Below are positions 1-64,000 of a DNA stretch of 64,000 bases, one piece after another. Every line of letters begins with the position of its first letter. The first letter of the stretch is position 1. The stretch lies in the NCBI RefSeq assembly GCF_023278185.1, contig NZ_CP066356.1:2100001-2164000 (forward strand). Reading direction: 5' to 3'. Position numbers and translations under genes: made by a program. This DNA is from Bradyrhizobium elkanii USDA 76 (GTDB taxonomy: Bacteria; Pseudomonadota; Alphaproteobacteria; Rhizobiales; Xanthobacteraceae). Under the pieces are notes generated by a model. It worked only from the letters and a program-made list of their open reading frames with translations. It was not told where the DNA came from and ran no database searches.

Positions 1-2258
1 TCGGCGCCGATCTTCCATGCGTCGGTGGCGAGGTACTCGACACCGGCCTTGAAGCGGTGCGCAGGAATGCCCGGGATATGGTCGCCCGGCTTGACGTTGA
101 TGAACCGGACGTCATCGTTGTTCGGGTCGGTCAGGGCGTTCGGGTTGTCGGGAGCCGGCAACGTATTTGCGCTTCGATAGGTCGCGTCGATGAAGGTGTA
201 GTTGGCATAGGCGTTCCAGCGATCGACGCGGTAGTCGAGCTTGGCCTCGATGCCCTGCCGCAGGGTCTGCCCCGCATTCTGGAAATAGCCGAAATTGCCT
301 GTGCCGATGGGGCTCTGCACCCGGATGATGTCGTCGTCGGACAGAGTGTGGAACGCGCCGATGCCCCAGCTCAGCATGCCGGTCCTGGCATCGCGGCCCC
401 AGCTGCCGCGGAAGCCGGCCTCGACAGTGTGCGACACCACCTGCTTGAGCGGCGGATCGGACACCAGGAAGGAATCGATGACGCAGGGGCGTGCCGGATC
501 GGAGCAGCCGAGCTCAAGCGGCGTCGGCGCGCGGTTGGCCTCCGAATAGCCGGCATAGAAGGTGAGGTTCGGCGTGATCTTGTAGGTGCCGCCGATCACC
601 GGGTTGAACCGCTGGAAGCGATTGTTGCTGTTGAGCTGCGGGTTGGTCCCGGTCTGGTCCTGGAGATCGATCTCGGCATAGTTGAATCGTCCACCTCCGG
701 TGACCGAGAACCTGTTCGTCACGTCGAAGGTATCGGTGAGATAGACGCCGGTGTAGGTATTGGTGGCGCGCAGGTCGACCGGGGCGAGACCGGCGTCGGG
801 CTGGTCGATGAAAATGCCGGTGCCTGTCACGAACAGGTTGTTCGGATCGATGGTGCCGAGCTCGCTGGTCGCCGTGAATTTCGTATTGCCGTGGTCGACG
901 CTGACGCCCATCACGACGTGGTTGTCGTGCCCGAACAGCTTGTCCGAGTTGGTCAGCTGGGCCGTGCCGCCGAAGCTGTTGGTCGCGGCCCGGTTGCGGT
1001 CGACTTCGCCAAGGAAGGCGTTGCCCAGCGTGTTCGGAACCGAGGGACCTCCCGCCGGACCGAAAATCGGCAGGTCGTCGCCGATGCACAAACTGTCTCC
1101 CCCGTCGCAGGCATGCACGTCGGTGCCGTTGCCGTCGACATGGGTCTGTCGGAAGCCGCGGAAATAGGCGTTGCCCTGGAAGGACCACGTGTCGGAGAAA
1201 TTGTGGTTCAACGTCGCGTTGACGAAGGCGAGCTGAAGCAGCGTCGTCTGCGGCCAGGTGTAGACGCTCGACCAGCGTTGATTGAGCATCTGCACCGGCG
1301 TTGCCGCGACATTGCCGAGGAGGTTGCTGGCGCCGGTGAAATTGATGTGGAATTCGGTCTGGTCGTTGCGCGCGCCGACGTCGATATACATGCGGTTGAT
1401 GTGCGACGAATTGGCGTAGTCGCGCCAGCCGCGATCGTAGGCGGATTCGAACGCAGCGTAGGCGGAGATGTTGTCCCTCTGGCCGCCGGCCTGCACGCTC
1501 CCCTGCACCCGCCCGTAAGAGCCACCGAACAGTTCAGCCTCGGAGCCCTGATAGGTGAAGCCGTTCTTCATCTGGATGCTCAGCGCGCCGCCGATCGCAT
1601 TGAGGCCGAACACCGGATTGTTGGGAAACAGCGCAACGCTGTCGATGGCCTTTTCCGGGATGAAATCCCAATTGACGACGTCGCCCCAGGATTCGTTGAT
1701 GCGCACGCCGTTCTGATAGACCGCGATGCCCTGCGGCGTGCCCTGCACCGGCGAGGCGGTGAAGCCGCGGTAGTCGAGATTGCGCTGGAACGGATTGCCG
1801 GTCTGGTCGGTGAGCGTGACGCCGGGCAGCTTGCGGTTCACAGCATCGAGGAAGTTGGTCGAGTAGTTGTGGCTGAAATCCTGCGTCGTCATCACCGCGG
1901 TGTTGGACGGGACCTTGTCGCGATCAATCAGGGTGGAGTCGCGGTCGGAGGGGCCGGGTGCAGCGGTGCCGACATCGGGTCCCGCTGCCGGAGCAGCAGG
2001 TCCGGTTCGGGTTCGCGCGGTTCGCGTGGTCCGAACCACCGGCCGTGCCGCCGGCCTTGCGCTGCGGGTGCCGGCCAGAGGTGTGGGCGCAATCACATTG
2101 ACGGGCGGCAGTTCAGTGGGGACCGGATCGGCCGTCTGAGCGTGCAGGACAGTCGATGGCAGTGCAGAGCCAATAACGGCCAGCGCGGCCGCAGCGCCGT
2201 GCGTATAGACCGAAGAAGACAAAAAACGTGTTGCCGCACGCAACAACGCACCAACCAT
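1..2258 (-). CDS. TonB-dependent outer-membrane receptor (3' end outside window)
   Basis: The minus-strand frame opens with ATG at 2258 and stays open to base 1, giving about 752 residues without a stop. The N-terminus has a hydrophobic signal segment ending near LHAQTA. A basic, proline- and alanine-rich linker follows. Next comes a plug domain containing LPGVTLTDQTGNPFQRN, RGFTASPVQGTPQG and FGLNAIGGALSIQMKNG. After that is a long stretch of alternating beta-barrel strands, with YAGYSEANRAPTPLEL and HRFKAGVEYLATDAWKIGA near the window edge. These are typical of TonB-dependent receptors that import siderophores or other large ligands. The ligand cannot be told from sequence. A GGGG-rich Shine-Dalgarno (SD) sequence precedes the ATG. 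The terminal aromatic residue of the barrel is not visible because the gene runs out of the window. Confidence 0.9.
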   Translation of the reverse strand, partial: MVGALLRAATRFLSSSVYTHGAAAALAVIGSALPSTVLHAQTADPVPTELPPVNVIAPTPLAGTRSARPAARPVVRTTRTARTRTGPAAPAAGPDVGTAAPGPSDRDSTLIDRDKVPSNTAVMTTQDFSHNYSTNFLDAVNRKLPGVTLTDQTGNPFQRNLDYRGFTASPVQGTPQGIAVYQNGVRINESWGDVVNWDFIPEKAIDSVALFPNNPVFGLNAIGGALSIQMKNGFTYQGSEAELFGGSYGRVQGSVQAGGQRDNISAYAAFESAYDRGWRDYANSSHINRMYIDVGARNDQTEFHINFTGASNLLGNVAATPVQMLNQRWSSVYTWPQTTLLQLAFVNATLNHNFSDTWSFQGNAYFRGFRQTHVDGNGTDVHACDGGDSLCIGDDLPIFGPAGGPSVPNTLGNAFLGEVDRNRAATNSFGGTAQLTNSDKLFGHDNHVVMGVSVDHGNTKFTATSELGTIDPNNLFVTGTGIFIDQPDAGLAPVDLRATNTYTGVYLTDTFDVTNRFSVTGGGRFNYAEIDLQDQTGTNPQLNSNNRFQRFNPVIGGTYKITPNLTFYAGYSEANRAPTPLELGCSDPARPCVIDSFLVSDPPLKQVVSHTVEAGFRGSWGRDARTGMLSWGIGAFHTLSDDDIIRVQSPIGTGNFGYFQNAGQTLRQGIEAKLDYRVDRWNAYANYTFIDATYRSANTLPAPDNPNALTDPNNDDVRFINVKPGDHIPGIPAHRFKAGVEYLATDAWKIGA

Positions 2259-2383
2259 GACGCCCACCCCTAAGCCGCGGTTCGGCTTGATCCCCCGACG
2301 AACCTTGGCTCGGAGACTGCGGGAACGCCCTTGCTTTGGCAAACGAGATCAATCCCGCGGGATCGGGATTCTTTTCCATCTGG

Positions 2384-2404
2384 AATCGGGAAAAATTCCC
2401 GATT
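2384..2404. promoter_or_regulatory. Perfect inverted repeat upstream of the TonB receptor gene
   Basis: Nine-base arms AATCGGGAA and TTCCCGATT are separated by AAA. The site is about 125 bp before the receptor start, in the 253-bp gap to the next gene. A further half-site, GATCGGGATT, lies just upstream at about 2371. The A/T-rich centre and the position suggest an operator. No T-run follows on the minus strand, so a terminator is less likely. The cognate regulator is unknown. Confidence 0.45.
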
Positions 2405-2511
2405 TTGATGGACGGGCACGCGAACCCGATAAGGGCAGGACGATTCCGGCCGACTTGGCGCAAATTGGTGCCCAAAAGGCGGGCATCTCCGCCCTTTGGG
2501 ACCGCCGATCG

Positions 2512-3186
2512 CTAGTCCTCGAACTCGCAGCCGAGGCGCTGCAGGGCCTCATCGACCCAGCGGCGGTCGCTGGTGCCGGCGAGGATTTGCTGGATGGCCT
2601 TTTCCTCGGTGGCTTTCTTGGCCTCGGTCAGCTTGCAGATCGCCTCGGCGTCGTCATAGGGCACGCAGAGCACGCCGTCGTCGTCGGCCACGACGAGATC
2701 GCCGGGCTCGACGATCATGCCGTCGATCGAGATGGCGCAATTGATCTCACCCGGGCCGTCCTTGTAGGGGCCGCGATGGGCGACGCCGGCAGCGAACACC
2801 GGGAATGATCCGGCGCGGATCGCGCCGGCATCGCGGATCGAGCCGTCGATCACGAAGCCCGCGACGCCCTTCTTCTCGGCCAGCGTCGACATGATCTCGC
2901 CGATGATGGCGTTGACCAGCACGCCGCCGGCATCGACCACGATGACGTCGCCGGGCTGCGCCAGGTCGATCGCCTTGTGCACCATCAGATTGTCGCCAGG
3001 ACGGGTCTTGACGGTCAGCGCCGGGCCGCCGAGCCAGCCGCCCGCGTGCATCGGCCGCAGCCGGTTAGTGCCCGCGATCCGCGACATCGAATCGCTGATA
3101 TTGGCGACCGGCAGCGTGCGGTAGCGCGCGACGAGATCGGGCGACACTTTCCGCTTCGCCTTGTGAATTGCAAATCCTATGGCCAT
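2512..3186 (-). CDS. RraA/LigK-type aldolase (probable 4-carboxy-4-hydroxy-2-oxoadipate aldolase)
   Basis: This 224-residue protein belongs to the RraA fold family. The ATG at 3186 is chosen because CGGAG lies 9 bases upstream; the frame is open further upstream but that part reads through a repeat and is not protein-like. The motif VIDGSIRD (Arg118, Asp119) matches the substrate- and metal-binding Arg-Asp pair of the class II pyruvate aldolases of this family. DAGG (residue 85) and GEIM (residue 96) line the same pocket. The neighbouring ligJ makes 4-carboxy-4-hydroxy-2-oxoadipate, the substrate these aldolases cleave to pyruvate and oxaloacetate, so that role is inferred. A dispersed repeat lies in the 183-bp gap to ligJ, so this last gene of the operon may be less tightly coupled. 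Confidence 0.8.
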   Translation of the reverse strand: MAIGFAIHKAKRKVSPDLVARYRTLPVANISDSMSRIAGTNRLRPMHAGGWLGGPALTVKTRPGDNLMVHKAIDLAQPGDVIVVDAGGVLVNAIIGEIMSTLAEKKGVAGFVIDGSIRDAGAIRAGSFPVFAAGVAHRGPYKDGPGEINCAISIDGMIVEPGDLVVADDDGVLCVPYDDAEAICKLTEAKKATEEKAIQQILAGTSDRRWVDEALQRLGCEFED

Positions 3187-3244
3187 CGGTTTTCTCCGAG
3201 ATTGATTGGTTGAAGTCGATTGTCGGTCTTGCTGCTTGGTTGGA

Positions 3245-3340
3245 CCCTCATGGTGAGGAGCGGAACGCGCGTCTCGAACCATGTGGCCCGGTTGGGGCCT
3301 GCATCCTTCGAGACGCCCGCCTCGCGGGCTCCTCAGGATC
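3245..3340. repeat. Palindromic intergenic repeat, family A, copy 1
   Basis: The left part reads CCCTCATGGTGAGGAGC then CGCGTCTCGAACCATG. The right part reads CATCCTTCGAGACGC, CGCCTCGCGGG and CTCCTCAGGAT. The outer arms are complementary and enclose small stems. Related copies occur inside 47570-47781 and at 61185-61304. Repeats of this type are familiar to me from Bradyrhizobium and relatives. This copy sits inside the ligJ-aldolase gap of an apparent operon. Confidence 0.8.
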
Positions 3341-3369
3341 GAGAGTTGGAGTGCTTGTCTCGGCAACGT

Positions 3370-4395
3370 TCAATGCGCGCGGCGGTCGAGATGGGCGTTG
3401 AGGCGAGGATAGACGCGGCGGGCATTGCCTTCAAAGATCTTGGCCTTGTCCGCCGCGCTCAGCGGCAGCGCGTCGATATAGCGGCGGGTGTCGTCGAAAT
3501 GATGCCCGGTCTCCGGGTCGATGCCGCGCACGGCGCCGACCATCTCGGACGCGAACAGGATGTTCTCGACCGGAATTACCCTGGTCAGCAGCTCGATGCC
3601 GGGGAGGTGATAAACGCAGGTGTCGAAGAACACGTTCTTCAAGAGATGCTCCGACAGCGGCGGCAGCTTCATGTCCTGCGCCAGGCCGCGGTAGCGGCCC
3701 CAGTGATAGGGCACCGCGCCGCCGCCATGCGGGATGATGAACCGCAGGGTCGGGAAGCGCTTGAATAGATCCGAGGTCAGGAACTGCATGAAGGCGGTGG
3801 TGTCGCCGTTGAGGTAGTGCGCGCCGGTGCCGTGGAAGCAGGGATTGCAGGACGAGGAGACATGGACCATCGCCGGCACGTCGAGCTCGACCATCTTCTC
3901 ATACAGCGGATACCACCATTCGTCGGTCAGCGGCGGATCGCACCAATAGCCGCCGGCGGGATCGGGGTTGAGGTTGCAGCCGACGAAGCCGAGCTGCGTC
4001 ACGCAGCGCTCCAGCTCCTCGATGCAGTTGGCAGGCTTGACGCCCGGGCTCTGCGGCAGCTGGCACACGGGGACGAAGTTCTGCGGGAACAGCGTGCAGA
4101 CCCGGTGCACGAGGTCGTTGCAGATCGTGGTCCATTCGCGGCTGGTCGCTTCCTTGCCGACATGATGCGCCATGCCGGCGGCGCGCGGCGAGAAGATGGT
4201 GACGTCGGTGCCGCGTTCCTTCTGGAGGCGGAGCTGCGCGCCCTCGACGCTGGAGCGGATCTCGTCGTCGGTGATGCCGAGATTGGTGGTGAGCGGCCGG
4301 CGCGACTTGTCGGCAAGGCCGGCGAGCTGCTTGTCGCGGAAGATCTGCAGCTTGGCCGGCTCGGTGGTGTAATGGCCGTGACAATCGATGATCAT
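3370..4395 (-). CDS. ligJ: 4-oxalomesaconate hydratase (amidohydrolase superfamily)
   Basis: This 341-residue protein has the length of LigJ from the protocatechuate 4,5-cleavage pathway. It hydrates 4-oxalomesaconate to 4-carboxy-4-hydroxy-2-oxoadipate. The N-terminal metal motif DCHGH gives His6 and His8. His178 (MVHVSSSC) and Glu284 (FASEM) fall at the positions I recall as zinc ligands and general base of LigJ, and His223 lies in IPHGGGA. The start ATG at 4395 begins exactly with the barrel strand MIIDCHGH. It lies 22 bp downstream of the transporter stop and precedes the aldolase gene, which fits the last two steps to central metabolites. No ring-cleavage dioxygenase is present in the operon, so the ring-opening genes must be elsewhere. 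Confidence 0.88.
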   Translation of the reverse strand: MIIDCHGHYTTEPAKLQIFRDKQLAGLADKSRRPLTTNLGITDDEIRSSVEGAQLRLQKERGTDVTIFSPRAAGMAHHVGKEATSREWTTICNDLVHRVCTLFPQNFVPVCQLPQSPGVKPANCIEELERCVTQLGFVGCNLNPDPAGGYWCDPPLTDEWWYPLYEKMVELDVPAMVHVSSSCNPCFHGTGAHYLNGDTTAFMQFLTSDLFKRFPTLRFIIPHGGGAVPYHWGRYRGLAQDMKLPPLSEHLLKNVFFDTCVYHLPGIELLTRVIPVENILFASEMVGAVRGIDPETGHHFDDTRRYIDALPLSAADKAKIFEGNARRVYPRLNAHLDRRAH

Positions 4396-4417
4396 GGTTG
4401 CTTCCTTGGTAGGGGTG

Positions 4418-5746
4418 TCAGTGTGCGACGGATGACGGGATCGCGCCCGTCAATTCCGTCTCGCGCGGCTTGACCCGCATGGTGGCGGCGATGGCGGAGG
4501 CGACGAGCAGGAAGCCGGCGATCCCGACCAATGCCCAGGAGAAGCTTCCGGTGGAGTCCTTGATCAGGCCGATGCACCACGGCCCGATCAGGCCGCCGAA
4601 CTGCGCCAGCGTGTTGACCAGCGCGATCGAGGCGGCTCCGGCCGCGCCGGTCAGCAGCGAGGCGTTGATGCTCCAGAACAGCGGGTTGCCGGCATTGAGG
4701 CTGAAGCCGACGATGCAGAGGAACACGAAGGCCAGCACCGGGCTCGCCACATAGGCGCTGCCGAGCATCGCAACGGCGGCCAGCAGATAGACCGCCGCGA
4801 GATGAAACTTGCGATCGCCGGTCTTGTCCGAGCTGCGGCTGACCACGATGGTGCCGATGACGCCGAGCAGTGGCGGGATCGCCGAGAGGAAGCCGACCTG
4901 GATGTTGCTGAGATTGCCCATGCCCTTGATGATCTGCGGCAGCCAGAGCAAGAGGCCGTAGATCCCGACCAATGCGCAGCCGAACAGCGCCGCCAGCAGC
5001 CAGACCCGGATATCGAGGACGCATTCGATCAACCTGTGCTGCCCCTGTTGTTCGATCTCGGCCCGCTCGGCGGCGAGTTCGCCTTCCAGCCAGGCCGCCT
5101 GTTCTTTGGTGAGCCAACTCGCCTTGGCCGGGCGGTCGGTGAGATAATAGAGCGTGAACAGGCCGAACAGAATGGTCGGCACGCCCTCGGCGAGGAACAT
5201 CCATTGCCAGCCGTGGAGACCGGCAGTGCCATCGAACCAGGTCATGATGCTGGTCGAGATCGGCCCGCCCAAAACCGCCGAGAACGAGCCGGCGATGATG
5301 TATCCCGCCACCGCGCGGGCGCGATAGCGCGCCGGGAACCAGTAGGTGAGGTAAAGCACCACGCCGGGCATGAAGCCGGCTTCCGCGACGCCGAGGCCGA
5401 ATCGCATGACGTAGAGGCTGAGCGGATTCCAGACAAAGGCTGTAAGCGCGGCGACGAGGCCCCAGGTGATCAGGATCCGCGCCAGCCAGATTCGCGCTCC
5501 GAGCCAGTGCAGCATCAGGTTGCTGGGCACCTCGAGTACCATATAGCCGAGGAAGAAGATGCTGGCCGCGAAGCCGAAGATCGCTGGGCTGAGGCCGAGG
5601 TCCTTGTTCATCGTCAGCCCGGCATAGCCGAGATTGATGCGGTCGAGATAGTTGAAGAACATCATCACGAACAGGATCGGGATCAGCCGCCAATAGACGC
5701 GGCGGATGGTCTGCTGTTCGAGCTCAGTGACGGACGCACCAGTCAT
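4418..5746 (-). CDS. MFS transporter, anion:cation symporter type
   Basis: A 442-residue polytopic membrane protein of about 12 segments. It starts RRVYWRLIPILFVMMFFNYLDRINLGYAG, broken here only by family signature residues such as NYLDR, and has GVAEAGFMPG in segment 4. These mark the anion:cation symporter family, which imports carboxylates such as sugar acids, tartrate and phthalate. The ATG at 5746 has GGGAGG seven bases upstream and is preferred. Upstream in-frame ATGs at 5764 and 5779 exist, and the latter would overlap the preceding stop by ATGA. Its place before ligJ suggests uptake of an aromatic or tricarboxylic substrate for this pathway. The substrate is inferred only. Confidence 0.85.
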   Translation of the reverse strand: MTGASVTELEQQTIRRVYWRLIPILFVMMFFNYLDRINLGYAGLTMNKDLGLSPAIFGFAASIFFLGYMVLEVPSNLMLHWLGARIWLARILITWGLVAALTAFVWNPLSLYVMRFGLGVAEAGFMPGVVLYLTYWFPARYRARAVAGYIIAGSFSAVLGGPISTSIMTWFDGTAGLHGWQWMFLAEGVPTILFGLFTLYYLTDRPAKASWLTKEQAAWLEGELAAERAEIEQQGQHRLIECVLDIRVWLLAALFGCALVGIYGLLLWLPQIIKGMGNLSNIQVGFLSAIPPLLGVIGTIVVSRSSDKTGDRKFHLAAVYLLAAVAMLGSAYVASPVLAFVFLCIVGFSLNAGNPLFWSINASLLTGAAGAASIALVNTLAQFGGLIGPWCIGLIKDSTGSFSWALVGIAGFLLVASAIAATMRVKPRETELTGAIPSSVAH

Positions 5747-5775
5747 TGCAATCCTCCCGTTCATTGTGATGGCGT

Positions 5776-7107
5776 TCATTGGGTCGCGACGCCATTTCGG
5801 ATGTTGTTGGGGTGCTCTACCTCTCGTTCGGCAGGCAGCCGTTCGGCGCCGTCCGAAGCGGCGCCTGTCGCCATTGTTCTGAGATCGATGCCCTGCTGCT
5901 CGGGCAGCAGCAATGCCGCGCAGAAGGCGGCGGTGTAGCCGCAGATGGCGCAGATCGCCATTGCGTCGCCGAGATGCATCCGCGTCGAGAGAATGCCGAC
6001 GGTCGCCGGCACGATCGAGCCGAGGCCGCGTCCTGCGCTCAGCGCAAAGCCGGCGCCGTTGGCGCGGATGCTGGTCGGAAACAGCTCGGCAAAAGTCGGC
6101 ATCAGGCCGGAGGCGAGGCCGGCCTGCAGCGCGCCGAGGAAGAATCCGAGGATGACGGTGATGCCCTGGCCGATCGGCGCCTGGGTGTAGACCGCGACGT
6201 TCAACGCCTGGCAGACCAGGAACAGCATGAAACCCTTGCGGCGGCCGATGCGGTCGGCGATCAGGCCGAAGGCGATCGGTCCGACGAACGATCCGAAGAT
6301 GTTGACGGCGAGATAGCCGGCGGTGTGCGTGACCGGCAGATGCAGCCCGGTTTGCAGATAGGTCGGCAGCCAGGTGATCATCACATAGGCTGCGCCGAGC
6401 GTGCCTGTGGTGAAGAAGGTTGCGACCAGCGTCTTGAACAGATGCTCACCGGTGAATATGGTCCAGAAGTTGTGCGTCGGCGAGGCGGCGCGCTGTGCCT
6501 TCTCCTCGACGAAGATCGCGGATTCCGGCACGAAGCGGCGGACGAAGAAGACCAGCAGCGCGGGAAGGATTCCGATCGCGAAGAACACGCGCCAGGCCAT
6601 GTCCTGCGACAGCCAGCCGAAGATGACGGGAAACAGCGCCACCGACAGCGCATTGCCGACGGCGTATCCGCTCTGGATCGCAGCGGCGACGCGGCCGCGC
6701 ATGCCGGCCGAAACCACTTCGGCGACCAGCACGGCGCCGACCGCGGCCTCGCCGCCATAGCCCATGCCCTGGACGGCGCGTGCGACCAAGAGATACCAGA
6801 AGCCGTCGGCAAAGGCGGCGGCAAAGGTCGAGACCGCGACCAGGAGGATGGTGAATTGCAGCACGCGTACCCGGCCGAACCGGTCCGCGGCAATTCCGGC
6901 GACCCAGCCGCCCAGGGCGGTGCCGATCAACGAGCTGGAAGCCAGAATGCCGGCGTCAGGCCGCGACAGGCTCAGCGTTGCGATCAGCGCTGGTGTGACC
7001 AGTGCGTAGATCGTCGTGTCCATCGAATCGAGCGCAAGGCCGCCGAAGGCGGCGAAGAAGGTCTTGCGTTCGACGGCGGACAGCTTCGACAGCCACCCCA
7101 GATTCAT
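5776..7107 (-). CDS. MFS transporter, aromatic acid/sialate:H+ symporter type
   Basis: A 443-residue carrier. LALDSMDTTIYALVTPAL in segment 1, DRFGRVRVL in loop 2-3 and RAVQGMGYGGEAAVG in segment 4 identify an MFS proton symporter of the aromatic-acid or sialate type. The charged aspartates in segment 1 are typical of proton-coupled organic acid uptake. The ATG at 7107 follows AGGGG; the frame is open upstream but has no family similarity there. Its stop lies 29 bp before the preferred start of the next carrier. Two distinct carriers in one operon suggests two related substrates, or uptake paired with efflux. This cannot be decided from sequence. Confidence 0.85.
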   Translation of the reverse strand: MNLGWLSKLSAVERKTFFAAFGGLALDSMDTTIYALVTPALIATLSLSRPDAGILASSSLIGTALGGWVAGIAADRFGRVRVLQFTILLVAVSTFAAAFADGFWYLLVARAVQGMGYGGEAAVGAVLVAEVVSAGMRGRVAAAIQSGYAVGNALSVALFPVIFGWLSQDMAWRVFFAIGILPALLVFFVRRFVPESAIFVEEKAQRAASPTHNFWTIFTGEHLFKTLVATFFTTGTLGAAYVMITWLPTYLQTGLHLPVTHTAGYLAVNIFGSFVGPIAFGLIADRIGRRKGFMLFLVCQALNVAVYTQAPIGQGITVILGFFLGALQAGLASGLMPTFAELFPTSIRANGAGFALSAGRGLGSIVPATVGILSTRMHLGDAMAICAICGYTAAFCAALLLPEQQGIDLRTMATGAASDGAERLPAEREVEHPNNIRNGVATQ

Positions 7108-7159
7108 GTTCGTTTCCCCTGTTGATCGCAGCCTCTTGCCGGGCCGTTGGCTGCGAGAT

Positions 7160-8146
7160 TTAAGGTGGGTCCAGCGCGACCGGATTGACCACATTGGCGC
7201 GATCGATGTCGCGTCGCGTGAGGACCGCCACGATGTTGCGTGCGGCCTCGACGCCGGTCCGCGTGATCGATGCGCCGGTTTGGGCTGCGATATGCGGCGT
7301 CACGATCAGGTTCGGCGCCTGCAGGATCGGCCTGTCCTGCGCCGGCGGCTCCTCCGCCAGCGTGTCGAGGCCGGCACCGGCGAGATGGCCGCTTCGCAGC
7401 GCCGCGCACAGCGCATCCTCGTCGACCAGCGCGCCGCGCGCGGTGTTGATCAGGAGGGAGCCGGGCTTCATGGCGTTGAGCCGCCCGGCATCGATCATAC
7501 CGCGCGTCGCATCGGTCAGCGGAGCGTGCAGGCTGACGATGTCGGAAACCGCGAGCAACTCGCCGAGATCGGCGGCTTCGCGCGCCAGCGCCGGATCGAC
7601 GCGGCCCTTGCTCCGGCCGAGCGCGACGACGCTCATGCCGAGCGCGGCCGCCGTGCGCGCGACATGGCGGGCGATGCGGCCGAAGCCGACCAGGCCGATT
7701 GTGCGGCCGCGGATTTCGCGGCCGCGATAGGTGGCGCGGTCCCAGGCGCCGGTACGGGTTCGCGTGTTCAGGCTGACGACGTCGCGCCCGAGGGCGAGGA
7801 TCAATGCGATGGTGTGCTCGGCAACCGCAGGCGCATTCGCGTCGCCCGCGACCATCACCAGCACGCGACTGGCAGTCGCGGCATCGATATCGACGCTGTC
7901 GACGCCGGCGCCGTGCTTTGCGATCACGCGCAAATGCGGATTGCCTGCGATGGTGGCGGCGGAGAACACCGGATTGCCGCGCATCAGGATCGCCTGCGTC
8001 GGCGCCCGCGCCATCTCGTGCGCGAGACGTTCGGGCGTGACGGCATCGTGCATCAGCACGACATCTGCACCGATCTCGCTGAGGACATTGACGGCGGCCG
8101 GCGCGAGGCTATCGCCGGTGACGAGAACGCGAAACGAAGCGGTCAT
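7160..8146 (-). CDS. D-isomer-specific 2-hydroxyacid dehydrogenase
   Basis: This 328-residue protein has the full D-2-hydroxyacid dehydrogenase architecture. The N- and C-terminal segments form the catalytic domain around an NAD-binding Rossmann domain with VGFGRIA near residue 154. The catalytic triad is present: Arg237 in NTARGALVDE, Glu266 in LAEEPP and His285 in TPHIAAQT. It is the first gene of the minus-strand operon, 52 bp before the MFS gene, and divergent from a LysR gene. It could oxidise or reduce a 2-hydroxy/2-oxo acid linked to the 4-oxalomesaconate pathway or brought in by the carriers. Annotations such as phosphoglycerate dehydrogenase or hydroxypyruvate reductase are possible by homology but unproven. 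Confidence 0.85.
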   Translation of the reverse strand: MTASFRVLVTGDSLAPAAVNVLSEIGADVVLMHDAVTPERLAHEMARAPTQAILMRGNPVFSAATIAGNPHLRVIAKHGAGVDSVDIDAATASRVLVMVAGDANAPAVAEHTIALILALGRDVVSLNTRTRTGAWDRATYRGREIRGRTIGLVGFGRIARHVARTAAALGMSVVALGRSKGRVDPALAREAADLGELLAVSDIVSLHAPLTDATRGMIDAGRLNAMKPGSLLINTARGALVDEDALCAALRSGHLAGAGLDTLAEEPPAQDRPILQAPNLIVTPHIAAQTGASITRTGVEAARNIVAVLTRRDIDRANVVNPVALDPP

Positions 8147-8320
8147 CTGCTATCGTCCGCTGCGAAATTGCATGGCTGACCCGCTGCGCGCGCCGCGCCA
8201 TTCTGCCTGAACCTGACGCATTTCGCGCGCTTCTCCCTTCTTCTCCCTTGGAGGACAGGTGATTTCGCGCGAAGATCAGAAAACGGCCCCGTGAGGTCAA
8301 ATACCTTGTTGACCCCCGAC

Positions 8321-8339
8321 TTATAGGGAATCGGAATAA
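8321..8339. promoter_or_regulatory. Candidate LysR operator (TTAT-N11-ATAA)
   Basis: TTAT at 8321-8324 and ATAA at 8336-8339 are separated by exactly 11 bases, a symmetric form of the T-N11-A box bound by LysR regulators. It ends three bases before the LysR start codon at 8343, within the 196-bp divergent gap to the dehydrogenase operon. Autoregulation is the simplest reading. Confidence 0.45.
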
Positions 8340-8342
8340 GCG

Positions 8343-9278
8343 ATGGATTACAGGCAGCTTCGTTACTTCATCGCGGTGGCCGAAGAGCTCAGCTTCAGCC
8401 GCGCAGCGAAACGTTTGCATGTCAGCCAGCCGCCGCTGAGTACGCAGATCAAAGCGATGGAGGAAGAGCTCGGCACGCGCCTGTTGGCGCGGACGCGGCG
8501 CGCGGTGGAACTGACGCAGGCCGGACAATTGCTGCTGGAACATGCGCGGCGCGCGGTCAGCGAGCTTGATCTGGCGTCGGAGACGGTGCGACGTGCGGCG
8601 CGCGGCGAGGCCGGCATGATCCGCGTCGGCTTCACCGGCTCGGTCCCGATGCTCGACATGTTCGCCGAGCTATTCCGCAGCTTTCGCGCCAGCTATCCGC
8701 GGGTGAAGATCGAGCTCCGGCACATGTCGACGGCAACGCAGCTGCGCGCGCTTGCCGACGCCGAGCTCGATGTCGCGATCATGCGCCCGCCGCTCGATTT
8801 CAGACCGGCGGCCGATCTGCAGGTCCATGTGGTTTGGCGCGACCGGCTGATGGTGTTCCTGCCGCTGGATCATCCGCTGGCCGGCGCGAAGGGGGCGCTT
8901 GAGATGGCCGACCTTGCCGAGCATGAATTCGTCGGCATGGCCGAGAGCGGTTGCGGCGTCGGCGATCAGGCCGCGATGCTGTGCCGGCGGGCGGGCTTTG
9001 CCCCGCGCGTGGTGCAGGAGGCGCATGAGCTGCGCACCGTGCTCAGCCTCGTTGCGGCCGGGATCGGGCTTTCGATCCTGCCGTCCTGCTACCAGCAGGC
9101 CGGCGTGATGAATGTGGTGGCGAAGCCGCTGGACACGCCGGATGCGGAAAGCCGCATGCTGGTGGCGATGCGCTCCAGCGCCTCGCTGCTGCCGCGCCGG
9201 TTCGTCGAATGCGCGCTGCAGGCGGCGTCGCGCAGCGTACCGCCGCTCGTCCCCGAGGTCGCAGCAGTGCGTCGTTGA
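8343..9278 (+). CDS. LysR-family transcriptional regulator (divergent to ligJ operon)
   Basis: A 311-residue LysR protein. The winged helix-turn-helix is at residues 1-60 (MDYRQLRYFIAVAEELSFSR, then LHVSQPPLSTQIKAMEEELG). A type 2 periplasmic-binding effector domain follows from about residue 90 (IRVGFTGSVPMLDMFAELF, VVWRDRLMVFLPLDHPLAG). The subgroup resembles CatR/BenM-like regulators of aromatic catabolism. It is transcribed divergently from the 2-hydroxyacid dehydrogenase-MFS-MFS-ligJ-aldolase operon, so it probably activates that operon in response to an aromatic-derived intermediate. The SD is weak (GGAATAAGCG). Confidence 0.9.
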   Translation: MDYRQLRYFIAVAEELSFSRAAKRLHVSQPPLSTQIKAMEEELGTRLLARTRRAVELTQAGQLLLEHARRAVSELDLASETVRRAARGEAGMIRVGFTGSVPMLDMFAELFRSFRASYPRVKIELRHMSTATQLRALADAELDVAIMRPPLDFRPAADLQVHVVWRDRLMVFLPLDHPLAGAKGALEMADLAEHEFVGMAESGCGVGDQAAMLCRRAGFAPRVVQEAHELRTVLSLVAAGIGLSILPSCYQQAGVMNVVAKPLDTPDAESRMLVAMRSSASLLPRRFVECALQAASRSVPPLVPEVAAVRR

Positions 9279-9469
9279 TCGTGCTGCACGCCCTATACTT
9301 TCGTTGACCGTAGTCTTCCGGCATCCAGTCTGGCCTTGCTCTTGCATCGTTCAGTGTCAGGTGCGGGGGCGCGGTTGTGCCGTGTTCTCGCCCGCGACGG
9401 TCATGTCGCGGGCGAACAATGCGTGACGCGCGCCCGCAGCTGGATCAAAATCTGCGGAGACGAGACGAC

Positions 9470-9820
9470 ATGCACGTCATCACACGTGCGGCACTGCTGC
9501 TTGGGACGATTTGCCTCGCATCACCGGCCTTGGCGCGCGACGACGGCCGCTACGCCAATTCACCGCTAAAGCCCTGGTTCGAGAGCCTGCGCAGCGGCTA
9601 TGGACAATGCTGCTCGGATGCCGACGGCTATGTGGTCGCCGATCCCGACTGGGAGTCGGATCACGGCCACTATCGCGTGCTCATCGACAATGAATGGGTT
9701 GTCGTGCCGAACGAGGCCGTGATCACCGAGCCGAACAAAGTCGGGCGCACCATGGTGTGGAAGCACTATATCGACGGCCATCCGCGCGTGCGCTGCTTCA
9801 TGCCGGGCAGCATGACCTGA
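9470..9820 (+). CDS. Small exported protein of unknown function
   Basis: A 116-residue protein. The ATG at 9470 is preferred because the N-terminus from there is a classic signal peptide (MHVITRAALLLGTICLASPALA) with cleavage before RDD; a GGAGA lies a little upstream. The mature part is about 94 residues and contains a CC pair (GQCCSDADGYVV), a tryptophan-rich strand region (DNEWVVVPNEAV) and a late Cys (RVRCFMPGS). I recall similar short periplasmic proteins in Bradyrhizobium genomes but know no function. The cysteines could form disulphides in the periplasm. It stands alone between the LysR gene and the next, convergent, gene. Confidence 0.75.
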   Translation: MHVITRAALLLGTICLASPALARDDGRYANSPLKPWFESLRSGYGQCCSDADGYVVADPDWESDHGHYRVLIDNEWVVVPNEAVITEPNKVGRTMVWKHYIDGHPRVRCFMPGSMT

Positions 9821-9842
9821 GGCACGTTATCCGGACTGCAAC

Positions 9843-10739
9843 TCAGGCCGGCGGAACGAAGACCCGGTTCGGGAATGCCTGCTCGACGACGTCGAGAAAC
9901 GCGCGAACCTTTGCACCGACCAGCCGTCGCGAGCTCTGCAGCGCCCAGATCTCGACCGGAGGTCGGGTATCCGTTCCCCAATAGGCAAGGCGCCCCGCGG
10001 CAATGTCGTCGTCGACCAGCAGCTTGGGCAGCAGGGCCGCGCCGGCGCCTGCAAGCACCGCATCGCGCATCATCAGCATGGATGAGAGGCGCAACATCGG
10101 CCGCGGCTTGAGCATCAGCCCATCGTGTTCATGTCGGATGCGCCAGACCGTGTCCGGTGGCGTCGGCGACATCACAACAGCATCGACGGAGACGCCATCC
10201 GGATCGTGCGCGGAGGCCGTCGGTCGTTGCTGGTCGGGATGCGCCACGACCAGCAGCTCGTCATGCAGGAAGCGGCGGCCGACGAGACGTTCGTCCGGTG
10301 ACGGGTTGATGCGGATGACAAGGTCATAGCCGTCTTCCACCGGATCGACCAGGCGATCCTCGGCGACGATCTCGAGCTGGACGTCGGGAAAGGCGTGCGC
10401 AAAGCGTGCACCGATCCGGCCGAACGCGACATGGGCGAGCAAGACCGGCGCACTGACCCGCAAGCGGCCGCGCGGCGTCGACGCGCCGAGCACCACGGCT
10501 TCGCCGGCCTCCGCGATGTCGGACAATGGACCGCTGGTGCGCTCGTGCAGCGCGCGGCCCTCGTCGGTCAATCGCAGACTCTGCGAACCCCGTTCGATCA
10601 AGCGGACGCCGAGACTCTGTTCCAGTTCGGCGACGCGGCGGGACAGCGTGGCCTTGGCTCGTCCGGAAGCGCGGCTGGCGCGGCCGAACCCGCCATGCGC
10701 GGCCACCAGGTTGAAATCGGCGAGTGCCTGAAGGTCCAT
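9843..10739 (-). CDS. LysR-family transcriptional regulator (divergent to NmrA-like gene)
   Basis: A 298-residue LysR protein. The ATG at 10739 begins MDLQALADFNLVAAHGGFGR and gives the standard helix-turn-helix start; a longer open frame upstream runs into the neighbouring gene and is ignored. The effector domain has RGRLRVSAPVLLAHVAFGRI and EDGYDLVIRINPSPDERLVGR, typical of the large CrgA/AaeR-like LysR subgroup. It lies 117 bp from the divergent NAD(P)-binding protein gene at 10857. In this common arrangement the regulator controls the oxidoreductase in response to a small molecule. The effector is unknown. Confidence 0.88.
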   Translation of the reverse strand: MDLQALADFNLVAAHGGFGRASRASGRAKATLSRRVAELEQSLGVRLIERGSQSLRLTDEGRALHERTSGPLSDIAEAGEAVVLGASTPRGRLRVSAPVLLAHVAFGRIGARFAHAFPDVQLEIVAEDRLVDPVEDGYDLVIRINPSPDERLVGRRFLHDELLVVAHPDQQRPTASAHDPDGVSVDAVVMSPTPPDTVWRIRHEHDGLMLKPRPMLRLSSMLMMRDAVLAGAGAALLPKLLVDDDIAAGRLAYWGTDTRPPVEIWALQSSRRLVGAKVRAFLDVVEQAFPNRVFVPPA

Positions 10740-10820
10740 CGGTTCTGTTCCATATTCGAGACGGTATGTCCAAATAGTGGCATCTTCAAAGTAAAATTGG
10801 AACGGATAGCTTCTCGGCGA

Positions 10821-10837
10821 CGGCAGACGGTCTGCCG
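10821..10837. promoter_or_regulatory. 17-bp perfect palindrome in LysR/NmrA-like divergent gap
   Basis: CGGCAGACGGTCTGCCG has 8-base arms around a single G. It ends five bases before the AAGGAG SD of the downstream gene. It may be an operator or an mRNA hairpin next to the ribosome site. A LysR T-N11-A box is not obvious within it. Confidence 0.4.
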
Positions 10838-10856
10838 AAAAGAAGGAGTATTCGAC

Positions 10857-11735
10857 ATGGCTATTCTGGTGACAGGCAGCACAGGCACCATCGGCACCCA
10901 GGTTCTCAATCATCTCGCCGGTCAGGGCGTCGAGGTTCGGGCCCTGACGCGTTCGCCCGGCAAGGCGCAATTTCCGCAGCACGTGACGGCCGTTCGCGGC
11001 GATCTTGCCGACGTGGATTCGGTCCGCGCGGCGCTCATTGGCGTCAGCACGCTGTTCCTGCTGGTACCGAACGCCGCCGACGAACTGACGCAGGCGATGC
11101 TGACGCTGACCGCTGCGCGCGAGGCCGGCGTCAAGGGCATCGTCTATCTCTCGGTGTTCAAGGGCGAGGCCTATGCCGACGTGCCGCATTTCGCCGGCAA
11201 GCACACGGTCGAGCGGATGATCGAGGCGCTCGATCTTCCCGCGACCATCCTGCGTCCGGCCTATTTCATCCAGAACGATCTTCGGCTGAAGGATCCGCTG
11301 CTGAACTTCGGCGCCTACGGCATGCCGATCGGCGCGAAGGGCATCTCGATGGTCGACATCCGTGACATCGGCGAGGCGGCCGCGATCGAGCTGCTGCGCC
11401 GCGAACGCGCGTCCGCCCCGCTGGGCCGCGAGACCTACGCGCTGGTCGGCCCCGACGTCGTGACCGGCGCGGGCGCGGCTGCGATCTGGCGCGATGAGCT
11501 TGGCCGCGCGGTCAGCTATGGCGGCGACGATCTCGCGGTGATGGAGCAGCGTTTTAAGGCGGCGATGCCGGCATGGCTCGCGCTCGACATGCGCCTCATG
11601 TTTGGCCGGTACCAGAGCGACGGCGCGGTCGCGACGGCCGACGAACTGGCACGCCTGACGAAGCTGCTCGGCCGCGCGCCGCGGGCCTATCGCGATTTCG
11701 CCCGCGACGCCGCCACGCAGTGGCGCAAGGGCTAG
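10857..11735 (+). CDS. NmrA-like NAD(P)-binding oxidoreductase (atypical SDR)
   Basis: A 292-residue protein that starts with a Rossmann motif (MAILVTGSTGTIGTQVLNHL, GxxGxxG) and continues as an NmrA/QOR2-like atypical short-chain dehydrogenase. It lacks the YxxxK pair of classical SDRs. Family members bind NADP(H) and act as quinone reductases or redox sensors. AAGGAG lies nine bases before the ATG at 10857. The frame is open far upstream but that part is antisense to the LysR gene. Its stop overlaps the stop of the convergent amidotransferase gene in a CTAG. Function is only known at family level. Confidence 0.85.
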   Translation: MAILVTGSTGTIGTQVLNHLAGQGVEVRALTRSPGKAQFPQHVTAVRGDLADVDSVRAALIGVSTLFLLVPNAADELTQAMLTLTAAREAGVKGIVYLSVFKGEAYADVPHFAGKHTVERMIEALDLPATILRPAYFIQNDLRLKDPLLNFGAYGMPIGAKGISMVDIRDIGEAAAIELLRRERASAPLGRETYALVGPDVVTGAGAAAIWRDELGRAVSYGGDDLAVMEQRFKAAMPAWLALDMRLMFGRYQSDGAVATADELARLTKLLGRAPRAYRDFARDAATQWRKG

Positions 11736-12442
11736 CTGCCCCCGTGCACGAGGAAGCGCGTGACCACACCGCCAAGCGTGGCGTGGTCGAGCGGTTCGGT
11801 GAGCGAGGACTTGGCGGCTTCGATCAGGGCATCCGGCGCGCGGCCGCGATGCAGATCGCAGAGCGCGCCGGCGTAGTCGGCGGTGAATTCCGGATGCGGC
11901 TGCACCGACAGCGTCGTGCCGTTGGCATAGAGCAGGCCGGCATGCGGCGTGAACCCGGACGACAGGATGGTGCGCGCGGAGGCGGGCGGGGTGATCATCT
12001 GGTCCTGATGCGAGCAGGCGACGGCGATCGTCTCGCCGTCGATCAGTCCGTTGTCCGGCGCGATCCGATAGACATGGCGCCCGATGCCCCAGCCTTTCTC
12101 GGATTTGCGCACCGTGCCGCCGAGCGCCTGCGCGATCAGCTGATGGCCGAAGCAGACGCCGACGGTTGGAATGCGCTTGTCATGGGCCGTGCGCACGAAG
12201 GCTTCGAGCGGTGCGATCCATTCGACATCGTCATAGACGCCGGCGGCCGATCCCGTGATCAGGATCGCATCCAATGCCGCCGGATCCGGCAGTGTCTCGC
12301 CATTGGCGAGGCTGACGACGTCGCAAGCCACAGACGGATCGGAGGTGGCTACCATCCGCTGAAACATCTGCGGATAGCTGCCGTGGCGCTCGCGGAATTG
12401 CGGACTGACGAGCCCGGTTTCGATGATGGTGATGCGGGGCAT
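11732..12442 (-). CDS. Class I glutamine amidotransferase-like protein
   Basis: A 236-residue single-domain class I amidotransferase of the GMP-synthase-like type. The nucleophile is Cys97 in VGVCFGHQ. His183 and Glu185 in VQPHPEF complete the triad. ILITGSAAGVYDD forms the oxyanion region. Stand-alone members act on gamma-glutamyl compounds or with separate synthetase partners. No synthetase is adjacent, so a hydrolase such as a gamma-glutamyl peptidase or a glutamine hydrolase is possible. It is convergent with the NmrA-like gene, with a 4-base overlap. Confidence 0.85.
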   Translation of the reverse strand: MPRITIIETGLVSPQFRERHGSYPQMFQRMVATSDPSVACDVVSLANGETLPDPAALDAILITGSAAGVYDDVEWIAPLEAFVRTAHDKRIPTVGVCFGHQLIAQALGGTVRKSEKGWGIGRHVYRIAPDNGLIDGETIAVACSHQDQMITPPASARTILSSGFTPHAGLLYANGTTLSVQPHPEFTADYAGALCDLHRGRAPDALIEAAKSSLTEPLDHATLGGVVTRFLVHGGS

Positions 12443-12527
12443 GGAACGCGCGGACGGATGAAGGAGGATGACCCTGCCTTTACTCCGAAAGCGCCAATGG
12501 CGACAAGCCGCGCGCGGCGGTCACCGG

Positions 12528-13472
12528 TCAATTCCGCGACGGCACCGCCGCGTCGATCGTGGCGGTGTGCTGCGCTGTCGGCGCCGGTGTCGTCGCGACG
12601 ATCGCGGGCTCGGTGCGGTAGCGCGGCAGCTGATCCTCGAGCGAGTAGCCGACGCAGAGTGCGAGGCTCGACCAGACCGCCATGCTGAAATACAGCGACA
12701 TCCAGGCGATCTCCTCGCGCCACTCGGCGATGTCGTGGGTCACGACCCAGCGCCGGCTGACATCGCGCAGGCCGTCCAGCGGATGCAGCAGCGTGCCGCC
12801 GGCGGCGAGGTTGGCGCGCCAGCGGTTCAGATACATCGGGACGTCGACGGTCATCAGGAAGGCGAGGAAGGCGGCGATGCCGAGGATCGCGACGATGAAG
12901 GCCCAGCGCACCGGGCCGTGAAACTCCGGCAGCAATCGGCACAGCGCAATCCCGACCAGGAAGAACACCACTGCCCAGATCGAGTTCTCGATCGCATTGC
13001 AGAGATAATGGGTGGTCAGCACCGCATACCAGGAGAAGCATTCCGCGATCACGATCAGCGGCACGATGATCCAGGCGATGTTCACGGTGGTTTCGGCGCC
13101 GGTCATGCTGCCGAGTTGATGCAGGATGATCGCCCATTGCGCGGCGAAGCAGACCTCGGCGACGGTGGCGACGGTACGGCCGACCATGACGCTCGACAGC
13201 CAGGTGTCGAACAGGCAGATGCGCTGCACGTCGGCGCGCGGCAGGACCGAGCGGAAGGCGCAGCCGAACACATAGGCCGCGCACAGCAGCATCATCAGGC
13301 CGATGCCCGAGGTGTTGCTGAAGCTGCCATTGGCCTGTTCATTGAACTGGCGATAGAGCGCGAACCAGATCGCGATGTTGGCGGCGCTGACGAGGCTCAA
13401 GAAGCCCCACCACCGGACCACTGGATTTGACCAAGCCAGCGAAACCGGCCGCGCCCGCCACTCCATGCTCAT
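12528..13472 (-). CDS. Multi-spanning membrane protein of unknown function
   Basis: A 314-residue protein with about seven or eight hydrophobic segments, for example WWGFLSLVSAANIAIWFAL, GLMMLLCAAYVFGCAF, IAWIIVPLIVIAECFSWYAV, SIWAVVFFLVGIALCRLL and WAFIVAILGIAAFLAFLM. The C-terminal tail is hydrophilic and rich in Thr and Ala. I do not recognise a family. Cysteines and tryptophans within the membrane segments and an HYLCNAIENSIW segment stand out. The ATG at 13472 is preferred because GGAG lies six bases upstream. The 186-bp region upstream holds a tandem repeat and an inverted GACAG pair. Confidence 0.7.
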   Translation of the reverse strand: MSMEWRARPVSLAWSNPVVRWWGFLSLVSAANIAIWFALYRQFNEQANGSFSNTSGIGLMMLLCAAYVFGCAFRSVLPRADVQRICLFDTWLSSVMVGRTVATVAEVCFAAQWAIILHQLGSMTGAETTVNIAWIIVPLIVIAECFSWYAVLTTHYLCNAIENSIWAVVFFLVGIALCRLLPEFHGPVRWAFIVAILGIAAFLAFLMTVDVPMYLNRWRANLAAGGTLLHPLDGLRDVSRRWVVTHDIAEWREEIAWMSLYFSMAVWSSLALCVGYSLEDQLPRYRTEPAIVATTPAPTAQHTATIDAAVPSRN

Positions 13473-13580
13473 TCACCGCTCCGCGTGTAACCGAATTGAT
13501 ATTGAACTGTAGCAATTCTGTCATAGAAGACAGCGAATCACGACTAAAAATTGCGTGTGGGAGCGAGCGGGGCAGATCCA

Positions 13581-13644
13581 ATTGTGACAGTGCCCGATTA
13601 TGACAGTGCCCGATTGTGACAGTGTGCGATTGTGACAGTGCGCG
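13581..13644. repeat. Four tandem copies of a 16-bp unit
   Basis: Units at 13581, 13597, 13613 and 13629 follow ATTGTGACAGTGCCCG. Unit 2 has ATTATG, unit 3 ends GTGTGCG and unit 4 ends GTGCGCG. The array lies about 110 bp before the membrane protein start and 15 bp after the Lrp stop. CTGTC-N6-GACAG at 13518-13533, between array and gene, reuses the GACAG core, so a multi-site operator is possible. There are no spacers, so it is not a CRISPR. Confidence 0.85.
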
Positions 13645-13658
13645 GTGATGCGTGACCG

Positions 13659-14132
13659 TCAGCCGCGCAGCGCGGTCTCGGGAATGGTGCGACGAACCAC
13701 CTCGCGCATCGCGAAGCTGGAATGGATGCGGGCGACGCCCGGCATCCGCGACAGATGCTGCTTGTGGATGCGCTCGAAGTCGGCGATGTCGCGGGCGATC
13801 ACCTGCAGATGATAGTCGTCGCTGCCCGACATCAGATGGCAGGACACGACGTCGGGGCAGCGCGCGATCGCGGCCTCGAAGGCTGCGAGATAATCCTCGC
13901 TCTGCTTTTCCAGCGTGATGGTGACGACGACGGTCGTCACGAGGCCAAGCGCTGATGGTTCGAGGTCGACGCGGTAGCCGCGGATCACGCCGATCTCCTC
14001 GAGATGGCGGATGCGCCGCGCGCAGGCGGTCGGCGACAACCCGACCTTCTCGGCAAGCTCGATCTGGCTGGCGCGGGCATCAGCGACCAGCTCGGCGAGG
14101 ATTCTGAGGTCGATACGATCGAGACCGTCCAC
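13659..14132 (-). CDS. Lrp/AsnC-family regulator of alanine dehydrogenase
   Basis: A 157-residue protein, the usual Lrp length. The GTG at 14132 (VDGLDRIDLRILAELVADAR) is chosen because AAGGA lies eight bases upstream and the helix-turn-helix then begins at the normal distance; an in-frame ATG at 14231 would add 33 residues unlike the family. The DNA-binding segment is IELAEKVGLSPTACARRIRHLEE. A ligand-binding RAM domain follows (VTTVVVTITLEKQ, GSDDYHLQVIARDIADFERI). It is divergent from ald with a 140-bp gap. Lrp-type regulators of ald respond to alanine and activate it. Confidence 0.9.
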   Translation of the reverse strand: MDGLDRIDLRILAELVADARASQIELAEKVGLSPTACARRIRHLEEIGVIRGYRVDLEPSALGLVTTVVVTITLEKQSEDYLAAFEAAIARCPDVVSCHLMSGSDDYHLQVIARDIADFERIHKQHLSRMPGVARIHSSFAMREVVRRTIPETALRG

Positions 14133-14272
14133 GCAGATTTCCTTCAAGAGCTGAGCTGAATGCGAAGGATATGAGCGTATTTGACTGTGAGCAAGCCGGA
14201 AATCGCTGAGAAACGCCATGTGACGGGGCATAGCCTTAAGGCTGGCGGAAACGAATCCTCAAGGAGCGGACC

Positions 14273-15388
<1,116 letters not shown>

Positions 15389-15423
15389 GGCGAAATCCGA
15401 AAGATCTAATTGCAGCGGGTCCA

Positions 15424-15550
15424 ACCTCCCCTTGAAAAAGGGGAGGTCGCTTTGCTCGCCAGAGCAAAGCGGGTGGGGATCTGCTCTCTCCACATAGAGC
15501 GCCGCCTGTGGCGGACCCCCATCCCGACCTTCCCCCTTCCAGGGGGAAGG
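15424..15550. repeat. Composite palindromic intergenic repeat, family B, copy 1
   Basis: Hairpins in order: ACCTCCCCTT-GAAA-AAGGGGAGGT at 15424-15447; GCTTTGCTC-GCCA-GAGCAAAGC at 15449-15470; a GGGTGGGGAT / ACCCCCATCCC outer pairing; and CCTTCCCCCT-TCC-AGGGGGAAGG ending at 15550. The same plan recurs at 26675-26841 and 31847-32021. It lies after ald, where it could also end transcription. Confidence 0.75.
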
Positions 15551-15572
15551 AGAAGACAGACATTCAGTATCC

Positions 15573-15662
15573 GTAGCCCGGATGCAGCGAAGCGAAATCC
15601 GGGGCCGATCTCTTCGTGGAGGGAGACTGACCCCGGATTTCGCTTCGCTTCATCCGGGCTAC
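15573..15662. repeat. Palindromic repeat, family C; supplies the stop of the IclR gene
   Basis: The arms GTAGCCCGGATG and CATCCGGGCTAC bracket an inner pair AGCGAAATCCGGGG / CCCCGGATTTCGCT and a central loop. Its last bases give the TAG stop (15659-15661) of the minus-strand IclR gene, so the repeat has joined the end of that coding sequence. I recall elements with this GTAGCCCGGATG core as common in Bradyrhizobium. Confidence 0.75.
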
Positions 15663-16429
15663 GGCGCTTCACTTGTCAGTTCTTTCAGCCGGCTCTGCAT
15701 CACCTCGATGATGTGCGCGCGCTTTGCCGCGATGCGTTCGATCGGGCCGCCAATGCCGATAGCCAGCGGAGCGCGTCGCTTCGGCAGGGGAACGAGCATG
15801 CCTATCGTGCTTGCGCCCGGCGTCGTGCGGCCGCCTGACTCGGAATAGCCGCGGCGGCGAATGCGCTCGACCTCCTCGAGAAAGGCGGATTCGCGAACGC
15901 GCGCCGATTGACTCGGCTCCTCGGCATTGTTGCGGCGGATAATGCCGCGAATTTTGGTGTTCGGCATTTGGCTCAGCAGCACATGTCCGAGCGCGGTCCG
16001 CACCATCGGCCGTATTTGACCGGCTTGTGCTGTGTACTGAAGCTGAGAGCCGCCGGGGACAACGTGCAGATATTGCATCCCGGCGGCGCCGGCCTGTTGT
16101 CCGAGCATGACGGTTTCGCCGCCCGTCGCGGTCCAGAGTTCCTCCATCAGATCGGTGAGCTTGGTATCACGGAACGGGGAACGACGGATCCAGTCACCCA
16201 GCAGATTGACCCGGTAGCTCGGGATGAAAAGCCGGGTCTTTCGCTCGTATTCGAGGTAGTTCAATTCGACGAGACATCGAAGCAACACCGACGTGCTCGA
16301 TTGGGGCATCTCCAACGCGGACGATATTTCGGTCACGGAAGCAGCCCGCTTTGTTTTCCGAAAGAACTCCAGAACTGCAAACGTCCGCATGGCCGATTTG
16401 ACGATGGCCGTCTTATTCGGATTCGGCAT
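15659..16429 (-). CDS. IclR-family transcriptional regulator
   Basis: A 256-residue IclR protein. The N-terminal winged helix is at residues 10-75 (AMRTFAVLEFFRKTKRAASV, then EISSALEMPQSSTSVLLRCL). The effector domain runs from about residue 90 (DLMEELWTATGGETVMLGQQ, GHVLLSQMP, GGPIERIAAKRAHIIEVM). GAGGAG lies 6 bases before the ATG at 16429. It is divergent from leuC by 145 bp, and a perfect palindrome lies in that gap. It is therefore the likely local regulator of the leuCDB-transporter operon. IclR members usually sense small carboxylates or aromatic acids. The last codons come from an intergenic repeat. Confidence 0.9.
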   Translation of the reverse strand: MPNPNKTAIVKSAMRTFAVLEFFRKTKRAASVTEISSALEMPQSSTSVLLRCLVELNYLEYERKTRLFIPSYRVNLLGDWIRRSPFRDTKLTDLMEELWTATGGETVMLGQQAGAAGMQYLHVVPGGSQLQYTAQAGQIRPMVRTALGHVLLSQMPNTKIRGIIRRNNAEEPSQSARVRESAFLEEVERIRRRGYSESGGRTTPGASTIGMLVPLPKRRAPLAIGIGGPIERIAAKRAHIIEVMQSRLKELTSEAP

Positions 16430-16463
16430 GGCTGGCTCCTCGGCGGGTCAAGTACCGCACCTC

Positions 16464-16479
16464 CATCACATATGTGATG
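16464..16479. promoter_or_regulatory. 16-bp perfect palindrome, candidate IclR operator
   Basis: CATCACATATGTGATG is fully self-complementary. It lies 35 bp upstream of the IclR start and 96 bp upstream of the leuC start, in the shared divergent promoter region. Size and position fit an IclR binding site that would control both directions. Confidence 0.55.
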
Positions 16480-16574
16480 TTAGGGCAAAACTGCTTCACT
16501 TGACGACAACTTTGGCTCAGATTGGCGTCAATAAGATCAAGCCGCATGGAAACGCACAGAGCAGGGGAAGGCGG

Positions 16575-17978
16575 ATGCCCGGCCGAAGTTTGCTCGAGAA
16601 GATCTGGGACCAGCACGTCATTGCTCGCCTCAGCGAGGACACTGACCTCCTTCATATCGACCGCCATCTGCTGCACGATCTCGGCGGTTCGCGCGGCCTG
16701 CTCGATCTCAAGAGCCGGGGCCTCAAGGTCCACAATCCCGAATTGACCTTTGCGACGCCGGATCACGCGCTGTCCACGGCGCCCGGCCGCGCCGGAACCA
16801 GCAAGATCGGACTGGAATTGCTGGCGGCGCTGCGGGTCGAGACCTCGGCGAGCGGCATCACGCTGTTCGATGTCGATCAGCCCGGCCAGGGCATCGTCCA
16901 CGTCATTGGTCCGGAACTTGGCTTGAGCCTGCCGGGCGCCACCATCGTCTGCGGCGACAGCCACACCTGCACCCATGGCGGCTTGGGGGCGCTCGCCTTC
17001 GGCATCGGGTCGAGCGAGCTCACCCATGTGCTGGCGACGCAGGCGCTGATCCAGCGCCGTCCGAAGACGATGCGCGCGCGCTTCGAGGGCAAGCTGCCGC
17101 TCGGCGTCACTGCCAAGGACATGATCCTGGCGCTGATCGGCCATATCGGCGCTGCCGGCGGCACCGGCTATGCGGTCGAATATGCCGGCAGTGCGATCCG
17201 CGCGCTGCCGATCGAGGGCCGGCTGACGATCTGCAACCTCTCGATCGAGCTCGGCGCCAAGATGGGCATGGTGGCGCCGGACGAAAAGACGTTCGAATTC
17301 CTCCGCGGCCGTCCCTATGCGCCGCAAGGCGAGATGTGGGATCTCGCGGTGAAAGCGTGGCGCGAACTACCGAGCGATCCCGACGCGGTATTCGATCGCG
17401 AGGTCGTGATCGACGTCGAGAAGATCATCCCGCAAGTGACCTGGGGCATCAGCCCCGAGCACGTCGTCGGCGTCGACGGCATGATTCCCGATCCGAAGGC
17501 GGTCGACGATCCGTTGCGGCGCGCCGCGATCGAGACCGCGCTGGAGTATATGGGCCTGCAGGGCGGGGCGCCGATCGCGGGCACGCCGGTCGATTGGGTG
17601 TTCATCGGCTCCTGCACCAACAGCCGGCTCAGCGATCTGCGCGCCGCGGCCGAGGTCGCCCGCGGCCGCAAGGTCGCGGCCGGGGTCCGCGCCTGGGTGG
17701 TGCCGGGTTCGGAGAACGTCAAGCGCGAGGCGGTCGCCGAAGGGCTCGACAAGATCTTCATCGACGCCGGCTTCGAGTGGCGCGAGCCGGGCTGCTCGAT
17801 GTGCCTTGCCGCCAATGGCGAGGTGGTGGCGCCCGGGCAGCGCTCGGTCTCGACCTCGAACCGCAATTTCGTCGGCCGGCAAGGGCCGCGCGCGCGGACG
17901 CATCTGGCGAGCCCCGCGAGTGCCGCGGCATCCGCCATTGCCGGCGCGATCGCCGATGTCAGGATGATGGGACGCTAG
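16575..17978 (+). CDS. leuC: LeuC-type large subunit of an isopropylmalate isomerase-like hydro-lyase
   Basis: A 467-residue aconitase-family protein. The first part has HIDRHLLHDLGG, and CGDSHTCTHGGLGALAFGIG holds one cluster ligand. The other cluster cysteines are in GSCTNSR (about residue 350) and GCSMC (about residue 408). It therefore has a complete 4Fe-4S site. With LeuD it would shift the hydroxyl of a 2-alkylmalate. The ATG at 16575 follows GGGGAAGGCGG and is preferred over a longer open frame that is antisense to the IclR gene. Local IclR control and the linked ABC importer suggest a catabolic paralogue rather than the leucine-biosynthetic copy. That is inference. Confidence 0.88.
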   Translation: MPGRSLLEKIWDQHVIARLSEDTDLLHIDRHLLHDLGGSRGLLDLKSRGLKVHNPELTFATPDHALSTAPGRAGTSKIGLELLAALRVETSASGITLFDVDQPGQGIVHVIGPELGLSLPGATIVCGDSHTCTHGGLGALAFGIGSSELTHVLATQALIQRRPKTMRARFEGKLPLGVTAKDMILALIGHIGAAGGTGYAVEYAGSAIRALPIEGRLTICNLSIELGAKMGMVAPDEKTFEFLRGRPYAPQGEMWDLAVKAWRELPSDPDAVFDREVVIDVEKIIPQVTWGISPEHVVGVDGMIPDPKAVDDPLRRAAIETALEYMGLQGGAPIAGTPVDWVFIGSCTNSRLSDLRAAAEVARGRKVAAGVRAWVVPGSENVKREAVAEGLDKIFIDAGFEWREPGCSMCLAANGEVVAPGQRSVSTSNRNFVGRQGPRARTHLASPASAAASAIAGAIADVRMMGR

Positions 17979-17981
17979 AGT

Positions 17982-18632
17982 ATGCCAAAACCGTTCGACA
18001 AGCTCACCGCAACCGCCGCGCCGATCATGCGCGGCAATATCGATACCGACGTCATCATCCGCATCGAGCGCCTGGTCGGCAATTCGATCCGCGGCACGCT
18101 CGGCAAATGGGCGTTCGGCTCGCTGCGCTATCTGCCCGACGGCTCGGAGAATCCGGAGTTCATCCTGAACCGCGAGCCGTATCGCGAGGCGGAGATCTTG
18201 GTGACCGGGCCGAATTTCGGCTGCGGCTCCTCGCGCGAGGGCGCGGTGTGGTCGCTGCAGGAGCGCGGCATCCGCGCCATCATCGGCTCCGGCTTCGGTG
18301 ACATCTTCTTCGCCAACTGCTTCCAGAACGGAATCCTGCCCGTCATCGTCGACAAGGCGGTGGTCGATCAGCTTGCCGCCGATATCGAGGCGACGCAGGG
18401 CGCGGGCAAGGTCTCGATCGACCTCGAGGCCCAGACCATCGTCTCGCCGTCGGGCGCGCGGCATTCGTTCGAGATCGATCCGCGGCGGCGCGAGGGGCTG
18501 CTGAAGGGGCTCGACGAGGTGGCGCTGACGCTGCAGCGCGACGACGAGATCCACGCCTTCCAGGCCTCCGACCGCGCGGCGCGGCCATGGATTCATTCGA
18601 CAACGACACCCGCTTCGAGGACACCGGCATGA
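17982..18632 (+). CDS. leuD: LeuD-type small subunit
   Basis: A 216-residue swivel-domain subunit that pairs with LeuC. It has GNIDTDVIIRIERLVG, the substrate-loop region FGCGSSREGAVWSLQERGI and GSGFGDIFFANCFQNGILP, all typical of LeuD. Only three bases separate it from the leuC stop, so the two are cotranslated. Its stop overlaps the start of leuB by ATGA. The tail after residue 195 (RAARPWIHSTTTPASRTPA) is rich in Thr, Ser and Pro and looks like an unconstrained extension produced by the overlap. Confidence 0.88.
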   Translation: MPKPFDKLTATAAPIMRGNIDTDVIIRIERLVGNSIRGTLGKWAFGSLRYLPDGSENPEFILNREPYREAEILVTGPNFGCGSSREGAVWSLQERGIRAIIGSGFGDIFFANCFQNGILPVIVDKAVVDQLAADIEATQGAGKVSIDLEAQTIVSPSGARHSFEIDPRRREGLLKGLDEVALTLQRDDEIHAFQASDRAARPWIHSTTTPASRTPA

Positions 18633-19762
18633 GCACGCAATCCAACATGGTCAAGGTCGCCGTGGTCGGCGGCGAGGGCATCGGCCCCGAGGTCACCGCG
18701 CAGTCGCGCCGGGTGCTCGACTGGTTCGCGGCGAAGCGTAACGTGCCGATGACGCTGCGCGAGGCGCAATACGGCCTGATCCCGTATCTGGCGACCGGCA
18801 AGGTGCTGCCCGAAGATACCGCCGAGGCGATGGACGAGGCTGACGCGATCCTGTGGGGCGCGACCGGCGGCCCGGAGACCACCGAAGTGCCGGCCGCGGC
18901 ACGCAAGGCCGGCAGTCTGCTGGGCCTGCGCAGCAAATACGATCTCTACGCCAATCTGCGGCCGATCGTGGCGAGCCCGGCACTGTCGGCCTCCGCGCCG
19001 CTCAAGGCCGAGGTGCTCGACGGCGTCGATTTCGTCATCATCCGCGAATTGACCAGCGGCATCTATTTCGGCGAGCCGCGCGGCATCGAGACGCTGCCCG
19101 ACGGCCAGCGCCGCGGTTTCAACACCGAGCAATACACCACGAACCAGATCCGCCGCGTGGCGCGCTCGGCCTTCGAGCTGGCGCGGACCCGGCGCAACAA
19201 GGTCTGCTCGGTCGACAAGGCCAATGTGCTCGAGACCAGCGTCGTGTGGCGCGAGGAGGTGATCAAGCTGCACAAGGAGGAGTTCTCCGATGTCGAGCTG
19301 ACCCATCTCTATGTCGACAACGCCGCGATGCAGATCGTGCGCGAGCCGCGGCAGTTCGACGTGATGGTGACCGGCAATATCTTCGGCGACATCCTGTCCG
19401 ACTGCGCGGCGATGGCTTCAGGCTCGCTCGGCATGCTGCCGTCGGCCTCGCTCGGCCCGGTCGATCGCTTCGGCCGGCGCAAGGCGCTGTACGAGCCGGT
19501 GCATGGCAGCGCGCCCGACATCGCGGGCAAGGGCATCGCCAATCCGCTCGGTTCGATCCTCAGTGTTGCGATGCTGCTGCGACTGACGCTGAACCGGCCT
19601 GAGGATGCCGACCTGCTCGAGAAGGCGGTGCAGACCGCGCTGGCCTCCGGCGCGCGCACGGCCGATATCGCCGAGGCCGGAGCGAAAAAGCTGTCGACCG
19701 TGCAGATGGGCGATGCGGTGCTCGGCGCGCTCGACAAGATCTCGGCCAAGGAGCACGCGTGA
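18629..19762 (+). CDS. leuB: LeuB-type 3-isopropylmalate dehydrogenase-like oxidoreductase
   Basis: A 377-residue beta-decarboxylating dehydrogenase that would oxidise a 3-alkylmalate with NAD. Present are GGEGIGPEV, IIRELTSGIYFGEPRG, SVDKANVLETSVVWREEV, VDNAAMQIV and FGDILSD, with the metal-binding aspartates kept. Some conserved LeuB residues differ: VTGNIFGD instead of the usual VTENxFGD, and LSDCAAM instead of LSDEAS. The ATG at 18629 overlaps the leuD stop (ATGA) and has GAGGAC upstream; an ATG at 18587 lies inside leuD. The changes near the active site support a related but different substrate, such as another 3-alkylmalate or tartrate-like acid. Confidence 0.85.
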   Translation: MSTQSNMVKVAVVGGEGIGPEVTAQSRRVLDWFAAKRNVPMTLREAQYGLIPYLATGKVLPEDTAEAMDEADAILWGATGGPETTEVPAAARKAGSLLGLRSKYDLYANLRPIVASPALSASAPLKAEVLDGVDFVIIRELTSGIYFGEPRGIETLPDGQRRGFNTEQYTTNQIRRVARSAFELARTRRNKVCSVDKANVLETSVVWREEVIKLHKEEFSDVELTHLYVDNAAMQIVREPRQFDVMVTGNIFGDILSDCAAMASGSLGMLPSASLGPVDRFGRRKALYEPVHGSAPDIAGKGIANPLGSILSVAMLLRLTLNRPEDADLLEKAVQTALASGARTADIAEAGAKKLSTVQMGDAVLGALDKISAKEHA

Positions 19763-20823
19763 TGGCTGGCGTCACCATGCCCCACATTTCGCGGCGATCG
19801 GCGCTGACGGTGATCGCCGCCGGTGGCGCGGCGCTGGCGACCGGGCGTGCGTTGGCGCAGGCGGCCGCGGGCCGGGCGATCTATCCGGTCGCGGTGCCGG
19901 TCTATCAAACGCAATTTGTTGCCGACCGTATCGGCTACTTCAAGGAGGCCGGGCTCGACTGCAAGCTGGTGCAGGGCGGCAGCGGTGTGAAGACCCGCGA
20001 GATCATCGCCTCGTCGCAGGGCGATATCGGCATCGGCGACGTCACCCATCCGATGCAGCTGACCAATCACGGCCGCGCCGCGCGCGTGTTGTTGCCGGTC
20101 GACACGCGATCGAACTCGGTGATGTTCATCCTGCGCAAGGATCTGAAGGACCAGGGCATCAACTCGCTGGAGGCCTTCACGCAATGGAAGCGGCCCGACG
20201 GCCGCAAGCCGATCGTCTCGGTCTCCTCGCTCGGCGGCACCAACCATGTCTGGTCGTCCTACTACATGGAAACCATGGGGCTCGACGACAAGGTGACCTG
20301 GATCGGCACCGGCAATGTCGACACCATGCTGGGATCGCTGAAGTCGAAGCAGGTCGATATCCTCGTCAGTTCGCTGTCGCTGTTGAACGAGGCGCAGCAG
20401 CAGGGCTGGGGCGAATTGTTGTTCGACGGCACCGACGAGGCGATCTGGAACAAGCATATCGGCGGCAAGGTGCCGGTGACCGCGCATTTCACGCTGCAGG
20501 CCACCATCGACAAGGACCCGGCCAAGATGCAGGCCTACGTCACCGCGCTGTGGCGCGCCTCGCAGTGGATCAAGACCCACAAGCCGACCGAGGTCTACGA
20601 CGCCATCGAGCCCTATGTCGGCAGCACCTCGCGCGAGGCCAATCTGCTGGAGATCACGTCGATCCAGAAGGTCGCGGACTATGAGGGCTCGATCGACGCC
20701 GCAAGCTTCGCGCGCGGCGAGAAAGTCTGGTTCCGCGAGATGACCGGCATCAAGCCGCTCAAGATCGCCGACGTGGTCAATTCCAGCCTGATCGAAGCGG
20801 CGCGAAAGGCCTATCCGGGTTGA
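19762..20823 (+). CDS. ABC transporter substrate-binding protein (NitT/TauT type, Tat-exported)
   Basis: A 353-residue periplasmic binding protein of the SsuA/TauA/NMT1 type. The N-terminus has a twin-arginine motif (HISRRSALTVIAAGGAALAT) and cleavage near ALAQA. The fold signature is VYQTQFVADRIGYFKEAGLD and VTHPMQLTNHGRAARVL. The ATG at 19762 shares its A with the leuB stop (TGATG) and has AAGGAG eight bases upstream; a GTG at 19759 is the alternative. Members bind small sulfonates, nitrate, aromatic acids or pyrimidine-like compounds. Its coupling to leuCDB suggests it captures the substrate of that pathway, probably a carboxylate. Confidence 0.88.
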   Translation: MAGVTMPHISRRSALTVIAAGGAALATGRALAQAAAGRAIYPVAVPVYQTQFVADRIGYFKEAGLDCKLVQGGSGVKTREIIASSQGDIGIGDVTHPMQLTNHGRAARVLLPVDTRSNSVMFILRKDLKDQGINSLEAFTQWKRPDGRKPIVSVSSLGGTNHVWSSYYMETMGLDDKVTWIGTGNVDTMLGSLKSKQVDILVSSLSLLNEAQQQGWGELLFDGTDEAIWNKHIGGKVPVTAHFTLQATIDKDPAKMQAYVTALWRASQWIKTHKPTEVYDAIEPYVGSTSREANLLEITSIQKVADYEGSIDAASFARGEKVWFREMTGIKPLKIADVVNSSLIEAARKAYPG

Positions 20824-21653
20824 GCGCGCTCGAGACAAGCGCAACCGTGTCGCCGCGCGCCCCGGCCGATCGCCGCGTCGAGGTCAAGGGCCTGAGCAAG
20901 TCGTTCCAGCTTGCCAAAACGACGATCGAGGCGGTCCGCGACGTGACCTTCGACGTCCGCCGCGGCGAGTTCGTCGCGCTGCTCGGGCCGTCGGGCTCCG
21001 GCAAGAGCACGGTGCTCAACATGATCGCCTCGCTGATCCGCCCCACCGGCGGCGAGATCCTGATCGACGGCAAGTGCGTCGTCGCCGGCAAGGCGACGCC
21101 CAATGTCGGCTATGTCTTCCAGCGCGACACGCTGTTTCCATGGCGGACCGTCGGCGACAATATCGGCTACGGGCTGGAGCTATCAGGCGTGCCGGCTCAC
21201 GAACGGAAGGAGCGCATCGCCGAATGCGTCGCGCAAGCGGGCCTGAAGGGATTCGAGAACGCCTATCCGTCGGCGCTGTCGGGCGGCATGCGGCAGCGCG
21301 CGGCGCTGATGCGGACGCTGATCGTCGAGCCGCAGATTCTCCTGATGGACGAGCCGTTCGGCGCGCTCGACACCCACACCAAGATTGACATGCACGAGGT
21401 GCTGCTTCGGATCTGGGAACGCGAGCAGCAGACCGTGCTGTTCGTGACCCACGATCTCGGCGAGGCGCTGACATTGGCCGACCGCATCATCCTGTTCTCG
21501 GCGCGGCCGGGCCGCATCAAGGACATGTTCGAGGTCGACTTCGTGCGCCCGCGCGATGCGGTGAAGGTGCGCGAGACCCCGCATTATGCCGAGCTGTTCC
21601 AGCACATCTGGCATTCTCTGGGCGAGGAATTCGTCAAGGGCCGCAGCGCATGA
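20820..21653 (+). CDS. ABC transporter ATPase (NitT/TauT type)
   Basis: A 277-residue ATPase with Walker A GPSGSGKST, Q-loop VFQRDTLFPW, signature LSGGMRQR, Walker B ILLMDEPFGALD and switch histidine FVTHD. It belongs to the SsuB/TauB group by FPWRTVGDNIGYGLEL. The likely start is TTG at 20820, which overlaps the stop of the binding protein (TTGA); AAAGG lies upstream. It powers the adjacent permease. Confidence 0.9.
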   Translation: MSALETSATVSPRAPADRRVEVKGLSKSFQLAKTTIEAVRDVTFDVRRGEFVALLGPSGSGKSTVLNMIASLIRPTGGEILIDGKCVVAGKATPNVGYVFQRDTLFPWRTVGDNIGYGLELSGVPAHERKERIAECVAQAGLKGFENAYPSALSGGMRQRAALMRTLIVEPQILLMDEPFGALDTHTKIDMHEVLLRIWEREQQTVLFVTHDLGEALTLADRIILFSARPGRIKDMFEVDFVRPRDAVKVRETPHYAELFQHIWHSLGEEFVKGRSA

Positions 21654-22522
21654 AGAGGTACGGCACGCTCGGCACGGTCGGCTGGCAGGTCCTGATCTGC
21701 GCCGTCGTGCTGTCGGTCTGGCAATGGGGCTACGACCTCCGCACCAGACTGCCCTGGCTGGTGCCCGACCTGCTCGATCCCTACTTCATCTCGAAGCCGT
21801 CGATGATCTTCGACAACTTCCTGATCCAGAGCTGCCTGACCTCGAAGCTCGGCGCCTTCAACAGCTGGTTCAACGGCGACTTCGGAAAGTGTCTGGCGCG
21901 CAACGAGAACAATCTCTGGGCCGCGACCGCCATCACCCTGAAGAATACCTTCTTCGGCTTCGTCACCGGCGTGGTCAGCGGCTTCGTCGCCGGGCTGATC
22001 CTGGGACGATCCGACCGGCTGAGCGCGATCTTTCAGCCCTTCATCACCGCGGTGAACTCGATCCCGCGGATCGCGCTGGCGCCGATCATCGTGCTGGCAT
22101 TCGGGATCGGCGACATGTCGAAGATCGTGACGTCCTGGATCGTCGTCGTGTTCCTGGTGTTCTTCAACACTTTCGAGGGCGCGCGCTCGATCGACGAGGG
22201 TTTCACCAATGCCGCGCGGCTGCTCGGCGCCAGCGAGTGGCAGATCACCCGGACGGTGGTGATCCCCTCGACGATGGCCTGGGTGTTCGCCTCGCTGACG
22301 CCTGCGATCTCCTTCGCGCTGATCGGCGTGATCGTCGGCGAGTTCATCGGCGCCGAGCGCGGCATCGGCCGCCTCATCATCGAATCGGAGGCGCGCGGCG
22401 AGGCCTCGGGCATGATGGTTGCTGTCGTGGTGCTGATGCTGGTCGGTGTGGTGCTGTCGGCGATCATCTGGCGGTTGCAGGCCTATCTGTTGCGCTGGCA
22501 GCGGCAGCGCAGCGCCGAGTAG
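21650..22522 (+). CDS. ABC transporter permease (NitT/TauT type)
   Basis: A 290-residue inner-membrane permease with about six segments. The binding-protein-dependent transport signature is GASEWQITRTVVIPSTMAW, the coupling helix that docks on the ATPase. Its start overlaps the ATPase stop by ATGA (21650-21653), which completes the IclR-controlled leuC-leuD-leuB-SBP-ATPase-permease operon. An inserted periplasmic loop with two cysteines (SCLTSKLGAFNSWFNGDFGK) between segments 1 and 2 is longer than in SsuC and may mark a specific subfamily. Confidence 0.88.
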   Translation: MKRYGTLGTVGWQVLICAVVLSVWQWGYDLRTRLPWLVPDLLDPYFISKPSMIFDNFLIQSCLTSKLGAFNSWFNGDFGKCLARNENNLWAATAITLKNTFFGFVTGVVSGFVAGLILGRSDRLSAIFQPFITAVNSIPRIALAPIIVLAFGIGDMSKIVTSWIVVVFLVFFNTFEGARSIDEGFTNAARLLGASEWQITRTVVIPSTMAWVFASLTPAISFALIGVIVGEFIGAERGIGRLIIESEARGEASGMMVAVVVLMLVGVVLSAIIWRLQAYLLRWQRQRSAE

Positions 22523-22570
22523 GCCGCGGGCCGTGGCGACGTCGCATTTGCCGCCACGGCCGGGCTGGAT

Positions 22571-22747
22571 CTAGGCTGCATTTTCCGCTGGCGAAGTCTC
22601 GCCGTCGAGCCAGTCCTGTTCCTTTGCCAGCGCGCGCCAAGCCGCCTCCATTCGCTTGAAGCGCTTGTAGGTCGGCTCGTCGTCGGCACGCTCGGCAAGC
22701 TGCGCGCAGTTCTCCGCATTGTCGAGGAAGTGCTGTGACTGTTTCAT
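22571..22747 (-). CDS. Small conserved rhizobial protein (58 aa)
   Basis: A 58-residue protein read on the minus strand from ATG at 22747, with a strong SD (AGGAGG, 7-8 bases upstream). The sequence begins MKQSQHFLDNAENCAQLAER and continues through YKRFKRMEAAWRALAKEQ to a stop at 22571. It is helical, charged and has one cysteine. I recall many short Bradyrhizobium proteins with the NCAxLAER and RMEAAWRALAxEQDWLDG pattern, all without known function. It stands alone, convergent with the transporter operon. Confidence 0.75.
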   Translation of the reverse strand: MKQSQHFLDNAENCAQLAERADDEPTYKRFKRMEAAWRALAKEQDWLDGETSPAENAA

Positions 22748-22962
22748 GGAACGTCCTCCTGTTAATAGGGACGTGGGACATCAATTCAGGCTATTCAACG
22801 CGTGGAACACGGGTATTTCGCCACACAGATGAATGCCTGTTCAGCGAGTTCCGCGCGCGATGTTTCGCATACGCGTGAGCAACTGCAGCGCATTCGATAC
22901 AGGAACGGTAGGTCGCACGCGACGTTCCTCCTTCACGTCGCAACTGGAGGAGGAAAGACGGC

Positions 22963-23214
22963 ATGAGGACGTATCTGTTGGCTGCGGCCATGGTGACCGC
23001 GATCGCATCGCCTGTGTTCGCCGATGATGTCGGTGTTAGGGTTGGCCCCGTCGGCGCGGGCGTAACGGTTGGTCGGGCGCCTGAGTATCGCGATCGTGAT
23101 CGCACCACCGTGATCAGGGAGCGTGAGCCGCGCCGTGACCGGACCACGGTCATCAAGAAGCAGGACGAGTTCGGCAATCGCAGCAAGACCGTCATCCACA
23201 ACGACGACGATTGA
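22963..23214 (+). CDS. Small secreted Arg/Asp-rich protein (83 aa)
   Basis: An 83-residue protein with a clear signal peptide (MRTYLLAAAMVTAIASPVFA, cleavage before DDVG). The mature part has a glycine/valine stretch and then alternating charges, with RDRDRTTVIRERE and RRDRTTVIKKQDEFGNRSKT forming two imperfect repeats around TTVI. GGAGGAGG lies about ten bases before the ATG. The charge-rich RTTVI repeat pattern occurs in many small periplasmic proteins of Bradyrhizobium; no function is known to me. A strong hairpin follows the gene. Confidence 0.75.
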   Translation: MRTYLLAAAMVTAIASPVFADDVGVRVGPVGAGVTVGRAPEYRDRDRTTVIREREPRRDRTTVIKKQDEFGNRSKTVIHNDDD

Positions 23215-23244
23215 CGCCAACTCAGACGATCTTGTGTTAGCATG

Positions 23245-23280
23245 AACGTCCGCCGCTGACCTCGTCACGGCGGACGTTTG
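23245..23280 (+). terminator. Hairpin downstream of the small secreted protein gene
   Basis: The stem AACGTCCGCCG / CGGCGGACGTT (11 bp) encloses an inner TGAC-CTC-GTCA stem and ends in a short TTTG. It lies 30 bp after the stop at 23214. The stem is strong but the T-run is short, so termination efficiency is uncertain. Confidence 0.45.
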
Positions 23281-23307
23281 CTTGGTGCCCCAGGCCACGG
23301 AGCGACG

Positions 23308-24813
23308 ATGGCGGCCGAGACGGAGCTCAAATTCCGGGTTCCCGCGCGCAAGCTCAAGGGACTGACGAAGCCGCGGATCGCCGGCAGCAAAAGCGGCGCA
23401 CCATCCGAGAGCGATCTCGTCTCGACCTATTTCGACACGACGAAGCACAAGCTCAGGCGACACGGACTGACGCTGCGTGTGCGGCGGGATGGCGCCAACT
23501 ATGTTCAGACCATCAAGTCCGGGGCGGGCCCACAGTTTGAACGGGGTGAATGGGAGACCGACCTTGCGGATGGACACCTCGACCTCGACAACGCCGAAGG
23601 TACACCGCTCGAAAAGCTCGCGTCTGACAGACTGCGCCACAAGCTGAAGCCGATGTTCGCGACGTCAGTGCGGCGTATTACCGTGCCGCTGCGGACGAAG
23701 CGCAGCGAGATCGAGCTCGCGATCGATCGCGGCTACACCACGGCCGGGCGCCGTTCACGCCGAATCGACGAGGTCGAACTCGAACTCAAGAGCGGCCGCC
23801 CGCTCGACCTGTTCCGGATCGCCAGGGCGCTGGAGCGGAAGGCGGCGGCAGAGCTCGATTTGCGCTCGAAAGCCGAACATGGCTATGAGCTCGCCGGCGG
23901 TGAGGAGCATGTCGTGGTCTCCGCCGGGAGCATCGTGCTCGACGCCGGGCTTACCGCCGGCGGGGCGTTCCGGGTGATCGCGCGCGCCGCGCTTCGTCAC
24001 TTCTCGTCGAATGCCGATGCCGTCCGCGAGGGCGAGGCGGAAGGCATTCACCAGATGCGGGTCGGGTTGCGGCGGCTGCGCGCCGCGATCTCGCTGTTCT
24101 CGAAGATCCTCACCGTAGCCCCGACGGAAGACGTCAAGACGCAGCTGAAGTGGCTCACCAACGCGCTCGCGCCGGCGCGCGAGCTTGATGTGTTCGTCAA
24201 GGAAGATATCGAGCCTGCATCGCATGACGCGCTGCTGCGGCGAGGCGGCAAAGCGATCCGGCAGGAATTCTCCGACCGCCGCGACCGCGCATTTGCCGGC
24301 GCGCGGCAGGCGGTCAATTCGCGGCGCTATCGGTTGATGCTGATCGACACGTTGCAATGGATCGAGGCAAAGCAGACCGTTGCCGCGGAGGACGAAGGCG
24401 GTCCGATCGAGGAATTCGCCGCCGCGCTGCTGCATCGCCGCATCAGGAAGCTGCGCAAGAATGGCCGGCGTCTCGACGCGCTGTCGGCCCGGCAGCGGCA
24501 CAAGGTGCGCATCGGGGCCAAGAAGCTCAGATACGCGATCGACTTCTTCGAAAGCCTGTTTCCGCGCAAGGGTGAGCGCAAGCAGCTCGCGCGGCTGTCC
24601 AGGCACCTGAAGCGGGTCCAGGATGCGCTCGGCTCGCTCAACGATTTTGTCGCGCACCGCAAGCTGGCGGTCGATGCGGCGCTGAAGGCCCCGCATCGGA
24701 AGGAGCGCGCCAGCGCCTTTGCCTCGGGCGTTGTGCTTGGCCGCGAGGAACAGGCGGTCAAGCCGCTGATCAAGGTCGCCGCCAAGGAAGTGCGAGGACT
24801 CGAAAAATTTTGA
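23308..24813 (+). CDS. CYTH-CHAD domain protein
   Basis: A 501-residue cytoplasmic protein. The N-terminal CYTH/triphosphate tunnel domain (residues 1-200) begins with the signature AAETELKFRVP (ExExK). It continues with RRHGLTLRVRRDGANYVQTIK, RGEWET and ELELKSGRP, which line the tunnel that binds triphosphates and divalent metal. The C-terminal CHAD domain (about 225-495) has IHQMRVGLRRLRAAISLF, ALAPARELDVF, HKVRIGAKKLRYAIDFFESL and LNDF, with the conserved His and basic residues that bind polyphosphate. CYTH-CHAD proteins probably process or bind inorganic polyphosphate. GGAG lies seven bases before the ATG at 23308. Confidence 0.9.
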   Translation: MAAETELKFRVPARKLKGLTKPRIAGSKSGAPSESDLVSTYFDTTKHKLRRHGLTLRVRRDGANYVQTIKSGAGPQFERGEWETDLADGHLDLDNAEGTPLEKLASDRLRHKLKPMFATSVRRITVPLRTKRSEIELAIDRGYTTAGRRSRRIDEVELELKSGRPLDLFRIARALERKAAAELDLRSKAEHGYELAGGEEHVVVSAGSIVLDAGLTAGGAFRVIARAALRHFSSNADAVREGEAEGIHQMRVGLRRLRAAISLFSKILTVAPTEDVKTQLKWLTNALAPARELDVFVKEDIEPASHDALLRRGGKAIRQEFSDRRDRAFAGARQAVNSRRYRLMLIDTLQWIEAKQTVAAEDEGGPIEEFAAALLHRRIRKLRKNGRRLDALSARQRHKVRIGAKKLRYAIDFFESLFPRKGERKQLARLSRHLKRVQDALGSLNDFVAHRKLAVDAALKAPHRKERASAFASGVVLGREEQAVKPLIKVAAKEVRGLEKF

Positions 24814-24841
24814 CAAGCGTCTGGCGGCGAACTCCGGACAT

Positions 24842-25015
24842 CTATGCCGCTGGTGATGCCCCCGATTGCCTCTCCCGCTCGGCGGCTGCGATCTGGCTGC
24901 GACATTCCTCCGCGTAGGCACGCAGGCGCTCGGCCGTCAACGAGTCCATGCCGGTGCGTGCCAGCCGCTCGGCGCGGTCGGCCTGATCTCTGAGATCATC
25001 GGTTGTCCGGGTCAT
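24842..25015 (-). CDS. Small conserved rhizobial protein (57 aa)
   Basis: A 57-residue helical, charged protein starting MTRTTDDLRDQADRAERLAR at 25015, where GGAGG lies five bases upstream; an in-frame ATG at 25027 is less well placed. The RLRAYAEECRSQIAAAERE segment resembles the YAEECRxLA pattern of numerous short rhizobial proteins of unknown function. It is isolated between the CYTH-CHAD gene (convergent) and garD. Confidence 0.65.
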   Translation of the reverse strand: MTRTTDDLRDQADRAERLARTGMDSLTAERLRAYAEECRSQIAAAERERQSGASPAA

Positions 25016-25108
25016 GTGTGCCTCCATGCCCAGACAATTTGAATCGAATTGCGACGTTCCCCGGCGGGTCAGGACGTGGCTAACGGATGGTTAAGGAGCT
25101 GCGGATGC

Positions 25109-26650
25109 TCAGGTCACCGGCGCCGGGTTGAACAGCGTCAGATCATTGTGGATGCCCCAGCGGTCCGACCACGGCTTGGTGCGCCCGCTCGCGACGTCGA
25201 GGATCAGACGAAACAGGTCCCAGCCGGTTTCCTCGATGGTCTTCTCGCCGGTGGCGATGCAGCCGGCGTCGAAATCGATCAGGTCCTTCCAGCGCCGTGC
25301 CAGCTCGCTGCGGGTTGCGACCTTGATGACCGGGGCGGCGGCCAGGCCATAGGGCGTGCCGCGGCCGGTGGTGAACACCTGCAAGGTCATGCCGGAGGCG
25401 AGCTGCAGCGTGCCGCAGATGAAATCGCTGGCGGGCGTCGCCGCAAACAGCATGCCCTTCTGCCGCGCCTTCTCGCCCGGCGACAGCACGCCAGCGATCG
25501 GGCCTGAGCCGGACTTGACGATCGAGCCGAGCGACTTCTCTACGATGTTGGCGAGACCGCCCTTCTTGTTGCCCGGCGTGGTGTTGGCGCTGCGGTCGGC
25601 GCCGCCGCGGGCGAGATAGGCGTCATACCATTCCATCTCGCGGATCAACGCGCGGCCGACATCCTCGTTGACGGCGCGGCGGGTCAGCAGCGCGATAGCG
25701 TCGCGCACCTCGGTCACTTCCGAGAACATCACGGTCGCGCCGGCACGCACCAGAAGATCCGCGGCAAAGCCCACCGCGGGGTTCGCGGTGACGCCGGAGA
25801 ATGCGTCGCTGCCGCCGCATTGCAGGCCGATCACAAGGTCAGCGGCCGGGCAGGTCTCGCGCTTGCGCGTGTTGAGCACCTTCAGCCGGGCTTCGGCCTG
25901 GGTCATGATGGCATCGACGATGGCGCCGAAGCCATCGAAGGCCTCGTCCTGCATCCGCACGATGGCATCGCCGACGCCCTCCGGCACCAGCCGTTCCGGC
26001 GCGAGCTTCTCGCAGCCGAGCCCGACGACGAGGATCTCGCCGCCGAAATTCGGATTGAGCGCGAGATTCTGCAGGGTGCGGATCGGCACCACGGCATCGG
26101 GCGCCGTGATCGCGACGCCGCAGCCATAGGCGTGGGTCAGCGGCACGACGTCGTCGACATTGGGATATTTCGGCAAGAGCTCGGCGCGGATGCGCTTGAC
26201 CGCATATTCCATCGTGCCCTTGACGCATTGCACGGAGGAGGAGATGCCGAGGATGTTCTTGGTGCCGACCGAGCCGTCGGGATTGCGATAGCCCTCGAAG
26301 GTGAAGCCCTCGAGCGGCGGCAGCGCGGGCGGCACCGCGGTCGCGACCTCGAGCTGATCGAGCGGCGGCGCGTCGGGCATGCGGATGCGTGCCTCGTCGA
26401 CCCATTCGCCGGCCAGGATCGGCGACAGCGCCGTGCCGATCACCTCGCCATAGCGGATAATGGGTGCGCCCTCGGCGATGTCTTCCAGCGCGGTCTTGTG
26501 GCCCTGCGGCACGAAGGCGCGCAGCGTCAGGCCCGAGGCGAAGCGGGAGCCGGCGGGCAGCCCGAAATCATTCACGACGATCGCGACGTTGTCGCGCTCG
26601 TTGAGCTTGATGTAGCGGGGCTGCTCCTGCGCGCCGATCGACTGGTCCAT
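25109..26650 (-). CDS. garD: Galactarate dehydratase
   Basis: A 513-residue UxaA/GarD-family dehydratase that converts D-galactarate to 5-keto-4-deoxy-D-glucarate. The N-terminal SAF domain covers about residues 10-85 ([16 protein letters not shown]). The catalytic domain begins at about 115 ([19 protein letters not shown]) and contains [28 protein letters not shown] and GKKTGL-like [17 protein letters not shown]. The conserved cysteines and histidine that bind iron are present. It is the last gene of the minus-strand sugar-acid cluster, separated from the aldehyde dehydrogenase by a repeat-filled gap. An altronate dehydratase role is the alternative, but the pathway context favours galactarate. 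Confidence 0.88.
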
Positions 26651-26674
26651 GAGGCTTCTCCTGACTTTGTTTCA

Positions 26675-26841
26675 CCTCTCCCGCTTGCGGGGGAGGCGTA
26701 GGCCGCCTTCGGCGGCCGTCCTTAAGAACGCCGAAGCGAAGCTTCGGCTGTGTCGCATCGAATGATGCGATCCGGGTGGGGGCTCCATCCACTGCATGAT
26801 TCGTGGAGAGAGCCCCCACCCCGACCCTCCCCGCAAGCAGG
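26675..26841. repeat. Composite palindromic intergenic repeat, family B, copy 2
   Basis: It begins CCTCTCCCGCTTGCGGGGGAGG and ends CCCTCCCCGCAAGCAGG, each given here in shortened hairpin form with arms near 26675-26696 and 26825-26841. Inner stems are GGCCGCCTTCGGCGGCC, CCGAAGCGAAGCTTCGG and CGCATCGAATGATGCG. The outer arms GGGTGGGGGCTC and GAGCCCCCACCC pair across a loop. It fills the gap between the semialdehyde dehydrogenase and garD. Confidence 0.75.
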
Positions 26842-26884
26842 ACGGGCGCAGCGTCTTACGCGGCTGCACTCTGTTTCAACTGCT

Positions 26885-28333
26885 TCAGCCCGGGAAGGTG
26901 TAAGCCGTCTTCACCGTGGTGTAGAACTCGCGGGCATAGGCGCCCTGTTCGCGCGCGCCGTAGCTCGAGCCTTTGCGGCCGCCGAACGGGACGTGGTAGT
27001 CGACGCCGGCGGTCGGCAGGTTGACCATCACCATGCCGGCCTCGCTGTTGCGCTTGTAATGCGAGGCGTATTTCAGACTGGTGGTGCAGATGCCCGAGGC
27101 GAGGCCGAACTCGGTGTCGTTGGAGATCGCCAGCGCCTCTTCATAATCCTTGGCGCGGATCACGCAGGCGACCGGGCCAAAGATCTCCTCGCGCGCGATG
27201 CGCATCTGATTGGTCGCCTCGGTGAACAGCGCCGGCTGCAGATAGAAGCCGGGCGTCTCGCGGTTGAGCAGCTCGCCGCCCCAATGCAGGCGGGCGCCTT
27301 CGTCCTGGCCGATCTTGATATAGCGGAGGTCCTGGTCGAGCTGGCTCTGGTCGACGACCGGGCCGACATGCACGCCGCTCTTCAGCGCGTCGTCCACGGA
27401 GAGCCCTTTCATGCGCTCGGTCATCGCGGCGACGAAGCGATCGTGAATTCCTGCTGTGACGATCAGGCGCGAAGACGCCGTGCAGCGCTGTCCCGTCGAG
27501 AAATAGGCGCCGTTGACCGCGACCTCGACCGCGACCTTCACGTCGGCGTCGTCGAGCACGACCAGCGGGTTCTTGCCGCCCATCTCGAGCTGGAACTTCT
27601 TCATGGGATTGGAGAGCACGCAGGCCTGCGCGATCTTGCGGCCGGTCTGAACCGAGCCGGTGAACGAGATCGCGGCGACGTCGGGATGATCGAGCAGGGT
27701 CTGGCCGACCACCGACCCCGAGCCGACCACGAGGTTGAACACGCCGGAGGGAATGCCGGAACGCGCGATGATCTCGGACAGCGCGTGCGCCGAGCCCGGC
27801 ACCAGCTCCGCCGGCTTGAACACGACGGCGTTGCCGTAGCAGAGCGCCGGCGCGATCTTCCAGGCCGGGATCGCGATCGGGAAGTTCCACGGCGTGATCA
27901 TACCGACGACGCCGACCGGCTCGCGGGTGATCTCGACGTCGAGGCCGGGGCGCACCGATGCGCCCTTCTCGCCCATCAGCCGCAGCGCTTCGCCGGCGAA
28001 GAACGCAAAGATCTGCCCGGCGCGCGCCACCTCGCCGATACCCTCGGGGAGCGTCTTGCCCTCCTCGCGGGCGAGCAGGCGGCCGAGCTCTTCCTTGCGG
28101 GCGAGGATTTCGACGGAAATCCTGGTCAGCGCGTCGAAGCGCTCCTGCGGCGTCGAGCGCGCCCAGGCCGGGAATGCGGCCTTCGCCGCGGCGATCGCCT
28201 TTTCGGTCTGCGCCTTGTCGGCCTTGGCGTATTCGCCGACCACATCCTTGGTGTTGGACGGGTTGATGTCCCGCGTGATGCCTGTTCCGTCGACCCATTC
28301 GCCGGCGATGAAGTTCTTCTGGTGAGCGGTCAT
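26885..28333 (-). CDS. 2,5-dioxovalerate (alpha-ketoglutarate semialdehyde) dehydrogenase
   Basis: A 482-residue aldehyde dehydrogenase. ITPWNFPIAIPAWKIAPAL and FTGSVQTGRKI form the NAD(P) fold. The catalytic Glu is in LEMGGKNPLVVLDD and the catalytic Cys in STGQRCTASSR, with the EEIFGPVACV motif near the end. It oxidises 2,5-dioxopentanoate to 2-oxoglutarate, the last step of the non-phosphorylating glucarate/galactarate route, which fits its place between gudD and garD. Related enzymes act on succinate semialdehyde, so substrate choice rests on context. It lies 19 bp downstream of gudD, with AAAGAAAGGTTGGAAAC before the ATG. Confidence 0.88.
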   Translation of the reverse strand: MTAHQKNFIAGEWVDGTGITRDINPSNTKDVVGEYAKADKAQTEKAIAAAKAAFPAWARSTPQERFDALTRISVEILARKEELGRLLAREEGKTLPEGIGEVARAGQIFAFFAGEALRLMGEKGASVRPGLDVEITREPVGVVGMITPWNFPIAIPAWKIAPALCYGNAVVFKPAELVPGSAHALSEIIARSGIPSGVFNLVVGSGSVVGQTLLDHPDVAAISFTGSVQTGRKIAQACVLSNPMKKFQLEMGGKNPLVVLDDADVKVAVEVAVNGAYFSTGQRCTASSRLIVTAGIHDRFVAAMTERMKGLSVDDALKSGVHVGPVVDQSQLDQDLRYIKIGQDEGARLHWGGELLNRETPGFYLQPALFTEATNQMRIAREEIFGPVACVIRAKDYEEALAISNDTEFGLASGICTTSLKYASHYKRNSEAGMVMVNLPTAGVDYHVPFGGRKGSSYGAREQGAYAREFYTTVKTAYTFPG

Positions 28334-28352
28334 GTTTCCAACCTTTCTTTTT

Positions 28353-29708
28353 TTAGCGCACGAGGCAGGGACGCTTGTCGTCGAAGGTCCACCCCTGGAT
28401 CAGGAACTGCATGGCCAGCGCGTCGTCGCGGGCGCCGAGACCATGCTGCTTGTATAGCGCGTTCGCAGCCTCGATGGCACCGCGATCGAGCTCGATGCCG
28501 AGGCCCGGCCGATCCGGGATCGCGATCTTGCCGCCCTTGATCTGCAGCGGCTGGCGCGTCAACGCCTGGCCGTCCTGCCAGATCCAGTGGGTGTCGATCG
28601 CGGTCACCTTGCCGGGCGCGGCAGCGCCGACATGGGTGAACATCGCCAGCGAAATATCGAAATGGTTGTTGGAGTGCGAGCCCCAGGTCAGGCCGTTGTC
28701 GCGGCAGGTCTGCGCCACCCGCACCGAGCCCTGCATGGTCCAGAAATGCGGATCGGCGAGCGGAATGTCGACCGCGCCAAGCCGCAATGCGTGCGAGAGC
28801 TGGCGCCAGTCGGTCGCGATCATGTTGGTCGCGGTCGGCAGCCCGGTGGCGCGGCGGAACTCGGCCATGATCTCGCGGCCGGAGAACCCGGCCTCGGCGC
28901 CGCAGGGGTCCTCGGCATAGGCGAGCACGCCATGCATGTTGCTGCACAGCCGGATCGCCTCGTCGAGCGACCAGGCGCCGTTCGGGTCCAGCGTGACGCG
29001 CGCCTTCGGGAAGCGTTTTGCAATTGCGGTGACGGCCTCGATCTCCTCTTCGCCCCTGAGCACGCCGCCCTTGAGCTTGAAATCGGCAAAGCCGTAATGC
29101 GCCTGCGTCGCTTCGGCGAGGCGCACGATCGCCTCCGGCGTCATCGCGACTTGATGGCGCAGATTGAACCAGTCGGGCTTGCCGGTCTCGCCCTCGACGT
29201 AGGGAAGGCTGGTCTTCCTGCGATCGCCGACAAAGAAGAGGTAGCCGAGCGTCTCGACGCTGGTGCGCTGCTGGCCTTCGCCGAGCAGCGCTGCGACCGG
29301 GAGATTGAGATGCTGGCCGAGCAGATCGAGCAGCGCGGATTCGACCGCGGTGACCGCATGGATGGTGACGCGGAGATCGAAGGTCTGCTTGCCGCGGCCG
29401 TCGGCGTCGCGGTCGGCGAAGGCCTGGCGCATCGAGGCCAGGATGTTGTTGTAGGCGCCGATGGTCTGGCCGACGACGAGGTCGCGGGCGTCCTCGAGCG
29501 TCTTCTTGATCTTCTCGCCGCCCGGCACCTCGCCGACGCCGGTGTGGCCGGAGTTGTCGGTGAGGATAACGAGGTTGCGGGTGAAGAACGGCGCATGCGC
29601 GCCGCTCAGATTGAGGAGCATGCCGTCGCGGCCGGCGACCGGGATCACCTCCATCGCCGTGACAACAGGTGCGCCGGCAAAGCCGGTGCGGATCGTGTCC
29701 TGGATCAT
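28353..29708 (-). CDS. gudD: D-glucarate dehydratase
   Basis: A 451-residue enolase-superfamily protein that dehydrates D-glucarate to 5-keto-4-deoxy-D-glucarate. The base Lys lies in [11 protein letters not shown]. Metal ligands lie in [17 protein letters not shown] and AYAEDPCG. The second base His is in [20 protein letters not shown], which is characteristic of GudD. The N-terminus ([31 protein letters not shown]) is also typical. It follows kdgD by 43 bp and precedes the semialdehyde dehydrogenase by 19 bp. Confidence 0.94.
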
Positions 29709-29751
29709 CTGCTCCTCCCTTCGTTCTTTGCTGTTTTCGCGGCCGTTCAGC

Positions 29752-30693
29752 TTATTCTGCCGCCTGCTGCGCGGCGGCCCGCGGCAGCTTGGCCACCAGT
29801 GCGGCGAGCTCGGCGGTCTCCTGCGCGGTGAGATCGGTGAGCGGCGGCCGCACCGGGCCGGAGTAGCGGCCGATCACCTTCATGCCGGCCTTGATGATCG
29901 ACACCGCATAACCCTTCTTGCGGTTGCGTATCGCGATCAGCGGCAGGACGAAATCCTTCAACCCTGCATGGATGGTCTGATGATCGCGCCGGCGCACCGC
30001 GGCGTAGAATTTGGTGGCGAATTCCGGCACGAAATTGAACACAGCCGACGAATAGGTGGTGACGCCCATGTCGAGATAGGGCAGGGCAAAGGTCTCCGCG
30101 GTCGGCAGGCCGCCGATATAGGTCAGGCGATCGCCGAGCCGGGTATGGACACGGGTCATCAGCTCGATGTCGCCGATGCCGTCCTTGTAGCCGACGAGGT
30201 TCGGGCAGCGCTCGCAGAGGCGCGCCAGTGTATCGGGCTGCAGGATCGCATTGTCGCGGTTGTAGACGATGACGCCGATCTTGACCGACGCGCACACCGC
30301 CTCGACATGCGCCGCAAGGCCGTCCTGCTCGGCATGTGTCAGATAGGGCGGCAGCAGCAGTAGACCGTCGGCGCCGGCCTGCTCGGCGCCAACAGCGATC
30401 TCGCGCGCGATCGCGGTGCCGTAGCCGGTGCCGGCCAGCACGGGAACGCGGCCCTTGGTCTCGTCGACCGCGATCTTCACGACGTGGGGAACTTCACTCG
30501 GCGTCAGCGAGAAGAACTCGCCGGTGCCGCCGGCGGCGAACAGGCCGGCAACGTCATAGCCGCACAGCCAGTCCATGTTGGCGCGATAGGTCGCCTCGTC
30601 GAACGAATAGTCCGCGTTGAACGGGGTCACGGGGAAGGACAGGAGGCCGCCACCGATTCTGGCGGCCATCTCCTGAGGGGTCATCTTGCTCAT
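29752..30693 (-). CDS. kdgD: 5-dehydro-4-deoxyglucarate dehydratase
   Basis: A 313-residue DHDPS-family enzyme that dehydrates and decarboxylates 5-keto-4-deoxyglucarate to 2,5-dioxopentanoate. Schiff-base Lys170 is in VGYKDGIGD and Tyr144 in VIVYNRDNA. The family signature [18 protein letters not shown] is near residue 50. The ATG at 30693 is chosen for AAGGAG seven bases upstream; an earlier ATG at 30813 would place the promoter inside the gene. It is the first gene of the kdgD-gudD-dehydrogenase-garD unit and has a promoter like that of the carrier gene at 33380. Confidence 0.93.
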
Positions 30694-30756
30694 GGCGCCA
30701 CTCCTTGAATGTTTCTGGGAACGGGATGCGCGAGCAGCGCGCGTCCATGGCGGAAT

Positions 30757-30802
30757 TTCTAGGGAATGGTTCGATGCGCGTCCAAGCCAAACGCGGTATC
30801 GA
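30757..30802 (-). promoter_or_regulatory. Promoter and putative activator site of the kdgD operon
   Basis: On the minus strand TTGGAC (30785-30780) and CTAGAA (30762-30757) are 17 bp apart. Immediately upstream is TCGATACCGCGTTTGGC. The same arrangement, TTGGAC-17 bp-CTAGGA preceded by TCAATACCCGTTTCGGC, lies before the carrier gene (33413-33458). Ungapped over the upstream box and -35, 18 of 23 bases are identical. This points to one shared regulator, probably the LysR protein encoded next door. Confidence 0.6.
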
Positions 30803-30819
30803 GCGATGCGCAATCTGCA

Positions 30820-31725
30820 TCAATCGCCGCGCAGATGCGGCGCTGCGATTTCGGTTGCGATCTCGATCAGTGAAGGCAGCAGCTGGTTCTCGTGATCGCG
30901 CCGCCACACCATGAACAGCTCGACCGGCACGGGTGATCGCAGCTTCAGCGGCTTCAGCTTGACCTCCGCGATCTTCAGGCTCGCGGCCGCTTCCGGCACG
31001 ATCGCAACGCCGAGCCCGGCGCGCACCATGGCGAGGATCGAATGGATCTGGCTGAGATGCTGGACATAGCGCGGCAGCACGTCGGCGCGCGTGAACATCG
31101 ACACCAGCAGATCGTGGAAGTAGCGCGCCTCATGAGGCGAATACATCACGAAAGGCTGGTCGTCGAAATCCTTGATGCTGACGGTCTCGGCCGCGGCCAG
31201 CGGATGCTTCTTCGGGATCGCGGCGAGCAACGGCTCGGCCACGACGCGCCGGCTTGCGAATTCCGGCCGCGCGATCGGTGGACGCAGCAGGCCGGCATCG
31301 ATCTGCCCGGTGGTGAGCGCCTCGAACTGATCGCCGGAGACCATCTCCTTCAGCGAAAAATCGACCTCGGGCAGGCGCGAGCGGCAGGCCGCGATCAGGT
31401 CGGGCAGGAAGCCGTAGGCGGCCGCGGCGGTGAAGCCGATCTTGAGCGAGCCGGTCTTGCCGAGCGCGATGCGGCGGGCAACCTGCGAGGCGGATTCCGC
31501 GAGCTTGAGGATGCGCCGCGCCTCGGGCAGGAAGCTGCGTCCGGCCGGCGTCAGCCGCACCGAGCGGCTGGTGCGTTCCAACAGCGGCGCGTCGATGATG
31601 TGCTCGAGCACCTGGATCTGCCGGCTCAGCGGCGGCTGCGTCATGTTGAGCCGCGCCGCGGCGCGGCCGAAGTGCAATTCCTCGGCCACCGTGACAAAGC
31701 AGCGGAGCTGGCTCAGGTCGAACAT
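30820..31725 (-). CDS. LysR-family regulator of the glucarate/galactarate genes
   Basis: A 301-residue LysR protein. The ATG at 31725 gives MFDLSQLRCFVTVAEELHFG, the usual start of the helix-turn-helix; an ATG at 31773 would add 16 residues. The DNA-binding helix is LNMTQPPLSRQIQVLEHIID, and the effector domain has LKIGFTAAAAYGFLPDLIAA. It is encoded directly upstream of kdgD on the same strand. It is the obvious candidate for control of both the kdgD and gudP units, probably by sensing glucarate, galactarate or the keto-deoxy intermediate. Confidence 0.9.
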   Translation of the reverse strand: MFDLSQLRCFVTVAEELHFGRAAARLNMTQPPLSRQIQVLEHIIDAPLLERTSRSVRLTPAGRSFLPEARRILKLAESASQVARRIALGKTGSLKIGFTAAAAYGFLPDLIAACRSRLPEVDFSLKEMVSGDQFEALTTGQIDAGLLRPPIARPEFASRRVVAEPLLAAIPKKHPLAAAETVSIKDFDDQPFVMYSPHEARYFHDLLVSMFTRADVLPRYVQHLSQIHSILAMVRAGLGVAIVPEAAASLKIAEVKLKPLKLRSPVPVELFMVWRRDHENQLLPSLIEIATEIAAPHLRGD

Positions 31726-31811
31726 CGATGCTAACCCGGAATGGATCGAACGGGGATTTGTGCGTTCTAGCATCGATGCCTCCCACTGGCCAAGAAGACA
31801 AAAGCAGACAA

Positions 31812-31835
31812 AGACGGCGGCCGAAGCCGCCGTTT
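31812..31835 (-). terminator. Hairpin terminator after the gudP-type carrier gene
   Basis: On the minus strand the stem ACGGCGGC / GCCGCCGT closes a TTCG tetraloop (C-TTCG-G, very stable). It is followed by the T-rich CTTTGTCTGCTTTTGTCTT. It lies some 210 bp after the stop at 32043, beyond a family B repeat and before the LysR gene. Read on the plus strand it has TTTGGTTTT after the stem, so it could work in both directions. Confidence 0.5.
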
Positions 31836-31846
31836 GGTTTTCTGCT

Positions 31847-32021
31847 CCCTCTCCCCGTTCTTACGGGGAGAGGGTTGGGGTGAGGGGCTCTCTCTGCGCA
31901 ACGGCCGCCTCAATTGATCCGAACGAGTCGGAAGGACTGTCTTTGCGGAGAGTTGCTTCGCCCCTCACCCGAAATTCGCTGTGCGAATTTCGAGCTCTCC
32001 CCGCGGAAGGGCGGGGAGAGG
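31847..32021. repeat. Composite palindromic intergenic repeat, family B, copy 3
   Basis: This fills most of the 317-bp gap 31726-32042. It starts with CCCTCTCCCCG-TTCTTA-CGGGGAGAGGG (31847-31874), continues with GGGGTGAGGGGC, which pairs with GCCCCTCACCC, and holds CGAAATTCGCTGTGCGAATTTCG, given as arms CGAAATTCGC / GCGAATTTCG. It ends GAGCTCTCCCCGC / GCGGGGAGAG near 32021. Apart from this and the terminator, the gap holds only the upstream region of the LysR gene. Confidence 0.75.
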
Positions 32022-32042
32022 TGAAGCGCGTTCAGGCCCGGC

Positions 32043-33380
32043 TCAGGCCGCCTTCAGCTGCACCCGCTTGATCTCGCCGACGATGAACAGATAGGCGATC
32101 GCCGCGACCAGCGCGTTGGCACCGACGAACACCAGCGCGCCGTTGAACGAGCCGGTGGCGGCGAGGATGTAACCGATGATGATCGGCGTGGTGATCGAGG
32201 ACAGATTGCCGAAGGTGTTGAACAGACCGCCGGAGACCCCGCCGGCTTCCTTCGGCGAGGTGTCGGAGACGACCGCCCAGCCGAGCGCGCCGATGCCCTT
32301 GCCGAAGAAGGCGAGCGCCATGAAGCCGACCACCAGCGCCTGGCCGTCGACATAGTTGCAGGCGATAATCGACATCGACAGCAGCATGCCGCCGACGATC
32401 GGGATTTTGCGCGCCATGGTCAGCGAGCCGGTGCGGCGCAGGATATGGTCCGAGATCACGCCGCCGAGCACGCCGCCGATAAAGCCGCACAGCGCCGGCA
32501 AGGTCGCGACGAAGCCGGCCTGCAGGATCGACAGCCCGCGCTCCTTCACCAGATAGACCGGGAACCAGGTCAGGAAGAAGTAGGTCAGGGTGTTGATGCA
32601 GTACTGGCCGATATAGACGCCGAGCATCATCCGGTTGGCGAGCAGCTGGCGGATGTGGTCCCAGCGCGGGCCGCCGTCATGGGCCTTGCCGTCCTTCGTC
32701 GCGTCCATGTCGACCAGCGCGCCGCCCTGCTTGATGTAGTCGAACTCGGCCTCGTTGATCGCGGGGTGCTCCTTCGGCTCGTAGATGGTCTTGATCCAGG
32801 CAATGCCCATGACGATGCCGAGCGCACCCATCACGTAGAACACATGGCGCCAGCCATACTCATGGGCGATCCAGCCCATCAGCGGCGCGAAGATCACGGT
32901 GGCGAAATACTGCCCCGAATTGAAAAAGGCCGAGGCGGTGCCGCGCTCATTGCCGGGGAACCAGGAGGCGACGATGCGGGCGTTAGCCGGGAATGACGGC
33001 GCCTCGGCGATGCCGACCAGAAAGCGCAGGCCGAACAGCAGGACCACGGCCGCGCCCGCGGAGAGGAACCCGACCAGGCCCTGCATCGCGGTGAAGATCG
33101 ACCAGACGATGATGCTGAGCGCATAGACCCATTTGGAGCCGAAGCGGTCGAGCAGCCAGCCGCACGGCACCTGCGCGACCGCATAGGACCAGCCGAACGC
33201 CGAGAACACGTAGCCCATCGCGACGGGATCGAGATGCAGTTCCTTGGAAAGGGCGGGGCCGGCGATCGAGAGCGTGGCGCGATCGGCATAGTTCACGGTG
33301 GTGACGAGAAACAGCATCGTCACGATCAAGAGCCGGACGCGGGATCGCCGCGTGTCTGCGGCGGACACAATTGCGCTCAT
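32043..33380 (-). CDS. gudP: MFS glucarate/galactarate transporter (GudP type)
   Basis: A 445-residue carrier of the anion:cation symporter family. It has TTVNYADRATLSIAGPAL in segment 1, GWLLDRFGSKWVYALSIIVW in loop 2-3, RFLVGIAEAPSFPANARIV in segment 4 and SWFPGNERGTASAFFNSGQY, all close to GudP/GarP carriers. GAGGAGG lies before the ATG at 33380; an upstream in-frame start at 33494 overlaps the promoter. Together with GarD, GudD, KdgD and the semialdehyde dehydrogenase it completes uptake and breakdown of the sugar acids. It is transcribed separately but from a near-identical promoter. Confidence 0.9.
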   Translation of the reverse strand: MSAIVSAADTRRSRVRLLIVTMLFLVTTVNYADRATLSIAGPALSKELHLDPVAMGYVFSAFGWSYAVAQVPCGWLLDRFGSKWVYALSIIVWSIFTAMQGLVGFLSAGAAVVLLFGLRFLVGIAEAPSFPANARIVASWFPGNERGTASAFFNSGQYFATVIFAPLMGWIAHEYGWRHVFYVMGALGIVMGIAWIKTIYEPKEHPAINEAEFDYIKQGGALVDMDATKDGKAHDGGPRWDHIRQLLANRMMLGVYIGQYCINTLTYFFLTWFPVYLVKERGLSILQAGFVATLPALCGFIGGVLGGVISDHILRRTGSLTMARKIPIVGGMLLSMSIIACNYVDGQALVVGFMALAFFGKGIGALGWAVVSDTSPKEAGGVSGGLFNTFGNLSSITTPIIIGYILAATGSFNGALVFVGANALVAAIAYLFIVGEIKRVQLKAA

Positions 33381-33412
33381 TAGCGCCTCCTCGAAAATTT
33401 CCTCGGGGTTTG

Positions 33413-33466
33413 TCCTAGAGAGATGACGACAATGGGTCCAAGCCGAAACGGGTATTGATCCATACC
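33413..33466 (-). promoter_or_regulatory. Promoter and putative activator site of the gudP-type gene
   Basis: On the minus strand TTGGAC (33441-33436), a 17-bp spacer and CTAGGA (33418-33413) form the core. TCAATACCCGTTTCGGC lies directly upstream. A short inverted pair GGTAT-N6-ATACC is at 33451-33466. The core and upstream box match the kdgD promoter (30757-30802). The start codon is 32 bases downstream of the -10. Confidence 0.6.
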
Positions 33467-33529
33467 GATTTTGAATGGATCGGCCCGGTGTCATTCCACC
33501 TTTGCCGCTATTGCCAGGGCTTCGTATTT

Positions 33530-33548
33530 ACTGTACTATTAGTACAGT
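33530..33548. promoter_or_regulatory. 19-bp perfect palindrome, candidate TetR operator
   Basis: ACTGTACTATTAGTACAGT has 9-base arms around one T. It lies 46 bp before the start of the hydrolase gene at 33595, at a promoter position. Palindromes of this size with GTAC cores are typical TetR sites, and a TetR gene lies at the other end of the hydrolase-desaturase pair. Confidence 0.6.
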
Positions 33549-33594
33549 TATTTTGGGCGCAGCGTTGCGCCCGGCTGCTCGAGGTCGAATGCCG

Positions 33595-34626
33595 ATGACC
33601 ACGCCGCGCGACTATGAGGTGTTCGAGGCAGGTGATGTGACGCTGCAGGGCGGTGCCGTGTTTCCGCAACTGAGGCTCGCCTACAAGACCTATGGCACGC
33701 CGAGCGCGGCGCGGGACAACGTCATCCTCTATCCGACGTCGTTTGCCGCACAGCACGCGGACATCGAATGGCTGGTGCAGCCGGGCGGCGCGCTCGATCC
33801 CGGGCGCTACTTCATCGTCATCGCGAATCTGTTCGGCAATGGCCTGTCGTCCTCGCCGTCGAATTCGGCCGAGGTGCTCGGCGGCGCGCCGTTTCCTGCC
33901 TTCACCTATCATGACGCGGTCGCGATCCAGCGGCGGCTGCTGGCCGAGCGCTTCGGCGTGACCAGGCTCGCGCTGGTCTATGGCTGGTCGATGGGCGGCA
34001 TGCAGGCCTATCACTGGGTCGCGCGATATCCCGACATGGTCGAGCGCGCAGCCGTGGTTTGCGGCAGCGCGCGGTGCTCGCCGTATAATCATGTGTTCCT
34101 CGAAGGCGTGAAGGCCGCGCTGACCGCCGACCCGGCCTACCGGGACGGCCGCTTCGTCAGCAAGCCCGCGGCGGGCCTTCGTGCGATGGGGCGCGTCTAT
34201 GCCGGCTGGGCGATGTCGCATGAGTTCTATCGCGAGGAAGTCTGGCGCGCGGCCGGCTTTAACTCGCTGGAAGACTACCTCGCGGGATCCTGGGACGGTG
34301 CCTTCGCACGGCGCGATGCGAATGATCTGCTGGCGCAGATCGCGATCTGGCAGGCCGGCGATATCAGCCGTTGCGATCAATTCGGCGGCGACTTCGACCG
34401 GGCGCTGGCCGCGATCAAGGCGCATATCCTGCTGATGCCGGGTCGTACCGATCGCTATTTCGACCCGCGCGACAACGAGGCTGAACTCGGCCGCCTGGTC
34501 AACGCGCGCTCGGCCGCGCTGCACGCGATTCCGTCGATCCATGGGCACCGGGCCGGCAATCCCGCCAACAACGCCGCAGACCGCGCCTTCATCAACGCCG
34601 AAATCTCGGCGCTGCTGCAACGCTGA
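33595..34626 (+). CDS. Alpha/beta-hydrolase of the homoserine O-acetyltransferase family
   Basis: A 343-residue MetX-like alpha/beta-hydrolase. The nucleophile elbow is VYGWSMGGMQAYHW (Ser in GWSMGG). The acid is Asp in LMPGRTDRYFDP, and the His is in PSIHGHRAGNP. The N-terminus DVTLQGGAVFPQLRLAYKTYG is typical. The ATG at 33595 is preferred because GAGG then has a 10-base spacing; an ATG at 33589 is possible. The GHRAGNP segment and the length match the stand-alone hydrolase branch of the family rather than true MetX. It lies 14 bp before the desaturase gene. The acyl substrate is unknown. Confidence 0.8.
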   Translation: MTTPRDYEVFEAGDVTLQGGAVFPQLRLAYKTYGTPSAARDNVILYPTSFAAQHADIEWLVQPGGALDPGRYFIVIANLFGNGLSSSPSNSAEVLGGAPFPAFTYHDAVAIQRRLLAERFGVTRLALVYGWSMGGMQAYHWVARYPDMVERAAVVCGSARCSPYNHVFLEGVKAALTADPAYRDGRFVSKPAAGLRAMGRVYAGWAMSHEFYREEVWRAAGFNSLEDYLAGSWDGAFARRDANDLLAQIAIWQAGDISRCDQFGGDFDRALAAIKAHILLMPGRTDRYFDPRDNEAELGRLVNARSAALHAIPSIHGHRAGNPANNAADRAFINAEISALLQR

Positions 34627-34640
34627 CAGGTGAGACGACC

Positions 34641-35591
34641 ATGAGCACCGCAGAGACCAGTGACGTCGGACCCCGCCTGAAGCCGCTCAGCCCGCTAACC
34701 TTGCGCGATCTGTCGACAAAGTCGAACCTTGCCGGCGCGGTGCGCGCGGCAAGCCATTACGGGATGATCGTCATCGTCGGCGCGCTGATCTCCTTGATCT
34801 CATCGCGCTACGATCTGCCATGGGCGCTGCCGCTGATTGCCGTGCAGGGCTACTTCGTCGCGTTCCTGTTCATGGTGGTGCATGAGACCGCGCACAAGAC
34901 GGCGTTCCGCAGTCCAGTGCTCAACCTTGTCGTCGGCAATCTGTCCGCCTTCATGATCGGACTGCCCTACCAATATTACTGCCTGTTTCACTGGGACCAT
35001 CACCGCTACACGCAGGATCCGGAGAAAGACCCGGAGCTGATCGTCGGCCCCAAGCCCGCGTCGGACACCCAGCTCGCGATCGCCTATTCGGGACTGCTGC
35101 AGGTGTTGGTTCGCATCCGCCTGATGTTTTGGCATGCACTCACCGGAAAGGTGGTCGTGCCGTGGATTCCGGAGCCCAAGCGCGCCTCGATCGTGCTGGA
35201 GGCGCGGCTTTATCTCGCGGGCTATCTGCTGTTGCTCGCGGCATCGTTCGCGCTGCACAGTGCGATCCTGCTCTGGGTGTGGATCGTGCCGCTCCTGGCC
35301 GGTCAGCTCATCCTGCGCCCCTATCTCTATGCCGAGCACACCGGCTGCGAGCGGACGCGGAGCGCGTTCGAGAACACGCGCACAACGATGACTGGCCGGA
35401 TCATGAAATGGTTCGCCTGGAACATGCCTTACCATGTCGAGCACCACGCCTATCCCACGGTGCCGTTCCATGCGCTGCCGAAGCTGAACGCCATCGTCGA
35501 TGGCCACATCGTGTATCGCGGCAGCAGTTACCGGGCCGTCACGCGCGAGACCTGGGCCTGGTTCCGCCGTCAGCGCCAGCGCTCTGCTTGA
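34641..35591 (+). CDS. Membrane fatty acid desaturase/hydroxylase-type di-iron protein
   Basis: A 316-residue integral membrane protein with the three histidine boxes of the desaturase superfamily: HETAH, HWDHH and HVEHH. Four or so hydrophobic segments flank them (YGMIVIVGALISLISSRYD, LYLAGYLLLLAASFALHSA, LLWVWIVPLLAGQLIL). It uses di-iron chemistry with O2 to desaturate or hydroxylate a lipid or hydrocarbon chain. It follows the MetX-like hydrolase by 14 bp and probably acts in the same pathway. FAD2-like, beta-carotene hydroxylase-like and alkane hydroxylase-like roles cannot be separated from sequence. Confidence 0.85.
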   Translation: MSTAETSDVGPRLKPLSPLTLRDLSTKSNLAGAVRAASHYGMIVIVGALISLISSRYDLPWALPLIAVQGYFVAFLFMVVHETAHKTAFRSPVLNLVVGNLSAFMIGLPYQYYCLFHWDHHRYTQDPEKDPELIVGPKPASDTQLAIAYSGLLQVLVRIRLMFWHALTGKVVVPWIPEPKRASIVLEARLYLAGYLLLLAASFALHSAILLWVWIVPLLAGQLILRPYLYAEHTGCERTRSAFENTRTTMTGRIMKWFAWNMPYHVEHHAYPTVPFHALPKLNAIVDGHIVYRGSSYRAVTRETWAWFRRQRQRSA

Positions 35592-35594
35592 TAG

Positions 35595-36206
35595 TCAAGC
35601 GTCCGCGCGGGGCCGCAGCACCAGATTGACGAGATTGCGGGCGTAGGCCGGCGTCAACGGCTTGATGCCGAAGACGTAGCGATAGAACAGGCTGCCGTAG
35701 ATTGCGTCATAGATATCGCCGGGGACGCCCGGCGCGCCGATGCTGCCGTCCTTCTGGCCGGCGGCGATGATCTCCAGCATCTTGCTGCGGCGCAGGCCGA
35801 GGTAACGCTCGTAGAACAGCTCCGCCGTGCCGGTCTTCGAGATGCATTCCGAGATCACGGCGAGCTGCACCCGGCCGAACTCGCCCTGCAACGCCTCGAC
35901 ATAGGTCGCAACGTGGCGGCGGATGCGGGCCACCGGATTGCCCGCCTCAGGCAGCGGCACGGCCCGTGAGGCCTGGTCGAGGAAGGCATCGATCAGCAAC
36001 GCTTCGCGCGACGGCCACCATTTGTAGATCGTCATCTTCGAGACGTTGGAATGTCTGGCAATCGCGTCGATGGTGGTCGCGGCGAGGCCGGTCGTCGCCA
36101 TCAGCTGATAGGCGCCTTCCAGGATCGCGGCCGTGGTCGCGGCGGAGCGCGGCCGCCCGCGCCGCCCCGTTGCCGCTTCCTCTGTCTCCGTCTTGCCGCT
36201 GGCCAT
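35595..36206 (-). CDS. TetR-family transcriptional regulator
   Basis: About 203 residues. The helix-turn-helix is ILEGAYQLMATTGLAATTID, then IARHSNVSKMTIYKWWPSRE (about residues 25-70). The C-terminal ligand domain resembles the TetR C11-type AefR-like group (AVISECISKTGTAELFYERYLG, GDIYDAIYGSLFYRYVFG). The ATG at 36206 is chosen because the chain then begins MASGKTETEE shortly before the GRRGRPRS linker; starts at 36239 and 36257 are possible. Its stop is 3 bp from the desaturase stop on the other strand. It is the likely repressor of the hydrolase-desaturase pair through the palindrome at 33530-33548. Confidence 0.85.
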   Translation of the reverse strand: MASGKTETEEAATGRRGRPRSAATTAAILEGAYQLMATTGLAATTIDAIARHSNVSKMTIYKWWPSREALLIDAFLDQASRAVPLPEAGNPVARIRRHVATYVEALQGEFGRVQLAVISECISKTGTAELFYERYLGLRRSKMLEIIAAGQKDGSIGAPGVPGDIYDAIYGSLFYRYVFGIKPLTPAYARNLVNLVLRPRADA

Positions 36207-36311
36207 GGCCGGACTTCGCGTCCTGCGTCTTTCAATCATTGCGCTGCATGCGGGCATAGCATGAAATCGCGCTCGGTTTCAGACCGTCGCCGTCGCTGAT
36301 AGTGTACAACG

Positions 36312-36329
36312 CGCAAGCCAAAGCTTGCG
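36312..36329. promoter_or_regulatory. Inverted repeat between TetR and amidohydrolase genes
   Basis: CGCAAGC-CAAA-GCTTGCG lies in the 181-bp divergent gap, about 60 bp before the GTG at 36388. Just upstream is GATAGTGTACAAC, which partly resembles the TAGTACAG half-site of 33530-33548. It could be an operator or a leader hairpin. Confidence 0.35.
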
Positions 36330-36387
36330 TGCGGCACATTGCCCTCGCTCTGTCCAGCTCAGCCGCCGATCCAACAGGAGTGTCCCC

Positions 36388-37413
36388 GTGAAGGCCGTCT
36401 ACAGTGATCTGCACCGCAGCCATGATCCGCAATTCTTCCTGGTCCGCGGTGTGGTCCAGCGTACCACCGAGCAGCCCGAACGCGCCGACCGCCTGCTGGC
36501 GGGCCTGAAGGCCGGCAAGCACACGCTGATCGAGCCGACCAGATTCGGGCAGGGGCCGCGGGCGCGCGTGCACAGTCCGGAATATCTGAGCTTTCTCGCG
36601 GACGCCTGGGACGAATGGTCGGCGCTCGGCAATGCCGGACCGGAGATGATCGCGAACATCCACCCCGTGCGCAATGCCGGTACGTACCCTGCTCATATCG
36701 TCGGCAAGCTCGGCTGGCACACGATGGACACCGCGGCCCCGATCGGTCCCGGCACCTGGGCCGGCGCCTGCGCCGCGAGCGACGTCGCGGTCAGCGCCGC
36801 GCAGATGGTGCTGGACGGCGAGGACGCCGTCTACGCGCTGTGCCGTCCGCCCGGCCACCACGCCTATCGCGACCTCGCCGGCGGCTTCTGCTTCCTCAAC
36901 AACAGCGCGATTGCGGCCGAGCATCTGCGCCAGAAGCATGAGCGCGTCGCGATCCTCGACGTCGACGTGCATCACGGCAACGGCACGCAGGGCATCTTCT
37001 ATGAGCGGGGCGATGTCTTCACCGTCTCGATCCACGCCGATCCGTCGTTCTTCTACCCCTTCGTTTGGGGCCATGCGCATGAGCGCGGCGCCGGAGGCGG
37101 CCTCGGCACCAATCTCAACATTCCCCTCGCCAAGGGCACCGGTGACGACGACTACATGAAGGCGCTCGCAGCGGCGGAGAAGGCGATCCGCTCCTTCGCC
37201 CCGACCGCGCTCGTGGTAGCGCTCGGTCTCGACGCCTCCGAGAAGGACCCGCTCGCCGGTCTCGCCGTCACCACCGGCGGCTTCCGCCGCATCGGCGAGG
37301 GGCTGGCCCGCTTCGGGCTGCCGACGGTGCTGGTGCAGGAGGGCGGCTATCTCTCTGACATCCTCGGTGCCAATCTGACGGCGGTGCTCGGCGGGTTTGA
37401 GGCCGCACGCTAG
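36388..37413 (+). CDS. Acetylpolyamine amidohydrolase (histone deacetylase family)
   Basis: A 341-residue class II-type deacetylase. The GTG at 36388 follows AGGAG and begins VKAVYSDLHRSHDPQFFLVR. The catalytic pair is in RPPGHHAYRDLAGGFCFLNN. Zinc ligands are in AILDVDVHHGNGTQ and ALGLDASEKDPL. SIHADPSFFYPFVWGH is characteristic of the acetylpolyamine amidohydrolase branch. The enzyme removes acetyl groups from acetylated polyamines such as acetylputrescine or acetylcadaverine in the cytosol. It stands alone. Confidence 0.88.
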   Translation: MKAVYSDLHRSHDPQFFLVRGVVQRTTEQPERADRLLAGLKAGKHTLIEPTRFGQGPRARVHSPEYLSFLADAWDEWSALGNAGPEMIANIHPVRNAGTYPAHIVGKLGWHTMDTAAPIGPGTWAGACAASDVAVSAAQMVLDGEDAVYALCRPPGHHAYRDLAGGFCFLNNSAIAAEHLRQKHERVAILDVDVHHGNGTQGIFYERGDVFTVSIHADPSFFYPFVWGHAHERGAGGGLGTNLNIPLAKGTGDDDYMKALAAAEKAIRSFAPTALVVALGLDASEKDPLAGLAVTTGGFRRIGEGLARFGLPTVLVQEGGYLSDILGANLTAVLGGFEAAR

Positions 37414-37477
37414 CGCAATTTCGGGCGAAGCGGTGACCGGTCCGCGCGAACAAAGCCCGTCAAAACGGGAATCTGGC

Positions 37478-37507
37478 GCATCGGCCTTGATTGATCAAAG
37501 CCGATGC
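37478..37507. repeat. 30-bp hairpin repeat in the gap before the galactose module
   Basis: The outer arms GCATCGGC and GCCGATGC (8 bp) and inner arms TTGAT and ATCAA around TG form one almost continuous stem with a single C-A mismatch. It lies 65 bp after the amidohydrolase stop. No T-run follows, so it is either a weak terminator or a member of a dispersed hairpin family. Confidence 0.6.
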
Positions 37508-37650
37508 CCCGGCCGCGAGGCGCGCAACAGAGCGTCGTGGACTTGCGTGTCGGCAACCAAAATCACATCATGCCATCGGCATTCGGCGCTGGCTTATGAT
37601 TCTGCCTGGCGACTTCAGCCGGCCAGGTGGACCGCAACGCGAGGACGGCC

Positions 37651-38580
37651 ATGAGTGACCTGCTTCGCATCGCCATCGTCGGTTATGGCGAGATCGCGTG
37701 CCGGCAGCACGTGCCTGCGATCGCGAAGACGTCAGGCGTGGCTCTCGTTGCGGTGGCTGATCCCGTGAAGACTCCGCCCGGCCTGCCGCATTTCCGCGAT
37801 TTGCAGGAGCTGTTGCGCGACGGGCCGGAGATCGACGCGGTCGCGCTGTGTACGCCACCGCAGATGCGCCATGCGCAGGCCGCCGCCGCGCTCGCGTCGG
37901 GCAAGCATGTGCTGCTGGAGAAGCCGCCGGGCACGACGTTAAGCGAACTCACGCCGCTGATCACGGCCGCGCAGGAGGCGGGCCGGACGTTGTTTGCCGC
38001 ATGGCATTCGGGCTATGCGGCCGCGGTCGGCCCGGCGCGGCAATTGCTCGCGGGACGCACCATCAACAAGGTGACCATCATCTGGAAGGAAGACGTGCGC
38101 GTCTGGCACCCGGGCCAGGCCTGGATCTTCGAGGCGGGTGGCTTCGGCGTGTTCGATCCCGGCATCAACGCGCTGTCGATCCTGACCGAGATCCTGCCGC
38201 GTGCGGTCTTTGTCAGGAGTGCTGCGTTGGATTTTCCCTCCAATCGGGAGGCGCCGATTGCGGCAGAGATCGAACTTTCCGACGCAGGCGGCTTGCCAAT
38301 TCACGCCGAATTCGATTTCCGCCAGACCGGATCGCCGAGCTGGGACATCCTGTGCGAGACCGATGCCGGGCCTGTGACGCTGTCGAAAGGTGGAAGGCAG
38401 CTGCGCGATGGCGGCAGGCTGGTGGTCGATGCGCCGGATGAGGAATATCCCGCGCTGTACCGCCGCTTCGTCGCGCTGACCTCGGAAGGAAAATCCGATG
38501 TCGACCTCGCGCCCTTGCGGCTTGTCGCCGATAGCTTCATGCTGGGGCGACGGCGCCTCGTCGAGGCGTTCGAGGACTGA
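37651..38580 (+). CDS. D-galactose 1-dehydrogenase-like Gfo/Idh/MocA oxidoreductase
   Basis: A 309-residue NAD(P) oxidoreductase. The N-terminal Rossmann fold begins LLRIAIVGYGEIACRQHVPA. The catalytic EKPPGTTLSE motif (usual EKP) is near residue 100. The C-terminal domain has IIWKEDVRVWHPGQAWIFEA, a pattern I associate with bacterial D-galactose/L-arabinose 1-dehydrogenases. GAGGA lies before the ATG at 37651. With the mutarotase and lactonase downstream it would oxidise an aldose to its lactone in the oxidative (De Ley-Doudoroff type) route. The exact sugar is inferred. Confidence 0.83.
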   Translation: MSDLLRIAIVGYGEIACRQHVPAIAKTSGVALVAVADPVKTPPGLPHFRDLQELLRDGPEIDAVALCTPPQMRHAQAAAALASGKHVLLEKPPGTTLSELTPLITAAQEAGRTLFAAWHSGYAAAVGPARQLLAGRTINKVTIIWKEDVRVWHPGQAWIFEAGGFGVFDPGINALSILTEILPRAVFVRSAALDFPSNREAPIAAEIELSDAGGLPIHAEFDFRQTGSPSWDILCETDAGPVTLSKGGRQLRDGGRLVVDAPDEEYPALYRRFVALTSEGKSDVDLAPLRLVADSFMLGRRRLVEAFED

Positions 38581-38582
38581 CA

Positions 38583-39653
38583 ATGACATCAGCCAGCATC
38601 GGTCGCACCCCCTTCGGCAAATTGCACGACGGCACCGTGGTCGAGCGCGTGATCTTGCGCGGCGAACATGGTTTTGAGGCCGCCATCCTTCCCTTCGGCG
38701 CCACACTGCTGGCGCTGCTTGCGCCGGATCGTGACGGGACTTGCGACGACATCGTGCTTGGCCACGACGAGCTCGACGGCTATCTCGCACAGCGCAAATT
38801 CTTCGGCGCGACGATTGGGCGCTACGCCAACCGGATCGCCGGCGCGCGCTTCGTGCTCGATGGCGAGACCGTGCGGCTCGAGGCCAACAACGGCCCCAAC
38901 GCGCTGCATGGCGGAGTGCAGGGCTTTGATCGCAAGCTGTGGCGGATCGTCGAACTATCTGACGATCCGGGGCCGACGCTGGTGCTGGAGTGCGAGAGCC
39001 CGCATGGCGAGGAGGGCTATCCCGGCAACCTTCAGACGCGAGTGACCTACAGAGTGCGCAGTCCGATGGAGCTCTCGGTCACCTACGAGGCGACGACCGA
39101 CCGGCCGACCTGCCTCAACCTCACCAATCACAGTTTCTTCAATCTCGAGGGCGCGCGCTCGGGCATGCAGATCCTCGATCACCGCCTGACGATCGCCTCC
39201 GACCATTTCCTCGCGGTGGACGCCACGGCGATCCCGCTACCGGGTCCGCCGCGGCAGGTCGACGGTACGCCGTTCGACTTCCGCGAGCCCACGGCCATCG
39301 GCGCGCGGATCAGGATGAATGACGAGCAGCTGCGGCTCGGGCGCGGCTATGACCACAATTTCTGCCTGGCCTCGGGGGCGGGCCTTCGCCTTGCTGCTCG
39401 CCTCGAGGCGCCGCACAGCGGCCGCGTGATGGAGCTCTTCACCGATCAGCCGGGACTGCAGTTCTATTCCGGCAATTTCCTCGACGGCTCGACCGCCGGC
39501 AAAGGCGGTCGTCTGTACCGGCAATCCGACGCGTTCTGTCTCGAGCCGCATGCCTGGCCTGATACGCCGAACCGGCCCGACTTCCCGTCGGCGCGTCTCG
39601 ATCCGGGGCAGCTCTATCGGCGCAGCATCGTCTACCGCTTCTCAACCGCGTGA
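38583..39653 (+). CDS. Aldose 1-epimerase (mutarotase)
   Basis: A 356-residue galactose mutarotase-like protein that interconverts the alpha and beta anomers of an aldose. It shows ATIGRYANRIAGARF, NALHGGVQGFDRKLW, the catalytic His in CLNLTNHSFFNLEG and the catalytic Glu in FCLEPHAWPDTPN. It starts 2 bp after the dehydrogenase stop and overlaps the lactonase start by GTGA, so the three are cotranslated. It supplies the anomer used by the dehydrogenase. Confidence 0.9.
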   Translation: MTSASIGRTPFGKLHDGTVVERVILRGEHGFEAAILPFGATLLALLAPDRDGTCDDIVLGHDELDGYLAQRKFFGATIGRYANRIAGARFVLDGETVRLEANNGPNALHGGVQGFDRKLWRIVELSDDPGPTLVLECESPHGEEGYPGNLQTRVTYRVRSPMELSVTYEATTDRPTCLNLTNHSFFNLEGARSGMQILDHRLTIASDHFLAVDATAIPLPGPPRQVDGTPFDFREPTAIGARIRMNDEQLRLGRGYDHNFCLASGAGLRLAARLEAPHSGRVMELFTDQPGLQFYSGNFLDGSTAGKGGRLYRQSDAFCLEPHAWPDTPNRPDFPSARLDPGQLYRRSIVYRFSTA

Positions 39654-40567
39654 ATGACGCCATGACCGACCGTGCCGCCGAGCCGCTGACGGAAGAGGTG
39701 CCGACATCGGTGCTGTCGGCGGAGCGTTGCCATCTCGGCGAAGGCCCGACCTATAATGCGGCGACCGACACCGCCTGGTGGTTCGATATCCGCGAGCGCC
39801 GGCTGTTCGAGCATCGATTTGCAGGTGGCCGCACCGTCATTCACGCATTGCCGAAAATGGCGAGTGCGTTGGCGCGGATCGACGGCGAGCGGCAGCTGAT
39901 CCTTGCCGAAGATGGACTTTACGTCCGGCACGTTGCCGCCGGCCGCCTGGAACTGTTCGCCGCGCTGGAGGCCGACAATCCGCTGACGCGCTCCAACGAT
40001 GCGCGTGTGCATCCGTCGGGCACGTTCTGGCTCGGCACCATGGGGCGCCATGCCGAGCAGGGGGCCGGCGCGATTTATGCGCTGCACCGGGGCCGCATCG
40101 TGCGGCTGTATCCCGGGATCACCATCCCGAATGCGATCTGCTTTTCGCCCGCGGGCGACATCGGCTATTTCGCCGATACCGCGACCAACGTGCTGCATCG
40201 CGTGCCGCTCGATCCATCAACAGGACTGCCGGTCGGCGAGGCCACCGAATTGATCAGGCATCGAGGCAGCGGCGGGCTCGACGGCGCGATCGTCGATGCC
40301 GACGGGATGATCTGGAACGCGCGCTGGGGCGACGGATGCGTCGACGTTTACGATCCCACCGGCCGGCATCTGCGTTCGCTGCGCGTACCGGCGAGGCAAT
40401 CGAGCTGCCCGGCATTCGTCGGCCGCGACTTCTCGCGCGTGCTGGTCACCTCGGCCTGGCAGGACATGGATGAGGCGCAGCGTGCGGCCGATCCCGAGCA
40501 TGGCAGGACGTTCCTGCTCGAGGCGGCCGCGCGGGGTCGTGCCGAGCCTGACGTCAAACTATCCTGA
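39650..40567 (+). CDS. SMP-30/gluconolactonase-family sugar lactonase
   Basis: A 305-residue six-bladed beta-propeller of the SMP-30 family. The metal-binding residues are Glu in HLGEGPTY, Asn-Asp in TRSNDARVHPSG, Asn in TIPNAICFSP and Asp in GGLDGAIVDADGMIW. It hydrolyses the sugar lactone made by the dehydrogenase to the free aldonic acid. The GTG at 39650 overlaps the mutarotase stop; an ATG at 39662 is the alternative. No dehydratase or aldolase for the product follows, so the rest of the pathway lies elsewhere. Confidence 0.88.
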   Translation: MNDAMTDRAAEPLTEEVPTSVLSAERCHLGEGPTYNAATDTAWWFDIRERRLFEHRFAGGRTVIHALPKMASALARIDGERQLILAEDGLYVRHVAAGRLELFAALEADNPLTRSNDARVHPSGTFWLGTMGRHAEQGAGAIYALHRGRIVRLYPGITIPNAICFSPAGDIGYFADTATNVLHRVPLDPSTGLPVGEATELIRHRGSGGLDGAIVDADGMIWNARWGDGCVDVYDPTGRHLRSLRVPARQSSCPAFVGRDFSRVLVTSAWQDMDEAQRAADPEHGRTFLLEAAARGRAEPDVKLS

Positions 40568-40590
40568 CGGATGCGTGCAGCGCGGCGTTG

Positions 40591-40623
40591 TTGACGCGAC
40601 CGGATTGTTTGGACGATAGTACA
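40591..40623 (+). promoter_or_regulatory. Possible leaderless promoter of the TetR gene
   Basis: TTGACG (40591-40596) and GATAGT (40615-40620) are 18 bp apart. The ATG follows only 6 bases after the -10, and no SD is visible, so transcription would start at or next to the start codon. TAGTACA (40617-40623) also resembles half of the palindrome at 33530. Confidence 0.35.
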
Positions 40624-40626
40624 AAT

Positions 40627-41361
40627 ATGGTCCGCAAACCTGCCAGGTCTGACGTGAAGGCCGCCGCCAGCCGCAAGCCGAACATGCGCGAGGCGATCCT
40701 CGCCGCGGCGGAGGAATTGTTCTCGACCTACGGCTTCAACGCCGTCTCGGTGCGCGACATCGCGCAGGCCGCCGGCGCCAATCCGGGCAGCGTGACCTAT
40801 CATTTCAGGACCAAGGACGGCCTGCTGCTGGAAATCTATCGGCGCCATTGCGGCCCGATGAACCGCCGGCGCTCCGAGCTGTTGGCGGCGGCGCGGCGGG
40901 TGCGCGATCTGCAGGACCGGCTCGAGGCGATCGTGCGCGCCTATGTGTTGCCGGCCTTTACGTCCGGCAGCGATCTTGCCGGCGGCGGAACGCGGTTCAC
41001 GCGGTTGCGTGCGATCATGTCGGCCGAGGGCAATGAGGTCGTGCGCAAGATCATCGCGCAGACCTTCGACGACACCAGCCATGCCTTCATCGACGCGATT
41101 CATGAAAGCCTGCCGCATATTCCGCGTACCGATCTGGTCTGGCGCAGCCACTTCCTGCTCGGCGCGCTCTACTACACGCTGGTGACGCCGGAGCGCGTCA
41201 CGCGCCTGTCGCGCGGCAGCGCCGACGGCACCGATGCCGGCCACGCCATCGAGGAACTGGTGCGCGCCACCGTCGCGGCGTTGCAGGCCGCGCCGCTCGA
41301 CGCAGGGGCGCCCGGGCCGCGCATGGTGCCGAGCGCAAATCCAGGGCGAGTGGTGACCTGA
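40627..41361 (+). CDS. TetR-family transcriptional regulator
   Basis: A 244-residue TetR protein. After a basic N-terminal arm the helix-turn-helix is MREAILAAAEELFSTYGFNA, then VRDIAQAAGANPGSVTYHFR (about residues 20-65). The C-terminal domain (ARRVRDLQDRLEAIVRAYVL, SHFLLGALYYTLVTPERVTR) resembles the PsrA/RutR-like branch. The ATG at 40627 is preferred over 40588 as the first residue of the basic arm. It lies 19 bp upstream of the decarboxylase-like gene and is probably cotranscribed with it and regulates it. Confidence 0.85.
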   Translation: MVRKPARSDVKAAASRKPNMREAILAAAEELFSTYGFNAVSVRDIAQAAGANPGSVTYHFRTKDGLLLEIYRRHCGPMNRRRSELLAAARRVRDLQDRLEAIVRAYVLPAFTSGSDLAGGGTRFTRLRAIMSAEGNEVVRKIIAQTFDDTSHAFIDAIHESLPHIPRTDLVWRSHFLLGALYYTLVTPERVTRLSRGSADGTDAGHAIEELVRATVAALQAAPLDAGAPGPRMVPSANPGRVVT

Positions 41362-41380
41362 AACTCCGGAGCCTGTCGCG

Positions 41381-42250
41381 ATGGAGAAACTTCGGCTACG
41401 CGCCGTGCTCGGCAATCATCCGCACATCCGGGCGGTGAAGAACGGCGAGCTTCGCTCTGAGCTGTTCGATCTCGACTTCACCGGATTCACGCCGACTAAC
41501 GCCGCGTTCAAGCCGATGGTGCGCGAGCAGGCATTCGACGTCTGCGAGATGGCGATCGTGACCTATCTGATGGCAAGGGCACACGGCAAGCCGCTGGTGC
41601 TGCTGCCGGCGGCGATGGTCGGCCGCTTCCAGCACGGCCACGCGCTCTATTGCGCCGACCGCGGCACGCTCGTGCCCGCCGATCTCGAAGGCAAGCGGGT
41701 CGGCATCCGCTCGTTCACGACCACGACCGGGGCATGGATGCGCGGCATCCTTGCCAACGACCATGGCATGAACCTCGACAGCATCAACTGGGTCACGTTC
41801 GAGGAGCCGCATGTCGCGGAATATGTCGACAGCACCGAGCGCGCGCCGAAGGGCAAGACCATCATCCAGATGCTGAGGGACGGCGAGCTCGATGCCGTGC
41901 TGGGCGAGACCTCGAGCGATCCGGCGTTCAAGCCATTGTTTGCCGATCCGGCCGCTGAGGCGGCGCGGTGGTATGCGCGGCACGGCGTCGTGCCGGTCAA
42001 TCATCTGGTGGTGGTGACATCGCGGCTCGCGACATCGCGGCCGGACGTGGTGCGGAGCCTGTACGATCTGCTCAAGCGCGGCAAGGCGGAGGCTGGCCCG
42101 CCCGGCATGCCGGACCTGGTGCCGTTCGGCGTCGCGGCGAACCGCAAGCCGCTCGAACTGATGATCGACTATAGCGTGCAGCAGGCGTTGATCCCCCGGC
42201 GCGTCACGGTCGACGAGCTGTTCGACGGCACAACACGAGACTTGAACTGA
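41381..42250 (+). CDS. 4,5-dihydroxyphthalate decarboxylase-like protein
   Basis: A 289-residue protein with a type 2 periplasmic-binding fold but no signal peptide. It resembles 4,5-dihydroxyphthalate decarboxylases: LRAVLGNHPHIRAVKNGELR, QAFDVCEMAIVTYLMARAHG, VGIRSFTTTTGAWMRGILAN and TFEEPHVAEYVD. Family members remove CO2 from dihydroxyphthalate to give protocatechuate; others have no known activity. GTCGCG rather than a good SD precedes the ATG. Its stop overlaps the next ATG (TGATG). The adjacent broken oxidoreductase suggests this was once a two-gene pathway unit. Confidence 0.75.
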   Translation: MEKLRLRAVLGNHPHIRAVKNGELRSELFDLDFTGFTPTNAAFKPMVREQAFDVCEMAIVTYLMARAHGKPLVLLPAAMVGRFQHGHALYCADRGTLVPADLEGKRVGIRSFTTTTGAWMRGILANDHGMNLDSINWVTFEEPHVAEYVDSTERAPKGKTIIQMLRDGELDAVLGETSSDPAFKPLFADPAAEAARWYARHGVVPVNHLVVVTSRLATSRPDVVRSLYDLLKRGKAEAGPPGMPDLVPFGVAANRKPLELMIDYSVQQALIPRRVTVDELFDGTTRDLN

Positions 42251-42610
42251 TGACAATCTCGGGGCTGGAGGCCATGGTGATCGAGAGCTTCACCACCGCA
42301 CGCGGCTATGGCGTCGAGGATGCGGTGCTCGCCTCGCTCAAGGAGACCTTTCCGTCGATCGACTGGGAGAAGCAGGGCGCCTCTTTCTTTCAGCGGGTGA
42401 TCGAGCACGGCCGGCGGCGCGCCGAGGAGGTCCGCGAGGTGGCTGAGATCGTGCGCGAGGCCGGGCGCCTCTGGCACCCCCGAGCGGCAGGGCTGGATCG
42501 CCGACCTTGCCGATGAGGGCGTGTTCGGCCCCAGGGGAACGCCGGACTTCGCCCGCTGCGCCGACTGGCGTACCGAGGCCGACCGGATTCTCGCGCGCAT
42601 CAAGTCCTGA
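42250..42610 (+). pseudogene. Remnant of a DUF1932 6-phosphogluconate dehydrogenase-like gene
   Basis: The first frame starts at the TGATG junction (42250) and reads MTISGLEAMVIESFTTARGY, then WEKQGASFFQRVIEHGRRRA to about residue 73, and then goes out of frame (stop at 42516). The C-terminal part continues in another frame from about 42467: SGTPERQGWIADLADEG, then PDFARCADWRTEADRIL to a TGA at 42608-42610. The whole N-terminal NAD-binding domain (about 180 residues) is missing. This is the C-terminal helical domain of a DUF1932-type dehydrogenase, broken by an internal deletion and by a frameshift. Confidence 0.75.
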
Positions 42611-42695
42611 GCTCTCGCCCGGAGAATCCGCCGCGTTCCCTGCCGGCGCGCAATGCGCTATTGCTCCATGAACAGTTTGTTCTGGAGGCAGTCCC

Positions 42696-43478
42696 ATGAA
42701 GAATTCCGGCAAGGTCGTCGCCATCACCGGCGCGGCACGCGGCATCGGCAAGGCCTGCGCGGCGCGCTTCCTGGCCGATGGCGCCAGGGTCGTCATCTCG
42801 GATGTCGACGCGGCAGGGCTCGTCCACACCGCCCAGGAACTCGGACATATCGATCAGCTGCGGGCGGTCGAAGCCGACGTCAGCAAGCGCGCCGATGTCG
42901 ACCGCATCGTAGCTCACGCGGTGAAGGAGTTCGGCCGGCTCGACGTCATGGTCAACAATGCCGGCGTCGCGCGCAACCGCGACTTCCTCGACATCAGCGA
43001 GGCCGAATTCGACGACGTGATGGGGATCAACCTCAAGGGCGCGTTCTTCGGCGTCCAGGCCGCGGCGCGCCAGATGATTGCGCAGGGCAGTGGCGGCGTC
43101 GTCATCAACATGTCCTCGGTCAACGCGCTGCTCGCGATCCCCTCGCTTGCGACCTACGCGATGTCCAAGGGCGCGCTGAAGCAGCTCACCTCGGTGGCGG
43201 CCGTCGCGCTGGCGCCGCACGGCATTCGCGTCGTGGCGGTCGGGCCCGGCACGATCCTGACCGAGATGGTGGCGACGGCGATCTTCTCGTCGGAGGACGC
43301 GCGGCGCAGCGTGCTCTCGCGCACCCCCGCCGGCCGTTGCGGCGAGCCGAGCGAGGTCGCTTCCGTCGTCGCATTCCTCGCCAGCAACGATGCCTCCTAC
43401 ATCACCGGCCAGACCATCTATCCCGACGGCGGCCGGTTGATCCTGAACTACACGGTGCCAGTCAGCGAGAAGAAGTAG
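42696..43478 (+). CDS. Short-chain dehydrogenase/reductase
   Basis: A 260-residue classical SDR. It has the cofactor motif TGAARGIG, VNNAGVARNRDF, the catalytic Ser in INMSSVNALLA and the Tyr-Lys pair in YAMSKGALKQL, with GPGTILTEM after it. The Asp in VVISDVDAAG suggests NAD over NADP. GGAGG lies 8 bases before the ATG. The closest remembered relatives are glucose 1-dehydrogenase or 3-oxoacyl reductase-like SDRs. No neighbour fixes the substrate. Confidence 0.85.
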   Translation: MKNSGKVVAITGAARGIGKACAARFLADGARVVISDVDAAGLVHTAQELGHIDQLRAVEADVSKRADVDRIVAHAVKEFGRLDVMVNNAGVARNRDFLDISEAEFDDVMGINLKGAFFGVQAAARQMIAQGSGGVVINMSSVNALLAIPSLATYAMSKGALKQLTSVAAVALAPHGIRVVAVGPGTILTEMVATAIFSSEDARRSVLSRTPAGRCGEPSEVASVVAFLASNDASYITGQTIYPDGGRLILNYTVPVSEKK

Positions 43479-43624
43479 GGGCTGGTTCAATCGCGCGCAC
43501 ACCGCCAAAATATCGAAAACAACCCCATGCAAAGTAGCCGGCGGCGGCCGGCGTTCGACCAGGCCACTTGACGCGTCGGGCAAATCGGTGGTATTATTCG
43601 ATTATTCAGAAATCTCGCAATAAC

Positions 43625-43719
43625 CACCCGCGCATACGGGTGATCCAGTATTCCAGAGGCGGCCGTGCTTGAGCCGATGGGCCGCCGCGTACTGGATCGC
43701 CCGGTTGAAACCGGGCGAT
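43625..43719. repeat. Composite palindromic repeat, family E
   Basis: It contains CACCCG-CGCATA-CGGGTG (43625-43642). A large stem with outer arms ATCCAGTA (43643-43650) / TACTGGAT (43690-43697) and inner arms GGCGGCC / GGCCGCC follows. It ends with the hairpin ATCGCCCGGTT-GA-AACCGGGCGAT (43696-43719). It sits in the 264-bp gap 43479-43742. The first half of that gap (43491-43620) also looks like an old dispersed element by memory, though I cannot confirm this. Confidence 0.7.
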
Positions 43720-43742
43720 GACGGGTGCGGATGAGGACGCCG

Positions 43743-44555
43743 CTACCGGCCCTTGAACTGCGGCTTGCGCTTCTCCATGAAGGCGCTGCGACCTTCACGG
43801 AAGTCCGCGCTGTCCATGCATTCGATGCCGATCTGCTTGATCGCGGCCATGTCGCGATCGGCGGGATCCTTCAGCGCCTGCGCGATGGTGATCTTGGCGG
43901 CCTTGATCGCCAGAGGCGCGTTGCCCGAAATGGTGCGCGCGATCTCCATGGTCGCGTCCCAGAGTTCGGCGTCCGGCAGCACGCGATCGACGAGGCCGAT
44001 CCGCAGCGCCTCGGCGGAGTCGATCCGCATGCCGGTATACATGATCAGCCGCGCCCAGGACGGGCCGACCAGCGACACCAGATGGCGCAGCCCGTCATAG
44101 CCATAGGCGATGCCGAGCTTGGCGGCGGGAATGCCGAACTGGCCGCTCGAGCCGGAGATGCGGATATCGGTCAGCATCGCGACCTGCATGCCGCCGCCGA
44201 GGCAGAAGCCGCGGATGCAGGCGATGGTCGGCTTCGGATAGTCGGCGAGCAGGGCGCGCTGGGCGGCGCTGCGCCGTGAATATTCCTCGGAAGCCTCGGC
44301 GTTGTGCCTGGTCTTCTCGAACTGGCTGATATCGGCGCCCGATACGAAAGCCTTGTCGCCGGCGCCGACCAGGATCACGACGCGGACGGCCGGATCGTCG
44401 CGCAACGTCGTCAGCGCCTCGCCGAGCCCCTCCCACATCTCCAGCGACATCGCATTGCGCTTGTCGGGATTGTTGAAGGTGATGACGCCGACGCCGTCGA
44501 CGACGTCTTGCAGGATCTTGCCGTCGGCAAGCGATTTGTTCGACATGTTTGGCAT
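43743..44555 (-). CDS. Enoyl-CoA hydratase/isomerase-family protein
   Basis: A 270-residue crotonase-fold protein. The oxyanion-hole segments are AFVSGADISQF and GFCLGGGMQVAM, with the C-terminal FREGRSAFMEKRKPQFKGR typical of the family. The two glutamates that catalyse hydration in enoyl-CoA hydratase are not present: GGGMQVAML replaces GGGCELAM and FGIPAAKLGI replaces FGxPExxLG. A simple hydratase role is therefore doubtful; decarboxylase, hydrolase or isomerase activities of the crotonase fold are possible. The ATG is at 44555, with 44546 (MSNKS) as alternative. Confidence 0.82.
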   Translation of the reverse strand: MPNMSNKSLADGKILQDVVDGVGVITFNNPDKRNAMSLEMWEGLGEALTTLRDDPAVRVVILVGAGDKAFVSGADISQFEKTRHNAEASEEYSRRSAAQRALLADYPKPTIACIRGFCLGGGMQVAMLTDIRISGSSGQFGIPAAKLGIAYGYDGLRHLVSLVGPSWARLIMYTGMRIDSAEALRIGLVDRVLPDAELWDATMEIARTISGNAPLAIKAAKITIAQALKDPADRDMAAIKQIGIECMDSADFREGRSAFMEKRKPQFKGR

Positions 44556-44933
44556 ATGAGGGGTCCGGTCTGATTTCGGCGAAGGCTAGCACCCGGCCGA
44601 CAGCCGGGGCAGGCGGTTTGGAGCACGGCGCGATTGCATTGCCGGGCGGCAACTCTCCCGGTAGTTGTACGGTTCGCAAAATAAACCGACGCGAAACGGT
44701 TGCGCCATAGAGTGCGCCGCCCGCACTCCGTCCCGGTTTAACTTTTTGCTAGTTTTTCGACGGTATGGCTGTACGCACCTGCGCGCCAGGACCATTCCGC
44801 CACGCGCTGGGATGCGTGCCGCAGCCCCTCGCTGCCATCGCGTCGGTAGCGAACTTCCCCACCACCGGACCGGCAGTGAAGCCGGCCAATCCAGCCCTCC
44901 GTGCACTCACATCGCCTCGGGCGAGGTTCAGTC
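44556..44933. other. 378-bp gap without a gene
   Basis: Between the crotonase gene and the PilZ gene there is no credible coding sequence. An A/T-rich patch at about 44738-44765 (CGGTTTAACTTTTTGCTAG, then TTTTTCGACGGTATGG) stands out from the GC-rich background and could hold the promoter of the PilZ gene. No conserved hairpin or repeat was recognised. Confidence 0.5.
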
Positions 44934-45587
44934 GTGTCCGTCGAAAAGTTTCTCAAGCAACGCGCGGTCAAGATCACCGTCAACGGCAGCTACACGTTGC
45001 CGAACTGGTACGACGCGCAGGGGAAATTGCGCACCTTCGCCTGCCGCACCACGCGCGTCTCGCCGTTCCGGATGATCGTGGACGTGCCCGTCGTCGGCAA
45101 GGTCGGCGACCGGCTGACCTCGTATTTCGAGGAGTTCGGCAAGTTCGACGGCTGCATCACCGACACCATGAGCGGCAGCTTCCTGCTCGAGCTCGAGATG
45201 ACGCATGCCATGCGCGAGAAGTTCGCCGACAAGCTGACCTGGATCGAGAAGAAGCAAAAGGATCCGAGCATCCGCGAGGCGCGCAACAACCCGCGTTTCG
45301 TTCCCGTCGCGCCGCATGCCATGTTGACGTTGGCGGACGGCACCATGCAGAGCTGCTTCATCATCGACATGTCGCTGTCGGGCGCGGCGGTCTCCTCCGA
45401 GGCGCAGCCGCCGATCGGTATGCCGCTTGCGATCGGCGCCTGCGTCGGGCGGGTGGTCCGGCATCTGCCGAACGGCTTCGCCATCAAGTTCGTCGAGACC
45501 TACAAGCAGAGCGAGCTGGCTCGCCTGATCTCGCGCAAATCCAAGGAACTGCAGTTGGTGTCCGCCGACGCGGACCCTGTCGCCTGA
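44934..45587 (+). CDS. PilZ-domain protein
   Basis: About 217 residues from the GTG at 44934, which has GAGG eight bases upstream; an ATG at 44901 is the alternative. The C-terminal half (from about residue 115) is a PilZ-type barrel: NPRFVPVAPHAMLTLADGT, CFIIDMSLSGAAV and VGRVVRHLPNGFAIKFVE. The DMSLSGAAV segment corresponds to the c-di-GMP binding (D/N)xSxxG motif, and the preceding arginine region is partial (NPRF). The N-terminal half also looks like a degenerate PilZ barrel. It is probably a c-di-GMP receptor. Its output is unknown. Confidence 0.82.
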   Translation: MSVEKFLKQRAVKITVNGSYTLPNWYDAQGKLRTFACRTTRVSPFRMIVDVPVVGKVGDRLTSYFEEFGKFDGCITDTMSGSFLLELEMTHAMREKFADKLTWIEKKQKDPSIREARNNPRFVPVAPHAMLTLADGTMQSCFIIDMSLSGAAVSSEAQPPIGMPLAIGACVGRVVRHLPNGFAIKFVETYKQSELARLISRKSKELQLVSADADPVA

Positions 45588-45609
45588 TGGCCGGGCTCCG
45601 CCTGCTTCC

Positions 45610-46314
45610 CTAGGTCAGCTGTTCCGGATCTTCGGCCGCGCGCATCCGCGAGATAGTGTCCTCGGTTGCATTCGGACCGGCCGCCGCGATCGCGATCTCG
45701 CGCGCCAAATTGGTGCATTCGGCCCACAGCAGGAAGAACACCAGCGGCGGCCGTTCGCGCGCTTCGAGCAGCTGCCGGCAGCGCTCGGCCGCGCCGTCGA
45801 TCGCCCACCACTGCTGGGCGACCACCATGACCCTGCGGAAGCTCCGCAATGTGCCGGAGAACTTTTGCGGATCGGCGCCCACGAGGGCGCCGCAATGGTT
45901 CAGCCAGTTCAGGCCAGCGTAGATCGCGATCCCGTAGTCTTCGATCGCAGTGCCGGTGAAATCGACGACGGTCTTGTCGTGCGCGCGCTGGCGCAGGAAA
46001 GCATCGATCATCTCCGCCTGGCGGGCCGGATCGACCAGCAGCGAGATGTCCTGCCGCGGCACCATCGGGACATAGCGCATCGCTTCAAGCCGCGTGTGCT
46101 CCCAGATCGCACCGATGTCGCCGAGCAGATCGCCGGACTTGCGTTTGCAGGCCGGATAGACCAGCACGCCATTGTCGGCGAGATCGAGATAGCGCGGGAC
46201 CACCTTGTCGAGCGCGGCGAGAAACGCCAATGGATCGGTAAGGCCGCGCAAGTCGCTGGCGGCGTCCTCCGCTTGTGCAGGCTTGTTGCCGCGTGTCCAG
46301 CCGAAGTTGGCCAT
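45610..46314 (-). CDS. Protein of unknown function
   Basis: About 234 residues from ATG at 46314 (MANFGWTRGNKPAQAEDAAS); an ATG at 46344 is possible. It is soluble and mainly helical by appearance. Regions include LAFLAALDKVVPRYLDLADN, CKRKSGDLLGDIGAIWEHTR and PPLVFFLLWAECTNLAREIA. No family was recognised and no catalytic motif is obvious. It converges with the PilZ gene, 22 bp apart. Antisense frames are less protein-like, so the coding call on this strand is fairly safe. Confidence 0.65.
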   Translation of the reverse strand: MANFGWTRGNKPAQAEDAASDLRGLTDPLAFLAALDKVVPRYLDLADNGVLVYPACKRKSGDLLGDIGAIWEHTRLEAMRYVPMVPRQDISLLVDPARQAEMIDAFLRQRAHDKTVVDFTGTAIEDYGIAIYAGLNWLNHCGALVGADPQKFSGTLRSFRRVMVVAQQWWAIDGAAERCRQLLEARERPPLVFFLLWAECTNLAREIAIAAAGPNATEDTISRMRAAEDPEQLT

Positions 46315-46497
46315 CCCCGGACGCCCTGATCTCAACCCGGTCATCAGGTTAGTTGGAAAATGCGGCGAAGCAAATGCGGCATTTGCTGCTGCGCCGCCGT
46401 GCGTGCCCGCCGCTGCCGGTTGACGCGAGAGACCGCCGCGCCTAGCTGATGGTTAATGGCGCAACGCAGGTTGTTGCCGCTTTCGGGACCTATCGCC

Positions 46498-47118
46498 ATG
46501 ACCGCTTCCGATCGGCAATCGCATTGGCAGACCGTCTATCTGACCAAGGGAGAGCAGCAGGTGAGTTGGTCGCAGGCCGATCCGCAGCCATCGCTGCGTC
46601 TGATCGAATCGATCGCACCGGGCCGCGACGCGTCGATCATCGACATCGGCGGCGGGGCCTCGCGCCTCGTCGATGCGTTGCTTGCGGGCGGTTTCCACGA
46701 TCTGACGGTGCTCGACCTCTCCGAAGCGGCGCTGGCGAGTGCGCGGGAACGGATCGGCACACCGGGCGATAGGGTGCGCTGGGTTGCTGATGATGCGACG
46801 GTCTGGCAGCCGCAGCGAGCCTTCGACATCTGGCACGATCGCGCGGCGTTTCACTTCCTGGTCGAGGAACCAGACCGCGCGGCCTATCTCGACCGGCTGC
46901 ATCGCGGCGTGAAAGCAGGCGGCCACGCCGTGATCGGCACCTTCGCGCTGGACGGCCCGGAGAAGTGCAGCGGCCTGCCGGTGCAGCGCTATGACCCCGC
47001 GACGCTCAGCGGGACCATCGGTCCGGCATTCGAGTTGATCGCGCATGAGGCGCACCGGCACGTCACGCCCTGGGGCGCGACGCAGTCGTTCCAGTTCAGT
47101 GTGCTGCGGCGCAAATGA
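46498..47118 (+). CDS. Class I SAM-dependent methyltransferase
   Basis: A 206-residue methyltransferase. MTASDRQSHWQTVYLTKGEQ gives the N-terminal substrate segment. Motif I is SIIDIGGGASRLVDALL, the acidic loop VLDLSEAALASARERI, and IWHDRAAFHFLVEEPDRAAY is the post-I region. It resembles small Trans-aconitate/thiopurine-like methyltransferases, with a WSQ motif (VSWSQADPQPSL). The ATG at 46498 is preferred; an in-frame ATG at 46456 would add 14 residues. It precedes the DOPA-dioxygenase-like gene by 21 bp and may be cotranscribed. Confidence 0.85.
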   Translation: MTASDRQSHWQTVYLTKGEQQVSWSQADPQPSLRLIESIAPGRDASIIDIGGGASRLVDALLAGGFHDLTVLDLSEAALASARERIGTPGDRVRWVADDATVWQPQRAFDIWHDRAAFHFLVEEPDRAAYLDRLHRGVKAGGHAVIGTFALDGPEKCSGLPVQRYDPATLSGTIGPAFELIAHEAHRHVTPWGATQSFQFSVLRRK

Positions 47119-47139
47119 CCGGCCAGAAGGAGAGCTGAG

Positions 47140-47550
47140 ATGACGGACGCGCCACGGATGATCGGCGAGATCGCCAGCTACCACGCCCATGTCTATTACG
47201 ACCCCGCGACCAGCCGGGGCGAGGCGGAACGGCTGCGCAACTGGATCGGCGAGCGCTTCCTGGTCACGCTCGGACGCTGGCACGACGTCAAGGTCGGCCC
47301 GCATGATCAGGCGATGTATCAGGTGGCGTTTGCGGCCGAGCTGTTTCCGACCCTCGTGCCGTGGCTGATGCTGAACCACGGCAGCCTGAGCATCCTGGTC
47401 CATCCCAACACCACCAATCCGCGCCGCGACCACCACGACGATCCGCTCTGGATCGGCACGCCGCTCGCCGTCCATGCCGACAAGCTGCCCGAAGAGGCCG
47501 AGATGGAGCAGGCGCCGGCGCCGAACACGTCGCCGACACTGCACCCGTGA
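47140..47550 (+). CDS. DOPA 4,5-dioxygenase-family protein
   Basis: A 136-residue protein that matches the small DOPA 4,5-dioxygenase family (extradiol-like, vicinal oxygen chelate-type fold). Histidine-rich motifs are [25 protein letters not shown] and [20 protein letters not shown] lies before the ATG at 47140. In fungi and plants the family cleaves L-DOPA for betalain synthesis; in bacteria its substrate is unknown. It ends 20 bp before a terminal-inverted-repeat element. Confidence 0.83.
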
Positions 47551-47569
47551 GCGTCCTCCGGGTTGGCCG

Positions 47570-47781
47570 CAGGGCAATCGCATATGACCCTTCGGCGGCT
47601 GTGGAAGTAACTCGGCCTCGTGGTTCGAGACGCGCCGCAAGCGGCGCTCCTCACCATGAGGGTCTACTATTGTGCCGCCAAACAAGATCCTCATCCTGAG
47701 GAGCCCGCCGAAGGCGGGCGTCTCGAAGGATGGCCGCGAGGACGCTGCCCGACAGATTTCTTTCCATATGCAATTGCCCTG
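47570..47781. mobile_element. 212-bp element with 17-bp terminal inverted repeats carrying a family A repeat
   Basis: The ends are CAGGGCAATCGCATATG (47570-47586) and CATATGCAATTGCCCTG (47765-47781), inverted and matching at 16 of 17 bases. Inside is a family A palindromic repeat (GGTTCGAGACGCGCC ... CTCCTCACCATGAGG and CTCATCCTGAGGAGC ... GGCGTCTCGAAGGATG). No gene is inside. The form is that of a miniature inverted-repeat element. No clear target duplication was found (flanks GGTTGGCCG and AGGTTATCC). It occupies most of the 368-bp gap 47551-47918; the rest is the promoter region of the GGDEF gene. Confidence 0.6.
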
Positions 47782-47918
47782 AGGTTATCCGGAATGGGTA
47801 AAGTTTGACGCAATTGTGCCGCAGCCGAGTCGTTTCAAACTCATCGCGTTTTGCAACGTGAGGTTAAGTCACGGTTCCTAGGCTTACCCGATGAATTTGA
47901 GGGTTGGGCGCATTGGGC

Positions 47919-49520
47919 ATGTTCTTTTCGTTTCGAAGCTGGGCACTGTGGCGGGTGGTTGGACCTCTGCTGGCCATCGTGCTGCTGCTGGGCGGCCTGT
48001 CTGCCGGCAGCCTGCAGGTGATGTCTGCAGTCAGGGCCTATGTGGCCGGCGAAAGCATGTGGTCGAAGGGACAGAAGGATGCCATTCACGACCTGCAGAC
48101 CTATGTCAGCACCGGCGCGCCGCTCTATCTGCAGAAGTTCGATGCCGCGATCGCGGTGCCGCTGGCCGATCGTACGGCGCGGCGCGCCCTGGAATCGCCC
48201 GGCAACAATGACGCCGTGGCGAGGGCCGGCTTCGCCAGGGCAGGCAATCATGATGACGACATCGGCGGCCTGATCTGGCTGTTCAAATATTTCCGCAAGA
48301 TGCACCACGTGGCCGGCGCGGTGACGGCATGGCGCAATTCGGATGCGCTGCTCGATCAGCTGATTGAAATCCGGAACGAGGCTGCGAACGACGTCGCGCT
48401 GCACGATCCGTCGGCTGCGACCATCAGGCACTGGGCCGAGCGGATCGGTGTGGTGGACGCCGCGCTGAGCACGCTTGCGGTCGATTTCTCCGATCATCTG
48501 GGCAAGGCGTCGCGCCAGGTCTCCGCGCTGCTGCTGCTGGTCAACCTCGTGATCGCGGCCTGCCTTGCCGGCATCGTGCTGGTCCACACGCGGCGGATGC
48601 TGTGGCGGCGCTGGCTTGCCGAGACCGCACTCGCGGTCGAGAAGGAACGCGCCCAGCTCACGCTGGCGTCGATCGGCGACGCCGTCATCGTGATGACGCA
48701 GGACGATCGGGTCGACTACATGAATACCGCCGCGCAGCGGCTCATCGCGGCAGGGCAGGAGGTGACGGGACGGCCGCTGGCGTCGCTGTTCAACATTGCC
48801 GAGCAGCCGGTGCGCGGATCGTTCGACGCCGACGACGAAAGCCGGCCGCAGCTACTGGTGCGGCCGGACCATTCCAGCGTGCCGGTCTCGGTGGTCGAGA
48901 CCCCGATCGTGCATGCCGGAGAACCGGCGGGCCGCGTCATGATCATTCACGACATGACCGCCGAGCGGCGGCTGGTCGAGGAATTGGCGTGGGCTGCCTC
49001 GCATGACGCGCTCACCGGCCTTGCCAACCGGCGGCAGTTCGAGTTCGAACTGCACAAGGCGATGTCGGGCTCGCCGGCCATGGGCGCCGACCTGATGCTG
49101 ATCGATCTCGATCAGTTCAAGATCGTCAACGACACCTGCGGCCACATGGCAGGCGACCGGTTGCTGAAGCAGGTGGCGAGGCTGCTGGCGGCCGAAGTCG
49201 GCGGCAGCGGCCTTGTCGCGCGTCTTGGCGGCGACGAGTTCGGCATTCTGCTGCATGAGGACGGCTCCGCGACGCACGACGTCGCGGCCGACGTCGCGGA
49301 GCGGATCAGGGCGGTGATCGAGCAGTCGAACTTCGTCTATGAGGGGTCGAGCTTCCGGATCAGCGCGAGCATCGGCCTGGTCGGGCTGGCCGACAGCGCC
49401 GGCGTGCAGGACGCGTTGCGGCTTGCCGACGTCGCCTGTTTCCTTGCCAAGGACAAGGGACGCAACCGCGTCCAGGAGCACCGCCCGTCCGACACCGGCA
49501 TGGCCGTGCGTGTTGCCTAG
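47919..49520 (+). CDS. Membrane-bound PAS-GGDEF diguanylate cyclase
   Basis: A 533-residue protein. Transmembrane helix 1 is at about 10-32 and helix 2 at 201-223, which frame a 170-residue helical periplasmic sensor. A PAS domain (about 240-345, LTLASIGDAVIVMTQDDRVD) and a GGDEF domain (about 355-515) follow. The active site is LGGDEF at 437-441. No RxxD inhibitory site lies just before it. It would make c-di-GMP in response to an extracytoplasmic or redox cue. The ATG at 47919 is preferred over TTG at 47904. Its stop is a single TAG, directly followed in the same frame by the EAL gene. Confidence 0.88.
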   Translation: MFFSFRSWALWRVVGPLLAIVLLLGGLSAGSLQVMSAVRAYVAGESMWSKGQKDAIHDLQTYVSTGAPLYLQKFDAAIAVPLADRTARRALESPGNNDAVARAGFARAGNHDDDIGGLIWLFKYFRKMHHVAGAVTAWRNSDALLDQLIEIRNEAANDVALHDPSAATIRHWAERIGVVDAALSTLAVDFSDHLGKASRQVSALLLLVNLVIAACLAGIVLVHTRRMLWRRWLAETALAVEKERAQLTLASIGDAVIVMTQDDRVDYMNTAAQRLIAAGQEVTGRPLASLFNIAEQPVRGSFDADDESRPQLLVRPDHSSVPVSVVETPIVHAGEPAGRVMIIHDMTAERRLVEELAWAASHDALTGLANRRQFEFELHKAMSGSPAMGADLMLIDLDQFKIVNDTCGHMAGDRLLKQVARLLAAEVGGSGLVARLGGDEFGILLHEDGSATHDVAADVAERIRAVIEQSNFVYEGSSFRISASIGLVGLADSAGVQDALRLADVACFLAKDKGRNRVQEHRPSDTGMAVRVA

Positions 49521-50285
49521 ATGAGCTGGGTCAATCGCATTCGCAAGGGACTCGATGAGGGGCGCTTCTGCCTCTACGAGCAGGAGATCCGCCCGGTGAA
49601 CGGCGCGCTGAAAGGCAACGACCGGCGGGAGCTCTTGCTGCGCCTGCGCGACGAGAGCGGCGCGCTGGTGCCGCCCGGCAGTTTCCTGCCCGCCGCCGAA
49701 CGCTACGGGCTGATGCCGCTGATCGACCGCTGGGTGGTTCGCCGCGCCTTCGAGATCATCGCCGAGCGCAAGCACCAGCCGCGCAAGATTGCCAGCTACG
49801 CCATCAACCTGTCCGGCGCCACCATCGGCGACAGCGACTTCGTCGACTTCGTCGCCGGGCTGTTCGCACAGCTCGACGTTTCGCCGGCATCGGTGTGTTT
49901 CGAGATCACCGAGACCAGCGCAATCTCGAACCTCGACGAGGCGCAGAAGTTCATCGCGCGGCTGCGCGAGATCGGCTGCAGCTTCTCGCTCGACGATTTC
50001 GGCACCGGCATGTCCTCGATCGCCTATCTGAAGCACCTGCCGGTCGACATCATCAAGATCGACGGTTCGTTCGTGAAGGAGATCTCGAACAGCAAGGTCG
50101 ATCGGGCGATGGTCGAGATGATCACCAAGACCGCGAAGATCATGCAGAAGCAGGTGGTCGCGGAATTCGTCGAGAACCTTGCGATCCTGGACGAGCTGCG
50201 CCAGATCGGGGTCGACTACGCCCAGGGTTACGCCATCGGAAAGCCGGTTCCGGTGCTCACCCTCTGGGAAGAAAAGATCGCCTGA
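49521..50285 (+). CDS. EAL-domain c-di-GMP phosphodiesterase, in frame with upstream GGDEF gene
   Basis: A 254-residue EAL domain. The motif is ELLLR (residues 37-41) in place of EALLR. The other active-site elements are kept: INLSG, CFEITET, LDDFGTG, IIKIDGSF and VVAEFVEN, so catalysis is plausible. The ATG follows the TAG of the GGDEF gene with no intervening base and in the same frame, and there is no SD. Readthrough would give a 788-residue PAS-GGDEF-EAL protein, the form I know from related bacteria. Translation here must depend on reinitiation or stop-codon readthrough. A terminator follows the gene. Confidence 0.85.
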   Translation: MSWVNRIRKGLDEGRFCLYEQEIRPVNGALKGNDRRELLLRLRDESGALVPPGSFLPAAERYGLMPLIDRWVVRRAFEIIAERKHQPRKIASYAINLSGATIGDSDFVDFVAGLFAQLDVSPASVCFEITETSAISNLDEAQKFIARLREIGCSFSLDDFGTGMSSIAYLKHLPVDIIKIDGSFVKEISNSKVDRAMVEMITKTAKIMQKQVVAEFVENLAILDELRQIGVDYAQGYAIGKPVPVLTLWEEKIA

Positions 50286-50297
50286 GCGGCCGAAATC

Positions 50298-50318
50298 GTC
50301 CCGAATCGGGACCTTTTT
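50298..50318 (+). terminator. Rho-independent terminator after the GGDEF/EAL pair
   Basis: GTCCCGAATCGGGAC forms a short stem and loop and is followed by CTTTTT. It lies 13 bp after the EAL stop. Confidence 0.7.
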
Positions 50319-50498
50319 GGTCAATTCGGCCCGCCCAAGGCTGATTCTCTGGCACTTTCAATCCGAAAAACGTTTAAAAAACCTCTCGTTGTCCGTTTTG
50401 TCTCGATTATGCCTTACTCTAATTCCCTGATATGATGAGTGATCGGTGAATCCCGGTGGGCCGGGTAACAGGCCCCAGAGCACCGAACTTGGGGATTG

Positions 50499-51536
50499 AT
50501 GGGTCAACGAACGACGAAACCTGCCCGGCGTAAGTCGAGCCGCGGCATGTCTCTGGTGGGCAGCACGGCGTTTGCCGTGAGCGCGCTTGCCCTGTCGTCT
50601 GGCCTTGCCGCCTGGATGGTCGGCATCGACCCCACCGCATGGCTTCACGGTCCGGCGCTCGCCAACACCACCGCCTCGCTGAACTTCGACGATCGCTTCG
50701 GCTCTCGCTCCACGATCAATTCGGCCTCACTCTATTATCCACTGCGTCGCGGGTTCCGTTCGAGCCGCGGCGATTTCAATTCCGAGTTCGGCCAGATCGA
50801 GGACGCGCTGGCCGGCCAGTTGCGCGACACGCAGACCGAACTGCCGACCAGCCAGTCGGCGACGGCGTCCGTCGCTGCCACGACCACGGCGACGACGTCC
50901 ACCGTGCCGATGCCGCGGTCGCGGCCGGCGGAGGCCAATCTGCTTGCACGTAACGATCAGCCGCCGCCGCCACAGCCGCCGGTGCAGCAGGGCGACAACC
51001 GGACGTTCCTGCAGAAGGTTGCCGACATGATGCCGGGCAAGCTGCAGCTGGCCTCGCTCGATCCGAATGACGGATTGTTGTCCGGTCCGAGCCCCGATCT
51101 CGGCAAGCTCGGTTATGACAGCACCACGGCCGTCTACGACATCACCGGCCGCATCGTGTACATGCCCGACGGTACCAAGTTCGAGGCGCATTCAGGCCTC
51201 GGCAATCTGCTCGACGATCCCGCGCATGTGAATGCCCGCAACGCCGGTGCGACGCCGCCCGGCATCTATGAGATGAAGCCGCGCGAGAAGCTGTTCCACG
51301 GCGTGCCCGCGCTGCGCATGACCCCGGTCGATGGCAGCGACACCTTCGGGCGCGTTGGCCTCTTGGTCCACAGCTACATGCTCGGGCCGAACGGCGACTC
51401 CAACGGCTGCATTTCGGTCAAGCACTACGACAAGTTCCTGCAGGCCTACCGCAGCGGCATAATCAAGCGCATCGCCGTCGTCATCAACATCAAGGATGTC
51501 CAGTCGGCCTCGACCCGCGCGGCGTCGAACTCATAA
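50499..51536 (+). CDS. DUF2778/L,D-transpeptidase-like envelope protein
   Basis: A 345-residue protein. A basic N-terminus and a membrane or signal segment (AFAVSALALSSGLAAWMVGI, about residues 25-45) precede a low-complexity Thr/Ser/Pro-rich linker. The C-terminal domain starts near residue 205 (TTAVYDITGRIVYMPDGTKF) and has HSGLGN, GATPPGIYEM and the Cys-His signature HSYMLGPNGDSNGCISV. This is the DUF2778 domain, related to L,D-transpeptidases and to Tlde1 toxins. It probably acts on peptidoglycan in the periplasm. The ATG at 50499 has GGGG upstream; a TTG at 50496 is adjacent. Toxin use is not supported because no immunity gene lies nearby. Confidence 0.82.
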   Translation: MGQRTTKPARRKSSRGMSLVGSTAFAVSALALSSGLAAWMVGIDPTAWLHGPALANTTASLNFDDRFGSRSTINSASLYYPLRRGFRSSRGDFNSEFGQIEDALAGQLRDTQTELPTSQSATASVAATTTATTSTVPMPRSRPAEANLLARNDQPPPPQPPVQQGDNRTFLQKVADMMPGKLQLASLDPNDGLLSGPSPDLGKLGYDSTTAVYDITGRIVYMPDGTKFEAHSGLGNLLDDPAHVNARNAGATPPGIYEMKPREKLFHGVPALRMTPVDGSDTFGRVGLLVHSYMLGPNGDSNGCISVKHYDKFLQAYRSGIIKRIAVVINIKDVQSASTRAASNS

Positions 51537-51716
51537 GCCGACCGCCGGCGCCTTCAGCAAATTGCGCAGGCTCTTGCAGAGTCCAGCCTTCGATCCGCTG
51601 ACCGCCTCCAGCGCGGCCTAGCTGCTTCTCCCATCGTCGCGGAAAATCGCGCCACGTCGTCGCCAACTCGCCCTGGAGGCGACGCTGACATGGTCATCCC
51701 TACCAGATCTGAATTT

Positions 51717-51789
51717 CTGTATACTTATAATCGGATTATAATACCGATATAGATGATCGTTGTCGTTTCTCAGCATGTACTGTATACAT
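51717..51789. promoter_or_regulatory. vanA promoter region with duplicated CTGTATAC operator
   Basis: CTGTATAC occurs at 51717-51724 and again at 51780-51787, start to start 63 bp or six helical turns. The second copy is within ATGTA-CTGTA-TACAT (51775-51789). Between them is the palindrome TTATAATCGGATTATAA (51725-51741), and TATAAT occurs at 51726 and 51737. A start near 51749 would put one site over the -35 region and one about 30 bases into the transcript. That suits repression by looping by the GntR protein encoded downstream. Confidence 0.55.
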
Positions 51790-51820
51790 TTCGTATTCAT
51801 TCACGCTGAGAGGCGGACCA

Positions 51821-52870
51821 GTGCCAAAACCCTTTCCAATGAACGCGTGGTACGCGGCCGGCTGGGATGCCGAGATCAAGCACGCGCTGTTGCCGCGGAC
51901 GATCTGCGGCAAGCATGTCGTGATGTACCGGAAGGGCGACGGCGAGGTGGTGGCGCTGGAGGATGCCTGCTGGCATCGCCTCGTGCCGCTCTCCAAGGGC
52001 CGGCTCGACGGCGATGCCGTGGTCTGCGGCTATCACGGCCTGAAATACAATGCGCAGGGCCGCTGCACCTTCATGCCCTCGCAGGATACGATCAATCCGT
52101 CGGCCTGCGTGCGCGCCTATCCCGTCGTCGAGCGCCACCGCTTCATCTGGCTCTGGATGGGCGATCCCGCGCTCGCCGATCCCGCGCTGGTGCCCGACAT
52201 GCACTGGAACCACGATCCGGCCTGGGCAGGCGACGGCAAGACCATTCACGTCAAATGCGACTATCGCCTCGTCGTCGACAATCTGATGGACCTGACGCAC
52301 GAGACCTTCGTGCACGGCTCGAGCATCGGCAATGATGCGGTCGCCGAGGCGCCGTTCGACGTCACCCATGGCGAGAAGACGGTCACCGTGACGCGCTGGA
52401 TGAAGGGCATCGAGGCGCCGCCGTTCTGGGCCAAGCAGCTGCAGAAGCCGGGCCCGGTCGATCGCTGGCAGATCATCCGCTTCGAAGCGCCGTGCACCGT
52501 CAACATCGACGTCGGCGTCGCGCCGGCTGGTTCGGGCGCGCCGGAGGGCGATCGTTCGCAGGGCGTCAACGGCTATGTGCTGAACACGATCACGCCCGAG
52601 ACCGAGAAGACCTGCCATTATTTCTGGGCCTTCGTCCGCAATCACCGCATCACCGAGCAGCGGCTGACCTCGGAAATCCGCGACGGCGTCGCCGGCATCT
52701 TCCATGAGGACGAGATCATCCTGGAAGCGCAGCAGCGCGCGATGGACGAGAATCCGGACCGGGTGTTCTACAATCTCAACATCGACGCCGGCGCAATGTG
52801 GGCGCGTCGCGTCATTGACCGCATGGTGGCGAAGGAAAATCCGCCGCCGCAGCTGCAGGCTGCCGAATAG
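51821..52870 (+). CDS. vanA: Vanillate O-demethylase, oxygenase subunit
   Basis: A 349-residue Rieske non-heme iron oxygenase that demethylates vanillate to protocatechuate and formaldehyde. Rieske ligands are Cys50, His52, Cys69 and His72 (ACWHRL ... VCGYHGL). The mononuclear iron site has Asp157, His160 and His165 in DNLMDLTHETFVH. The GTG at 51821 follows GAGAGG and begins VPKPFPMNAWYAAGWDAEI; an ATG at 51839 is possible but would remove the normal N-terminus. The reductase VanB is encoded two genes on. Other aryl O-demethylases of the family share these motifs. Confidence 0.92.
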   Translation: MPKPFPMNAWYAAGWDAEIKHALLPRTICGKHVVMYRKGDGEVVALEDACWHRLVPLSKGRLDGDAVVCGYHGLKYNAQGRCTFMPSQDTINPSACVRAYPVVERHRFIWLWMGDPALADPALVPDMHWNHDPAWAGDGKTIHVKCDYRLVVDNLMDLTHETFVHGSSIGNDAVAEAPFDVTHGEKTVTVTRWMKGIEAPPFWAKQLQKPGPVDRWQIIRFEAPCTVNIDVGVAPAGSGAPEGDRSQGVNGYVLNTITPETEKTCHYFWAFVRNHRITEQRLTSEIRDGVAGIFHEDEIILEAQQRAMDENPDRVFYNLNIDAGAMWARRVIDRMVAKENPPPQLQAAE

Positions 52871-52884
52871 GCGAGGGGCGAGCC

Positions 52885-53637
52885 ATGGCGGAACGCGAAA
52901 CCGATCGTTCAGTGTCGCAGACCGTGCGGGCGCAGCTTGCGCTGCGTGACCTCGTTCTCTCCGGCGGCCTGCGGCCCGGCGAGCGCATCTCGGAACTGCA
53001 GGCGGTCGAGTTCACCGGGGTATCGCGTACGCCGGTGCGGATGGCGCTGGTCCGGCTGGAAGAGGAAGGCCTGCTGGAGGCGATCCCTTCCGGCGGCTTC
53101 ATGGTCAAGGCGTTTTCCGAGCGCGACATTCTCGATTCGATCGAGCTGCGCGGCACGCTGGAGGGCCTGGCCGCGCGCTTCGCCGCCGAGCGCGGCGTCT
53201 CGTCGCGCGATCTCGAGCCGCTGAAGGAATGCCTGAACGAGATCGATGGCCTGGTGCGGCAGGATCCGATTTCGGTCGAAGTCTTTTCGTCCTATGTCGC
53301 GCTCAACGCGCGCTTCCACGCGTTGCTCACCGAGCTGTCGCGCAGCCCGCCGCTGATCCGGCAGATCGACCGCGCCTCGGCGCTGCCATTCGCCTCGCCG
53401 AGCGGCTTCGTGATGGCGCAATCGGCCTTGCCCGAGGCGCGCCAGATCCTGCTGATCGCGCAGGATCACCATCGCATCGTGGTCGACGCCATCGAGAACC
53501 GCGAGGGCGCGCGCGCCGAGGCGATCATGCGCGAGCATGCCCGGCTTGCGGCACGCAATCTGCGGCTGGCGCTGCGCAACCGCAGCCATCTCGATCTGCT
53601 GCCGGCGCTGGCATTGATCAATTCGGCAGCCGGCTGA
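52885..53637 (+). CDS. vanR: GntR-family regulator of vanillate demethylase
   Basis: A 250-residue FadR-subfamily GntR protein. The winged helix is at about 15-75 (LRPGERISELQAVEFTGVSR, PVRMALVRLEEEGLLE). The helical FCD domain follows (SIELRGTLEGLAARFAAERG, ARFHALLTELSRSP, HHRIVVDAIENREGARAEAI), with His and Asp/Glu positions for a metal-bound carboxylate. It lies between vanA and vanB in one operon (14 and 12 bp gaps), an autoregulatory layout. VanR proteins repress vanAB and release DNA with vanillate. The double CTGTATAC site upstream of vanA is the likely target. Confidence 0.88.
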   Translation: MAERETDRSVSQTVRAQLALRDLVLSGGLRPGERISELQAVEFTGVSRTPVRMALVRLEEEGLLEAIPSGGFMVKAFSERDILDSIELRGTLEGLAARFAAERGVSSRDLEPLKECLNEIDGLVRQDPISVEVFSSYVALNARFHALLTELSRSPPLIRQIDRASALPFASPSGFVMAQSALPEARQILLIAQDHHRIVVDAIENREGARAEAIMREHARLAARNLRLALRNRSHLDLLPALALINSAAG

Positions 53638-53649
53638 GCGGAGAACGCC

Positions 53650-54642
53650 ATGCGATTCATCGAGACCTGGACATCCGCTACGCTGCTCGCCGTGCGCGAC
53701 CTCACGCCCGGCATCCGTGAATTCCTGCTGCGGCCGGACGATTTCACGGGTGCGCCCTATCCCGTCGGCAGCCATATCGATGTCGGCGTCACCATCGAAG
53801 GCCAGCCGCAGACCCGCTCCTATTCGCTGGTCGGCGAAGCCGATCCGCAGGGTTACCGGATCGCAGTTCGGCGCGCAGCGGATTCCCGCGGCGGCTCGCG
53901 CTACATGTGGTCGCTCGCGCCGGGGGCGCGGCTCAACATCACGCTGCCGACCTCGCTGGTGCAGCTCGACTGGACGCGGCGGCACTATTGCCTGATCGCG
54001 GGCGGCATCGGCATCACGCCGATCGTCGGCGCGGCACAGGCGCTCGCCCGCCGCGACGCCGCCGTCGCGCTGCATTACGCCGTGCGCACGCGCGGCGATG
54101 CGGCCTACCTCGAACCGCTTGAGCGTCTGCTCGGTGATCGCCTCATCGTCCATGCCGGCGACGAGGGCGGGCGGCTCGACCTCGACGGCGTCTTCGAGGG
54201 GTTGCCGCAGGATACGATGACGCTGTTCTGCGGCCCGATGCGGATGCTGGACGCGGCGCGGCGCGCCTGGGAGGCATCCGGCCGCCCGCTCTCCGATTTG
54301 CGCTACGAGACCTTTGGATCGAGCGGGCTGCTGCCGACCGAGCCGTTCCGCGTGCGGCTCAGGGGCCAAGGCACCGAACTGGGGACCGAGTTCGTCATCC
54401 CGCGCGACCGGTCGATGCTGGACGTGCTCAACGAAGCCGGCCATGAGGTGATGAGCGACTGCCGGCGCGGCGAATGCGGCGTCTGCGCGCTCGACGTGGT
54501 CGATGTCGACGGCGAAATCGACCATCGCGACGTCTTCTTCAGCGATCACCAGAAGCAGGAGAGTCGCAAGATCTGCGCCTGCGTCTCGCGTGCCCGCGGC
54601 ACCATCACGGTCGACACCCTGCATCGGTCGGACGCGCTCTGA
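53650..54642 (+). CDS. vanB: Vanillate O-demethylase, oxidoreductase subunit
   Basis: A 330-residue electron-transfer subunit. The FMN/NAD reductase module (residues 1-235) has YPVGSHIDVGV, RSYSLVGEAD and GGIGITPIVGAAQAL, and CGPMRMLDAARRAW is near residue 200. The C-terminal plant-type 2Fe-2S domain binds the cluster with Cys in SDCRRGECGVCALDV and KICACV. It passes electrons from NAD(P)H to VanA. Twelve bases separate it from vanR. Confidence 0.92.
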   Translation: MRFIETWTSATLLAVRDLTPGIREFLLRPDDFTGAPYPVGSHIDVGVTIEGQPQTRSYSLVGEADPQGYRIAVRRAADSRGGSRYMWSLAPGARLNITLPTSLVQLDWTRRHYCLIAGGIGITPIVGAAQALARRDAAVALHYAVRTRGDAAYLEPLERLLGDRLIVHAGDEGGRLDLDGVFEGLPQDTMTLFCGPMRMLDAARRAWEASGRPLSDLRYETFGSSGLLPTEPFRVRLRGQGTELGTEFVIPRDRSMLDVLNEAGHEVMSDCRRGECGVCALDVVDVDGEIDHRDVFFSDHQKQESRKICACVSRARGTITVDTLHRSDAL

Positions 54643-54679
54643 CCCAACCGAGCGGCGCTCGGGCGGCGTTCGATCAGGG

Positions 54680-56641
54680 CTACGCCGCGTGCACCGAGTG
54701 CTGCGGATTGTGATCGAGCAGTGCGGAAATCTCGCTGCCTGACATCGGCCGCCCGATCAGATAGCCCTGGACCTCGTCGCAGCTGGTCTGGCGCAGATAT
54801 TCGAGCTGATCCGCGGTCTCGACGCCTTCGGCCACCACGCCGATCCGCAGCTCCTGCGCGAGGCCGATCACCGATTTGACGATCGCGGCGCAATCCGGCT
54901 GGGTCAGCATGTCCCGGATGAAGGATTGATCGATCTTGATGCGGCTGAACGGCAGCTTGCGCAGATAGGTCAGCGACGAGAAGCCGGTGCCGAAATCGTC
55001 GAGCGCCACCGTCAGGCCGAGCTCGAGCAGCGCGTGCAGGATCGCGGGTGCCGATCCATATTTCGAGATCAGCATCGACTCGGTGATCTCGATCTCGAGA
55101 CGGTTCGGCGCGACATTCGCCTCGGCCAGCGCGTCGACGATCGTCTGCAGGATGCCGACGTTCTGGAACTGGACCGCGGAGAAATTGACCGCGATCCGGA
55201 TGTCGTCCGGCCAGCGCGACAGCATCGTGCAGGCGCGGCGGATCACCCACTCGCCAAGTTGGTGGATCAGTCCGCTTTCCTCGGCGATCGGGATGAAGAC
55301 GGTCGGCGGGATCAGGCCGCGCGTCGGATGCTGCCAGCGCAGCAGTGCCTCGAAGCCGGTGACGCGGCCTTTGCGGATGTCCAGGAACGGCTGGTAGACG
55401 AGAAACAGCTCGTCCGCCTCGATGGCATGCTCGAGATCCCGCTGCAGCGCGCGGCGGTCGCGCGCCGACCGGTCGTCGCTGGCCTCGAAGAAGCAGATGG
55501 TGCCGGGAGCGGATTTCTTCGCCCGGTAAAGCGCGATGTCGACATGCTTGAGCAGGTCGTGGGACGTGCTGCCGTCCCGCGGCGCCAGCACGATGCCGAT
55601 GCTGATCGTGCGGTTGACCTCCAGCCCGTCGATCGGGAACGGCTCGGCAAAGGCCGCGACGAACCGTTCGGCGATCGCCAGTGCATCCTCGGGCCGCGTC
55701 AGATTCGACATGATCAGGGCGAACTCGTCGCCGCCGATCCGTGCGACATGTTCGGCCGCGCGGGTGCAGCGCTGCAACCGGGCCGCCACCTGCACCAGGA
55801 ACTCGTCGCCTGCCGGATGGCCGAACCTGTCGTTGACCTCCTTGAAGCGGTCGAGATCGAGCAGCAGCACCGCGAATTCCTCACCCGACCGCGCCAGTCG
55901 GTTCAGTGCGCCGTTGAGCGCCTCATTGAAGGCGACGCGGTTCGGCAGATGCGTCAGCGGATCCTGCCGCACCGTCCGTTCGGCCTCGTGCTGGGCGATG
56001 ATCCGCCGCCTGAACTCGAACGCGTTGACGAAGACGCCGCGCAGCAGCACCGAACCGTAGACCAGGACCAGCACCGCCATCAGGAGGTAGACGAAATCGC
56101 CGTCCCGGCCGAGACAGATCGCGGTGCCGACGAAGATCGGCGCGGTGAAAGCAATCGCGGCGATCGGGATGGTGGAGAACGCGAAGGCGCCGCCGGCCAG
56201 CATTCCCGCGCACAGGCAGGTGATGACGAGCTGGGCGCCGCTCGATGCGTTGGCGAAGAAGGCGACCGGGACGACGCCCCAGGCCGTCCCGAGCGCCAGC
56301 GCATTGCGCACCAGCCGGTACATGGTTCGGCGCGACACGAATTGCGGCTTGGCGATGCGGCGCGCTGCCCGCGCCTGCAAGCCGAAGAACAGCGCCGCGC
56401 TGCCGACCGCGGCCGCCCACACCAGCGCAAAGGCCCAGTCCGGCGATTGCCACAGCGCAATCGCGAGCACCAGCGCGTTGCAGGCGTTGGCCAGCATGAT
56501 GCCGAAGGAGTAGCCGAGCACGAGCGAGACCTGTTCGGCGCGGATGTGGCCGGCAAGCGCTTCATCCGCCGGCGGTGCACCGAAGGCCGCGAGGTCGCCC
56601 GCGAACAGGGTCGCGAAATATGATCTCAGATGGGTACGCAT
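54680..56641 (-). CDS. Membrane GGDEF-EAL bifunctional c-di-GMP protein
   Basis: About 653 residues from ATG at 56641. The N-terminal part has six or so transmembrane helices (for example LVLGYSFGIMLANACNALVL, AFALVWAAAVGSAALFFGL, MAVLVLVYGSVLLRGVFVN). A GGDEF domain with an intact RIGGDEF follows, then an EAL domain with GFEALLRW, NFSAVQF, EIEITES, LDDFGTGFSS, IKIDQSF and AEGVET. Both active sites look complete. No RxxD site is seen directly before GGDEF. It could make or degrade c-di-GMP. The membrane module may sense a hydrophobic or redox signal. An in-frame start at 56761 lacks similarity and is not used. Confidence 0.9.
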   Translation of the reverse strand: MRTHLRSYFATLFAGDLAAFGAPPADEALAGHIRAEQVSLVLGYSFGIMLANACNALVLAIALWQSPDWAFALVWAAAVGSAALFFGLQARAARRIAKPQFVSRRTMYRLVRNALALGTAWGVVPVAFFANASSGAQLVITCLCAGMLAGGAFAFSTIPIAAIAFTAPIFVGTAICLGRDGDFVYLLMAVLVLVYGSVLLRGVFVNAFEFRRRIIAQHEAERTVRQDPLTHLPNRVAFNEALNGALNRLARSGEEFAVLLLDLDRFKEVNDRFGHPAGDEFLVQVAARLQRCTRAAEHVARIGGDEFALIMSNLTRPEDALAIAERFVAAFAEPFPIDGLEVNRTISIGIVLAPRDGSTSHDLLKHVDIALYRAKKSAPGTICFFEASDDRSARDRRALQRDLEHAIEADELFLVYQPFLDIRKGRVTGFEALLRWQHPTRGLIPPTVFIPIAEESGLIHQLGEWVIRRACTMLSRWPDDIRIAVNFSAVQFQNVGILQTIVDALAEANVAPNRLEIEITESMLISKYGSAPAILHALLELGLTVALDDFGTGFSSLTYLRKLPFSRIKIDQSFIRDMLTQPDCAAIVKSVIGLAQELRIGVVAEGVETADQLEYLRQTSCDEVQGYLIGRPMSGSEISALLDHNPQHSVHAA

Positions 56642-56907
56642 CACTACGTTGCCTGCCCGGATTGGCCATGGCGCAGTGGCGAAGAATTCTCTGCAAACCT
56701 TTGACAAACTATGAACTATTGGAACGGCCCGTGCCGCGGCGGGCCCCTCCTTCGGTTCCACCGGCGGGCATTGCTAACAAATCGATACAAATACGTGATG
56801 CGAGGTCACGGAGCGGCAAAGCTTGCCCGACGCTGCGCTGCTTGATCCCCCGCGGGTTTTTCGCAATGAGTTGGGTTCCCGCGAACGGCAAAAACCAGAA
56901 GGTGCGC

Positions 56908-57903
56908 ATGAGCCTCCGGATCACGAACCACGATCCCGGGTTCCGGATTACGCGGGCCAGCCACGTCGTCCTGACCGTTCGTGATCTCGCGGCGAGCCGG
57001 CAGTTCTACGAAAAGGTGATCGGGCTGATCCTGACCGCGGAGGAGGGTGGCGCGCTCTATTTCCGCGGCGTCGAGGAGGCCTGTCATCACAGCCTTGTGT
57101 TGCGCAAAGGGGAGGGCGCCGCCTGTGCGCGGCTCGGCCTGCGGGTCTTCCAGGACGAGGACCTCGACCGGCTCAAGGCCTTTTTCGAAGCCCATGGCTG
57201 CCGGGCCGCCTGGGCCGAGGTGCCGCATCAGGGCCGCACCCTGCATGCGACCGATCCGGCCGGCACGCCGCTGGAGTTCTGCGCGACCATGCCGGTCGAG
57301 CCGCGCATGATCACCAAGTTCACCCGCCATGCCGGCGGCTCGGCGTTGCGGCTCGATCACTACCAGGTCCTGACGCCCGAAGTGCGCAAGGCGTGCGAGT
57401 TCTACACCGCGGCAGGCTTTCGGCTCAGCGAGTATATCGCGCCGGCTGATACCTTCGATCTGCGCGGCGCCTTCCTGCAGCGCAAGGGCAATCCGCACGA
57501 CATCGTGTTCTTCAACGGCGCCGGACCGCGGCTGCATCATTTCGCGTTTCTCGCGCCCGAGGTCCATCATCTACTCAACGCCTGCGATATCGCCGGCGAG
57601 CTCGGTTATGGCGCGTCCGTCGAACGCGGCCCCGGGCGCCATGGGCCGGGACACGCGATGTATGTCTACATGCGCGATCCCGACGGGCATCGCGTCGAGC
57701 TGTTCAACACGCACTACCAGATCATGGACATCGAGAACGAGCCGGTCGCCTGGGATCCGTCCGACCACAAGATCTCGTTTCCATGGGGACTGCCGGCGCG
57801 GCAGGCCTGGTTCGATGAGGCGACGCCGTTCGAAGGTGTCGCGATCCGCGAGCCGCAAATGAAGCCGAAGCCGCTGACGCTCGAGAGCTACCTCGCGAAG
57901 TAG
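56908..57903 (+). CDS. Extradiol ring-cleavage dioxygenase (homoprotocatechuate 2,3-dioxygenase-like)
   Basis: A 331-residue two-domain vicinal-oxygen-chelate protein. Iron ligands are His151 (RLDHYQVLT), His211 (RLHHFAFLA) and Glu264 (HRVELFN). Conserved second-sphere residues lie in NPHDIVFF and GPGRHGPGHAMYVYMRDPDG. This set and the C-terminal extension match HpaD/HpcB 2,3-dioxygenases, which open 3,4-dihydroxyphenylacetate at the meta position. AAGGTG lies 6 bases before the ATG at 56908. The next gene, a flavin hydroxylase, starts one base after its stop, so the two form a hydroxylate-then-cleave pair. The catechol substrate is inferred. Confidence 0.87.
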   Translation: MSLRITNHDPGFRITRASHVVLTVRDLAASRQFYEKVIGLILTAEEGGALYFRGVEEACHHSLVLRKGEGAACARLGLRVFQDEDLDRLKAFFEAHGCRAAWAEVPHQGRTLHATDPAGTPLEFCATMPVEPRMITKFTRHAGGSALRLDHYQVLTPEVRKACEFYTAAGFRLSEYIAPADTFDLRGAFLQRKGNPHDIVFFNGAGPRLHHFAFLAPEVHHLLNACDIAGELGYGASVERGPGRHGPGHAMYVYMRDPDGHRVELFNTHYQIMDIENEPVAWDPSDHKISFPWGLPARQAWFDEATPFEGVAIREPQMKPKPLTLESYLAK

Positions 57904-57904
57904 C

Positions 57905-59494
57905 ATGTCATTGTCAGCCGACAATCCCATCCATGACGTGGCCATCGTCGGCCTCGGGCCGGTCGGTGCCATCTTCGCCAATCTGCTCGCGAAATCCGGC
58001 TTGAGGGTCGCAGTCGTCGAACGCGTTGCCGACATCTACGACAAGCCGCGCGCAATCACGCTCGATCATGAAGCGCTGCGCGTGCTGCAGGCGGTCGGGC
58101 TCGGCGATTTCATGGAGCAGGCGATCGCCCCGCATAACGGCTCGCACTATCTCGGCGTCGACGGCGAGATCATCAAGATCTTCGACCCGATGCCGCCGCC
58201 GTTTCCGCTCGGCTGGATTCCGAACGTGACCTTCGTGCAGCCGGACGTCGAGCAGGCGCTGCGCGACAAGCTCGCAGGCTATCCGCATGCCGATATTTTC
58301 CTTGCGGCCACGGGCGTGGCGCTGCAGCAGGACGACGGCGCGGTGATGCTGACCGCGCGCCGCGAGTCCGGCGAGGAGCTCCTGATCCGCGCGCGTTATC
58401 TGGTCGGCTGCGACGGCGCCAACAGCTTCGTCCGCAAGCAGCTCGGCATCGGCCTCGACGACCTCGCCTTCGATGAATGGTGGATGGTGATCGACACGCT
58501 GACCAGCGAGCCCGCCAGGCGGCCGGCCAAGAGCTTTCAGTATTGTTGGCCGTCGCGACCCGGCACCTTCGTGCCGGGTCCGCGCAATTTGCGGCGTTGG
58601 GAGATCAAGTTGCTGCCCGGCGAGGATCCCGAGGCGGCCGGCGCGCCTGACAACGTCGTGAATCTGCTCAAGGGTTTCACCGATATCTCCGACCTCACGA
58701 TCTGGCGCTCGGCGGTCTATCGCTTTCATGCGCTGCTCGGCCAGCGCTGGCGCGACCGCCGCGTGCTGCTGATGGGCGATGCCGTGCACCAGACGCCGCC
58801 GTTCCTCGGGCAAGGGCTGTGCGCGGGTATCCGCGATGCGGTGAACCTGGCCTGGAAGCTCCGCCTTGTGCTGCGCGGCGATGCGGGCGATGCGCTGCTC
58901 GACAGTTACGAGATCGAGCGCAAGCCGCATGTCCGCGCCGTCGTCGCCAGCGCCAAGGAGTTCGGCAAGATCATCGGCGAGCTCGATCCGGTGGCCGCCG
59001 TCGAACGCGACGTGCGGCTGCGCGCCGACCTGAAGGCCGGCAAGGCCGAAACCATCAGGCAGAAATTCATCCCCGATCTCGTCTCCGGCCTGATCGCGCG
59101 CGATGCTGCGCTTGCCGGGCGGCTGTTCGTGCAGCCGCATGTGCGCGCGCCGGATGGGCGGACGTGCCGGCTCGACGATCTGCTGAAGTTGGAATTCGCG
59201 ATCGTGACGACGGCGGCGGACCCGATGGCGTGGCTGTCGGAGGCGTCCTCGAGCGCCTGGCAGCGTCTGTCAGGCGAGCGCGTCGTCATCGCCACATCGG
59301 GCGAAAGTGCCGATCGAGGCGGTATCCTGAGCGTGGTGGAGCGCGACGGGCTGTTCGCCGAATGGATGCGGCAACATGGCGCCGCGGCGGTGATCGTGCG
59401 GCCCGACCGCTACGTGTTCGGCGCCGCAGGGAACGCCGATGAGCTCAATATGCTTGTTGGGCAACTGCTCCAGAACCTCAGCGCAGGGCGCTAG
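57905..59494 (+). CDS. MhpA-type FAD-dependent aromatic hydroxylase
   Basis: A 529-residue class A flavoprotein monooxygenase. The FAD motifs are DVAIVGLGPVGAIFANLLAK, the DG motif VGCDGANSFVRKQLG and GDAVHQTPPFLGQGLCAGIR. The last is a close match to MhpA (3-(3-hydroxyphenyl)propionate hydroxylase). The C-terminal thioredoxin-like domain is short. It would hydroxylate a phenolic acid with NAD(P)H and O2 to give the catechol for the upstream dioxygenase. It begins one base after the dioxygenase stop. Confidence 0.88.
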   Translation: MSLSADNPIHDVAIVGLGPVGAIFANLLAKSGLRVAVVERVADIYDKPRAITLDHEALRVLQAVGLGDFMEQAIAPHNGSHYLGVDGEIIKIFDPMPPPFPLGWIPNVTFVQPDVEQALRDKLAGYPHADIFLAATGVALQQDDGAVMLTARRESGEELLIRARYLVGCDGANSFVRKQLGIGLDDLAFDEWWMVIDTLTSEPARRPAKSFQYCWPSRPGTFVPGPRNLRRWEIKLLPGEDPEAAGAPDNVVNLLKGFTDISDLTIWRSAVYRFHALLGQRWRDRRVLLMGDAVHQTPPFLGQGLCAGIRDAVNLAWKLRLVLRGDAGDALLDSYEIERKPHVRAVVASAKEFGKIIGELDPVAAVERDVRLRADLKAGKAETIRQKFIPDLVSGLIARDAALAGRLFVQPHVRAPDGRTCRLDDLLKLEFAIVTTAADPMAWLSEASSSAWQRLSGERVVIATSGESADRGGILSVVERDGLFAEWMRQHGAAAVIVRPDRYVFGAAGNADELNMLVGQLLQNLSAGR

Positions 59495-59553
59495 CCTTTT
59501 CAAGGCGCCGCTTTGTCTGTACCACCGGAAGAAAGAAATTCCGGGGGAAACCA

Positions 59554-61167
59554 GTGAACAACAGCAATGATGCGGCGGAGTATGATTACATCATCGTCGG
59601 CGCCGGCTCGGCCGGCTGCGTGCTCGCCAACCGCCTGAGCGCTGACGGCAAGCACTCGGTGCTGCTGCTCGAGGCCGGACCGAAGGACAGCAACATCTGG
59701 ATCCATGTCCCGCTCGGCTACGGCAAGCTGTTCAAGGAAAAATCCGTCAACTGGATGTATCAGACCGAGCCGGAGCCCGGCCTCAACGGCCGGCAGGTGT
59801 TCCAGCCGCGCGGCAAGGTGCTCGGCGGCTCCAGTTCGATCAACGGCCTGCTCTATGTGCGCGGCCAGCACGAGGACTACGACCGCTGGCGACAGCGCGG
59901 CAATGCCGGCTGGGGCTATGACGACGTCCTGCCCTATTTCAGGAAGGCGGAGGATCAGCAGCGCGGCTCCAACACCTATCACGGCGCCGGTGGCCCGCTG
60001 CCGGTGTCGGATTGGCGGCATCACGATCCGCTGTCGGAGGCCTTCGTGCATGCCGCAGCCGAAGTCGGCATTCCCACCAATCCGGATTTCAACGGCGCGA
60101 CCCAGGAGGGCGCGGGCTTCTTCCAGACCACGACGCGGCGCGGCCGGCGCGCGTCGACGGCGCGGTCCTATCTGCGGCCGGCACTGACGCGCGGCAATCT
60201 TCATGTCGAGACCTCGGCGCTGGCGCAGCGCATCCTGTTCGACGGCAAGCGCGCGAGCGGCGTCGCCTACAAGCAGGACGGGCAATTGCGCAAGGCCAAG
60301 GCGCGCAAGGAGGTGCTGGTATCGAGCGGTGCGTACAACTCGCCGCAATTGTTGCAGCTCTCCGGCGTCGGCCCCGCCGATCTGTTGAAGCAGCACGGCA
60401 TCGACATGGTGCTCGATGCGCCCGGCGTCGGCAACGATCTGCAGGATCACATGCAGGTCCGCATCGTCACGCGCTGCGCGCAGACCGTCACGCTGAACGA
60501 CGTCATCAATCATCCCGTACGCCGCGTCATGGCGGGCCTGCGCTATGCGGCGCTGCGCAAGGGGCCGCTGACGATCGCCGCCGGCACCTCCGGCGCGTTC
60601 TTCAAGACCAGCCCGCGGCTGGCGTCGCCCGACATCCAGATCCACTTCCTGCCGTTCTCGACCGACAAGATGGGCGAGAAGCTGCATCCGTTCTCGGGCT
60701 TCACGGCCTCGGTCTGCCAGCTGCGTCCGGAGAGCCGCGGCTCGCTGAAGATCAGGAGCGCCGATCCGGGCGTGCCGCCGGAAATCCGCATCAACTATCT
60801 GGCGACCGAGACCGATCGCCGCGCCTTCATCGACGGCATCCGCATCCTGCGCAAGATCCTGGCCGCGCCGGCGCTGAAATCCTATTCAGTGGGCGAGGTC
60901 GATCCCGGCGCCAAGGTGGTCAGCGACGACGACCTGCTCGATTTCTGCCGGCGCACCGGCAGCACGGTCTATCATCCGACCTCGACCTGCCGGATGGGCA
61001 ACGATCCGCTCGCAGTGGTCGACCAGCGGCTCAAGGTGCGCGGCATCGAAGGTCTGCGCGTGGTCGATGCGTCCGTCATGCCGGACCTGATGTCGGGCAA
61101 TACCAATGCGCCGACGATCATGATCGCGGAGAAGGCGTCGGACATGATTTTGGAGGATGCGCGGTAG
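59554..61167 (+). CDS. GMC-family FAD oxidoreductase (choline dehydrogenase-like)
   Basis: A 537-residue GMC oxidoreductase. The FAD fold is DYIIVGAGSAGCVLANRLS, followed by FQPRGKVLGGSSSINGLLYV. The catalytic His is in STVYHPTSTCRMG, and the end has DLMSGNTNAPTIMIAEKASD. GTG at 59554 follows CGGGGGAAA. Such enzymes oxidise alcohols to aldehydes in many rhizobia; choline, polyethylene glycol and aryl alcohols are possible. It lies 59 bp after the hydroxylase and may be in the same unit, so an aromatic alcohol or polyol is conceivable. That is only inference. Confidence 0.85.
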   Translation: MNNSNDAAEYDYIIVGAGSAGCVLANRLSADGKHSVLLLEAGPKDSNIWIHVPLGYGKLFKEKSVNWMYQTEPEPGLNGRQVFQPRGKVLGGSSSINGLLYVRGQHEDYDRWRQRGNAGWGYDDVLPYFRKAEDQQRGSNTYHGAGGPLPVSDWRHHDPLSEAFVHAAAEVGIPTNPDFNGATQEGAGFFQTTTRRGRRASTARSYLRPALTRGNLHVETSALAQRILFDGKRASGVAYKQDGQLRKAKARKEVLVSSGAYNSPQLLQLSGVGPADLLKQHGIDMVLDAPGVGNDLQDHMQVRIVTRCAQTVTLNDVINHPVRRVMAGLRYAALRKGPLTIAAGTSGAFFKTSPRLASPDIQIHFLPFSTDKMGEKLHPFSGFTASVCQLRPESRGSLKIRSADPGVPPEIRINYLATETDRRAFIDGIRILRKILAAPALKSYSVGEVDPGAKVVSDDDLLDFCRRTGSTVYHPTSTCRMGNDPLAVVDQRLKVRGIEGLRVVDASVMPDLMSGNTNAPTIMIAEKASDMILEDAR

Positions 61168-61184
61168 CCGCCGCTGTTGAGTCC

Positions 61185-61304
61185 GTCACCCTGAGGAGCG
61201 CGTAGCGCATCTCGAAGGGTCGATGGCCCCGCTCTGTCGGCGCGCGGCCAGACCCGGGCCGTCGACCCTTCGAGACGACCGCTGCGCGGTCTCCTCAGGG
61301 TGAC
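61185..61304. repeat. Palindromic intergenic repeat, family A, copy 3
   Basis: The ends GTCACCCTGAGGAG and CTCCTCAGGGTGAC are perfect 14-bp inverted arms. Inside are CGCGTAGCGC, ATCTCGAAGGGTCGA / TCGACCCTTCGAGA and CGCTGCGCGG. It lies between the convergent GMC and hemE genes, where it could terminate both. Confidence 0.85.
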
Positions 61305-61334
61305 GGTGACAGGTCCGTAACTCGGGCTACGGCC

Positions 61335-62689
<1,355 letters not shown>

Positions 62690-62812
62690 CCGGTATATCC
62701 CAGCGGCTGCTAACCACAATGCCAACTGAGTTCAACATGCGGCGACCTATTCGCCGCGGAGCGGTGGCTCGGAGCGACCGAGCCCGTCCGCGTAGCCTGA
62801 TTGCCGGGATAA

Positions 62813-63100
62813 CTAGACGGGGCCGCTTGCGGGGCGCTGCATCCGGTCAGAGTCGAAGGTCACGCCGAGCCGCCGCTCCAGGCGCCAGGCCACGATGCAG
62901 TGCCGCCGGATCGGTTCGCTCTCGATCTCGAGGTCGAATGCGAACGGGATTGTGACGTCGCTTTCCACGGCGAGCCCCGCGCCGCCGGTCGAGATGTTGA
63001 GCACAAGACATCCGACACTGGTGTTGCGGAAGAAGATCGTCCCGCGCTTCAACAGGATCGTTCGTTGGCTGTCGGTCTTGTATCTTATTGTTGTGCTCAC
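62813..63100 (-). CDS. Single-domain PilZ protein
   Basis: A 95-residue protein that is almost entirely a PilZ-like barrel: LVLNISTGGAGLAVESDVTI, LEIESEPIRRHCIVAWRLER and RLGVTFDS. NISTGGAGL matches the (D/N)xSxxG ligand motif. The RxxxR motif before it is present only loosely. The start is GTG at 63100. It may bind c-di-GMP and act on pili, envelope or motility functions; the TadG-like gene upstream on the same strand could be linked. Confidence 0.72.
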   Translation of the reverse strand: MSTTIRYKTDSQRTILLKRGTIFFRNTSVGCLVLNISTGGAGLAVESDVTIPFAFDLEIESEPIRRHCIVAWRLERRLGVTFDSDRMQRPASGPV

Positions 63101-63127
63101 GGCAGTGTCCTATTCCCGACCGGTCCT

Positions 63128-64000
63128 CTAGTTCACCAGCACGGCGCCGTCGCAGCGGATGCCCAGCACCCAAACGTCGACCTGGCCGAGCCCGATGCCG
63201 AGCGTCGCGAGCAGCGACGCCAGCACCTGATCGACTGAACTCGTCACGCCGTTCAGGATGCTCATGACGAGCGCGCCCAATCCGGGAAGCGGAATGCCGG
63301 CGATGTTGATCGAGAGGTCGCCGAGCAGGCTTCCTGTCAGCGACGAAAGGAAGTTGGTCGTCGTCACAGTCTTCTTGGTCCCTGCCTGGATATCGCTGTA
63401 GCTGAAATTGACATTGGTCGGCGTGGTGTTGCCCATGCCGGCATGGGCGAGGCCGGTGACGGTGGCGAGACCGAGGTTGACCAGTGTCGCCGGCGGCGGA
63501 TTGGGCTTGGTCGTGAAGTTGGTCATGTCGGCGACCGTGACGTTGCCGATCCATGCATCCACGATCCCCGGCGTCACGCCGACCGTCACCTGCGAGGTGT
63601 TGATGTTCGGATGGCCGCAGGATACCGCGTTGAGCGTCGCGGTCCCCGAGGCGACCTCGACATAGACCGGGAGATTGATCGACGCGATGCTGCCGGAGCC
63701 GAGAACGTTGATGGTTGCCAGGATCCTGGTCTGAGCGGTGTGGACGCTCACGCCCTGGGTGCCGATCGCGATCCAGCTCGAGCCGACCGGCCGTTCACCG
63801 ATGGTCATGAGCACGGAGACGTTGGCGATGCCCGGCAGGCCGAGGTTGACCGAGGTTGCGATCTGATGGTTGCCGTTGGCGATCTGCGCCACCGTGGAAA
63901 TCAGGTCGAACACCGACACACTGGCGCCGACCTTGGGTTTCTGCCCCACCGTGAGATTGGCAAAGGGACCGAGGTCGACCAGCGTGCCGGGCGAAATCTT
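63128..64000 (-). CDS. TadG-like pilus-assembly/secreted protein, C-terminal part (5' end outside window)
   Basis: The minus-strand frame is open from 64000 to the stop at 63128, 290 residues. There is no clear start in the window; GTG at 63949 is internal. The protein is rich in Gly, Ala, Val, Asn and Thr, with long beta-prone stretches (IASINLPVYVEVASGTATLN, ATVTGLAHAGMGNTTPTNVN). It ends in LGQVDVWVLGIRCDGAVLVN. This resembles the C-terminal part of the TadG-related (DUF2134) proteins of the Flp/Tad pilus group. The PilZ gene follows 27 bp downstream on the same strand. The assignment rests on this region only and is moderate. Confidence 0.6.
   Translation of the reverse strand, partial: KISPGTLVDLGPFANLTVGQKPKVGASVSVFDLISTVAQIANGNHQIATSVNLGLPGIANVSVLMTIGERPVGSSWIAIGTQGVSVHTAQTRILATINVLGSGSIASINLPVYVEVASGTATLNAVSCGHPNINTSQVTVGVTPGIVDAWIGNVTVADMTNFTTKPNPPPATLVNLGLATVTGLAHAGMGNTTPTNVNFSYSDIQAGTKKTVTTTNFLSSLTGSLLGDLSINIAGIPLPGLGALVMSILNGVTSSVDQVLASLLATLGIGLGQVDVWVLGIRCDGAVLVN

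Follow-up and report, generated by a model that had tools for sequence, protein, structure and literature searches.

The six-gene leuC-leuD-leuB-SBP-ATPase-permease set of Bradyrhizobium elkanii USDA 76 is best explained as an importer-fed catabolic module for a 2-alkylmalate, with a small compound of the citramalate class as the most likely candidate; judging from sequence comparisons, we would put the probability of this reading at roughly 0.55. The genes are part of a 64,000-nucleotide stretch, analyzed as a whole and referred to here as the window, that covers C1:2100001-2164000 of the 9.5-Mb genome. The split in the LeuC tree, the altered specificity stretches, the conservation of the importer, and the paralogs of that importer all support the proposal, made in the sequence-only reading, that the set catabolizes an alkylmalate-like acid after its import. 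Should the set be catabolic, the names carried by the genes of this group in the records (3-isopropylmalate dehydratase and dehydrogenase) would mislead reconstructions of the leucine pathway, and Bradyrhizobium would have an unrecognized use of malate derivatives of plant or microbial origin. The module is small and lends itself to direct testing.

Organization of the gene cluster

The leuC-like gene (16575..17978, forward strand), which codes for an aconitase-family large subunit (Pfam Aconitase), ends with its stop codon at 17978 and is followed by the ATG, at 17982, of the leuD-like gene for the small subunit (17982..18632, forward strand; Aconitase_C, PF00694). The ATG of the leuB-like gene at 18629 overlaps the leuD stop, and this gene (18629..19762, forward strand, with the ORF open from 18587) encodes a beta-decarboxylating dehydrogenase (Iso_dh, PF00180). 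The ORFs for the NMT1-type (NitT/TauT-like) substrate-binding protein (SBP; 19759..20823; NMT1_2, PF13379, and PF09084), the ABC importer ATPase (20820..21653; ABC_tran, PF00005), and the permease (21650..22522; BPD_transp_1, PF00528), all on the forward strand, start at 19759, 20820, and 21650, each overlapping the stop of the gene before it, and their products make up, by Pfam, a NitT/TauT-type ABC importer. The ORF coordinates and Pfam matches bear out the earlier description of six co-directional genes (16575-22522) whose neighbors overlap or nearly touch (3 nt apart). The divergent IclR-family gene (15659..16429, reverse strand; HTH_IclR/IclR_C, PF09339/PF01614) and the perfect 16-bp palindrome at the promoter (16464..16479) are likewise where that description had them.

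According to the ORF list and the Pfam scan, there is no leuA inside the block, and neither a PrpF nor a PrpD gene was seen there. Simple scans around both ends of the operon gave no sigma-70-like promoter and no terminator-like site; Rfam returned no matches at gathering scores in the window or in locus L134 and one sub-threshold match in locus L130. In sequence searches of the PDB, LeuB matched IPMDHs, LeuC matched archaeal isomerases and aconitases, and the SBP had one match, named just "putative exported protein." The AlphaFold models were poor, with a mean pLDDT of 49.3 for LeuB and 44.9 for the SBP.

Relationship to the leucine biosynthesis genes

The set has the three enzyme families, the reaction types, and the LeuB catalytic residues of canonical leuCDB but differs from it in its dedicated importer, the missing leuA, a separate LeuC group, rewritten sequence stretches, and the existence of spare copies. 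The sequence-only reading was to fall if the window carried the only leuCDB of the genome; it passes this test, as a search for the whole canonical set, confined to the window's own genome, located one at C1:8.93-8.95 Mb. The leuC gene of that set (C1:8934462) is 55% identical to the window leuC, and leuD (46% identity) and leuB (48%; on the opposite strand) lie within about 13 kb of it. With the leucine models, the canonical proteins score higher than those of the window (782.9 versus 626.7 bits for LeuC, 267 versus 172.7 bits for LeuD [TIGR00171], and 451.2 versus 418 bits for LeuB [TIGR00169]), and the window set is therefore neither the sole nor the main copy. The window LeuC also scores better with NF009116 (740.6 bits) than with NF004016 (663.5 bits), the reverse of what is seen for the canonical LeuC (755.7 versus 808.9 bits). 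Comparison with related genomes suggests that the set serves to degrade a malate-like acid taken up by the importer and not to make leucine. The NCBIfam names of the enzymes would agree with a redundant set for leucine biosynthesis; with leuA missing from the block, an importer of its own, canonical copies elsewhere in the genome, and divergent stretches in the enzymes, such a role is barely plausible.

Lineages of LeuC and LeuB

The midpoint-rooted LeuC tree comprised 58 rows, with 11 of the 28 module rows and hand-picked comparison loci, drawn from 20 plasmid places (of 40 listed among 558 matching records), genome loci, and the comparison loci; partner genes were identified from annotation and with tblastn, using a single reference for each, and the "canonical" label was assigned by context. 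The window LeuC falls on the 24-row side of a split (support of 100/96) on which none of the 28 canonical-labeled rows is found, and so does not group with canonical LeuC. This side consists of the 11 module rows, which cluster together (support of 100/99), 11 rows linked to a PrpB-like lyase, one row linked to CoA-transferase III and HMGL-like genes (L157), and one row without a clear partner (L199). L157 provides a direct tie between this LeuCD group and the CoA-transferase/HMGL pair; L159, counted among the lyase rows, is also near CoA-transferase and HMGL genes. The opposite side also holds four lyase-linked rows, one CoA-transferase row (L206), and L165. Since 4 of the 15 rows with lyase partners have their LeuC outside the split, the partners can be swapped, which counts against the catabolic reading.

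"PrpB-like" stands here for a lyase of the ICL/PEP-mutase type, as judged from a family scan of one protein, which scored below the prpB cut-off (260.6 versus 354.4 bits). The proteobacterial clusters that combine such a lyase with LeuCD-like proteins resemble the window set in the LeuC tree side, in the LeuD motif RI[DE]R[LI] (11 of 11 rows), and, in several cases, in being linked to an importer, but the lyase replaces LeuB in them, and they often carry other transporters, PrpF, PrpD, and GntR. By both tree position and LeuD motif, the window enzymes belong to this group, which we call here the catabolic LeuCD group; we know of no assay of any member on alkylmalates.

The window LeuB sits on a long branch off the alphaproteobacterial LeuB lineages, apart from the tartrate-dehydrogenase-type proteins. 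It exceeds the TIGR00169 leuB cut-off (418 versus 353.2 bits), an observation that counts against a catabolic reading. The tartrate/D-malate dehydrogenases (TTC and DmlA) are beta-decarboxylating enzymes like LeuB and share a few residues of the specificity stretch with it but represent a separate lineage, and the window LeuB stays below the tartrate dehydrogenase cut-off of TIGR02089 (232.4 versus 470.4 bits). Because two separate proteins of the genome (L012 and L013) pass that cut-off and LeuB is apart from both, the tartrate-like substrate that had also been suggested is less likely.

Predicted substrate-contact stretches

LeuC proteins of at least 400 residues were held by 62 of the 79 comparison loci, and their positions 35-42 read EVTSPQAF, with each position found in 61 or 62 of the 62 rows. 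In all 28 module rows, this stretch, which presumably touches the substrate, is DLGGSRGL, off the comparison consensus at all eight positions. In the window LeuD, IIRIERL takes the place of IIPKQYLK; the corresponding motif, RI[DE]R[LI], is present in 17 of the 20 rows on the window's side of the tree and in 0 of the 15 other rows shown, the exceptions on the window's side being L199 and two module rows of the LysR branch, which read SINRM. The lack of the motif in that branch (both rows shown) counts against a catabolic reading. We take IIRIERL to correspond to a loop of the Arabidopsis small subunit. In Arabidopsis, substrate preference is described as being set by a five-residue loop of that subunit (PMC7308503).

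An Arg has been gained in both the LeuC and the LeuD stretch, a change that could point to a substrate of greater acidity. These Arg residues, along with the PrpF, PrpD, or tripartite tricarboxylate transporter genes that adjoin several lyase-linked LeuCD sets on the window's side of the tree, would suit a tricarboxylate, either citrate-like or homocitrate-like. The Leu96-Leu97 pair kept near the side chain in LeuB and a block in which no PrpF or PrpD was seen make such a substrate highly doubtful.

The clear LeuB departures are at positions 78-95, the segment before the Leu pair: V78T and W/Y83T are found in all 28 module rows, P92K in 27, and E93A in 26, position 93 being Glu in 78 of the 79 comparison rows (the exception is L015). 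All 28 module rows retain Leu96 and Leu97, together with the presumed catalytic positions R100, R110, R138, Y145, K196, D229, D253, and D257. In LeuC, LeuD, and LeuB alike, the stretches that probably contact the substrate are thus rewritten, with the catalytic residues kept, and none of the three window enzymes has the conserved substrate stretches of the leucine enzymes. Two other LeuB segments had been singled out as unusual. The Cys at the SDC position of GDILSDCAAM (Cys258) occurs in 21 of the 79 comparison rows and is no departure; in VTGNIFGD, the VTGN part is ordinary (45 of 79 rows), and it is the NIFGD part (6 of 79) that is less common.

The Leu pair is reported to lie near the substrate side chain (PMC8468904), and its retention favors an alkyl side chain. 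It would also fit, as would the LeuB score above the leuB cut-off, the scavenging of 2-isopropylmalate from plants or microbes, with conversion to 2-oxoisocaproate and on to leucine or energy. We consider this scenario unlikely, as the probable contact stretches differ from those of the comparison enzymes in all three proteins and LeuC is apart from the canonical-labeled rows. A small side chain is suggested by G94, Y106, and the aromatic residue at position 103, which the window LeuB has in common with the genome's two tartrate-dehydrogenase-type proteins; the lean is weak because two of the three (Y106 and the aromatic residue at 103) are also present in a third, different paralog, L011. The same residues could point to the import of maleate (or citraconate), its hydration to D-malate-type acids, and the action of LeuB as a D-malate-type dehydrogenase yielding pyruvate or 2-oxobutyrate, in keeping with the maleate hydratase activity credited to the Methanocaldococcus (M. 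jannaschii) leuC gene product in PMC8307300. That route is quite unlikely: it leaves the CoA-transferase/HMGL paralogs of the importer unexplained, LeuB is outside the tartrate dehydrogenase lineage, and L011 weakens the residue argument here, too.

The importer and its paralogs

The nearest paralogs of the importer (identity of 34-37% for the SBP, 63-68% for the ATPase, and 56-62% for the permease) come from the same genus, and every place in the family draw with an SBP of 34-37% identity (18 places in 16 genomes) was fetched. HMGL-like and CoA-transferase III genes are directly upstream of the SBP gene, on the same strand, in 18 of 18 places; the ATPase and permease are found in all 18 and LeuC in none. 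The names HMGL and CoA-transferase rest on a family scan of one example each, with which a named plasmid locus agrees. In a control of 15 stretches covering 20 other NMT1-type SBPs, HMGL was found in 0 and CoA-transferase in 1 (own genome only). These clusters differ from the window set in having CoA-ester chemistry, presumably an R-citramalate-like route, in place of LeuCDB. Once converted to its CoA ester, (R)-citramalate can be cleaved by CoA-transferase/HMGL-like pairs; members of both families (CoA-transferase III and HMGL-like) also act on other acids. Reactions of CoA-ester cleavage of citramalate are listed in PMC8307300. Through the contexts of the paralogs and the lyase and HMGL partners, the importer subfamily and the LeuCD group are each tied to chemistry that fits a 2-alkylmalate.

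Proposed pathway

Going by the established chemistry of these families, a lyase can cleave the tertiary alcohol of a 2-alkylmalate, as can a route through the CoA ester, while LeuCD followed by LeuB requires the secondary-alcohol isomer and gives a 2-oxo acid and CO2. A 2-alkylmalate would be the common denominator, since it fits all three chemistries. In the proposed module, the NMT1-type importer would take up a 2-alkylmalate, most likely of the citramalate class, LeuCD would shift the hydroxyl via an alkylmaleate (e.g., citraconate) to give a 3-alkylmalate, and LeuB with NAD would oxidize and decarboxylate the latter to a 2-oxo acid (2-oxobutyrate in the case of citramalate) that could enter general metabolism; in the IclR-bearing lineage, IclR bound at the palindrome would switch the operon. 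The direction, substrate, product, and regulation are what we infer from the sequences; citramalate fits best, with isopropylmalate and maleate being less likely.

A search of the open-access literature (titles and beginnings of abstracts) brought up no description of such an operon, which is weak evidence of absence. A bolder view, to which we give less than even odds, is that of an undescribed pathway: recruited LeuCDB would oxidatively decarboxylate citramalate, or a 2-alkylmalate related to it, after import from soil or the root zone. With the lyase and CoA-ester routes, this would make three interchangeable endings, all built on a single catabolic LeuCD group and a single importer subfamily.

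Regulation

Perfect 16-bp palindromes are not rare as such (there are 3 within the window). However, the one at 16464-16479, CATCACATATGTGATG, is exact in all 6 loci that carry IclR and in none of the 21 remaining upstream regions, and the 9.5-Mb genome has one exact copy, with 3 more sites at 2 mismatches. An IclR operator is the simplest reading of this pattern, and we consider it the likely one; the IclR protein is probably the local regulator of the operon. A census of 27 loci (the window, L124-L148, and L014) revealed IclR in 6 (the window, L124-L127, and L014). Another 9 (L140-L148; family scan on one) have a LysR gene 175-201 bp upstream in the same orientation, and 12 (L128-L139) have no recognized adjacent regulator. 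IclR is not integral to the six-gene module.

The best NCBIfam matches of the window IclR are BhcR, PcaR/PcaU, and KdgR, all below the equivalog cut-offs, and no NdgR model is among its matches. The earlier remark that IclR control is unusual for leucine synthesis leaves out the actinobacteria, in which this synthesis is described as regulated by the IclR-type NdgR and LtbR (PMC4340878). An IclR gene beside leuCD, as in the window, is thus an already known arrangement; however, NdgR and LtbR control leucine synthesis, and the window IclR does not accompany its operon from locus to locus.

Phylogenetic distribution

In the family draw of 391 genomes (SBP matches at E <= 1e-60, five candidates scored per genome), SBP matches were found in 42 genomes, all of one genus: 26, including the window's own, with at least 75% identity and 16 with 34-37%. 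The two importer types never occurred in one genome (26 versus 16 genomes, with five candidates scored in each). All six genes are present in 25 of the 25 other loci with SBP identity of at least 75%, every one of which was fetched. Flanking genes vary between lineages while the six stay together, so the block behaves as a self-contained unit. Benzylmalate-type acids (eucomic and piscidic) were considered as substrates because the block is followed by a gene of the FAD-binding monooxygenase type in L136 and L138 and by other oxygenase-like genes (identified by eye) elsewhere; as the flanking genes vary among loci, these acids were set aside as a lead only.

Other carriers of the module are Bradyrhizobium sp. 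CER78 (L014) and a Methylobacterium aquaticum plasmid, the latter with a LysR gene upstream and a LeuC of 77% identity; a contig-cut Xanthobacteraceae MAG (L022) has part of it. Outside the genus, the module seems rare: in the order draw of 397 genomes, LeuC matches at E <= 1e-175 came from five (the window's own, two of the genus, G1105, and G491), and the G1105 LeuC is lyase-linked. The genes of a Paraburkholderia plasmid are arranged in a similar order, but with LeuC and LeuB falling into other groups and an SBP identity of 25%, this is probably a separate assembly. Bradyrhizobium is abundant in soil, and Bradyrhizobium copies of the module recur in many metagenome clusters.

Upstream region of leuC

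In the branch of the module that has no recognized adjacent regulator (loci L128-L139), a TTTGAT element is found ∼70 to 145 nt upstream of leuC in all 12 loci, and an inverted repeat resembling GCCGYGCAAAACGGC is found within this stretch in 9 of them. In the genome search, the strict pattern had a single match per genome, located at leuC, in four of the six genomes. A scan of two loci of this branch against Rfam returned nothing above the threshold.

Related proteins and gene neighborhoods

A LeuB that stands alone is encoded at positions 7953-9119 of comparison locus L015, which comes from an Acetobacteraceae MAG. Neither leuC nor leuD was found in this 17-kb locus. In the LeuB tree, this protein and the module LeuB are sisters, and, like the latter, it lacks the Glu residue at position 93.

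The nearest paralogues of the importer belong to an HMGL-CoA-transferase-importer cluster, carried at 18 places in 16 genomes of the genus (L149-L155 and L236-L246), of which no account was found in the open-access literature searched. An internal TAG was reported in one orthologous gene for the substrate-binding protein (G343:C1:2935438-2936481).

Window positions 13659-15388 encode an alanine dehydrogenase and, diverging from it, an Lrp-like regulator (score below the cut-off); an alanine dehydrogenase gene also adjoins the operon in several related loci. On the minus strand, positions 25109-28333 encode a galactarate dehydratase (score above the cut-off) and an alpha-ketoglutaric-semialdehyde-dehydrogenase-like protein (score below the cut-off), so that these genes near the operon perhaps represent a sugar-acid route.
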